From Candidatus Avidehalobacter gallistercoris (GTDB lineage Bacteria > Bacillota > Dehalobacteriia > UBA4068 > UBA4997), in assembly GCA_018715045.1 (NCBI GenBank), contig DVMH01000022.1, positions 74,291-111,470 on the forward strand: a stretch of DNA of 37,180 bases, given 5' to 3'. The notes below the pieces were generated by a model that saw only the letters and a list, made by a program, of their open reading frames with translations, was not told the DNA's origin and did no database searches. The translations under genes and the position numbers were made by a program. Below are positions 1-37,180 of the stretch, in pieces (the first letter of the stretch is position 1; each line of letters starts with the position of its first letter).

Positions 1-398
1 CTGTAACCAAGCTTGGCGAGGGTGATAGCTACCGTGAGCCCAGCCGGGCCGCTGCCGATGACGGCCACCGCGATACCGTTTGCAGGCGCTGTCTCCATCG
101 ACATTTTATCCAGGCAGGTGTCGGATATGTAATGCTCGATGGTGCTTATCTGCACAGCCGAGCCGGTGCGCCCCAGTATGCAGTGCCCTTCGCACTGTTT
201 TTCATGGTCGCAGACGACGGAGCAGATCAGTGATAACGGGTTATTGGCGAACAATAGCTCGCCTGCCTCGTTCAGCCGGTGCTGCTTCAAAAGTTCTATC
301 ATCTCAGGGATCGGCGTGTTGATGGGGCAGCCCTCACGGCAGGCGGGCTTGCGGCAGTTCAGACAGCGGTTGATCTCGTTGAGTACGTGACTGGCCAT
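1..398 (-). CDS. GltD-like NAD(P)H flavoprotein oxidoreductase, N-terminal part (cut by window edge)
   Basis: Translating the minus strand from the ATG at 398 gives an open frame of 132 codons that runs off the left edge. The N-terminus carries two Cys clusters, CLNCRKPACREGCP and CSVVCDHEKQCEGHC. These are the usual 4Fe-4S ligands of the domain that precedes the FAD module in glutamate synthase small subunits and related enzymes (Fer4_20 type). A dinucleotide-binding GSGPAGLT motif follows just before the cut. A GGGAGG Shine-Dalgarno about 9 bases upstream supports the start. Members of this family pass electrons from NAD(P)H through FAD to iron-sulfur partners. The truncation prevents a choice between glutamate synthase beta subunit, NfnB/SfrB-type ferredoxin:NADP oxidoreductase and a stand-alone paralogue. 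No large-subunit gene is visible. Confidence 0.85.
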   Translation of the reverse strand, partial: MASHVLNEINRCLNCRKPACREGCPINTPIPEMIELLKQHRLNEAGELLFANNPLSLICSVVCDHEKQCEGHCILGRTGSAVQISTIEHYISDTCLDKMSMETAPANGIAVAVIGSGPAGLTVAITLAKLGY

Positions 399-481
399 GA
401 TGAATTCCTCCCTTGGCGGCCGGTCTGCAATATGCAGAAATTTTATTCTAATTCTAACACGTTTTGCGCTGCTTGGCAATA

Positions 482-1126
482 TTATATTCCACGCCGCCTG
501 CGCCACGCTTCCGCTATGCCGAACAGCAGAAGCGACAGCGCCCAGCCCGCCGCTACGTCCCAAACCGAATGTTGCTTGACGAACAGGGTGGCAAGACAAA
601 TAAGCAGCATCAACACGGTGACAGCGGTTTTAAGCCAATATCGGTATTGCAGCTTGCGGGAGCGCCATGTTTGCAGCGCGATGGCTGCTGAGATGGAGCA
701 ATGCAGTGATGGGCAGACGTTATTAGGCGAATCTATCAGCCAGATAAACTGCATCAGGCGGGTGCCCAGATTATCACGCGGCACAGTTTCCGGGCGCAAT
801 TCCAGCCCGGTGGGTAGTACGATATAGGCTAGAAAGCATACTCCCGCTCCAGCGAAGATGACGAAGCAAAGCTCTTGGAAATCATCCTTATCCAGCAGCA
901 GAAAGGCCACAAGCGCCAGTGGAAAGACGGCAAACCAGATGAAATAAAACCCTGCGAACCACTCGTTGAACGGTATCAGATCATCCAGTGGGTTGTGCAG
1001 GATAAAACGCGGTTCGCGCATCCAGAAATCCAGCGCAAAGAAGCATAACAGATATAGACCCAGCAGTATTGGTAGTGCAATGGCGTGCGGGTTTTCAGCC
1101 AGCCATTTTTGCAGCTTTGACAGCAT
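482..1126 (-). CDS. PAP2-superfamily membrane phosphatase
   Basis: The 214-residue protein has several hydrophobic segments and the PAP2 phosphatase signature. The first conserved block appears as an LRPE segment, the second as PSLHCS (histidine in the middle motif), and the third as KQHSVWDVAAGWAL (catalytic His and Asp). The usual KX6RP first motif is not complete, which is closer to the Aur1/inositol-phosphoryl-ceramide-synthase-like PAP2 branch than to the undecaprenyl-pyrophosphate phosphatase branch. It is probably an integral membrane enzyme acting on a lipid phosphate; the substrate cannot be read from sequence. An AAGAGG ribosome site precedes the ATG. It follows the GltD-like gene's start by about 80 bp in the opposite sense of reading order and looks monocistronic. 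Confidence 0.85.
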   Translation of the reverse strand: MLSKLQKWLAENPHAIALPILLGLYLLCFFALDFWMREPRFILHNPLDDLIPFNEWFAGFYFIWFAVFPLALVAFLLLDKDDFQELCFVIFAGAGVCFLAYIVLPTGLELRPETVPRDNLGTRLMQFIWLIDSPNNVCPSLHCSISAAIALQTWRSRKLQYRYWLKTAVTVLMLLICLATLFVKQHSVWDVAAGWALSLLLFGIAEAWRRRRGI

Positions 1127-1227
1127 GGTTTTACCTCTCTTTATCAGCTATCACGGCAATATTTTATCATATTGGGCGGTTTCATGTCCACCATACGAAC
1201 TAATGTTTACTGAAAAATATTTTGGTG

Positions 1228-1256
1228 TTGACAAATTGTACTCGGACAGTTATACT
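1228..1256 (+). promoter_or_regulatory. Near-consensus promoter of bioB
   Basis: TTGACA at 1228-1233 and TATACT at 1251-1256 are separated by exactly 17 bp. This is an almost perfect housekeeping-sigma promoter, placing the transcription start near 1263, about 50 bases before the bioB ATG. Confidence 0.8.
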
Positions 1257-1263
1257 TGGAGAA

Positions 1264-1297
1264 AAGGTTGACTTTTTCACAAGGTAAGATTAACAAT
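1264..1297 (+). promoter_or_regulatory. Possible BirA (biotin repressor) operator
   Basis: Imperfect inverted half-sites, AAGGTTGACT (1264-1273) and GATTAACAAT (1288-1297), are spaced by 14 bp at the predicted transcription start of bioB. BirA operators have this general form (TTGTTAAC-type half-sites, about 14-16 bp spacer). Only 6 of 10 bases match between the left arm and the complement of the right arm, so this is a weak call that rests mainly on position and spacing. Confidence 0.3.
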
Positions 1298-1311
1298 ATT
1301 GAGGTGAGTAA

Positions 1312-2295
1312 ATGTCAATTATCCAGGAATATAAGGATCGCATATTGGCGGGAGGCGAAATCAATCGCGCGGAGGCGTTGCATCTTTTTGATCCTGCCAT
1401 AGCCGATTTGGATGAGCTTTGTGCGGCGGCAGACGAATTGCGCGAGCATTTCTGCGGCGACGCCTTTGATATCTGTACGATTATTAACGGCAAATGTGGC
1501 AAATGTACTGAGGATTGCAAATATTGCGCCCAGAGCGCGCATTACCCGCATAACGATCTTGAGGCGTACCCGCTGCTGGACACAGCGAGTATGCTGGCCG
1601 AGGCGAAACATAACGAGGCGGGCGGCGTGCTGCGCTTTTCCATCGTTACCTCCGGGAAAAGGCTTTCCCCGGAGGAGATTGATCAGGTCTGCGAGACTAT
1701 CCGCACGCTGAAGCGCGAGACGGGGCTGGAAATTTGCGTTTCTTTCGGGTTGCTGGACGAGGCGGATTTTGTGAAGCTTAAGGCGGCAGGGGCGAGCCGG
1801 GTGCATTGCAACCTGGAGAGTTCGGCTGCCTACTTTCCCAGCGTATGCACCACACATACATATGAAGATAAGATCGCTACGCTTAAGGCTGCCAGACGGG
1901 CGGGGCTTTCGGTCTGCTCAGGCGGTATTATGGGGCTGGGCGAAAGCTTGGCCGACCGTGTAGATCTGGCGCTGACTGCGCGGGAACTGAGCGTGAAATC
2001 ACTGCCGGTGAATTTTCTGAACCCGATACCCGGCACTCCTTATGCCGATAATCCAATCATCGGCGCGGATGAGGCCAGGCGCACGGTGGCGGTGTTTCGC
2101 TTTATTCTGCCCGACGCTTCGATTCGCCTGGCTGGGGGAAGGGGGCTGCTGCCGGATAAAGGCGAAGCCTGCTTCACTGGCGGCGCCAACGCCGCAATTT
2201 CCGGAGATATGCTGACCACCTCCGGTATTACGATCGCAGCCGATATGCAGATGCTGCAAAAATTGGGTTATCAGCCGCGTTTGTGGGAGAAATAA
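1312..2295 (+). CDS. bioB: Biotin synthase
   Basis: The 327-residue radical-SAM enzyme inserts sulfur into dethiobiotin to make biotin. The radical-SAM cluster motif CTEDCKYC is visible at residues 65-72 and is followed by the BioB-typical AQSAHY. Later blocks such as CNLESS, GLGES, NFLNPIPGTP and the C-terminal LAGGR/FTGGAN are family hallmarks, including the region holding the auxiliary cluster ligands. Length is normal for the family. A GAGGTGA ribosome site lies 5 bases before the ATG. No other biotin genes are near, so bioB is transcribed alone from the strong promoter at 1228-1256, perhaps under BirA control. It forms the left chromosomal border of the accessory island. Confidence 0.97.
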   Translation: MSIIQEYKDRILAGGEINRAEALHLFDPAIADLDELCAAADELREHFCGDAFDICTIINGKCGKCTEDCKYCAQSAHYPHNDLEAYPLLDTASMLAEAKHNEAGGVLRFSIVTSGKRLSPEEIDQVCETIRTLKRETGLEICVSFGLLDEADFVKLKAAGASRVHCNLESSAAYFPSVCTTHTYEDKIATLKAARRAGLSVCSGGIMGLGESLADRVDLALTARELSVKSLPVNFLNPIPGTPYADNPIIGADEARRTVAVFRFILPDASIRLAGGRGLLPDKGEACFTGGANAAISGDMLTTSGITIAADMQMLQKLGYQPRLWEK

Positions 2296-2383
2296 TTGCC
2301 AATGGGTACAAAAAAGCAGGGCGTTGTGGCACCCTACGATAAGAAAGTAGTTAGAAAATTACTCTTATGGGTGCAGCAAAGCC

Positions 2384-2429
2384 AAGAGAGGGAGAGAGGT
2401 ACAGAAATGTACCTCTCTCCCTCTCTTTT
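2384..2429 (+). terminator. Long-stem terminator-like hairpin downstream of bioB
   Basis: A perfect 19-bp inverted repeat (2384-2402 with 2409-2427) encloses a 6-base loop and runs into TTTTA. The stem is purine-rich on its left arm. It probably ends bioB transcription. It could also be the left end of the tnpV unit, because a similar purine-rich hairpin lies at 2902-2940. Confidence 0.7.
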
Positions 2430-2513
2430 ATAATAAAAAGTTTATCCGTACATTCGCAATTCGAAACCGTCAAAGATACAATAAGGTTACATCAAACAAA
2501 GTCGGTCTTGCAA

Positions 2514-2886
2514 ATGCTCAAGACAATGTTCGAGCAAATGGGTGATCAGTATATTCAACAGGGTGATTATCTACTCCCCGCAGTGAAGTTGTCGCCCGAA
2601 CAAGAAGCGGAGATTGGAGTATGGGTGCAGCGGTATCGGAGATGGCTCAAGACTGAACGCCGTGTTCTGTACTACAATCTGCTGACGAAAGGCAAGCTGG
2701 GTAAACGGCTTGCAGAAATGGACGAGCAAGCGGAAAATATGTTTTCTTGGCTTGTATCAGAAATGGCGCAGCGCGAGGCTCACCGAGCAGCTCAAAGCTA
2801 CAGATATGTTAGCGTGAGTTGGTCGTATGAATAACATCCGCCAGCGAGTAACGGAGATCGTTTTAGACGAGATAATTACAATCTGA
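2514..2886 (+). pseudogene. tnpV: tnpV-like transposon protein, frameshifted and with a nonsense codon
   Basis: Translation from ATG 2514 (or 2526) gives MLKTMFEQMGDQYIQ, then a YLLPAVKLSPEQEAEIG block and RYRRWLKTERRVLYYNLL. This pattern is typical of TnpV, a small protein of clostridial mobilisable transposons. After MAQRE (near 2775) the frame breaks. The expected continuation, TEQLKATDMLA, is in another frame, is followed by TGA where a Trp codon would be expected, and then continues as VGRMNNIRQRVTEIVLDEII to 2886. At least one indel and one stop therefore separate it from an intact gene. An open frame extends upstream to 2367, but that part crosses the bioB terminator hairpin and is unlikely to be translated. 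No function is expected now. Confidence 0.75.
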
Positions 2887-2901
2887 ACTATCAAAAGCAG
2901 G

Positions 2902-2940
2902 AGAAAGGGAGTGAAAGATTTAATCTTTTACTCCCTTTCT
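2902..2940. repeat. Purine-rich near-perfect hairpin after tnpV
   Basis: Arms 2902-2920 and 2922-2940 pair over 19 positions with one mismatch around a single-base loop (T2921). The left arm resembles that of the 2384-2402 hairpin (about 11 of 15 positions). It lacks a clear T-run, so it is not a classical terminator. It may mark the right end of a hairpin-bounded tnpV unit. Confidence 0.55.
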
Positions 2941-2942
2941 GC

Positions 2943-2974
2943 AGAATCCGCCCATAATGTTGACGGCGGATTCT
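2943..2974. repeat. Inverted repeat, 10-bp perfect stem
   Basis: AGAATCCGCC (2943-2952) is complementary to GGCGGATTCT (2965-2974) with a 12-base loop. It sits 2 bases from the preceding hairpin and about 50 bases downstream of the hsdS stop. No T-run follows on either strand. Possible roles are mRNA 3'-end protection for hsdS or a recombination site of the element. Confidence 0.5.
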
Positions 2975-3023
2975 TGATAATAGAATTTAAGCCTTTTCAA
3001 GTTCAAAAAAATTCAACTCATTA

Positions 3024-4457
3024 TTATCGGTGATCGCATTGTTCTTGTAACCACTTTATTGCCTTATCCTCTCCCTGTTCAATCGCCATTTCAACCGCGT
3101 ACTTGGCGTTTTCCAAGAGCTGTTTGGATTGACGGCGTAGGGAGAAAGATTGCTGAACTTTTTCGGCAATTTCCTGCTGAATGTCCATATCTAAGACGGG
3201 AATCTGTACTGCTTCAATTTCAGACGGTTTCCAATGCTGGATAATCGCTCCGCTTGCATCACGCTCTGCCTGCATTTGCACGATGGGCGAGTTTAAGACA
3301 ATCGTCAGATAATCCGGCAACATCTCTGCCGCATCTTTCACCGTCAAGTGCAGCAAAGCACTGGAGGTCACCGCTTCCATGTTGTCCTCCACTTTATAGG
3401 CAATTCCGACGCTGCCGTCTTTTGAAAACAGAATGGTGTCCTTTTTCGGATACAGATTTTCGATAGAAGGCACGGTAGTTTTGGGTATTCTAATGGAAGG
3501 CGTATTTATTCCGTCTTTGCTCACATCACTTACGCGAACAAAAGGAATGCCCGCATCACCGTAATACTCACTGCCGGGTTCTATGGATTTTGTGATGTTG
3601 ACAATGCTTTTTAAGCGTTTGGTCGGCAAAGCGGAAAGCCGCCGAAACAGCTCATCATATTTTGGCTGGTAATATTCCGCATCCAGACGTCCGGTAGCTC
3701 CAAAGCTGGCAGAAAAGGATTTTTCTGAGTAGCCTTGGGTCTGCACAACAGGCTGGTAGTTCAGGGCAGATAGAAGGAGGATTTCGGAGTTGCAGTATAT
3801 GGAGGTAGCTTCCTGTATGCACCTGTCACTTTCAATTATCAGTTTACTGACCACGCTGCAAAAATCATCAGAAAAAGACGGAATAGGAATGTAGCACACA
3901 TCATCGACATTTAGTTTTGGCTGGGCATTTCCACTTCGTCTTCTCAATATCAGGATATTTCCATAGTTGGAATTCAGGTACGCTAATATAGTGTGTTTTA
4001 GTTTAGTGTCATAGCGTGAAAGTTTAATTCCAATATTGTTTTCACTGATGTTGCATGTTTGTAATTCTACATCAACTCTTGCAAAATACCCGATTGAATT
4101 TCCTACCTTGGATAAAATCACATCATCTCTTTGAAGTTGCGAATTGGCTATTCTTCCGTTATCAAAATTAGATATGTAAACAAGGTTATCCCTGCTTATA
4201 TGAAATCCACCCCTGATGTTCTCGATCCGAACAAAAGGTATGTCACCCTTTTCAAGATAGGCACTGCTTTTTAATGTTGAGCCAAATGGTCCACTAACAA
4301 CACTTTGAGGTGTCAAAAAGAAATGGGGGAGCCCCATTATTTTTTCTTCAACCGTCATGGCAGTTTTACCATAGTACTCCGAATCAAGGCGGTGAGTTTT
4401 ATTTGATTGAAGCATCTCAGAATATAGAAACTCACTACATTCCAGCCCATCCAGCAA
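3024..4457 (-). CDS. hsdS: Type I-style specificity (S) subunit of restriction-modification system
   Basis: The protein of about 477 residues has two target-recognition half-units. The first contains a VSGPFGSTLKS block followed by IPFVRIENI; the second contains IPFVRVSDV. Each ends in a helical spacer, the last being KVQQSFSLRRQSKQLLENAK. This is the duplicated TRD/coiled-coil plan of S subunits, which choose the DNA sequence that the methyltransferase-nuclease acts on. The gene follows hsdM with no room for a separate promoter. No ATG is in frame near the conserved KYKALLDGLE start region. The open frame continues upstream into the end of hsdM, and the first usable initiator is TTG at 4457, which lies inside a nested hairpin. 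Translation probably depends on coupling to hsdM. Confidence 0.9.
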   Translation of the reverse strand: MLDGLECSEFLYSEMLQSNKTHRLDSEYYGKTAMTVEEKIMGLPHFFLTPQSVVSGPFGSTLKSSAYLEKGDIPFVRIENIRGGFHISRDNLVYISNFDNGRIANSQLQRDDVILSKVGNSIGYFARVDVELQTCNISENNIGIKLSRYDTKLKHTILAYLNSNYGNILILRRRSGNAQPKLNVDDVCYIPIPSFSDDFCSVVSKLIIESDRCIQEATSIYCNSEILLLSALNYQPVVQTQGYSEKSFSASFGATGRLDAEYYQPKYDELFRRLSALPTKRLKSIVNITKSIEPGSEYYGDAGIPFVRVSDVSKDGINTPSIRIPKTTVPSIENLYPKKDTILFSKDGSVGIAYKVEDNMEAVTSSALLHLTVKDAAEMLPDYLTIVLNSPIVQMQAERDASGAIIQHWKPSEIEAVQIPVLDMDIQQEIAEKVQQSFSLRRQSKQLLENAKYAVEMAIEQGEDKAIKWLQEQCDHR

Positions 4458-4499
4458 AGCCTTGTATTTGGCTTTATTGAAAGGTTCGGTGGATGGGCT
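4444..4499 (-). promoter_or_regulatory. Nested hairpin at the hsdM-hsdS junction covering the hsdS start
   Basis: AGCCCATCCA (4444-4453) pairs with TGGATGGGCT (4490-4499), and inside it AAAGCC (4456-4461) pairs with GGCTTT (4470-4475). The outer arm touches the hsdM stop codon (4499-4501), and the inner arm contains the TTG start of hsdS (4455-4457). Ribosomes finishing hsdM would open it, so it could enforce translational coupling. The role is inference. Confidence 0.5.
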
Positions 4500-6481
4500 T
4501 ATTGAAAAAAACTCAAACCTTCCTTTTTGGCAAATTCGGCAAAGGCTTCCGCAATGCCGTCCTCGGTTAATCCGTCGTGATTGTAGAGGTCATGGTCAAC
4601 GATCATGTGGCCGTGTTTGTCAAGAATGATATGCCCCTCATCATCCAATCGGACAAGTTTATCTCCGGAATTATTCTTACTGGGCTTCTGCATTGTTGCA
4701 AAGAAGATGGGATAATCCTCTTTCTTGGGGCAGAGCTTATCGTCCCATTTCTGCACAAACAGGACGGAGGTTTTTGTGCCGGTATGGGGCTTAAATACAT
4801 TGCCGTGCAGACCGACGACCGCAAGAATGCGGCAACGTTCGGCAATAAAGTCCCGGATATACTTATCACTGGAATTGTTGAACCGTCCCTGCGGTAGTAC
4901 GATTGCCATGCGACCGCCGGGCTTCAGGAATGACAGATTGCGTTCAATGAACAGAATATCCCTGCCTACTTTGCTCTGATACCTGCCCTTGGCATTCTTG
5001 CCCAACTCATATTTTGAGATAATGCGGCTTTCTTTGATGTCGCCCGCAAAGGGAGGGTTTGCCATTAAAATATCGAAAGTGAAGTCCCTGTTTTCATCTT
5101 TCTTTGCTCGCATTTTTCGCAGACCGCTCCAACCTTCAAAATAGATGTCCTGCCATGCATCATCTTTTGTCACATCGTCCCAGCGCTCATAGTCCAATGT
5201 GTTCAGGTGCATGACATTGGTGCGCCCATCGCCCGCAATCAGATTGAGAGTTCTTGCTACACGGACGGCTTTTTCATCAAAGTCAATGGCAAATACATTC
5301 TTCCGCACATAATCTTCGCACTCCGGCGGTTTCTTTTCTGTAGTAAACAAATGGCTTTGTGGGATACCCTTCTCCGCCAAAATCTGCTTCCAGACATAGA
5401 AAATGGTATGTACGGGAAAGCCGCAGGAACCTGCCGCCGTGTCGATCATCTTCTCATCTTTCTTGGGGTTGAGCATACGCACGCACATATCAATGACATA
5501 ACGAGGCGTAAAATATTGTCCCTTTTCCCCCTTTTGAGATTTGCTCATGAGATATTCAAAAGCGTCGTCCACCACATCCAGATTGGAATTAAACAGTTTT
5601 ACATCCTGTAAGGACGAAACACATACGGCAAGATGCGAGGGAGTTAGCGTAATTACTGCGTCAGAGGAAAACACACCGGGCCATTTCCCCTTTGCTCGCT
5701 CAAAGAGAGCTTGAATGTTCGTTTTCAAGTCCTCGTCAGTGTCGCCATAGTTGCGAAATTCCAGCGTTCTGGAATGGTCTCGGCCACTTTCCATCTCGTC
5801 ATAGAGTTTCGTATAAATCAGCTTGAATACTTCCTCAAACACATCTACTCCGGCGTTGGCAAGAACTTCATCCTCCATTTCCTCGATTAGCCCTTTGAGG
5901 GATTTCTTCTCGCTAACTAACTTATCCTTTGCTACAAGATCATCAATTGTCCAGCGCTCGGTCAGAATGTCCTTTAGTTTCTGGGTCGCAGAAGGAATGT
6001 TGGGAATATCCTCAAAGTAGTTGGGATCTTTTCTTTGATAGAAAGAAATCTGCTGCCCGTTTGTCCAGACACCCATCGTCGCACCCGTGGCGTTGCAGTA
6101 GGATTTAAGCTGTTCCTTTCCCTCGGACAGCTTCGGTTTCTTGACCTCAATGATGATATATTCTACATTGGGGTGGGCTTTTTCAAAGATGACAATATCC
6201 GCTCGTTTTACTTCTCTGCCAAAATGGATATGGCGCTCCAGCTCCATCTGATCAGTGGAATATCCGTAGTTATGTACAAGATTATAGATGTACAACTGAC
6301 GAACAGCTTCTTCAGGTGTTAGCCTGATCGCCTTATGGCGAACCTGGCAGTCTATATAAGGAACCTCTGCTCCCTTAACCGTCTTGCTATAAATCATACC
6401 TTCTATTGCACGAATAGCATCCTCGCTGAAAAGGGAGCTGCTATGATTACTGTCCTGAAATAAAGCGCTCAATGTATACAT
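4499..6481 (-). CDS. hsdM: N6-adenine DNA methyltransferase fused to an HsdR-N-like nuclease domain
   Basis: The 660-residue protein has two parts. Residues about 50-150 match the HSDR_N type of nuclease fold: RADIVIFE (Asp95) and then IIIEVKK (Glu112-Val-Lys114), a PD-(D/E)XK arrangement, followed by GVWTNG. After a linker of about 150 residues, the HsdM-type methyltransferase shows GQYFTPR (about 322), motif I DTAAGSCGF (about 347-355) and motif IV NPPF (475-478), so it should methylate adenine using SAM. The specificity subunit is immediately downstream, and no helicase-type hsdR gene is seen in the window. The pair could work like BcgI-type enzymes, where one polypeptide cuts and methylates and a partner chooses the site. 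Alternatively, hsdR may be elsewhere. An AGGAGG site precedes ATG 6481, and the leader is long and foldable. Confidence 0.9.
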   Translation of the reverse strand: MYTLSALFQDSNHSSSLFSEDAIRAIEGMIYSKTVKGAEVPYIDCQVRHKAIRLTPEEAVRQLYIYNLVHNYGYSTDQMELERHIHFGREVKRADIVIFEKAHPNVEYIIIEVKKPKLSEGKEQLKSYCNATGATMGVWTNGQQISFYQRKDPNYFEDIPNIPSATQKLKDILTERWTIDDLVAKDKLVSEKKSLKGLIEEMEDEVLANAGVDVFEEVFKLIYTKLYDEMESGRDHSRTLEFRNYGDTDEDLKTNIQALFERAKGKWPGVFSSDAVITLTPSHLAVCVSSLQDVKLFNSNLDVVDDAFEYLMSKSQKGEKGQYFTPRYVIDMCVRMLNPKKDEKMIDTAAGSCGFPVHTIFYVWKQILAEKGIPQSHLFTTEKKPPECEDYVRKNVFAIDFDEKAVRVARTLNLIAGDGRTNVMHLNTLDYERWDDVTKDDAWQDIYFEGWSGLRKMRAKKDENRDFTFDILMANPPFAGDIKESRIISKYELGKNAKGRYQSKVGRDILFIERNLSFLKPGGRMAIVLPQGRFNNSSDKYIRDFIAERCRILAVVGLHGNVFKPHTGTKTSVLFVQKWDDKLCPKKEDYPIFFATMQKPSKNNSGDKLVRLDDEGHIILDKHGHMIVDHDLYNHDGLTEDGIAEAFAEFAKKEGLSFFQ

Positions 6482-6486
6482 AAAAA

Positions 6487-6650
6487 AAGCCTCCTGCCCA
6501 ACTTTAGCTCTAACTTTTGCAAATTAATATTCTGAATAAGAACATCTGACTGAAAGAGACAGGCTTAGCGCTAGTAGGGTTATGGCTCGTACACCAGCCT
6601 GTCTGGGCGGAATGCTAGCTGGTGAAACCACCGCATTCCTGCAGAATTCC
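6487..6650 (-). promoter_or_regulatory. Structured 5' leader of hsdM
   Basis: From the predicted start near 6650 the minus-strand leader is about 165 bases. It contains a hairpin with GGAATGC/GCATTCC outer and GGTG/CACC inner stems (about 6609-6640), then AGACAGGCT paired with AGCCTGTCT across about 30 bases (about 6559-6606), and only then the AGGAGG site. No small ORF is obvious. The leader may control the timing or level of the methyltransferase; this is inference. Confidence 0.4.
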
Positions 6651-6657
6651 ACAATAT

Positions 6658-6686
6658 ATTATAGCACGGCGGTCATTCCCCCGCAA
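6658..6686 (-). promoter_or_regulatory. Promoter of the hsdM-hsdS operon
   Basis: On the minus strand, TTGCGG (6681-6686) and a perfect TATAAT (6658-6663) are separated by 17 bp. Transcription would start near 6650 and give a leader of about 165-170 bases before hsdM. Confidence 0.65.
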
Positions 6687-6952
6687 GACGACAAAAAATT
6701 CTCCCCAATCGTTGACAATCATTTGTTCCGCTGCTAAAGTATAGATGTCCGTGAGAAAATCTCCGGTGAGAATAAGGCTTGGCATCGTGCCACGAGATCA
6801 TTTTCGTAAAGCCGAAAGTGCTATTCTCAAGTGCCGTTCTGCTTTTAGCTGAGAGAAAATTTTGAACGGTAAACTGAATACTGCAAAACGATTGCAGAAT
6901 CAAAAAGCAAGCTTAGTGCCTTGGAGCCGCTTGATGCGTTGACTTCCTACGA

Positions 6953-7029
6953 GCCACCTGACTTTGACATACTCTCACGGGAGTAGTCTGTCTAAGTGGC
7001 GGCGTATTTCAACGGTCAAGTGGCTTTTT
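6953..7029 (+). terminator. Terminator-like hairpin with two alternative right arms
   Basis: GCCAC, TGAC and TTGA (6953-6967) pair in order with TCAA, GTCA and GTGGC (7009-7024), with small internal bulges, and TTTTT follows at 7025-7029. A small inner hairpin, ACTC/GAGT, lies at 6971-6984. The sequence AAGTGGC occurs twice (6994-7000 and 7018-7024), so the left arm could pair with either copy, which is an attenuator-like arrangement. Confidence 0.5.
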
Positions 7030-7038
7030 GTATTTCAT

Positions 7039-7078
7039 GCTCATCGACTCCGAGAAAGGAGAACCGATGAGCTTTTTT
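7039..7078 (+). terminator. Intrinsic terminator inside the element
   Basis: GCTCATCG (7039-7046) pairs with CGATGAGC (7065-7072), with CTCC/GGAG inside, and TTTTTT follows at 7073-7078. It is a convincing rho-independent terminator on the plus strand, only 10 bases after the previous terminator-like hairpin. It would stop transcription about 360 bases before the next ORF. Confidence 0.75.
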
Positions 7079-7434
7079 GTTGGCCTCCGGCAGTAGCTAG
7101 CTATCCGTGAGCGTTTCATCGCGCGCATGACAACTGAATGACTGGCTGAGTGAGATATGACCTTGCGAGGATATGAGCGAGACAACATCGGAGTGAAAGT
7201 CTCGGATAGGCATACAAAAACGACATTCAGGCAAAACGGCAACCCAAGTCAAAGGAGGAATTTACTACCCGAAAGGAAGATGTATCAAGTAAGACCTGTA
7301 CCGTCTTAGCAGGCCAAACCTTTTTACTCCTGTCGGTGTAAAAACGGTAATTCTGCCTGCCCGATGTCTGCGTCATCTGAGCGAGCAGTGCGGTTTTACT
7401 CTTATCGTTCCAAAACCACGCAATCTAAGGGGCG

Positions 7435-7671
7435 TTGCCTCTTAAACCCCAATTTCAGAAAGGATTGATTTTTACGAAAAGAACCATCAAAAAGCAGTTT
7501 TGGGTATCCCCCCAAGAGGACACCCAACTGAAACAAAAAGCTCATAAAACAGGACTGAACGAAGCCACACTTCTGTGTATGCTCATCAGAGATTTAAATC
7601 ATTTCATCACAGCGGTAGAGGAAGAGTTCCTCGCACCGGAGAAAGTCGGAGGTGAAAATGATAGAAACTAA
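7435..7671 (+). CDS. Small mobilisation-type (MobC N-terminus-like) protein, probably decaying
   Basis: The small basic protein contains KRTIKKQFWVSPQEDTQLKQ, then KAHKTGLNEATLLCMLIRDL, a pattern like the ribbon-helix-helix N-terminus of MobC-type accessory proteins carried just before ParB-like genes in clostridial conjugative elements. The open frame can start at TTG 7435, but that codon has a ribosome site only 2 bases away. A well-spaced AAAGGA (7459-7464) points to position 7474, where the sequence is ACG and relatives would be expected to have ATG. The start codon may therefore have been lost. The 3' end overlaps the next gene by 14 bases. The role, DNA binding in the relaxosome or in regulation, is inferred from the family. 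Confidence 0.45.
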   Translation: MPLKPQFQKGLIFTKRTIKKQFWVSPQEDTQLKQKAHKTGLNEATLLCMLIRDLNHFITAVEEEFLAPEKVGGENDRN

Positions 7672-8210
7672 ACTCAAAATCAGCGAGCTACACCCATTCC
7701 ATGACCATCCGTACATGGTGCGTGATGATGAAGAAATGACTGCTTTTGTGGAGAGCGTTAGGGAAAATGGTATTCTCTCGCCCCGCATCGTCTTGCCAGA
7801 TGAGAGCGGCGGCTATGAGGTCATCAGCGGACACCGAAAGCTGTATGCTGCATTAAAAGGCGGGGCTTGCGGAAGTTCCGGCGCTCATCTATCCTCTCAA
7901 CCGTGAGGAATCTGCCATTGCCGTGGTGGACAGCAATCTGCACCGTGAGCATATCCTGCCCAGCGAGAAAGCCTTTACTTACAAGCTCAAAATGGAGGCG
8001 CTGAGCAAGCAGGGCAAGCGCACGGACTTTAACTTCATCGCAAGTTGCGGCAAAGTCGGACACCGCTAATGAGATTGGAGAGCAGACAGGCGAAAGCCGA
8101 GACCAAATCTACCGCTATATCCGTCTGACAAGCCTCATATATGAACTTTTGGAGCTGGTGGACGAGGAACGCATTGCTATGACCCCTGCAGTGGAACTGA
8201 GTTATTTCCG
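7658..8210 (+). pseudogene. ParB/Spo0J-family DNA-binding protein, two frameshifts and truncated
   Basis: From ATG 7658 (GGAGG 5 bases upstream) the frame gives KISELHPFHDHPYMV and GYEVISGHRKLYAALK, the ParB N-terminal nuclease/CTPase-like fold. One extra A in the run at about 7854-7857 breaks the frame. The next segment, GLAEVPALIYPLNREES then VVDSNLHREHILPSEKAF, continues in a second frame. One extra T near 8026-8028 shifts it again to NEIGEQTGES and YIRLTSLIYELLELVDEERI. The third part ends at AVELSYF (about 8207), where the reading passes straight into recombinase sequence, so the C-terminus has been deleted. Such genes regulate or partition mobile elements. Both shifts are single-base gains in short homopolymers, so a read check is worthwhile, but the deletion is a real rearrangement. 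Confidence 0.7.
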
Positions 8211-8212
8211 GG

Positions 8213-8675
8213 TTGATATTTTGTCCCGACTGCGGGGCGAAGCTTCATTTTTGTGCATCTAAGAGTCTGAAACGCAATCAAGAGTTCTGGAGATGTTCCA
8301 ACTATAAAGACGGCAGAGGAAGCTGCAAAATCCACTATATTCGAGATGTGGTGTTAGAGCAGAACGTGCTGGAAGCTATCGGCAATTTTGCCGACTTCGT
8401 CCGCTGCTATGAGCCTGTATTTCTCTATCTGCTGGCGAGGAAGAACAGCGCCTTGCAGAAAGCTGAAATGAGGACTATTCGCAAAACGGTTGAGTCTGGT
8501 GAACACGCTCATTCAGCGCATTGAAGTCCACAGCAACGAAAAGAAGCACAAGCACAACCGTGTGAAGGCAGACATCTATTTTACTGCTATAGGGATGAAA
8601 GATATTCCCGCCGAGCAGGAAATCATGGCTATGATGAAGGAGATGGAGAAAATCCCAAAGCGTTCCGCTTCGTAG
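8213..8675 (+). pseudogene. Large serine recombinase, C-terminal remnant with internal deletion
   Basis: The remnant opens with LIFCPDCGAKLHFCASKS and RNQEFWRCSNYKDGRGSC, the recombinase zinc-beta-ribbon (Cys pairs visible), then IRDVVLEQNVLEAIGNFADFV. At about 8490 the sequence jumps out of frame from the start of the coiled coil to VNTLIQRIEVH and ADIYFTAIGM, the DUF4368-like tail, ending at 8675. The N-terminal catalytic serine domain and about the whole coiled-coil middle are missing, so it cannot recombine DNA. Its 5' end is fused to the ParB remnant at 8207-8213. Together with tnpV it identifies the island as derived from a serine-recombinase element. The first base of the TTG at 8213 is not a real start. 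Confidence 0.75.
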
Positions 8676-8689
8676 CCTGACAGGCAAAA

Positions 8690-8726
8690 GGAAACGGTGT
8701 AACCCTTACGGGGCTACACCGTTTCC
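8690..8726 (-). terminator. Terminator of the AI-2E-family gene
   Basis: A 12-bp perfect stem (8690-8701 with 8715-8726) has extra GGG/CCC pairing inside. On the minus strand it is followed by CCTTTTGCC. It lies about 50 bases past the stop of the minus-strand permease gene and close to the recombinase remnant, so it may also mark the chromosome-element border. Confidence 0.65.
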
Positions 8727-8774
8727 TACATACAATGCTTCCTTGTGGAAATAGGGGGCTGCTTTTTTGAATTT

Positions 8775-9932
8775 TTAATTCTGCCATTTTTCTGATGGGA
8801 TATCCTTGGCGGATAATCTGTCATTGACAAGGCTGCGGCACACGGCATATGCCACAGAGCATAACGGCACTGACACCAGCATACCCATCACGCCAAACAG
8901 GCTGCCGCCCAGCGTGATAGCCACAAGCACCCAAATGGCGGGTAAGCCTACGGAGCTTCCGACCACACGGGGATAGATGATGTTGCCTTCGAATTGCTGC
9001 AATACCAGAAACAGCGCAAGAAATCCCAGCGCCTGCATGGGGTTGGAGAGAGCGATGAACAGCATACTGCATATGCAGCCGATGAAAGCGCCAAAGATGG
9101 GTACCAGTGCCGTTACGCCAACCAGGACTGAGGTCAAAGTGGCATAAGGCAGACGAAACAGCAGCATACAAATGAAGAACAGTATACCAAGAATACACGC
9201 TTCCAGACATTGCCCGGTAATAAAATTGCTGAAAGTGCGGTTAGAGAGCCGCGCCACCTCCACGATTTTATCCGCCCGGGATAGACTGCACATGGCGTAG
9301 ATCACGCGCTTGGCCTGACGCGATAGGCGCTCTTTGCCGAATAGCAGATAAACCGAAAAGACGAAGCCGATAAACAGCGTAACCATGCCGTTTAATATGC
9401 TGTTGAGAATGCTGACGCCGGAGACGATCAAACCGCTGAGGTTTTGCAGCATGTCTGCCATCTGGCGGGATATGCTGCTGATGTTTACGCCGAAATCCTT
9501 AAGCGTTGTTTCCAATTCTGGGAAGATGGCGTCCATCTTGTCTGGCATCATTTCCAGATATTGCCGGGCGTGAACGACCAGCTGCATTGCCTGTTCAGAT
9601 ATCAAACGAAGTGTCTGTATCAGCTGTGGTATCACAATGACGACTACCAGCAGGATAACCAGCATCAGCGTCAGAAGTGTCAGCAGCCAGGCCAGCGGGC
9701 GCCGCAGCTTTTGCAGTTTGGGATTTTGGGGGAAAAGCCGCAGTTCAATGGCACGCATCGGCACGTTCATGATGAAAGCAATAACGCCGCCCAGCACGAA
9801 AGGCGCTAGCAATCCGCTGAGATAGGAGAGCGAGGCTGCGGCCGCCGCTCCGTTATGCAGTGCCCAGTTGAACAGAATAGCCGCAAAGATAACGCCTGCT
9901 GCGGCAAGCAGTATTTTTTTGTTAAAAATCAA
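8775..9932 (-). CDS. AI-2E family transporter (PerM-like permease)
   Basis: The 385-residue integral membrane protein has about seven to eight hydrophobic helices. The central and C-terminal pattern (LSRADKIVEVARLSNRTFSNFITGQCLEA, split here by description only) and the blocks VGVTALVPIFGAFIG and GNIIYPRVVGSSVGLPA are characteristic of the AI-2E/PerM/YdiK family. Members export or exchange small molecules; a few are Na+/H+ antiporters, and the substrate cannot be assigned here. The first codon is TTG with AAGGTG about 8 bases upstream. The gene stands alone, with its own terminator at 8690-8726 and divergent from the AEC transporter. Confidence 0.9.
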   Translation of the reverse strand: MIFNKKILLAAAGVIFAAILFNWALHNGAAAAASLSYLSGLLAPFVLGGVIAFIMNVPMRAIELRLFPQNPKLQKLRRPLAWLLTLLTLMLVILLVVVIVIPQLIQTLRLISEQAMQLVVHARQYLEMMPDKMDAIFPELETTLKDFGVNISSISRQMADMLQNLSGLIVSGVSILNSILNGMVTLFIGFVFSVYLLFGKERLSRQAKRVIYAMCSLSRADKIVEVARLSNRTFSNFITGQCLEACILGILFFICMLLFRLPYATLTSVLVGVTALVPIFGAFIGCICSMLFIALSNPMQALGFLALFLVLQQFEGNIIYPRVVGSSVGLPAIWVLVAITLGGSLFGVMGMLVSVPLCSVAYAVCRSLVNDRLSAKDIPSEKWQN

Positions 9933-9966
9933 AATTTAACACCTTAATTCCGTAAATTATGCTTCT

Positions 9967-9995
9967 ATTATTACATAAGCAGGCGCAAAGTGCAA
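9967..9995 (-). promoter_or_regulatory. Likely promoter of the AI-2E-family gene
   Basis: On the minus strand, TTGCAC (9990-9995) and AATAAT (9967-9972, or TAATAA one base over) are separated by 16-17 bp, about 35 bases before the TTG start. Confidence 0.4.
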
Positions 9996-10131
9996 GAGCG
10001 ACAGAGCCGAATTTTGTCAGATTTGCCGTTGTATCAGGCGGAAATTTGCCTAAAACTATTTAATCCGGCGGTTAAGTGGTGTATAATATAACTTTAATTG
10101 TCGTTGTGTGATACAAGAGGTGTATGCTGTT

Positions 10132-11049
10132 ATGAGTTTTCTGATGATTTTTCAACAAATGCTGATGCTTCTACTGATGATGCTCATCGGTTATATAATG
10201 GAGAAAAAGTACCTGCTGGGCGAGAACTCTGCTGCCGTCATGTCCAAAATTGTGCTGAACGTGACGTTGCCCGCACAGATCATTACTTCGTTTTCTATTG
10301 AGGGGGCGGATATTTCTGCGGCAGCGGTTGGTAAAACGCTGGGCTTTTCGGCTTTGGCATATGCGTTTTATTTCGTCGTAGCTTGGCTTATGGTGCGTCT
10401 GCTGCGTGCCCCCAAGGAGCAGCGCGGTACGTATGAATACATGGTCATCTTTGGTAACGTGGGGTTTATGGGATTCCCGCTGATCACCACCGTTTTTGGG
10501 GCGGATAAGCTGGTTTATGCCGTGCTGTTTAATATTGTGTTCAATTTGCTGGTGTTTTCTGTTGGTATTCAGATGATCGCGGGCGGGAGCGGTTCGTTTG
10601 ACTGGCGGCGGTTGATCAACCTGCCGCTGGGGAGCTCGGTGCTGGCACTATTACTATTTTTTGCTCATATCGAGCTGCCGGGTTTTGTCAATACGGCGCT
10701 GTTCACGCTGGGAGATGCGACTACGCCGCTGGCAATGCTGATTTTGGGAGCGACAATCGCCGCCATGCCTATTCGCGAGCTGTTTGAGGAAAGGCGGGTA
10801 TATCTGTTTGTGGCGGTGAAGCTGCTGGCGGTGCCGGTGTTGGTGTTGCTTCTGATCAAGCCATTGTTGCCGGCGGGCGATATTATAGGAAGCATTTTGG
10901 TGGTGCTTTCCGGTATGCCGGTGGCCACCAATGCCACTATGCTTTCGGTGGAATACGGCGGCGATATCAAGCTGGTATCGCAGGGAATTTTCTTTACCAC
11001 GGTGCTTTCGGTGCTGACCATTCCCTTGCTGATTGCGGTTTTAGGCTGA
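10132..11049 (+). CDS. AEC-family (auxin efflux carrier-like) transporter
   Basis: The 305-residue protein has about ten hydrophobic helices, beginning MSFLMIFQQMLMLLLMMLIGY. The blocks VTLPAQIITSF, VIFGNVGFMGFPLI and LSGMPVATNATMLSVEYGGD are family-typical (the GNxGF-type loop and the C-terminal PxATNA segment). AEC proteins in bacteria usually move malate, malonate or other small organic acids; the substrate is unknown here. I start at ATG 10132, because GAGGTG lies 9 bases upstream. The longer GTG frame from 10108 lacks a ribosome site. A TATAAT at 10082-10087 with a poor -35 is the only promoter candidate. The peptidase gene follows 16 bases later and may be co-transcribed. Confidence 0.9.
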   Translation: MSFLMIFQQMLMLLLMMLIGYIMEKKYLLGENSAAVMSKIVLNVTLPAQIITSFSIEGADISAAAVGKTLGFSALAYAFYFVVAWLMVRLLRAPKEQRGTYEYMVIFGNVGFMGFPLITTVFGADKLVYAVLFNIVFNLLVFSVGIQMIAGGSGSFDWRRLINLPLGSSVLALLLFFAHIELPGFVNTALFTLGDATTPLAMLILGATIAAMPIRELFEERRVYLFVAVKLLAVPVLVLLLIKPLLPAGDIIGSILVVLSGMPVATNATMLSVEYGGDIKLVSQGIFFTTVLSVLTIPLLIAVLG

Positions 11050-11065
11050 TAGTGGAGGATTAGCT

Positions 11066-13351
11066 ATGTTTAGGTTTACAAAAATACGTAGTTATCTGGC
11101 GGCAGGGTTGGCTCTTACCTGCCTGTTTGCGGCTGTCTTTTTTCCGGATCTTGCGGCGGCGCGGGAGACTAACTTCTTCCCGGATTTGCCTGATGGCTAT
11201 GCCAAGGCAGACCTGACGTATGGTGTGGCTGACGCCACGCGTTTTTATGAAGTTCAGGAGCAGGTGCTGCTGATGAATGATATTCAAAACCGTGACGAGC
11301 TGGCAATGGCTCTTGTGCGATACAGCGGCGAGTATCAGCGGCTTTCCGCCTGCGCTCAGCTGGCGATGTATGACTATTACGGTGATCCGGCAGCGAAAGC
11401 TGCGGACTATCAGGCCTGGCAGCAGCTGGTGGTGCAGGTGAGCCGCGATTATGAGGCTACCTGGCAGGAGCTTTTGGCGTCGGATAACCGCGCCATGCTG
11501 GAGGAAATGCTTTCCCCAGGGTTGATTGACCAGATGGAAGGGGCGGCGGCGGACACAGCTGAGATGCTGACCTTAAAGCAGCAAATACAGGCGGTGGACG
11601 ACGCCTATTGGCGGGCGGTAAATGCAGATTATCAGGTTGCTTATCAGGGCAAAACTTACGGCTTTGCCGATTTGGATAATATAACAGACGGCGACGAATA
11701 CACTGCGGTGTATAAGCAGCTGGCTCAGGCCAGAAACCGGGCGACAGCTCAGCTGCTGGCGGATATTGTACCAGTCTGTAACCAATATGCCCGTCTTGCC
11801 GGTTATGCTGATTATGCCGATTATGCTTATGCCGAGATTTACGGCCGCGATTACACGCCTGCTCAGGCGCAGGAGCTGCACCGTTTAGTAAAGCAGGAGA
11901 TTGTTCCGCTGTATTTACGGGTGCAGGAGATATTGAACGTGAACCCTCGCTTTGACAGGGCTGGCCTGATTACGTCACACCACTTTACAGCAGACGGCCT
12001 GCTGGACACGGTTGCGGCGTATATGCCGGAAATTTCCGACGAATACGCTGAGCTGCTGCGCTATATGCGGGAGAAAGGCCTGGCCGACATCGAGCAGGAG
12101 GATGGCCGGCTGAATGTTTCGTTCACCAGTTATCTGCCGATGTATCGTCTGGCGCTGATTTTCAGCGGTACGCAGAACGGTGGTCCCGGAGACCTCAGTA
12201 CGTTTATCCATGAATTCGGCCATTTTGCGTTTTATATGTATGAGCAGCGTGACTGCGGCTATGATGTGGGCGAATTTCATTCGCAGGGATTGGAGGCGCT
12301 GTTTTTGCATTTTGCCGACGATATTTTCGGCGAGTATGGCCCAGTTTATCGTCTGATCATGCTGCAAAGCCAGCTGCAATCGGTAGTGGACGGTTGTATG
12401 TACGACGAATTTCAGCAGCGTTTGTATAAGCTGGAAAATCCCACCGTCAGCGATTTGAATCGACTGTTCCATGAAATCTCGCTGCAATATGGCTACGTTT
12501 ATCTACATGACGACGATGAGGCGTATAACTGGGTGACGACGGCGCATACGTTTATACAGCCGCTTTATTACATCAGCTACGCCACTTCTGGGCTTACAGT
12601 ATGCGAGCTTCTGGGGCGGAGCGGCGAGGATTTTACCACTGCGGCGGACAGCTATCTGGCGATGGTGGGGTTGCGTGAGACAGGATACACCGCTTTCTGC
12701 GCCAAGGCCGGGTTTGCCGATGTGTTTACTGAGGCCGGTATGCAGAAGATTGCCGATGGGTTGGAAAACTATCTCTATCAGGAAATTTTTGGCCTTGCTG
12801 AGCTGGACGCTATTCGCGGTCATTGGGCGGAACAGCCGTTGCTTTATGCCGTGGGGTTGGGTATTTTGCAAGGAGACGAGCAAGGGCGGCTGGAGCCAAA
12901 CAATTTTGCCAAACGCGCTGAGATGGTGGCCTTGCTCTGGCGGGCTTATGGCAGCGAACAGGCGGAGGCGACCGGCACATTCTCTGACGTGGCGGCTGAC
13001 GCCTGGTATCATCCGGCGGTGGTTTGGGCGGAGACCAATGGCATTATAAGCGGCATTGACGGCAAATTCTGCCCAAATGATAATCTATCCCGTGAGCAGG
13101 CTGTGGCTATCCTTTATCGCCTGTACTGCGCGGAGACAGGCGCAAAGCCAGCGCTTGCCAGCGCGGCGCTTTTGCAGTTTGCTGATTACAGCCAGGTTGC
13201 GCCCTGGTCGGCAGAAGCGTTTGCCTGGGCGGCGGAAACTGGCATGATAACAGGTAATGACAAAGGCGGGCTGGAGCCGAAGCGTGCTGTTACCCGGGCG
13301 GAGCTGGCAAGTTTTATTGTCAGGCTACGAGATTTGATGGACGCGGCTTGA
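11066..13351 (+). CDS. Secreted M3-family oligoendopeptidase with three C-terminal SLH domains
   Basis: The 761-residue protein starts with a signal peptide (basic RFTKIR, hydrophobic core, cleavage near AAA-RE at about residue 34). The central part is an M3 (PepF/thimet-type) zinc metallopeptidase. HEFGH is at 382-386, and a probable third ligand, Glu410, lies in the HSQGLEALF segment. From about 580 to the end are three SLH repeats: one from HWAEQPLLYA, one from FSDVAADAWYHPAV and one from FADYSQVAPWSAEA. SLH domains attach proteins to cell-wall polymers, so the enzyme should cut peptides at the cell surface. Most M3 peptidases are cytosolic, so secretion and anchoring are unusual. A GGAGG site precedes the ATG, and the gene ends at a strong terminator. 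Confidence 0.92.
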   Translation: MFRFTKIRSYLAAGLALTCLFAAVFFPDLAAARETNFFPDLPDGYAKADLTYGVADATRFYEVQEQVLLMNDIQNRDELAMALVRYSGEYQRLSACAQLAMYDYYGDPAAKAADYQAWQQLVVQVSRDYEATWQELLASDNRAMLEEMLSPGLIDQMEGAAADTAEMLTLKQQIQAVDDAYWRAVNADYQVAYQGKTYGFADLDNITDGDEYTAVYKQLAQARNRATAQLLADIVPVCNQYARLAGYADYADYAYAEIYGRDYTPAQAQELHRLVKQEIVPLYLRVQEILNVNPRFDRAGLITSHHFTADGLLDTVAAYMPEISDEYAELLRYMREKGLADIEQEDGRLNVSFTSYLPMYRLALIFSGTQNGGPGDLSTFIHEFGHFAFYMYEQRDCGYDVGEFHSQGLEALFLHFADDIFGEYGPVYRLIMLQSQLQSVVDGCMYDEFQQRLYKLENPTVSDLNRLFHEISLQYGYVYLHDDDEAYNWVTTAHTFIQPLYYISYATSGLTVCELLGRSGEDFTTAADSYLAMVGLRETGYTAFCAKAGFADVFTEAGMQKIADGLENYLYQEIFGLAELDAIRGHWAEQPLLYAVGLGILQGDEQGRLEPNNFAKRAEMVALLWRAYGSEQAEATGTFSDVAADAWYHPAVVWAETNGIISGIDGKFCPNDNLSREQAVAILYRLYCAETGAKPALASAALLQFADYSQVAPWSAEAFAWAAETGMITGNDKGGLEPKRAVTRAELASFIVRLRDLMDAA

Positions 13352-13365
13352 GAATTTTGATTGTG

Positions 13366-13404
13366 AAAAAACGCTATGCCATTGTAGATGGTATAGCGTT
13401 TTTT
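13366..13404. terminator. Bidirectional terminator between the SLH peptidase and mscL
   Basis: AAAAAACGCTAT on the left pairs with ATAGCGTTTTTT on the right, with CCAT/ATGG completing the stem. The A-run on one side and T-run on the other let it end both the plus-strand peptidase and the minus-strand aromatic operon with mscL. Confidence 0.85.
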
Positions 13405-13437
13405 ATGATTTTATAAGAAATTTTTACGGAGCGGAAA

Positions 13438-13821
13438 TTACTTTTGCAAGCTGTCTCTGATTTCGCGCAGCAGCAGCACTTCTTCCGACGATTCCGGCGC
13501 CGGCGCTGGTTCTTCTTTTTGGCGTCGGAAGTTATTGATGGTTTTAATCATGATGAACACAGTGAACGCGGTGAGCAGGAAATTTACTACGTTCTGAATA
13601 AAATTGCCGTAAGGGATAATGGTGTTGTTGAATGTTACGAAAAGCTGGGTGAAAGTTATCGCCCCGGTGAGAGTGGCAATCAACGGCATAATTATATCGT
13701 TGACCAACGAGGTAACTATGTTTGTAAACGCGCCGCCAATGATGATACCGACGGCCATATCTATTACGTTACCGCGCGCGATGAACTCCTTAAATTCTGC
13801 GACAAAACCTTTCTTTGCCAT
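13438..13821 (-). CDS. mscL: Large-conductance mechanosensitive channel
   Basis: The 127-residue protein matches MscL throughout: N-terminal [20 protein letters not shown] (amphipathic helix into TM1), a periplasmic loop, TM2 around [17 protein letters not shown], and a charged C-terminal helix ending LLREIRDSL. It forms a pentameric pore that opens under membrane tension to release solutes during osmotic downshock. It is the last gene of the aromatic operon, 18 bases after tyrA, and shares the terminator at 13366-13404. There is no obvious functional link to its neighbours, so its position may be chance co-transcription. Confidence 0.96.
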
Positions 13822-13839
13822 GTAGATAACCTCCAGGAA

Positions 13840-14721
13840 CTATTTTTTATCCACCGGGGCTGCCGCTTTGGCTACGTCAAATTGGCTGCGCCGTTCGGTA
13901 GATTTTTGGAACATTTTTTGCAGACGCTCGCGGTCGCCCGCTTGCAGCAGGCTCCTAAGTTTCATCAGTTCCGCGCTGAAGCAGTCGATATTTTCGATCA
14001 AAATATCGCGGTTCAGCAGAAAAAGTTCCGACCACATTACGTCGTTGATACGGGCAATACGCGTTAGATCGCGGAACGAATCGCCGGTGAAGAAGCCCAG
14101 CTCCTCATCGTCGTTGCAGGTCATCAGGCTGACGGCGATCGCATGGGTCAGCTGCGACAGGAAGCCTATCATCTGATCATGCTGGCGGATATTTAGCTCG
14201 CGGATAGTTTTGAATTCCAAAATTTGCGCCAGTTCTCGTACTGTGGCGACAGCCTCTGATGTGTTTTTTTCCGTTGGCGTGATGATAAAGTTGGCTTCGG
14301 CAAAGATATGGTAATCGGCGTTAAAAATGCCGCTGGTCTCCTTGCCGGCCATCGGGTGGCTGCCGATAAATTCAACGTCTGGGCGTAAAAATTCCTGCGC
14401 TGTGTCCACAATGTTGCTTTTGACGCCGCTGACGTCGGTGATCAGCGTGCCGGGAGCAAAATGCTGCTGATTATCTCTGAGCCATTCCAGCATGGCGGTG
14501 GGGTAAAGCCCCATCACCACGAATTCCGCCTCATGCAATACCTCCGGCAGCGGCTCGGTGTAACCGTGGCGAAAGAAGCCTTTTTGCAGACCAAACTCAA
14601 TGGTTTCTGCATTACGGTCGATTGCCGTCACGTTGTAGCCCTTGGCAGATAGCCCCATTGCGTATGAGCCGCCAATCAAACCGCAGCCGGCAATCAGTAT
14701 TTTTGTTTGTTCAGTTAACAT
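13840..14721 (-). CDS. tyrA: Prephenate dehydrogenase
   Basis: The 293-residue enzyme oxidatively decarboxylates prephenate to 4-hydroxyphenylpyruvate, the tyrosine branch. An N-terminal Rossmann motif, IAGCGLIGGSYA, binds NAD(P). GSHPMAGKE and the QLTHAIAVSLM segment contain the conserved catalytic His regions. There is no C-terminal ACT domain, so feedback by tyrosine is not expected through that route. The ATG lies inside the end of aroA (11-base overlap), so the two are translationally coupled. The cyclohexadienyl (arogenate) alternative cannot be excluded from sequence. Confidence 0.93.
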   Translation of the reverse strand: MLTEQTKILIAGCGLIGGSYAMGLSAKGYNVTAIDRNAETIEFGLQKGFFRHGYTEPLPEVLHEAEFVVMGLYPTAMLEWLRDNQQHFAPGTLITDVSGVKSNIVDTAQEFLRPDVEFIGSHPMAGKETSGIFNADYHIFAEANFIITPTEKNTSEAVATVRELAQILEFKTIRELNIRQHDQMIGFLSQLTHAIAVSLMTCNDDEELGFFTGDSFRDLTRIARINDVMWSELFLLNRDILIENIDCFSAELMKLRSLLQAGDRERLQKMFQKSTERRSQFDVAKAAAPVDKK

Positions 14722-16006
14722 CGGATAATTCCACCTTTATACCGAGATTTTGCAGATCTTTAAAAAAACGTGGGTATGATTTGTTGATTGCCTCTGCCTG
14801 TTCGATAAGCACTGGTTGGCTGCAAATCGTTGCCAGTACAGCAAGCGCCATCACGATACGATGGTCATTGTGCGCCGCGCAAAGCTCATTTGCAATCAGA
14901 TTGGCTGTGGGGTTACCTGAGATAAAAAGCTCGTCCGCCGTACTGTGGGTGGTAATGCCGAAGCGGGCAAGCTCTGCTTCCACGTCGGCAATACGGTCGC
15001 TCTCTTTGATACGCAGTCTGCCTGCGTTATAAAAGCGGGTAGTACCCTTCGCCCGCGCCGCCAGTACGGATAGCGCCGGCCCCAGATCCGGGCAGTCGGA
15101 TAGATCAAGCGCAGCCGCCTGCAAATTACCTGGGGCGACAATATAACCGTCCATGTTTTGGGTAATATGCCCGCCCATATGGCGGATAAATTCGATGATC
15201 CGTCGGTCGCCCTGCGCAGAGTTGGGGTCAACGCCGCGCAGGGTAATTTCGCTGTTGATAGCGCCCAGTACTGCGAAAAAAGCCAGCTGGGAAAAGTCTC
15301 CTTCAATAGAAACGTCAGCCGGTTGGTACGTCTGGCTGCCGGGAATTGCCAGCGTATATTCGTCTTGCCAGTTGGCGGATATACCGAATTTTTGCAGCAT
15401 AGAGAGTGTCAGCTCCACGTAAGAGCGCGATTCAAACGGCGGCTCTATTGTGATTGTGGAGTTGCCGGGCAGCAGCGGCAGGGCAAACAGCAGGCCGGAT
15501 ATGAACTGCGAACTGACGTTGCCTTTCAGACTATAGGCGCCGGGGCGGAGAGAGCCCGCTATCTCCCAGCCTGCATTTTTGCCATCGTCAAACGAGGCGA
15601 AATGCAGGTTTTGCGCGGCGAATATTTCCTGATAGACAGTTTGTGGGCGCTGCGGCAAGCGGCCATGGCAGATGAAACGCACACGCTCGCCGCAAAGCGC
15701 GAAAATCGGGATAAAGAAGCGGAGCGTTGAACCGCTTTCCCCACAGTCGACTGTGAGAGGTTTGTCAGCTTGGAGCTGGCCTGCGCCAGATAGTTGCAGT
15801 TTATCCGCTGCCAGCCAGTTTTCGCTTGCGCCCAGCTGGCGCATACCTGCTATAGTGGCGTGGATATCGTTGGAGAGTGTTAGATTGCTGAGGGTGCTTT
15901 GCCCGGCCGCCAGTGCCGCGCAGATGACCGCACGGTGCGCCATGCTTTTGCTGGCAGGGATTTTGACTTCTCCCCGGGGTATGCCGGGGTAAATTTTCGC
16001 CCGCAT
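14711..16006 (-). CDS. aroA: 5-enolpyruvylshikimate-3-phosphate synthase
   Basis: The 431-residue protein has the two-domain EPSP synthase pattern: N-terminal KIPASKSMAHRAVICAALA (substrate-binding Lys/Ser), DCGESGSTLRFFIP, and later GRLRIKESDRIADVEAEL and HNDHRIVMALAV. It joins PEP to shikimate-3-phosphate. The residue following DCGESGSTLRF is within the region that separates glyphosate-sensitive from tolerant classes, but I make no class call. The start overlaps the aroF stop by one base (TAATG), and the end overlaps tyrA, placing it in the middle of the operon. Confidence 0.96.
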   Translation of the reverse strand: MRAKIYPGIPRGEVKIPASKSMAHRAVICAALAAGQSTLSNLTLSNDIHATIAGMRQLGASENWLAADKLQLSGAGQLQADKPLTVDCGESGSTLRFFIPIFALCGERVRFICHGRLPQRPQTVYQEIFAAQNLHFASFDDGKNAGWEIAGSLRPGAYSLKGNVSSQFISGLLFALPLLPGNSTITIEPPFESRSYVELTLSMLQKFGISANWQDEYTLAIPGSQTYQPADVSIEGDFSQLAFFAVLGAINSEITLRGVDPNSAQGDRRIIEFIRHMGGHITQNMDGYIVAPGNLQAAALDLSDCPDLGPALSVLAARAKGTTRFYNAGRLRIKESDRIADVEAELARFGITTHSTADELFISGNPTANLIANELCAAHNDHRIVMALAVLATICSQPVLIEQAEAINKSYPRFFKDLQNLGIKVELSDVN

Positions 16007-17025
16007 TACATACTGCGCCCAATTACGTGGGCGATGGCCTTGCCCTTGGCGATGATCTGCTGTAGCTGCTCAGGCGTTACTGTCTGCGCGCCGTCCGACC
16101 ACGCTGCCTCCGGGTTATGGTGCGCTTCGATAATCAAGCCGTCCGCGCCTGCGGCGATAGCGGCCAGCGACATGGATTCCACCAGATCGCGGTCGCCGGT
16201 AGCATGGCTGGGGTCAATCACGATGGGCAGATGGCTGCGCTCCTTCACGATTGGGATAACGCTCAGATCCAGCGTATTGCGGGTATATTTCTCGAAGGTG
16301 CGGATACCGCGTTCACAGAGAATTACGTTGGTATTGCCGCCGCTCATGATGTATTCAGCGGCCATCAGCCATTCCTCGATGGTGTTGGAAAGACCGCGCT
16401 TCAGGAGAACCGGCACGTTGGTTTTGCCGACCTCTTTCAGCAGGTCAAAGTTCTGCATATTGCGCGCGCCGATTTGGATCATATCCACGTCATGGTCGAG
16501 AAATTCCTGGATCTTGTTGATGCTCATCAGCTCCGTTACGATGGGGAAGCCGAATTTCTCCTTGGCGTGTTGCAGGGTAATGAGCCCCTCTTCGCCGCGT
16601 CCCTGGAAAGCGTAGGGTGAAGTCCGCGGTTTATAGGCGCCGCCGCGCAGCATATCCGCGCCGGCTTTTTTGACGGCCTCGGCAGAGGTCATCAGGCTTT
16701 CCTCGTCCTCTACGGAGCAGGGGCCGCTGATAACTACAATTTTTTCGTGCCCGCCCACCTTAACACCGCCTACGTCGATGACGGAATCAGACGGGTGAAA
16801 AACGCGGTTGGCCAGCTTATAGGGTGCGGCAATGCGGCAGACGTCTTGCACGCAGGAATAGCCGTAGATTTTCTTTTCGTCCAGAATAGTGGTGTCGCCC
16901 ACCACGCCGAAGACATTGAAGCTGGTGCCGGAAATCAGGTGCATTTCCAGACCAAGTTGCTCTATACTGTGAATAAGGCGCTCGGTTTCTTCTTGGGAAG
17001 CGTCGCGTTTCAGTGTGATTATCAT
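16006..17025 (-). CDS. aroF: 3-deoxy-7-phosphoheptulonate (DAHP) synthase, type I-beta with N-terminal regulatory domain
   Basis: The 339-residue enzyme condenses PEP with erythrose-4-phosphate, the first step of the pathway. Residues about 1-70 form the small ferredoxin-like/ACT-like module found in Thermotoga-type DAHP synthases and thought to sense Tyr/Phe. The barrel follows with SGPCSVEDEE, MLRGGAYKPRTSPYAFQG, QIGARNMQNF, VLLKRG and IDPSHATGDR. I use ATG 17025, which has an AAGGAGA ribosome site; the longer frame to 17085 runs into aroQ. It lies 28 bases after aroQ. Putting the committed, possibly feedback-regulated enzyme late in the operon is notable. Confidence 0.95.
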   Translation of the reverse strand: MIITLKRDASQEETERLIHSIEQLGLEMHLISGTSFNVFGVVGDTTILDEKKIYGYSCVQDVCRIAAPYKLANRVFHPSDSVIDVGGVKVGGHEKIVVISGPCSVEDEESLMTSAEAVKKAGADMLRGGAYKPRTSPYAFQGRGEEGLITLQHAKEKFGFPIVTELMSINKIQEFLDHDVDMIQIGARNMQNFDLLKEVGKTNVPVLLKRGLSNTIEEWLMAAEYIMSGGNTNVILCERGIRTFEKYTRNTLDLSVIPIVKERSHLPIVIDPSHATGDRDLVESMSLAAIAAGADGLIIEAHHNPEAAWSDGAQTVTPEQLQQIIAKGKAIAHVIGRSM

Positions 17026-17053
17026 GGTATGTTCTCCTTTATATAGTAGATTT

Positions 17054-17491
17054 TTATAAGCCAATTTTGGCCAGCAAAGCGTCAATAGCAGTCAGATATC
17101 CGGCCAGCCCCTCGCCTTTTACCGTTTTGAAACAATACATCCCGGGGTAGGAGAGATGGCGAAATTCCTCACGGCTGTCTACATCGCTGATATGCACCTC
17201 CACGGCTGGAAGAGCCGCTGCTTTCAGCGCGTCCAAGATAGCCACGCTGGTGTGAGTGTATGCAGCCGGGTTGATGACGATGCCGTCGCAATAATCTGCC
17301 GCCTGCTGTATTGCATCTACCAGTGCGCCCTCATGGTTGCTCTGCATGATTTTCACGTCTATGCCTTTTTCCTGGCAGTGCCGCGAAATCATTTTGATAA
17401 GATCGGCGTATGTTTGATGCCCATAAATATCTGGCTCACGCCGTCCCAGCATATTCAGATTCGGGCCGTTTACTATCATAATTCGCGTCAT
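17054..17491 (-). CDS. aroQ: Type II 3-dehydroquinate dehydratase
   Basis: The 145-residue protein has the type II fold motifs: VNGPNLNMLGRREPDIYG (active-site Arg and Tyr), QSNHEGALVDAI, INPAAYTHTSVAI and EVHISDVDSREEFR with the catalytic His. It dehydrates 3-dehydroquinate to 3-dehydroshikimate as a dodecamer. The ATG overlaps the stop of the upstream aroE-aroK gene by 4 bases. Confidence 0.96.
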   Translation of the reverse strand: MTRIMIVNGPNLNMLGRREPDIYGHQTYADLIKMISRHCQEKGIDVKIMQSNHEGALVDAIQQAADYCDGIVINPAAYTHTSVAILDALKAAALPAVEVHISDVDSREEFRHLSYPGMYCFKTVKGEGLAGYLTAIDALLAKIGL

Positions 17492-18744
17492 TTTGCCGCC
17501 TCCTTATGCCATCGCAGCTGGGCCAGAACAGCCTCCGCCGCTTCTTCTGCCGTGCCGCAGTTTTCTATTCTGAGATCAGCCGCCGCCTGGTACAAGGGCT
17601 GGCGCTGCTGATAAAGCTTGATGTTGGCTGCCTGATTGGGGGAAAGTGGACGTTTGTCGTTCAGCGAAAGCTCCGCTGCCGGCTTGTCCAGCCAGATCAA
17701 GATGGAGTTTTGGCGCAAATTCTGCACATTGGCGAAATCGAGCACTGCGCCGCCGCCAGTAGCGATGATTTGCCCGTCCTGTTTGGCTATTGCGGCAATC
17801 GTTTGCGCCTCCATTTGGCGGAAAGCAGCTTCGCCTTCGGCCTCAAAGATTTCTTTGATAGTTTTACCTGCGGTTTTTTCTACTTGCGCATCAGAATCGA
17901 CCAAAGTTTTGCCGCAGAGTTTTGCCAGAATTTGGCCCACAGTGGTTTTGCCGCTGCCCGGCATACCAATCAGCGCTATGTTTTGCTTTTGCCGCAGCAG
18001 TTTTTGGTAAATGCGGTCAATCTCACTGTCGGGAATTTGCGTGTCAAGGAAATATTCCGCCGCAAATTTGGCCTGCGCCACCAGCATTTCCAGTCCGCCG
18101 CAGGCTGTGAGCCCCAATTCCTCGGCCGTCAGAACTAAATTGGTTTTCAGCGGGTTATACACTACGTCGGCCACTGCCTCCAGCCGGGGGAATCGACTCA
18201 AATTAAGCAGCAGCGGAGCGTCGTTGGCGGGATACATACCGCTTGGCGTGGCGTTGACGATGATTTGCACGTCGGCAAGCTGCTGTGCTTCCTCATATGT
18301 AATAAGATTTTCGCCCCGCACGCGGTCAGCCTGATAAATTTTGGCCGCGCCACGGCTGGCCAGTACTGCGGCGGCGCATTTGCCCGCGCCACCCGCGCCC
18401 ATGATAAGCACGTTTTTATCCTGAGGGTCGATGCCGTGTTTTTGCAGCAGATAATCAAAGCCCGCAAAATCTGTGTTATGGCCGTAAAGCCGGCCGTTAT
18501 TGTTCACAATCGTGTTTACCGCGCCGATGGCCTGTGCCCGCGCGTCGATTTCCGTAAGGAAAGGCATAACCTTTTCCTTGTAGGGAATGGTGACGTTTAT
18601 GGCGCGGAATTCTGCCCGCTGCATAAATCCCGGCAATTCCTGCGGGGAGAGCGGGCAAAGCTGATAATCGTAATCGGCCAGCTCGCGGTGCAGTTCCGGC
18701 GAGAAGCTGTGGCCCAGTTTTTCTCCAATCAAACCATATTCCAT
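17488..18744 (-). CDS. aroEK: Bifunctional shikimate dehydrogenase / shikimate kinase (AroE-AroK fusion)
   Basis: The 418-residue protein contains two complete enzymes. Residues about 1-250 are AroE: GEKLGHSFSPELH (substrate Ser residues), NVTIPYKEKV (catalytic Lys), NTDFAGF (Asp), and the NADP motif GAGGAGKCAAA. From about 254 on it is AroK: Walker A GMPGSGKTT, VDSDAQVE, the AAFRQMEAQ region (shikimate-binding Arg) and ATGGGAVLD, then the lid segment DKRPLSPNQA. The two steps are sequential in going from dehydroshikimate to shikimate-3-phosphate, so substrate could pass between sites. The usual AroE length (about 270) is slightly reduced. No frameshift or stop separates the halves. It is placed between aroC (14 bases) and aroQ (4-base overlap). 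Confidence 0.93.
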   Translation of the reverse strand: MEYGLIGEKLGHSFSPELHRELADYDYQLCPLSPQELPGFMQRAEFRAINVTIPYKEKVMPFLTEIDARAQAIGAVNTIVNNNGRLYGHNTDFAGFDYLLQKHGIDPQDKNVLIMGAGGAGKCAAAVLASRGAAKIYQADRVRGENLITYEEAQQLADVQIIVNATPSGMYPANDAPLLLNLSRFPRLEAVADVVYNPLKTNLVLTAEELGLTACGGLEMLVAQAKFAAEYFLDTQIPDSEIDRIYQKLLRQKQNIALIGMPGSGKTTVGQILAKLCGKTLVDSDAQVEKTAGKTIKEIFEAEGEAAFRQMEAQTIAAIAKQDGQIIATGGGAVLDFANVQNLRQNSILIWLDKPAAELSLNDKRPLSPNQAANIKLYQQRQPLYQAAADLRIENCGTAEEAAEAVLAQLRWHKEAAK

Positions 18745-18758
18745 AAAATACCTCGCTG

Positions 18759-19871
18759 TTAAATATCCGTCTGCCAGTTGGTGCCGTAAGTCTCACAGAA
18801 CAAATCTACCAGACCAAGCGCCGTCACCGCGTCGATGACCGGGCGGGCGCGGTGTATAATGGCCGGGTCGTGCCGCCCCTGAATTTGCAGGTCGGCGTTT
18901 TCATGCCGTTTGATGTTTACCGTTTGCTGCCTCTGATAAATTGACGGCGTTGGTTTGATAACCGTGCGGAAAATGATGGGCATACCATTGCTGATACCGC
19001 CGTTAACGCCACCATTGTTGTTGCTTTGGGTGACGATACGCTCCGCCGCCATACGAAACGGATCGTTTGCCTGGGAGCCGCGCATTTGAGCAAAGCTGAA
19101 GCCGGCGCCGAACTCAATGCCTTTGACTGCCGGTACGCTGAAAACCAGGTGTGCCAGCACGCTCTCCACTGAGTTAAAAAACGGCTCGCCGATGCCGGGA
19201 GGCATACCGAGAACCGCCGTCTCCAATATACCGCCAACAGAGTCCAAATCGCTTTTAGCGGCCAGAATGGACTGCTGCATTTGTTCGCCTGCCATGTCGT
19301 CCAGCACGGCAAAAGGTTTGGTGTTTACGCTTTCTATGGCTGCTTTTAGGGCGGCTTCGCTGGTGGGGAAGGGGGTATCGGCGATTCCAGCGCATTCTGC
19401 CAGATGTGTGCCGATAATTATGCCGTGCGCCGTTAGTATTTGCTCGCAGATGGCTCCTGCCGCCACAATAGGCGCAGTCAGACGCCCTGAGAAATGCCCG
19501 CCGCCGCGAAAGTCTTGCCAGCCGCCGTATTTGGCGTAGGCTGTGTAATCGGCGTGGCCGGGGCGTAGCAGATCTTTCGTCCGTTCGTAATCGTGGCTTT
19601 TGGTATGACGGTTGCGGATAATAATAGTCAACGGCGTACCGGTGGTATGCTCATTAAACCAACCGGAAAGTATCTCAAACTCATCCGTTTCCTGCCGTGC
19701 GGTGGAAAGGGCAGCGTTGGCGCCTGCCCGCCGCAGGTCAAGCTGTCGGCGAATATGCGCCAGATTAAGCTCTATCCCGGGAGCCAACCCATCGATCACT
19801 GCGCCGATAGCGGAACCATGGCTTTCGCCAAACAGCGCCACTGTCAGATTTTTGCCAAAGATGCTTTTCAT
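18759..19871 (-). CDS. aroC: Chorismate synthase
   Basis: The 370-residue protein begins GKNLTVALFGESHGSAIGAVIDG, the N-terminal signature of chorismate synthase, and contains RPGHADYTAYAKYG, the FRGGGHFSGRLTAP block with flavin- and phosphate-binding residues, and GGISNGMPIIFR. It uses reduced FMN to convert EPSP to chorismate, the branch-point metabolite. The ATG lies 9 bases after the aroB stop. Confidence 0.97.
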   Translation of the reverse strand: MKSIFGKNLTVALFGESHGSAIGAVIDGLAPGIELNLAHIRRQLDLRRAGANAALSTARQETDEFEILSGWFNEHTTGTPLTIIIRNRHTKSHDYERTKDLLRPGHADYTAYAKYGGWQDFRGGGHFSGRLTAPIVAAGAICEQILTAHGIIIGTHLAECAGIADTPFPTSEAALKAAIESVNTKPFAVLDDMAGEQMQQSILAAKSDLDSVGGILETAVLGMPPGIGEPFFNSVESVLAHLVFSVPAVKGIEFGAGFSFAQMRGSQANDPFRMAAERIVTQSNNNGGVNGGISNGMPIIFRTVIKPTPSIYQRQQTVNIKRHENADLQIQGRHDPAIIHRARPVIDAVTALGLVDLFCETYGTNWQTDI

Positions 19872-19880
19872 GAGCTCTCC

Positions 19881-20897
19881 TTATAAATACTTATCAATAG
19901 CAGCCAGCGGCAGCTTCACGCGCTCGGCTTGCCCGATTTGCGGCACTTTGATCAGCGTTATCTTGCTTCCTGCTGCTTTTTTGTCATGAGCGATGATCTC
20001 TTTAAGCTGCTCCGCCGGGTATTCGTGCGTAGTGGGCAGGTTCAGCTTGGTCAGCACGTTGATAAGACGTTCCTTGATCGCTTTGTCCTCCGTCACCTGC
20101 ACCATGCCGACGGCAATGGCTTCGCCGTGCAGCAGGCCGGCCAGCTCGCCCGCGCTTTCAATAGCATGACCCACAGTGTGACCGAAGTTCAGTACCTGGC
20201 GCAGCCCCGTTTCCTGTTCGTCCTGTTCAACAATGTTTTTCTTAACTGTCAGCGCTTTTTCAATGATATCTTCGATATAATCAGCCTGAATGACTGCACG
20301 GTCGCCTGGCATCTGCTCAAACAGCTCAAATAATGCTGCGTCTCCGATCATGCCGGCTTTCACCGCTTCCGCCAGACCGTTATAGAAGTTGCGGTCGTCC
20401 AAAGTCTCCAGTACGTCGGGGTCGATGAAAACGGCGCGGGGCTGATGGAACGCGCCCACGATGTTCTTGACGTCGCCGAGATTGATGGCCGTCTTGCCGC
20501 CGATACTGCTGTCGATCTGCGAGAGAGTGGAGGTGGGAATATTCACGTAGTCCATGCCGCGCATGTAGGTTGCCGCCGCAAATCCTGTGATATCGCCCGT
20601 CACACCGCCGCCGAGAGCAATAACCAAATCCTTGCGTCCAAAGCCGTTGTCAAGGAGAGCGTTCCAGATGAATTGCAGATAGATGAAGCATTTGGACTGC
20701 TCGCCGGCATGAATGGTGGCAAGATAGCTGTCTGGGCATTGCTTTTGCAGAGCCATTACGTATTGCTCCGGTATCTCATCGTCAGTCACGATCAACACTT
20801 TGCGGTTCAAATCGATAAATTTATGTACGTCCTGCAAAATGCCGCGCTTCAGGTGAATATTATACTTGTGGTTGGGGATTTCAACTGTTATTTTCAT
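19881..20897 (-). CDS. aroB: 3-dehydroquinate synthase
   Basis: The 338-residue protein cyclises DAHP to 3-dehydroquinate using NAD and a divalent metal. Visible motifs include HAGEQSKC, LGGGVTGDITGFAAATYMRG (NAD binding), NIPTSTLSQIDSSIGGKTAIN, and the metal-ligand histidines in NFGHTVGHAIE and LLHGEAIAVGM. It follows pheA by 48 bases in the operon. Confidence 0.96.
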   Translation of the reverse strand: MKITVEIPNHKYNIHLKRGILQDVHKFIDLNRKVLIVTDDEIPEQYVMALQKQCPDSYLATIHAGEQSKCFIYLQFIWNALLDNGFGRKDLVIALGGGVTGDITGFAAATYMRGMDYVNIPTSTLSQIDSSIGGKTAINLGDVKNIVGAFHQPRAVFIDPDVLETLDDRNFYNGLAEAVKAGMIGDAALFELFEQMPGDRAVIQADYIEDIIEKALTVKKNIVEQDEQETGLRQVLNFGHTVGHAIESAGELAGLLHGEAIAVGMVQVTEDKAIKERLINVLTKLNLPTTHEYPAEQLKEIIAHDKKAAGSKITLIKVPQIGQAERVKLPLAAIDKYL

Positions 20898-20945
20898 GTG
20901 CGTTTCCTCCGTTTGTATGTTGATTGCCTGATTTAGTTGTTTGAT

Positions 20946-22028
20946 TTATTGTTCGATTTGCCGGATATCGTAGGAGCCAAGCACTTTCAGACTGTCGCAG
21001 CTTGCTTTCAGCTTTTGCAGCATATCCTGGGTGGCTGTGGTTTGCAGGCTTCCTTCGATTTCCACGTAGAAATAATACTGCCATGGCAGATCTTTGATTG
21101 GGCGGGATTTGATACTTTCCATATTAAAACCAAGGTCGCCAATCAGCGACATTACCCGCGCCAGCTGCCCGGCGTGATGGTTGACGGTGAACAGCAGGTT
21201 AAAACGGCTGCCGGCAAGCGGCAGTTCCCGGCCGATTACAATAAAGCGGGTGGTGTTGGCCGCGCTGCTGTTGACTCCATCTGCGAGGATCTGAAGGCCG
21301 TATAGCTCCGCGCTTTCCGCCGAGGCGATGGCCGCGAGAGTTTTGTCCTTTTTTTCGGCCACCTGCTTGGCCGCAAGCGCCGTGTTGGTATATGGTACGG
21401 CCTGAAAATTATGCTGTTGCAAAAAGGGGGCGCATTGGCTTAGTGCCTGTGGGTGCGAAAGCACTTTTTTGATATCGGAAAGGTTGGCGCCGGGCAGCGC
21501 AAGCAGGTTCTGCTGTACCGGCAGATCCCAAATGGCCTGAATGTGGCAGGGGTGTTTGAACAGCAGGTCGAATACCTCGCCCACTTCGCCGGCATAGGAA
21601 TTTTCAAACGGTATAACACCAAAAGCTGCGACGCCTTTTATCACCTGTTGGAACACCTGCTCAAAATCCTCGCAGACATTGTATGTGTAGTCCGGGAACA
21701 GGATTTTCGCCGCCTGCGAGGCAAAAGCTCCCGCAGCACCGGCATAGGCAACGGTGTTTTGTGATAACTCCGCCCGCTGGTAGTCCTTGCTCACATCCAT
21801 AAGGTTCTGCAAAAAGCGGCGGTAATACGGCGCAAACGCCGCGTTATTAAGCTCAGCCATGTTGCGTTCGAGCACCTGCTGCTCGCGTGCCGCGTCAAAA
21901 ACGGGCAGCTTATGCTCACGCTTATAGGCCAGAATTTCATTTACGGCGTGTAAACGCTGTTCGAACAGATGCGCCATTGCTGCGTCTATACGGTTCACTT
22001 CGGCGCGTGCTTCATCCAGTTTGCTCAT
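20946..22028 (-). CDS. pheA: Chorismate mutase / prephenate dehydratase (P-protein)
   Basis: The 360-residue protein is a fusion of three units. Residues about 1-90 are an AroQ-type chorismate mutase (RIDAAMAHLFEQRL, ILAYKREHKLPV). The middle is prephenate dehydratase, with the YAGAAGAFASQA start, the IPFENSYAGEV segment and NTTRFIVIG. The last 80 residues are an ACT domain (HHAGQLARVMSLIGD, ESIKSRP) that normally binds phenylalanine and inhibits the enzyme. It takes chorismate to phenylpyruvate. It is first in the operon, after a clear promoter, so the terminal branch enzyme precedes the common-pathway genes. Confidence 0.95.
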   Translation of the reverse strand: MSKLDEARAEVNRIDAAMAHLFEQRLHAVNEILAYKREHKLPVFDAAREQQVLERNMAELNNAAFAPYYRRFLQNLMDVSKDYQRAELSQNTVAYAGAAGAFASQAAKILFPDYTYNVCEDFEQVFQQVIKGVAAFGVIPFENSYAGEVGEVFDLLFKHPCHIQAIWDLPVQQNLLALPGANLSDIKKVLSHPQALSQCAPFLQQHNFQAVPYTNTALAAKQVAEKKDKTLAAIASAESAELYGLQILADGVNSSAANTTRFIVIGRELPLAGSRFNLLFTVNHHAGQLARVMSLIGDLGFNMESIKSRPIKDLPWQYYFYVEIEGSLQTTATQDMLQKLKASCDSLKVLGSYDIRQIEQ

Positions 22029-22039
22029 ACGGCTGCTCC

Positions 22040-22063
22040 TTTCCGCCTGAAGGCGGGGAATAT
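22040..22063 (-). promoter_or_regulatory. Small hairpin next to the pheA ribosome site
   Basis: In the pheA leader, CCGCC and GGCGG pair around a TTCA tetraloop directly before the AAAGGAG ribosome site. It could stabilise the 5' end of the operon mRNA. It is too short for a T-box or other known riboswitch. Confidence 0.35.
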
Positions 22064-22076
22064 ACGTTAATAAATT

Positions 22077-22105
22077 ATTTTAACATTTTTTATTCAGCTT
22101 GTCCA
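22077..22105 (-). promoter_or_regulatory. Promoter of the aromatic amino acid operon
   Basis: On the minus strand, TGGACA (22100-22105) and TAAAAT (22077-22082) are 17 bp apart, ending about 50 bases before the pheA ATG. Leader length is only about 40 bases, so there is no room for a T-box or leader-peptide attenuator. Confidence 0.65.
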
Positions 22106-22128
22106 TTTTTTATTTGCAAAAAACGCGC

Positions 22129-22773
22129 TTAGTTGCGGTCTAACGGGCGGGGCAGATGCCAGTGGTACCAGGTGGCGGCCATGCGAATACTGAAAGTGGC
22201 GGCAATGCCGCAGGGGAGGGCGAGCAAAGGCAGCTTCAGTTCTACCGCCATAAGGTAATATAGCAATGCCCCGATGATGGCGGCCAGCGCATAAATGTGC
22301 TTTCTGAGCACTGAGGGAATTTCGCTGTTTAATATGTCGCGTATCATGCCGCCTCCGATGCCTGTTACCACGCCCACAGTAACGGACAGCAGGGGGTTCT
22401 CCGCATAGCCAGCGTCGATTGCTACGCTGACGCCGGAGACGCTGAACACGCCCAGGCCCACCGCGTCGAAGCAGTTGACCACCGTGCGGTAATCGAACCC
22501 TTTGCTTTGCACCTGACCGGAGAAACGGTAGGACAGAAACACCACGCAGCAGGTGAGCGTTGCCAGCAGGAAGAAAATATAATTGCTGAACATAGCGGGC
22601 GGGGTTATGCCAAGCAGCAGATCGCGTATTACGCCGCCTCCGAACGCCGTCACCATTCCCAGCACCCATATGCCGAAAATATCAAGGTTTTTCTCGGCGG
22701 CCAGCATTGCCCCCGAGGCGGCAAACGCCATGAGCCCCACGACCTCCGCCAGAAAAAACAAATTTTGTAGCAT
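22129..22773 (-). CDS. TRIC/UPF0126-family membrane protein (YicG-like)
   Basis: The 214-residue membrane protein has an internal duplication. Each half has about three helices and a glycine-rich loop: the first half has FAASGAMLAAEKNLDIFG then FGGGVIRDLLLG; the second has FSVSGVSVAIDAGYA then GIGGGMIRDILNSE. This is the UPF0126 repeat of bacterial TRIC-like channels; some members have been linked to glycine transport or cation conduction, so a precise role is not assigned. A GGAGGA site precedes the ATG. It ends about 25 bases before the aromatic operon promoter region and is probably a separate unit. Confidence 0.9.
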   Translation of the reverse strand: MLQNLFFLAEVVGLMAFAASGAMLAAEKNLDIFGIWVLGMVTAFGGGVIRDLLLGITPPAMFSNYIFFLLATLTCCVVFLSYRFSGQVQSKGFDYRTVVNCFDAVGLGVFSVSGVSVAIDAGYAENPLLSVTVGVVTGIGGGMIRDILNSEIPSVLRKHIYALAAIIGALLYYLMAVELKLPLLALPCGIAATFSIRMAATWYHWHLPRPLDRN

Positions 22774-23019
22774 AAAAATCCTCCGACTGCATAAATATAT
22801 CGTTTCTATTTTAGCGAAAAAAACTCGTAATGTACATATCCCAGCCGCTTTTTCTGCAAAAATTATGCTGCTTCAGCCTGCCCGCAGGAAAAGCGCTTTC
22901 TTAGCGCGAATATAATAAATTTAAGCCGGTTTTAATATTCAGTTTAGAATTGTCCGCTACAATTATTTTATATATACGACAAAATACTGCCTGTTTGTGC
23001 AGTCTGCGAGGTGGCACGA

Positions 23020-24039
23020 TTGTTTGAAGAAATGAAAAAGGATGAAACGCCCCGCCGCCCTTTGTTTGCGGCGGAGCCGACGCCTGCCCGTAAGGTGGCG
23101 GAGGGCGCTATGCTGGTGGCGTCTGCGGTGATATTTGGGCTTTCCGCCTCATATTTGCCGTTTGTCTGGCTGATTGCTCTGTTTTTGTGGCCGGTGCCGC
23201 TGGCCTTGCTGGTGCGGCGGTTCGGGCCAGGCTTTGGCTTGGCGGGAATACTGCTGACTGCAATAATTCTAAGCCTGTTCATCGGTCCGGTGGGCGCGTT
23301 TTCCATGCTGATCAACATGGGCGGTGTGGGCTTCTGGTATGGCTATGCGGCGCGGCGGGGCATAAAGCCCTGGTTGGTTATTGTGGTGGGTGTGCTGATT
23401 TCCGCCGCAGGCATGGTTGCGTTGCTGGCGCTTTCCTCGGCGGTGGCCGGGTTTGGCCTGGCGGATTTTTCCACACAGGTGCATGAATTTGTGCAGTTCT
23501 ATGTGGACACCATGCAGAAAAACGGTAAGTTGGCGCCAGTGCTGGGCGATCTGACGGTGGCGGAATACACTGAGCGTTTGGAGGCGTATGTGCTTTCATT
23601 TATGCCTGCCAGTCTGATTTTCGTTTCCATGCTGGAGGGTGGTATTTCCTATGCATTGAACACATATATCTTCCGGCGGTTGGGCTACGCCGTGGAAAAA
23701 CTGCCGCCTTTTACGGAATGGCGGCTGCCCTGGTATACGCTTTGGGGGTTAATCATCGCGCTGGTCTGCTATCTGATTAACCGTCAGGCGCCGATGGAGG
23801 TTTTGCAGCTTATTGCCACCAATGTTCTGTATATTTACCAGCCGCTGCTGATGCTGGCTGGTTTGAGTTTCTTCTATTGGCAGGCGTTTTTCTGGAATAT
23901 GCGATGGATGATTTTCATGATGCTGATATTGATCGTGTTTGCGTTCCAGCTGGTGGGGCCGGCACTGATTATGGTGGGACTGGTAGACAGTCTGTTCGAT
24001 GTGCGGCAGGTCATGCGGAAGTATAACAAGCAGAATTGA
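23020..24039 (+). CDS. YybS-like DUF2232 membrane protein
   Basis: The protein of about 339 residues has a charged N-terminus and about eight hydrophobic helices. The layout and the position just before rplI match the YybS/DUF2232 family. Members are uncharacterised membrane proteins possibly linked to sporulation or cell-envelope functions. The frame is open from GTG 23011, but GAGGTGG at 23008-23014 overlaps that codon. TTG at 23020 is 5 bases past this Shine-Dalgarno, so I place the start there. In many Firmicutes gdpP sits between yybS and rplI; here only 68 bases separate the two genes. Confidence 0.8.
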   Translation: MFEEMKKDETPRRPLFAAEPTPARKVAEGAMLVASAVIFGLSASYLPFVWLIALFLWPVPLALLVRRFGPGFGLAGILLTAIILSLFIGPVGAFSMLINMGGVGFWYGYAARRGIKPWLVIVVGVLISAAGMVALLALSSAVAGFGLADFSTQVHEFVQFYVDTMQKNGKLAPVLGDLTVAEYTERLEAYVLSFMPASLIFVSMLEGGISYALNTYIFRRLGYAVEKLPPFTEWRLPWYTLWGLIIALVCYLINRQAPMEVLQLIATNVLYIYQPLLMLAGLSFFYWQAFFWNMRWMIFMMLILIVFAFQLVGPALIMVGLVDSLFDVRQVMRKYNKQN

Positions 24040-24045
24040 AAACAT

Positions 24046-24074
24046 TTTACAATCCGCGGAAAATATGTTAGAAT
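24046..24074 (+). promoter_or_regulatory. Promoter of rplI-dnaC-dnaX
   Basis: TTTACA (24046-24051) and TAGAAT (24069-24074) are separated by 17 bp, immediately after the yybS-like stop and about 34 bases before rplI. Confidence 0.6.
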
Positions 24075-24107
24075 AACTTATTAGGCATTTTAAGGAGCTG
24101 AGATATA

Positions 24108-24557
24108 ATGAAAGTTATTTTGCTGGCGGACGTGAAAGCGCTGGGTAAACGCGGTGATGTTAAGCAAGTGGCCGACGGCTATGCCCGGAACTTTCTGCTG
24201 AATAAGAAACTGGCAGTGGAGGCAACGCCGCAGAATTTGAAAAACCTGGCGCATGAGCAGAAGAAACAGGCCGACAAGGCGGCGGCTGATTTGGCTGAAG
24301 CCAAGCGTCTGGCGGCGGAAATTGACAAAATTACGGTGGAGATACCAGTTAAAGCAGGCGAGGGCGGCCGTCTCTTCGGATCGGTGACGAACAAAGAGGT
24401 GGCAGAGGCTATATCGGCTAAAGTGGGCGTGGAGATCGACAAACGTAAGGTGGAGATCAAAGACGCTATCAAAAACGTGGGGGCTGCCGAAGCGCTGCTG
24501 AAGCTGCACACAGAGGTACATCAGAAAGTGAAGCTGAACATAACGGCGGCGCAATGA
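24108..24557 (+). CDS. rplI: 50S ribosomal protein L9
   Basis: The 149-residue protein begins [17 protein letters not shown], the L9 signature, and continues [12 protein letters not shown] long charged linker helix and a C-terminal RNA-binding domain with [16 protein letters not shown] follow. It binds 23S rRNA at the base of the L1 stalk. A TAAGGAG site precedes the ATG, and the gene leads directly into dnaC. Confidence 0.97.
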
Positions 24558-24588
24558 CGCTGTGTATATTGAAAAGGAGGGGTCTCTT

Positions 24589-25950
24589 ATGCCGAATGGG
24601 AGAATCCCGCCCCAAAGTCTAGCGGCGGAAAAAGCTGTACTGGGCGCGTGTCTGCTGAACGAGAGCGCTATTTTCAGCGCGATGGAATTTGTGCGTCCCG
24701 GCGATTTTTATAAAAAAGAACATCAGATCATCTTCCAGGCTATGCTGGATCTGAACCGTGAAAGCAATGCCTGTGATCTGGTGGCGGTGGCAGAGCGGCT
24801 GTCTAAGGAGGGGCAGCTTGATTTGGTGGGCGGCAGTGTCTATCTCGCCTCGCTTACCAATGAGGTTCCGAGCGCAGCCAATGCGGAATATTACAGCCGG
24901 CTGGTTTCGGACAAGGCTGTGCAACGTCAGCTGATTGGCGCGGCACAGAAAATCGTTGATGACGGCTACCAGGGGCACAAAGATGCTCTGGAGCTTTTGG
25001 GCGATGCGGCTGCCGTGGTTGACAAGGTGGGCGAACAGCGGCTGGGCAGCGGCGTGCAGTTGGCAGCCGAAGTGATGGCAGCGGAGTTTAACAAGCTGGA
25101 TGACATCAAGGCGCATGACGGTATTACCGGCATTCCTACTTTTCGCGATTTAGATAAGTATCTTTCCGGCCTGCAAAAGGGCGATTTGATTATTCTGGCC
25201 GCGCGCCCTGGCTGCGGCAAAACCTCAATGGCGGTGAATATCGCGGCTACGGCGGCGCTGGTGCAAGACAAAACCTGCGTGGTGTTTAGTCTGGAAATGC
25301 CGGCGGGTCAGCTGGCGCAGAGGACGCTTTGCAGCTTTGCCCGCATTGACCAGCGAAAATGGCGCAGCGGCCAGCTGAACAAGAGCGAGCGCGAACTGCT
25401 GCATGGTGAGTTGCAGAAATTTCAAAGCAAGAAGCTGTTTCTGGATGATTCCTCGTCCATTACCATACCGGAAATGCGCGCTAAATGCCGCCGTATTAAG
25501 GCCGAAAACGGGCTTGATCTGATTGTGGTGGACTATTTGCAGTTGGTAAATTCCGCCACTCGTGTGGAAAGCCGGCAGCTGGAGATCGCCGAGATCTCTC
25601 GTTCTCTGAAAGCATTGGCCAAAGAAATGGACGTGCCGGTGCTGGCGTTATCCCAGCTTTCGCGTATGTCGGAGCAGGGGCGAGACAGCGCGCCATTGCT
25701 TTCGCATTTGCGTGAATCCGGCGCTATCGAGCAGGACGCAGACGTGGTCATTTTCATCAACAACAAGAAAAGCGTTGGCGAGGACGAGGAAACCGGCAGC
25801 AGCGCGGGCGGCGAAATCGTCGAGGTCATTGTGGCAAAGAATCGTAATGGCCCGACAGGTCAGGATAACCTGCTGTTCTTCAAGCAATATACCCGCTTTG
25901 CTGATATGGTGGAAGAATTTCCCGGCGACGATGAGAACATGCCGTTTTAA
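24589..25950 (+). CDS. dnaC: Replicative DNA helicase (DnaB family; DnaC in Bacillus)
   Basis: The 453-residue protein has the DnaB layout. An N-terminal scaffold domain (IPPQSLAAEKAVLGACLLN, FYKKEHQIIF) is followed by a linker and a RecA-like motor with Walker A AARPGCGKTS, Walker B LIVVDYLQLV, and the DADVVIFI and AKNRNGPTG motifs. The C-terminus ends with the acidic GDDENMPF tail. It unwinds DNA at the replication fork as a hexamer. I use ATG 24589, which has AAGGAGGGG upstream; the longer frame from 24562 overlaps that site. It is 31 bases after rplI and 13 bases before dnaX. Confidence 0.96.
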   Translation: MPNGRIPPQSLAAEKAVLGACLLNESAIFSAMEFVRPGDFYKKEHQIIFQAMLDLNRESNACDLVAVAERLSKEGQLDLVGGSVYLASLTNEVPSAANAEYYSRLVSDKAVQRQLIGAAQKIVDDGYQGHKDALELLGDAAAVVDKVGEQRLGSGVQLAAEVMAAEFNKLDDIKAHDGITGIPTFRDLDKYLSGLQKGDLIILAARPGCGKTSMAVNIAATAALVQDKTCVVFSLEMPAGQLAQRTLCSFARIDQRKWRSGQLNKSERELLHGELQKFQSKKLFLDDSSSITIPEMRAKCRRIKAENGLDLIVVDYLQLVNSATRVESRQLEIAEISRSLKALAKEMDVPVLALSQLSRMSEQGRDSAPLLSHLRESGAIEQDADVVIFINNKKSVGEDEETGSSAGGEIVEVIVAKNRNGPTGQDNLLFFKQYTRFADMVEEFPGDDENMPF

Positions 25951-25963
25951 CAGGTGATAAACT

Positions 25964-27004
25964 ATGGAATATACTGCTCTATACCGCAAATACCGCCCGG
26001 CCAGGTTATCTGAGCTGGTGGGGCAACACCATGTGGCTGAGACGTTGCTGCGCGCTTTGCAGCAGCAGAAAGTGGCGCATGCCTATATTTTCTGCGGTCC
26101 CCGGGGTACAGGAAAGACGTCTGCGGCTCTCATAATGAGCCGGGCGGTGAACTGCGAAAACCCGCAGGACGGCGAGCCCTGTGGTGAATGTGCGGCCTGT
26201 CGCAGGATAGCCAAAGGAACTTCAATGGACGTGCTGGAGATCGACGCGGCCAGCAACCGCGGCATTAACGAGATGCGGGATCTGCGAGACGGTGTGAAGT
26301 ATCTGCCCGCGCAGGAAAAGCGCAAGGTATACATCATCGACGAGGTGCATATGCTGACCATCGAAGCGTTCAATGCTTTGCTGAAAACGCTGGAGGAGCC
26401 GCCGGAATATGTGATGTTTATTCTTGCTACCACTGAGCCGCACAAGGTGCCGGTGACGATATTATCCCGTTGCCAGCGCTTTGATTTTCACCGTGTGGGG
26501 CAGGAACAGCTATTCGACCATTTGCAGTATTTACTGGCGCTGGAGGGGCGTGAGGCTGATGAACAGGCCGTGCGGCTGATTGCTCGCCGGGCTGAGGGGG
26601 GGCTTCGCGACGCGGTTAGCCTGCTTGACCAGTGCTTGGTGGCAACGGAAGGACGGCTGACGATGCCTGCTATTGCCAATGTGCTGGGTATTGTGGACGA
26701 GCGTTTTATGCTGGCGATGGCTGAGGCTGTGGCCTGTCATGATGGTCTGCGTATTGTCAAAGGCGTGGAGCTTTTGGCCGCCGAGGGGAGAGATATGCGT
26801 CTGTTTTTACAACAGCTTCTGGAGTTTGTGCGCGAGCAGCTCTTGGCCGGGCTTTCCGGACAGAAGACAGTGCTGACACGAGAGCGGGCTCTGCAAATGC
26901 TGCGCGATCTGGTGGACGGCGATCAAAGGCTGCGTTTTTCGTTAACGCCAAGGTTGACCCTGGAATTGGCGCTGCTACAGGCGGCAAGGTTAGAGGAAAA
27001 GTAA
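25964..27004 (+). CDS. dnaX: DNA polymerase III gamma subunit (short DnaX)
   Basis: The 346-residue AAA+ clamp loader has Walker A GPRGTGKT (45-52), zinc-binding Cys64, Cys73, Cys76 and Cys79, the IIDEVHML Walker B, sensor-1 ILATTEPHKVP and the LSRCQRF arginine-finger motif. Domain III extends to about residue 346 and the gene stops there. No tau-type C-terminal region is present, whereas many DnaX proteins exceed 500 residues. The product is therefore gamma-like, able to load the clamp but lacking the usual polymerase- and helicase-binding tail. No frameshift continuation is evident in the 190 bases downstream. Confidence 0.92.
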   Translation: MEYTALYRKYRPARLSELVGQHHVAETLLRALQQQKVAHAYIFCGPRGTGKTSAALIMSRAVNCENPQDGEPCGECAACRRIAKGTSMDVLEIDAASNRGINEMRDLRDGVKYLPAQEKRKVYIIDEVHMLTIEAFNALLKTLEEPPEYVMFILATTEPHKVPVTILSRCQRFDFHRVGQEQLFDHLQYLLALEGREADEQAVRLIARRAEGGLRDAVSLLDQCLVATEGRLTMPAIANVLGIVDERFMLAMAEAVACHDGLRIVKGVELLAAEGRDMRLFLQQLLEFVREQLLAGLSGQKTVLTRERALQMLRDLVDGDQRLRFSLTPRLTLELALLQAARLEEK

Positions 27005-27193
27005 TTTTTCCGTCTTTCATCGCCTGCTCCCGGCAAGTTCGGATAATACTTTTTCACGTAATTTGCGCGGAGCATGAAGCAGAAAAGTTTTATCGGAGAA
27101 CCCGCAAAATAATTTACTGAATACTAATGATTTTTAGCTAAAAACTCTCTATATATAAATAATATAATAATTAAGGAAAAAGGAGGCAGAAAA

Positions 27194-27508
27194 ATGGCAA
27201 GAGGAATGGATATGCAGGCTTTAATGCGTCAGGCGCAGAAGATGCAGAGCGATATGGCACGGGCGCAGGAGGAACTGAAAGAAACGGTTGTTGAGGGGGT
27301 TGCCGGTGGCGGCATGGTCAAGGTGAAAGCCAATTGCGCCAATGATATTCTGGGTATTGAGATCAACCCGGAGGTGGTTGATCCTGAGGACGTGGAAATG
27401 CTTCAGGATCTGATCCTGGCCGCCATTAACGACGCGATGGCCAAGGCGGGTGAGATTGCAGGCAATCGCATGGGTGCGGTAACTGGCGGCATGAAGCTGC
27501 CCTTTTAG
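27194..27508 (+). CDS. YbaB/EbfC-family nucleoid-associated protein
   Basis: The 104-residue protein starts with MQALMRQAQKMQSDMARAQ, then VVEGVAGGGMVKVKAN and VDPEDVEMLQDLILAAINDA, which together are diagnostic of YbaB/EbfC. These dimers bind DNA and are usually encoded between dnaX and recR, as here. A strong AAGGAGG site lies 8 bases upstream. The 189 bases between dnaX and this gene are AT-rich toward the end and contain TATAAT near 27168, so a separate promoter is possible. Confidence 0.95.
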   Translation: MARGMDMQALMRQAQKMQSDMARAQEELKETVVEGVAGGGMVKVKANCANDILGIEINPEVVDPEDVEMLQDLILAAINDAMAKAGEIAGNRMGAVTGGMKLPF

Positions 27509-27528
27509 CTTGAATTTGAGGTATTGAA

Positions 27529-28134
27529 ATGGCGATGTATTTTTATCCGCCCTCCGTGGAGGAGCTGATAAGTTATCTAAACAAGCTGCCGGGCGTGGGG
27601 CCGAAAACGGCGCAGCGCCTGGCGCTGCATCTGTTGAATACCCGTGCGGACGACGCACTGGGGCTGGCCAGCGCTATCTGTGAAGCACGGTCGAAAGTGA
27701 AGCGTTGCCGTATCTGCGGCAACCTGACCGACGATGACTGCTGCCCCGTCTGTCTGGACGATAGCCGCGATGAAACGGTGCTGTGTGTGGTGGAGCAGCC
27801 GGGTGACTGTATTGTGGTTGAGCGCACCAATCAGTTCCACGGACGGTATCACGTGCTGCACGGTGCGCTTTCGCCAATGGAGGGTATTGGTCCCAGTGAG
27901 CTGAATATTGCCAGCCTGATGAAACGGCTGCAAGGCTCGAAGGTGCAGGAAGTCATCATGGCAACCAACACCGGCGTAGAAGGCGAGGCCACGGCGCTTT
28001 ATCTGGCGCGGCAGATCAAACCGCTGGGTATTAAGGTGAGCCGTTTGGCGTATGGAGTAGCGGTGGGCGGCGATTTGGAGTATACTGACGAGGTGACATT
28101 AGGTAGAGCGTTGCAGGGACGTTTGAATATTTAA
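27529..28134 (+). CDS. recR: Recombination protein RecR
   Basis: The 201-residue protein has the helix-hairpin-helix KLPGVGPKTAQRLALHLL, a C4 zinc finger (Cys60, Cys63, Cys72, Cys75) and a Toprim domain beginning LCVVEQPGDCIVVE, ending with YGVAVGGDLEYTDEVTL. It works with RecF/RecO to load RecA at gaps. It is 20 bases after ybaB, with a GAGGT ribosome site, and completes the dnaX-ybaB-recR cluster. Confidence 0.97.
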   Translation: MAMYFYPPSVEELISYLNKLPGVGPKTAQRLALHLLNTRADDALGLASAICEARSKVKRCRICGNLTDDDCCPVCLDDSRDETVLCVVEQPGDCIVVERTNQFHGRYHVLHGALSPMEGIGPSELNIASLMKRLQGSKVQEVIMATNTGVEGEATALYLARQIKPLGIKVSRLAYGVAVGGDLEYTDEVTLGRALQGRLNI

Positions 28135-28243
28135 TCCGAACGTGCTGAAAGAATAATAACGGAAAGGGCGCGGCGTCGGCGGCGTCTTTTTTTACAGCGG
28201 ATTCCCTCGAATAAACAAAAATACATAAACTTTCTATTGTGTT

Positions 28244-28271
28244 TTGTCGTTTTCTATGGCACAATGATAAT
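28244..28271 (+). promoter_or_regulatory. Candidate promoter of bofA-nifJ
   Basis: TTGTCG (28244-28249) and GATAAT (28266-28271) are 16 bp apart. The leader to the bofA-like ATG would be about 135 bases, with two short hairpins: GCCC/GGGC near 28310, and GGACG/CGTCC enclosing GCC/GGC near 28369-28396. The 279-base recR-bofA gap holds no gene that I can support. Confidence 0.4.
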
Positions 28272-28413
28272 GTAGCTCGAATTATGGGTTGCTGCTTTGC
28301 AGGACTGAGCCCGCATGGGCGGCAAAAGTTCGGTATATTGCAGTTTCTCCGGCATAGATTTGCCATAGGACGGGTTGCCTCACTGGCGTTCGTCCGGAAA
28401 AGGAGGGATCAAT

Positions 28414-28674
28414 ATGCCGATTTGGTTATTTTATGCGGCGGCGGTTGCGGCGGCTTATCTGCTGCTCAGTTTGTTGGCTGGGCGCGGTCTTGGCAATAGC
28501 CTTGGCGCGGTATCCTGCAACTTTCTGCTGGGTTACGGATCACTGGCGCTGCTGAATTGGCTGACCCCGGCGCTGGGGTTTGCTGTGCCGGTCAATGCGG
28601 TGACGCTGCTGGCCGGCGGCTGGCTGGGTTTGCCCGGTACGGCGCTGGCGGCAGCATTGCAGCTGATCAGCTGA
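28414..28674 (+). CDS. BofA-family (pro-sigmaK processing inhibitor-like) membrane protein
   Basis: The 86-residue protein has an N-terminal hydrophobic helix and the family C-terminus LGFAVPVNAVTLLAGGWLGLPG, with the conserved N-x-x-T and G-x-x-G-x-P-G residues. In Bacillus, BofA holds the SpoIVFB protease inactive during sporulation, and the recR-bofA order is conserved. Many anaerobes keep the gene even when spores have not been reported, so sporulation is suggested, not shown. Start ATG 28414 has an AGGAGGG site. nifJ follows 33 bases later. Confidence 0.85.
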   Translation: MPIWLFYAAAVAAAYLLLSLLAGRGLGNSLGAVSCNFLLGYGSLALLNWLTPALGFAVPVNAVTLLAGGWLGLPGTALAAALQLIS

Positions 28675-28707
28675 GATTTTTGATTTTAAGAAGGGCGGTT
28701 TTTTAGT

Positions 28708-31700
28708 ATGGCAAAGAATATGCTTCAGGCAACAATGGACGGCAATCAGGCGGCGGCGTACGTGGCCTATGCTTTTACCGACGTGGCGACGATCTATCCG
28801 ATCACACCTTCTTCCACCATGGCGGAATATGTGGACGAATGGCAGGCTGCCGGGCGGAAAAATATCTTCGGGCAGACGGTGTTGATCTCCGAAATGCAGT
28901 CGGAGGGCGGTGCGGCAGGCGCTTTGCACGGCGCTTTGGCCAGCGGCAGTCTGGGCACCACTTTCACTGCTTCGCAGGGGCTGTTGCTGATGATCCCGAA
29001 TATGTACCGTATCGCAGGCGAACAGCTGCCGGGTGTTATGCACGTGGCGGCACGGGCGCTGGCGGGGCACGCGCTTTCCATTTTTGGCGACCACAGCGAT
29101 GTGCTGGCCTGCAGCCAGACGGGCTTTGCCATGCTTTGCTCGGGCAGTGTGCAGGAGGCGATGGATATGGCGGCGGTGGCGCATCTTTCTGCTATCAAAG
29201 GTAGCCTTCCGTTTATCCATTTCTTTGATGGTTTCCGTACCTCGCATGAGCAGCAGAAAATTGAGCTGTTGGACTATCAGGATCTGGCAGGGCTGTTAGA
29301 CACCGAGGCGTTGGCGGAATTTCGCCGCCGGGCGCTGAACCCGGAGCATCCCACTGTCAAAGGTACGGCGCAGAACTCAGATATTTTCTTCCAATCCAAG
29401 GAGGCCGGCAGCGGCCGGCATTTGGCTTTACCCGCCATTGTGGCCGAATATATGGACAAAATAAGCCAGATTACCGGGCGCGTTTATCATCCGTTTGATT
29501 ATTATGGTGACCCGGAGGCGACTGATATCGTCGTTGCTATGGGTTCGATCGGCGAGGTGGCGTGCCAGGCGGTTGATTATCTGCGCGAACAGGGTAAAAA
29601 GGCCGGTTTTTTGCAGGTGCGTCTGTATCGTCCGTTTGAACCGGAATATATGTTTGCCGTGATGCCCAAAACTGTGCAGCGTATTGCTGTGCTTGACCGC
29701 GTTAAGGTTGCCGGCGCGCTCGGCCAGCCGTTGTATCAGGATGTTGTGGCCGCTTTCAACGGACGTAAGCAGCAACCGGTCATTGTGGGCGGACGCTTTG
29801 GCTTGGGCTCTAAGGACACGCTGCCGGGAGATATTGTGGCGGTGTTTAATAATCTGACCTCGGATGAGCCAAAAAATGACTTCACGCTTGCCATTAACGA
29901 CGATGTTTATCATACCTCATTGGAGCCGGAGCCGGATATGCCGGATATGCTGCCGGAGGGTACTATTCAGTGCAAGTTCTGGGGGCTTGGTTCTGACGGC
30001 ACGGTGGGCGCGAACAAGCAGGCCGTGGGCATTATCAACGACGAGACGGATATGAATGCTCAGGCTTATTTTTCTTATGACAGTAAAAAGTCCGGTGGCC
30101 TTACCATCTCTCATCTGCGCTTCGGCAAGGAAAAAATCCAGGCGCCTTATCTTATCCGACAGGCGGATTTCGTCTCCTGCTCCAATGCGGCATATGTGCA
30201 TACATATGATCTGCTGGAGGGCTTAAAACCGGGCGGCATTTTCCTGCTGAACTGCAAATGGAGCGATGATGAGCTGGATCATGAGCTGCCTGCCGCTATG
30301 AAACGCTATATTGCGGCTAACGATATTCGGTTTTATACCATTAACGCGCTGGGACTGGCGCAGGAGATCGGCCTTGGCAAACGTACTAATATGATCATGC
30401 AGAGCGCATTTTTCAAGCTGGCCGGTATTATCCCGATGGATACGGCGGTTAAGGCTCTTAATGCCAGCATCGAGCACGCCTATGGCCGCAAAGGTCAGGA
30501 CGTGGTGGAAAAGAATATGCGCGCGGTGACGGCGGGGCTTTCTGGTCTGCATCAGGTGACTGTGCCGCCGGAATGGCGCAAGACAGTTGACGCGGCGACA
30601 ACCAAACAGGCGGCGCGGCCTGATTTTGCTGTCAAAATTCTCGATCCAATCAATGCGCAGCAGGGCGATAAACTGCCGGTCAGCGCTTTTCTGGATACGC
30701 AGGACGGTATTTTTCCTACTGGCACTGCCAAATATGAGAAGCGCGGCGTGGCGCCTTTCGTGCCGGAATGGCTGCCGGAGGAATGTATCCAATGCAATCG
30801 CTGTGCAATGGTCTGTCCGCACGCGGCTATTCGTCCGATTTTGTTGAATGATGCGGAAAAGGCGGCTGCTCCGGAGAGCTTTATTACCAAAAAGGCCATC
30901 GGCAAGGGGCTGGAGGGCATGGAAGTCCGCGTGCAGGTGAGCCCGTTGGACTGTCAGGGCTGCGGCCTTTGCGAACAGGTCTGCCCCGCGCGGGAAAAGG
31001 CTCTGCGTATGGTGGAGCTTGACGCGGAGAACAATGCCGACGTGGCCAACTGGGAATACGCGGCGACAGTTTCCAGCAAGGACGATATGATTCCGGCGGA
31101 CAACGTGAAAAATGTCCAGTATCGCCAGCCGTATTTGGAATTTTCCGGTGCGTGCGCAGGCTGCGGTGAAACTCCTTATGCTAAACTGGTGACACAGATG
31201 TTCGGTGAACGTATGATCATTGCCAACGCCACCGGTTGTTCTTCCATTTGGGGCGGATCCGTGCCTTCCATGCCGTATACCACAAACCAAAAGGGGCAGG
31301 GACCGGCTTGGGGTAACAGTCTGTTTGAGGATAACGCGGAATACGGTCTGGGCATCACTCTTTCCGTGGAGCAGCAGCGCGATCATTTAACGCGCGACGT
31401 GGAGCAGGCTTTGTGCGAGGTGCAGGACAGCGAAGTTAAAGCGGCATTGCAGGACTGGCTGGAGCATAAAGACGACGCGGCGGCCTGCCAGACAGCGGTA
31501 AATACGTTGCTGCCGTTGCTGGAAGCCAGCAGTGATGCTGCCTTGCAGAAAATTTACGCGCAGCGCGACCATCTGAGCAAAAAATCCATTTGGATATTCG
31601 GCGGCGATGGCTGGGCGTATGATATCGGTTACGGCGGCTTGGATCATGTGCTGGCCAGCGGTGAGAATATCAATGTGTTGGTGATGGATACCGAGGTGTA

Positions 31701-32235
31701 TTCCAACACCGGCGGGCAAAGCTCCAAGGCCACGCCCGCGGCGGCTATTGCCAAGTTCAGCGTCTCCGGTAAAAAGACGAAGAAGAAAGATTTGGGCATG
31801 ATGGCGATGAGTTACGGCTATGTGTATGTGGCGCAGATTGCGATGGGTGCGGATATGAACCAGACTTTGAAAGCTCTGCGCGAGGCCGAAGCCTATCCGG
31901 GGCCATCGCTGGTGATTGCGTACAGCACCTGCATCAACCACGGCATTAAGGCGGGGATGAACAACGCCATGCAGGAGCAGGCAAAGGCCGTACAAGCCGG
32001 TTATTGGCACCTGTACCGCTATAACCCGCAGCTGGCGGCCGCCGGACAGAATCCCTTTACTCTGGACAGCAAGGAGCCGACGGGTGATTTGCGCGAGTTC
32101 CTGCTGGGCGAGGTGCGCTATGACAGTCTATTCAAAATCTCGCCGGAAAACGCCGAGGCATTGTTCGCCAAGACGGCCAAAGATGCAAAAGAACGTTATG
32201 AAAGCTATAAACGGCTGGCCGGACAGCAGTTTTAA
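28708..32235 (+). CDS. nifJ: Pyruvate:ferredoxin (flavodoxin) oxidoreductase
   Basis: The 1175-residue single-chain enzyme oxidatively decarboxylates pyruvate to acetyl-CoA and reduces ferredoxin, a core step of strictly anaerobic metabolism. Domain order is standard. The N-terminal pyrimidine domain starts with YPITPSSTMAEYVDEW; then come the CoA/TPP region, two 4Fe-4S motifs CIQCNRCAMVCP (about 693) and CQGCGLCEQVCP (about 749), and the C-terminal TPP domain with GDGWAYDIG (about 966) and NTGGQSSKATP. CAGCGETPYAKL contributes the third cluster. It is of normal length and shows no frameshift. It is preceded by bofA and ended by a strong terminator. Confidence 0.97.
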   Translation: MAKNMLQATMDGNQAAAYVAYAFTDVATIYPITPSSTMAEYVDEWQAAGRKNIFGQTVLISEMQSEGGAAGALHGALASGSLGTTFTASQGLLLMIPNMYRIAGEQLPGVMHVAARALAGHALSIFGDHSDVLACSQTGFAMLCSGSVQEAMDMAAVAHLSAIKGSLPFIHFFDGFRTSHEQQKIELLDYQDLAGLLDTEALAEFRRRALNPEHPTVKGTAQNSDIFFQSKEAGSGRHLALPAIVAEYMDKISQITGRVYHPFDYYGDPEATDIVVAMGSIGEVACQAVDYLREQGKKAGFLQVRLYRPFEPEYMFAVMPKTVQRIAVLDRVKVAGALGQPLYQDVVAAFNGRKQQPVIVGGRFGLGSKDTLPGDIVAVFNNLTSDEPKNDFTLAINDDVYHTSLEPEPDMPDMLPEGTIQCKFWGLGSDGTVGANKQAVGIINDETDMNAQAYFSYDSKKSGGLTISHLRFGKEKIQAPYLIRQADFVSCSNAAYVHTYDLLEGLKPGGIFLLNCKWSDDELDHELPAAMKRYIAANDIRFYTINALGLAQEIGLGKRTNMIMQSAFFKLAGIIPMDTAVKALNASIEHAYGRKGQDVVEKNMRAVTAGLSGLHQVTVPPEWRKTVDAATTKQAARPDFAVKILDPINAQQGDKLPVSAFLDTQDGIFPTGTAKYEKRGVAPFVPEWLPEECIQCNRCAMVCPHAAIRPILLNDAEKAAAPESFITKKAIGKGLEGMEVRVQVSPLDCQGCGLCEQVCPAREKALRMVELDAENNADVANWEYAATVSSKDDMIPADNVKNVQYRQPYLEFSGACAGCGETPYAKLVTQMFGERMIIANATGCSSIWGGSVPSMPYTTNQKGQGPAWGNSLFEDNAEYGLGITLSVEQQRDHLTRDVEQALCEVQDSEVKAALQDWLEHKDDAAACQTAVNTLLPLLEASSDAALQKIYAQRDHLSKKSIWIFGGDGWAYDIGYGGLDHVLASGENINVLVMDTEVYSNTGGQSSKATPAAAIAKFSVSGKKTKKKDLGMMAMSYGYVYVAQIAMGADMNQTLKALREAEAYPGPSLVIAYSTCINHGIKAGMNNAMQEQAKAVQAGYWHLYRYNPQLAAAGQNPFTLDSKEPTGDLREFLLGEVRYDSLFKISPENAEALFAKTAKDAKERYESYKRLAGQQF

Positions 32236-32250
32236 AAGCACATAAAGACA

Positions 32251-32302
32251 AAAAATAGGGGCTTAGTTGACCACTGTCATTAAACTAAGCCCCTATTTTT
32301 TA
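32251..32302 (+). terminator. Strong intrinsic terminator after nifJ
   Basis: AATAGGGGCTTAGTT pairs with AACTAAGCCCCTATT around a loop of about 13 bases and is followed by six Ts. A-run symmetry makes it able to work in both directions. Confidence 0.9.
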
Positions 32303-32744
32303 CTTCTGTTGGGGGATATACGCCGTTTGTCTCTTAACAATGGGTGTCTTTATGCGTATTAATTAAGCTAACCGTTGGTTTGTAAATCTTTTGTGGCATT
32401 TTTGTGCGTATAAATAAATGAACGCCGCAATTAACGGTGTTCTCATTCAGTATTTTTGATAATCAAAATGTGATAGTTAAAAATGGAAAATTGCAGGTTT
32501 AATCCTGTGATATGCGTTTTTTTGTAAACATTTAAAAAATTTATGTCACTTTTGGCTGTTCTGATGATGTATAATAGATAGGTAAAAAATACCAACAATT
32601 TATCGAAAACCTGGATAATTAAATTTAGGCAGCAGAAAGGTGGGCGGGCTTTGAGGCAAATTGTATTGGCGCTGCAATGGATATTTGAGTAAGTAGAAAA
32701 ATGTTTGTGATTTTTATTATAAATCAGTATCTGAGAAGGAGTGC
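32303..32744. other. AT-rich intergenic region upstream of the alpha/beta hydrolase
   Basis: About 440 bases carry no gene that I can support. The region is much more AT-rich than nifJ. It contains a 15-base palindrome, TTTTGATAATCAAAA (32454-32468), that could be a regulator site, and a TATAAT at 32570-32575 without a good -35. A purine-rich AAGGAG site lies just before the hydrolase ATG. Confidence 0.4.
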
Positions 32745-33742
32745 ATGAAGAAGGTTGTGAAATTATTGCTGAAAATCATTTTAATTATCGTTGCTCTGAT
32801 TATGCTTGTTATGTTTGCTTTTATTAAGATTGCAGAACACAGGGAGGCAAACTACTACAATTACACGCAAACTGCCGGTGAAATTGAAATGAAATATACG
32901 GCGTTTGGTGACAAAAATGTGTCCTATATGGAATTTAACGCTTATGATGATGTTATTGGTAAATATGCGATGTGGTATCCCCGCGAACTGGAGAATATGG
33001 GGGAAAAGTACCCCGTTGTGATTTTTGCAAATGGAACTGGAAGTACTTCGGCTACATACAAACCGTTTATGGAACATCTGGCGTCCTGGGGATTTATTGC
33101 CATCGGGAATGATGACAAAAACACCAGATCCGGCGCTTCAGCAGAGTCCACACTTCAATTTTTGATACAGGTAAATGAGGATCCAGACGGTATCTTCTAC
33201 CATAAAATCGACTTGGACAACATTGGTATTGGAGGGCATTCTCAAGGTGGCGTCGCCGCATTTAACATGGTGACAAATCAAGAACATGGTTTTATGATCA
33301 AGGCTCTTTATGCGGCAAGCGCGACATCATCCTATCATACTGGCGTGATGGCTGACCAGTGGGAATATAATTTGACTGAGATAACGATACCCACATTTCT
33401 GACATCGGGAACTGGTTATTGGGATGCAGGTACTGCAATGACGAAAGATCAGGTCAACGATGAGGAAAGCAATGTAGTGCAAGGGATTTGCCCGCTGTGG
33501 TCTTTGCAGGAAAATTATACTTCTCTGTCAGATGCGATAGATAAGGTTATGGCAAGGAAAAAAATACAGACCATGGGAATTCCTACAAGCAATTTGACGG
33601 CTATATGACTGCTTGGTTTATGTATTATCTGCAAGGTGATCAAGAGGCTGGCAAGGCATTTACCAATGGGGGCGAATTATCAGCTAATAATATGTATCAA
33701 GATGTTCAGACAACTATAAATGAACAAAACGCAAAATCGTAA
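32745..33742 (+). pseudogene. Membrane-anchored alpha/beta hydrolase, frameshifted at an A7 run
   Basis: From ATG 32745 (AAGGAG 3 bases upstream) the protein has a hydrophobic N-terminal anchor, then PVVIFANGTGSTSATYKPFM (oxyanion region), and nucleophile motif GGHSQGGVAA. These indicate an alpha/beta hydrolase acting outside or at the membrane; the substrate is unknown. At 33552-33558 (seven As) the frame runs to an early stop at 33608. The -1 frame continues NTDHGNSYKQFDGYMTAWF and YYLQGDQEAGKAFTNGG to 33742 in the same style. One more A would restore a protein of about 331 residues. It may be a mutation, a phase-variable tract, transcriptional slippage or a read error. The gene is AT-rich compared with its neighbours, so horizontal gain is plausible. 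Confidence 0.75.
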
Positions 33743-33761
33743 TATGTTGTCATAAAGCGCA

Positions 33762-33800
33762 AAAAGCACCCACCTCGTTTGAAGTAAGGTGGGTGCTTTT
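33762..33800. terminator. Bidirectional terminator after the hydrolase gene
   Basis: AAAAGCACCCACCT (33762-33775) pairs perfectly with AGGTGGGTGCTTTT (33787-33800) around an 11-base loop. It can end the plus-strand hydrolase and the minus-strand surface protein. Confidence 0.85.
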
Positions 33801-33858
33801 CGTGTTTGCTCAAACCCTGAACTTAATGACATGGTTTGTTTTGGCTTAATCAGAATTT

Positions 33859-36072
33859 TTAATACTCGCTCCACTGGTCTTCCGGTATCGCCACAAACAG
33901 CACGGGTGAATCCGAGCCATCCGGCGTGATATAGGTGATGACAATTTCCTCGCCCGCCTCGATCACCCCGGCGACAACGCTTTCCTGTGTCGTCTTGATC
34001 TGACCGGTAGCGGAAAGCAGACAAAGCTGGTCATTCCAGAGAATAGCGCCACGGAAGATAGCGCCGCGCGGGTTTACTAAAATGCCGGTGCGCTCAGCTG
34101 CTTTAATGTGCAGCCGCTGGATAACGCCATAGTTCCCCTTGTTATAGGTTTCGGCTCCAGTCAGCGCGTCGGTACCACTGATCAGGTAATCATCCAGCTT
34201 GCCGCTGAAAGAGTCAGGATAGCCCAGCATGATTTTCTGTGCGTCCGAGCCGTCCAGGTTGATATAAATATCGTAGGCGGCGTTGGCATAGGTGCCGCGC
34301 GTCTGCGGCTCCACAGAGGGCAAGACGGGAAGCGTGGTATACGTTTTATAATCCATGCCGGAGGACATGGCAGCTACAGCCACGGTCAGCTTGCCCTCTA
34401 CCTCAATATCCATCAGCGCGGATTGCAGAGAGTTAGGGCTAATAGAAGCGGTCTGTGCGGAGTTCAGCAGATACATTTCGCCCGGCTTGAGTGTAATTTT
34501 CGTACCGTTATAGGCCGATTTCAGATAATTTTGCGTCTCTATATAGCCTACTTGCATCGGATCCAACGAGGGGCCGGCATAGCCCGATTTGCCCAGAGTA
34601 AAAGTGACCGGCTGATCCGTTTCATTGTGGGCGATAAGATAGATATTCAAAGGGCTTTGGCCGTTGTTCAGATGGTGATAATGCAAGGTGGCGCTGCCAG
34701 AAACAGCGTCCTTATAGAGCAAGCCGGGGGTGTTCACCTTTTCAGGGCTGTTACTGTCCAACAGTGTGACGGGCTGGGTGGTCACTTTCTCGGCATTAGC
34801 AGCCAGCAGGCCGTTCAGATTAGTTTTGTCAATATTAAGATAAATCTCTCCGGGGTTCAGGTTGGTGAAGCGATATTCTGCCTCGGTCGCCTGCACATTA
34901 TCGCTCACTTCAAATTCCAGTTCGGCCTCGTCGCTCCACTGGCCGAAAGCGTCCTGCACAGACAGGGTGACGGTGTGTTTGCCGCTGGCAAAGAATGCGG
35001 CGGGGAGACCGCGCTTGGTGATGGTGTTGCCGTCCTGATCGATCCAGGAATAGTTGAAGTTGACGGCGGTTATTTCCTCCCAGTCTTCGTTCTTCAGGTC
35101 ATATTCAATTTTGACGGTCTCGCCGATATCTACATTGGTCTGGTCGGATTCAAAGCGAGTGATCTCCGGCTTTTCGTTTACCTCCAGATGATAGGTGGTG
35201 GAAACCGGCTCGCTCCATACGCCGTAGACATTTTTGACGCGGTAATTAATGGTATAATCGCCGCCCTGTTTCTGATAGAACAGCCAGTACAGGCTGGTGG
35301 CGGATTTAGTGTTGCCTTCGGCGTCAATAAGCTCCCATTCACGCTCGGTTATCTCATAGCCGCCAGGGTCAACGCTTTTATCCTTGTATTCCACCGTTTG
35401 GCCGGCAGTGGCGGGGAGATATTCAATGTCGGCCACCGGCGGTTCGACATTCAGTGTTTCCGGCAAAGTGACGGTGATACTCTGGTCAGCCTTGTTGTAA
35501 TCCACCTTGCAATACATCAGCTCGGAGATCAGACGCAACGGCACCAGCGTGCGGTTATCTTTTACCATCGGCGCGACGCTCATATTATACGGCTGTCCAT
35601 CAGAATAAACCTTGCCGGAATCCAGCGCAATCGTGATGCCCGCGCCATTCCTGGTCACCTTGACGATGTTTGTGCTGTTGTTCCAGTCAACATCAGCTTT
35701 TAAAATGTCCTGCGCAATGAAACGCAGCGGCAACATTGTGGTGTTGTTGGTGGCAAACGGCGCCACGTCGATTTCCATTTGCGAGCCTAAAAAAGTCGCC
35801 TGCTTGCTGTTCAGGGTCAGCTTCACGCTGTTATTCACCTGAATAGGATCGCTCGGGTGATCGTCAGCCTTGGTTTCGTCCTTTGTATCGGCGTCAGATG
35901 CATCGTGCGATGTTTCGTTACCCTGTTCGACGGCGGTCTGTGTGCTGTTTATATCAGCCTCGTCGGTGGGTGCAGCCAGAGTTATCGCAGGCAGTGTAAA
36001 CAACAACAGGGTCAGCAGCGCGGCTGCCAGCCATTGGTTCGGCCTTGCCAGCAGGTTCACAATAGTTTTCAT
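33859..36072 (-). CDS. Secreted protein with copper-amine-oxidase N-terminal-like domain and two PKD-like domains
   Basis: The 737-residue protein has a signal peptide (hydrophobic core at about 14-32) and an acidic, Thr/Asp-rich linker. It then has a copper-amine-oxidase N1-type domain at about 78-190 with the paired MLPLRFIAQDI and LVPLRLISELM motifs. Despite the name, this domain does not imply oxidase activity; no catalytic TPQ-type region is present. Two beta-sandwich, PKD-like units follow at about 215-300 and 302-392, ending in VWSEPVST and QWSDEAEL. The last about 340 residues are beta-rich and I do not recognise them. The protein is probably a cell-surface or envelope factor. The ATG at 36072 has GGAAG upstream. 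Confidence 0.85.
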   Translation of the reverse strand: MKTIVNLLARPNQWLAAALLTLLLFTLPAITLAAPTDEADINSTQTAVEQGNETSHDASDADTKDETKADDHPSDPIQVNNSVKLTLNSKQATFLGSQMEIDVAPFATNNTTMLPLRFIAQDILKADVDWNNSTNIVKVTRNGAGITIALDSGKVYSDGQPYNMSVAPMVKDNRTLVPLRLISELMYCKVDYNKADQSITVTLPETLNVEPPVADIEYLPATAGQTVEYKDKSVDPGGYEITEREWELIDAEGNTKSATSLYWLFYQKQGGDYTINYRVKNVYGVWSEPVSTTYHLEVNEKPEITRFESDQTNVDIGETVKIEYDLKNEDWEEITAVNFNYSWIDQDGNTITKRGLPAAFFASGKHTVTLSVQDAFGQWSDEAELEFEVSDNVQATEAEYRFTNLNPGEIYLNIDKTNLNGLLAANAEKVTTQPVTLLDSNSPEKVNTPGLLYKDAVSGSATLHYHHLNNGQSPLNIYLIAHNETDQPVTFTLGKSGYAGPSLDPMQVGYIETQNYLKSAYNGTKITLKPGEMYLLNSAQTASISPNSLQSALMDIEVEGKLTVAVAAMSSGMDYKTYTTLPVLPSVEPQTRGTYANAAYDIYINLDGSDAQKIMLGYPDSFSGKLDDYLISGTDALTGAETYNKGNYGVIQRLHIKAAERTGILVNPRGAIFRGAILWNDQLCLLSATGQIKTTQESVVAGVIEAGEEIVITYITPDGSDSPVLFVAIPEDQWSEY

Positions 36073-36144
36073 AAAATAGCTTCCTTTCTCGGTTCCGTAC
36101 GTTCCCCGCCGTATGTTAGCATGGCTCGTACAGCATAACTATAC

Positions 36145-36174
36145 TTATAAATTGCGTGACAAAAATTTTGTCAA
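36145..36174 (-). promoter_or_regulatory. Promoter of the copper-amine-oxidase-like gene with palindrome
   Basis: On the minus strand, TTGACA (36169-36174) and TTATAA (36145-36150) are 18 bp apart. A 17-base palindrome, TGACAAAAATTTTGTCA (36157-36173), overlaps the -35 and covers the spacer, so it could be an operator. The divergent spoIID-like gene starts 128 bases away. Confidence 0.5.
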
Positions 36175-36300
36175 AAAATACTATGTTATTTTACCACATT
36201 TTGTTCTTCTGCACAAGCTTTTCCGCTAAAGTTTGTTTTGGCATAAAAAGGCAGCTTGGCCGATATATTTATATGGTAGTTTTTTTTGGGAGGCGATCTT

Positions 36301-37180
36301 GTGGTAAGGCGGCCTAAAAGGTGGATTGCAGCGTGTTTTTTGCTTCTTTTGGCGGCTGTGTTGGCGGCGTTTTATTTTCATGGCAAGGCAGCAGTTAAAC
36401 AGACGGCGGCGGAAATGCCCGAAAAAACAGCGCGGTTGATTATCCTGCGCCATACGGCGGACGGCGCAGCGGAGCAAATCCCGTTGGAGGATGCTTTGGT
36501 TGGCTTTCTGGCGGGAGAAATGTCGGCTGAAGCGCCTGAGGCTGCATTGCAGGCGCAGGCAGTGGCGGCCAGAAGTTATGTCTATGCACGGAATTTGAGC
36601 GCGGGCGAGGTATGCGACGACAGCGCTCATTGCCTGGCCTATTTATCGGAGGAGGAGCGACGTAAGCGTTGGGGCAGGCATTTTGCCAAATATGAAGAAA
36701 AATTAAAAGCGGCGGTGGCTGCAACGGCTGATTTAATGCTGCTTTCCGACGGCGAGGTGCAGGCGGCATATTTCCATGCGGTCTGCGGCGGTATGACGGA
36801 AAACGCTGCGGACTGCTGGGGCGGCAGCGTGCAGACGGCAGCAGTGCCTTGCTTCTGGGATGGCGGGGCGGCAGGCAATATAAGCGCCAGCTTTTGGCCG
36901 AAAGCAGAGCTGGCGGCCAAGCTGGGCGTAACTGAAGAGGAGCTTGCACTTTTAACTGTGCGGACTACCAGCGCCAGTGGACGGGTGCAGCGATTGTCCT
37001 GCGGCGCCAAAAGCTGGCGGGGCAGCGAGTTCAGGAGTCTTTTGGGCTTAAGATCCACTGATTTTAACTGGCTGGCTACGGCTGAGGGTTATTGGTTCAC
37101 AGTGCAGGGCTATGGGCACGGCGTGGGTATGTGTCAGGCTGGTGCGATTGGTTTGGCCGAGCAGGGCAGCGATTTTAACG
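36301..37180 (+). CDS. spoIID: SpoIID/LytB-family protein, partial at right edge
   Basis: From GTG 36301 (GGGAGG 7 bases upstream) the frame is open for 293 codons to the window end. It has an N-terminal membrane anchor (about 8-27). The SpoIID core starts with LEDALVGFLAGEMSAEAP, placing the catalytic Glu at about residue 73, followed by AQAVAARSYVYAR. The C-terminal hallmark GYGHGVGMCQAGAIGL is near the edge. SpoIID is a lytic transglycosylase that trims peptidoglycan during engulfment. Some relatives (LytB-type) work in vegetative cells, so the link to sporulation is not certain. The start assumes GTG. Confidence 0.9.
   Translation, partial: MVRRPKRWIAACFLLLLAAVLAAFYFHGKAAVKQTAAEMPEKTARLIILRHTADGAAEQIPLEDALVGFLAGEMSAEAPEAALQAQAVAARSYVYARNLSAGEVCDDSAHCLAYLSEEERRKRWGRHFAKYEEKLKAAVAATADLMLLSDGEVQAAYFHAVCGGMTENAADCWGGSVQTAAVPCFWDGGAAGNISASFWPKAELAAKLGVTEEELALLTVRTTSASGRVQRLSCGAKSWRGSEFRSLLGLRSTDFNWLATAEGYWFTVQGYGHGVGMCQAGAIGLAEQGSDFN

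Follow-up and report, generated by a model that had tools for sequence, protein, structure and literature searches.

We describe here a conserved RNA of about 118 bases at positions 7123-7240 of a 37,180-nucleotide stretch of DNA from Candidatus Avidehalobacter gallistercoris (hereafter, the window). It is a new RNA family, with none like it in Rfam 15, and by its sequence it appears to be a relative of the canT antiterminator RNA of Tn916. The non-coding block to which it belongs is probably the left-hand control region of a mobilisable element, now decayed, of the large-serine-recombinase type, and would carry a canT-type antitermination leader in decayed form; the antitermination itself is inferred from the relatives. 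The observed basis of this reading consists of a conserved and covarying RNA, its position and orientation, a boxA of the rRNA type and an order of motifs in common with canT.

A block of two parts within an element remnant

The initial annotation had marked 6767-7209 as one structured non-coding block. The structure is real (z -3.9 for the folding energy of the whole block against shuffles), but it comprises two units, namely a terminated leader unit (6712-7078) and then the conserved RNA, which reaches 7240 and had mostly been missed. Both lie in a remnant with the order TnpV, type I specificity and methylase subunits, block, oriT-like region, short MobC, frameshifted ParB and recombinase tail. 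The features are as follows.

ends at 2295: biotin-synthase-like gene flanking the remnant (named from sequence by eye)
6712-6740, + strand: probable sigma-A promoter, weak (TTGACA, 17-base spacer, TAAAGT; 10 of 12 consensus bases)
6717-6728: LexA-type palindrome AATCATTTGTTC, overlapping the leader promoter, two of its eight defining bases changed
6767-6829, + strand: multi-branch stem between promoter and hairpin (-20.6 kcal/mol, z -3.5)
6834-6869, + strand: hairpin just 5' of the AACTGAAT motif (z -1.1 alone, no better than shuffles)
6871-6879, + strand: AAACTGAAT motif of the upstream unit, boxA-extension-like
6923-7029, + strand: long terminator hairpin with TTTTT (-49.2 kcal/mol, z -5.6)
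7039-7078, + strand: second, tandem terminator with TTTTTT (-19.5 kcal/mol, z -5.3), about 10 bases past the first
7123-7240, + strand: conserved RNA with boxA and three-way junction, a candidate canT-type antiterminator
7124-7141, + strand: boxA region CGCATGACAACTGAATGA, its CCTTG part degenerate in the window
7142-7145 with 7236-7239 and 7146-7151 with 7225-7230, + strand: closing helix P1 (covariation)
7161-7166 with 7177-7182, + strand: P2 (covariation)
7187-7189 with 7205-7207, + strand: P3 (covariation)
7238-7439, + strand: oriT-like region of nested inverted repeats, beginning about where the conserved RNA ends
7474-7671, + strand: shortened MobC/NikA-like gene (Pfam NikA-like E 2.1e-5, just under the cut-off)
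7652-8190, + strand: ParB remnant, frameshifted (ParB_N E 6e-9; about 51% identity to the ParB of locus L094)
8213-8687, + strand: C-terminal remnant of a large serine recombinase, frameshifted (Zn_ribbon_recom E 1e-12; 59-61% to L094 and L117)
from 8775: transporter-like gene flanking the remnant (named from sequence by eye)

The oriT-like region has an outer repeat, GGCAACCC (7238) and GGGGCGTTGCC (7429), and an inner one, TTTTTACTCC and GGTGTAAAAA (7321-7344). Its layout matches that of the region 5' of mobC in locus L010, whose MobC is about 50 amino acids longer than the window's MobC/NikA-like product. Being in a broken element, the window copy of leader and RNA may be nonfunctional now. 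Within the same remnant, 3024-6481 encodes a type I methylase with an HsdR_N-like N-terminal domain and a specificity subunit; no restriction subunit was seen beside these genes.

The leader unit contains, in order, a promoter, hairpins, the AAACTGAAT motif and two tandem terminators. The multi-branch stem and both terminators had been noticed before and stand up to folding against shuffles, although no counterpart of the former was found in the upstream units of relatives. The stem at 6834-6869, also proposed earlier, does not exceed shuffles, yet relatives and rRNA leaders also have a hairpin followed by the motif at this position. In relatives, the upstream unit runs from a promoter through a 5' hairpin, the AACTGAATA motif and an H-type pseudoknot (p <=0.01 in nine of ten) to a long terminator. 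The window keeps this order, without the pseudoknot (p 0.80) and with two changes in its LexA site. The relatives' promoter is a strong TTGACA-TATAAT with GAAC-N4-GTTC in the spacer, perfect in 7 of 19 and with one change in 8 of 19. The terminator at 6923-7029 is the counterpart of their AGCCG..CGGCTTTTTT hairpins, and two tandem terminators are also present in L024.

The upstream unit is itself a second conserved RNA of about 170-300 nucleotides, without an Rfam entry, which lies upstream of the boxA RNA in L017, L019, L023, L029, L038, L089 and L092 and further in L020, L030, L034, L088, L091, L094 and L123. Most copies have a LexA-type promoter, the pseudoknot stems are changed yet complementary, and the AGCCG-TACATA terminator is conserved. 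Two candidates around the leader unit were discarded: 6891-6917 has a 93% match that falls in mutS2 coding sequence and reflects chance, and the window does not allow the AACGGC end of the RNA to pair with the left arm of the upstream terminator.

The conserved RNA and its relatives

The folding energy of 7123-7240 does not stand out (z -0.09), and the RNA can be detected only through its relatives. A blastn search of plasmids, phages, E. coli and the host's class found no relatives of the block, scans of viral contigs returned at most chance matches, and the block is absent from the ParB-neighbour records. A sample of 398 genomes yielded a single 70% match, to 7128-7240, and a pattern built on it led to some 20 Clostridia loci with a common 115-base element (the matches L021, L022 and L032 lie inside coding regions and are due to chance). 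A search with a covariance model detected the RNA in about one in eight sampled genomes of one Clostridia order (37 of 295) and, within the genus to which the window belongs, in five genomes, among them that of the window. The 62 loci considered below include some near-identical copies, so counts refer to loci and not to events.

The window's copy scores 96.6 bits (E 6.6e-23) with model R1, whose training set includes it. The held-out model R3, built only from 17 distant variants with a long P2, gives 45.8 bits (E 9.5e-11), its only match in 37 kb. A structure-blind MAFFT alignment of about 20 loci places 95% of cells in pairs of a three-way junction, with a covariation score of 0.32, whereas slid versions reach 0.12 at most. 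Among 63 distinct sequences, 94.4% of cells are paired, two-sided changes occur in 16 of 19 pairs, and the score is 0.455 against at most 0.10 for all slid controls, in an alignment that was fitted to the model and hence leans towards its structure. The excess of G-U over A-C cells (106 vs 32) points to the + strand as the RNA strand. The suspicion of a structured RNA is thus borne out by covarying relatives. The covariation lies in the three-way junction of 7123-7240, not in the stems that had been proposed, and it backs a pairing of 7205-7207 with 7187-7189; the suggested long-range pair of CTATCCG (7101) with CGGATAG (7203) is not supported. Neither the window nor 11 relatives have an Rfam 15 match at gathering score (only tRNA elsewhere). 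No earlier description was found in the openly readable literature.

Homologues upstream of mobC/parB-like genes, whose absence the initial annotation would have counted against its reading, do exist, and the idea of a leader for mobilisation genes agrees with relatives that precede MobC, relaxase, ParB and recombinase genes. The intact relative L094 has the order upstream unit, terminator, RNA, MobC, relaxase, ParB, recombinase. All downstream mobile-element genes are co-directional with the RNA: serine recombinases (31/31), relaxases (21/21), ParB (13/13), AAA (12/12) and integrases (10/10). Serine recombinases follow the RNA in 29 loci; relaxases, ParB, AAA/Rep-like genes and tyrosine integrases, including Tn916-type ones, do so too. 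As recombinase types differ among loci, the leader is portable. In L025, L031, L101 and L108 a promoter lies directly before the RNA, which is therefore a 5' leader there.

Two observations concern the host genomes and the DNA further upstream. Three to seven copies per genome occur in G473, G666 and G610, which suggests several related elements per host. Upstream of the RNA in L058, L059, L061, L067, L068 and L073, GTGGAAAT and GGATATACGGGA motifs precede a TANAAT-like box and are perhaps an operator common to those elements.

At the 5' end of the relatives' RNA stands CCTTGAMAAYTGAATG. Close behind the promoter, and often after a hairpin, ACCTTGAAAATTAAACAA or a near variant of it is found in the rRNA leaders of these hosts or of related ones; rRNA boxA chiefly recruits NusB-S10 (PMC10250234). 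In 46 of 62 loci, a boxA matrix trained on rRNA leaders only places the start of the RNA at the top of about 1000 positions; the degenerate window copy ranks third. Across loci, the RNA thus opens with a boxA resembling the one in the hosts' rRNA leaders. With rRNA operon leaders the family has in common the CCTTGAAAATTNAA motif and, in the upstream unit, the succession of hairpin and motif soon after the promoter. It differs in having a three-way junction and mobile-element genes, rather than rRNA, after boxA.

Likeness to canT and competing readings

The canT of Tn916 is a cis-acting, processive and orientation-specific antiterminator, most likely an RNA, that reads through several intrinsic terminators; its active part is unmapped, and its authors could not tie structure to activity (PMC11658703). 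In the Tn916-type element of pCF10, canT begins with the boxA-like TTCTTTGAAAACTGAATA, followed by GCCATGAC..GAGCG and then by ..CAACGACATTC. Its proposed closing helix (CGATAAGAA with TTCTTATCG) and its P2 and P3 stems are exact complements, as a three-way junction would need. A four-motif chain learned from the new family ranks pCF10 canT first of 185,280 positions (52.4 vs 28.1), and it is also first by boxA alone and by the P2/P3 motifs alone. The best R2 match starts at boxA in four more canT-like loci, one of them a TndX element. The covariance models R2 and R3 give E 0.17 and 0.31 over 42 kb; the two halves are matched in order at E 0.0044 and 0.026 within 611 bases. The models alone are not significant, and the link to canT is carried by the ordered motifs. 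Like the new RNA, canT sits before recombination genes (xis/int, or the serine recombinase gene tndX in L168). As differences, its boxA and P1 are some 24 bases further apart, its P2 is longer and a pemK RNA lies downstream. The 452-nucleotide canT region contains this Rfam RNA (RF02913, 55 bits; L165:16823-16923, - strand, in a Tn916-type element), which may take part in antitermination.

Other antiterminators are more remote. The conAn of plasmid pLS20 (PMC8955417) is likewise an RNA antiterminator heading a Gram-positive conjugation operon, which differs in requiring the protein ConAn1; conAn2 of pLS20 matched neither the models nor the motifs of the conserved RNA. The put RNA of HK022 and EAR of Bacillus eps are listed there as RNA-only processive antiterminators. 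The new family would fall in this class and is set apart from them by the absent Rfam match for its loci.

It is improbable that 7123-7240 serves as a boxA-dependent anti-Rho or RNA-folding leader, which would protect untranslated RNA, as in rRNA operons, without overcoming intrinsic terminators. The match of boxA to the hosts' rRNA leaders, with its recruitment of NusB-S10, would suit such a role; however, canT, which has these motifs as well, passes several intrinsic terminators, and the three-way junction is additional to what rRNA leaders have. An attenuator or riboswitch, in which the upstream unit toggles between terminator and antiterminator on a signal, seems quite improbable. Strong terminators directly 5' of the operon and a structured upstream RNA, with a pseudoknot in relatives, could be read that way, but the window lacks the pseudoknot and no competing antiterminator helix was found. 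AAGTGGC does occur twice, exactly at 6994 and 7018, as first noted; one helix encloses the other and both form at once, so the proposed switch between partners, and with it attenuation by mutually exclusive helices, is not supported.

That the upstream unit acts in trans as a free-standing, SOS-induced small RNA, with 7123-7240 independent of it, is a rather unlikely reading, though compatible with the favored one. In relatives the unit has its own LexA-type promoter and its own terminator, in the L029 genome the LexA-type palindrome CGAACGCATGTTCG lies 167 bases upstream of the host's lexA, and the downstream RNA is also found without the unit (L036, L040, L027). On the other hand, no target is known, and in many loci the unit lies immediately 5' of the operon leader. 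Lastly, the block can hardly be part of the transfer origin, as had been considered at the outset, folding as single-stranded DNA. It adjoins the oriT-like region and mobC, yet the RNA is present where integrase or AAA genes come next instead, G-U pairs exceed A-C three to one, and the oriT-like repeats lie outside the RNA, in a separate neighbor that starts where the RNA ends.

Proposed mechanism and significance

For the canT-type antitermination leader, we propose the following course. The leader unit, with its promoter, its hairpin, the AACTGAAT motif and both terminators in tandem, would precede an RNA that heads a mobC-(relaxase)-parB-recombinase operon. The terminators may stop spurious or outside transcription and so serve as insulators, as proposed for Tn916. 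In L019-type units the RNA cannot act on the unit's own terminator in a first pass, as that terminator lies upstream of it. Once transcribed, the nascent boxA/three-way-junction RNA would bind the elongating polymerase, with boxA presumably acting through the host's NusB-S10 rRNA antitermination factors and the three-way junction perhaps contacting the polymerase directly. The polymerase would then pass terminators in the transfer operon, like canT in Tn916.

A broader proposition, which we put forward tentatively and at somewhat less than even chances, is that mobilisable and conjugative elements of Clostridia and Tn916 have one ancient RNA in common, in which boxA with NusB-S10 and a three-way junction make the polymerase terminator-proof, and which in many elements is gated by a separate, SOS (LexA)-controlled, pseudoknotted and self-terminating RNA. 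The covariation-based structure with its boxA, together with dozens of natural variants, provides exact bases for testing. If true, transfer operons throughout gut Clostridia would be driven by a single RNA device that uses host rRNA antitermination factors, and mobile elements, even broken ones, could be recognized by its presence from about 115 non-coding bases.
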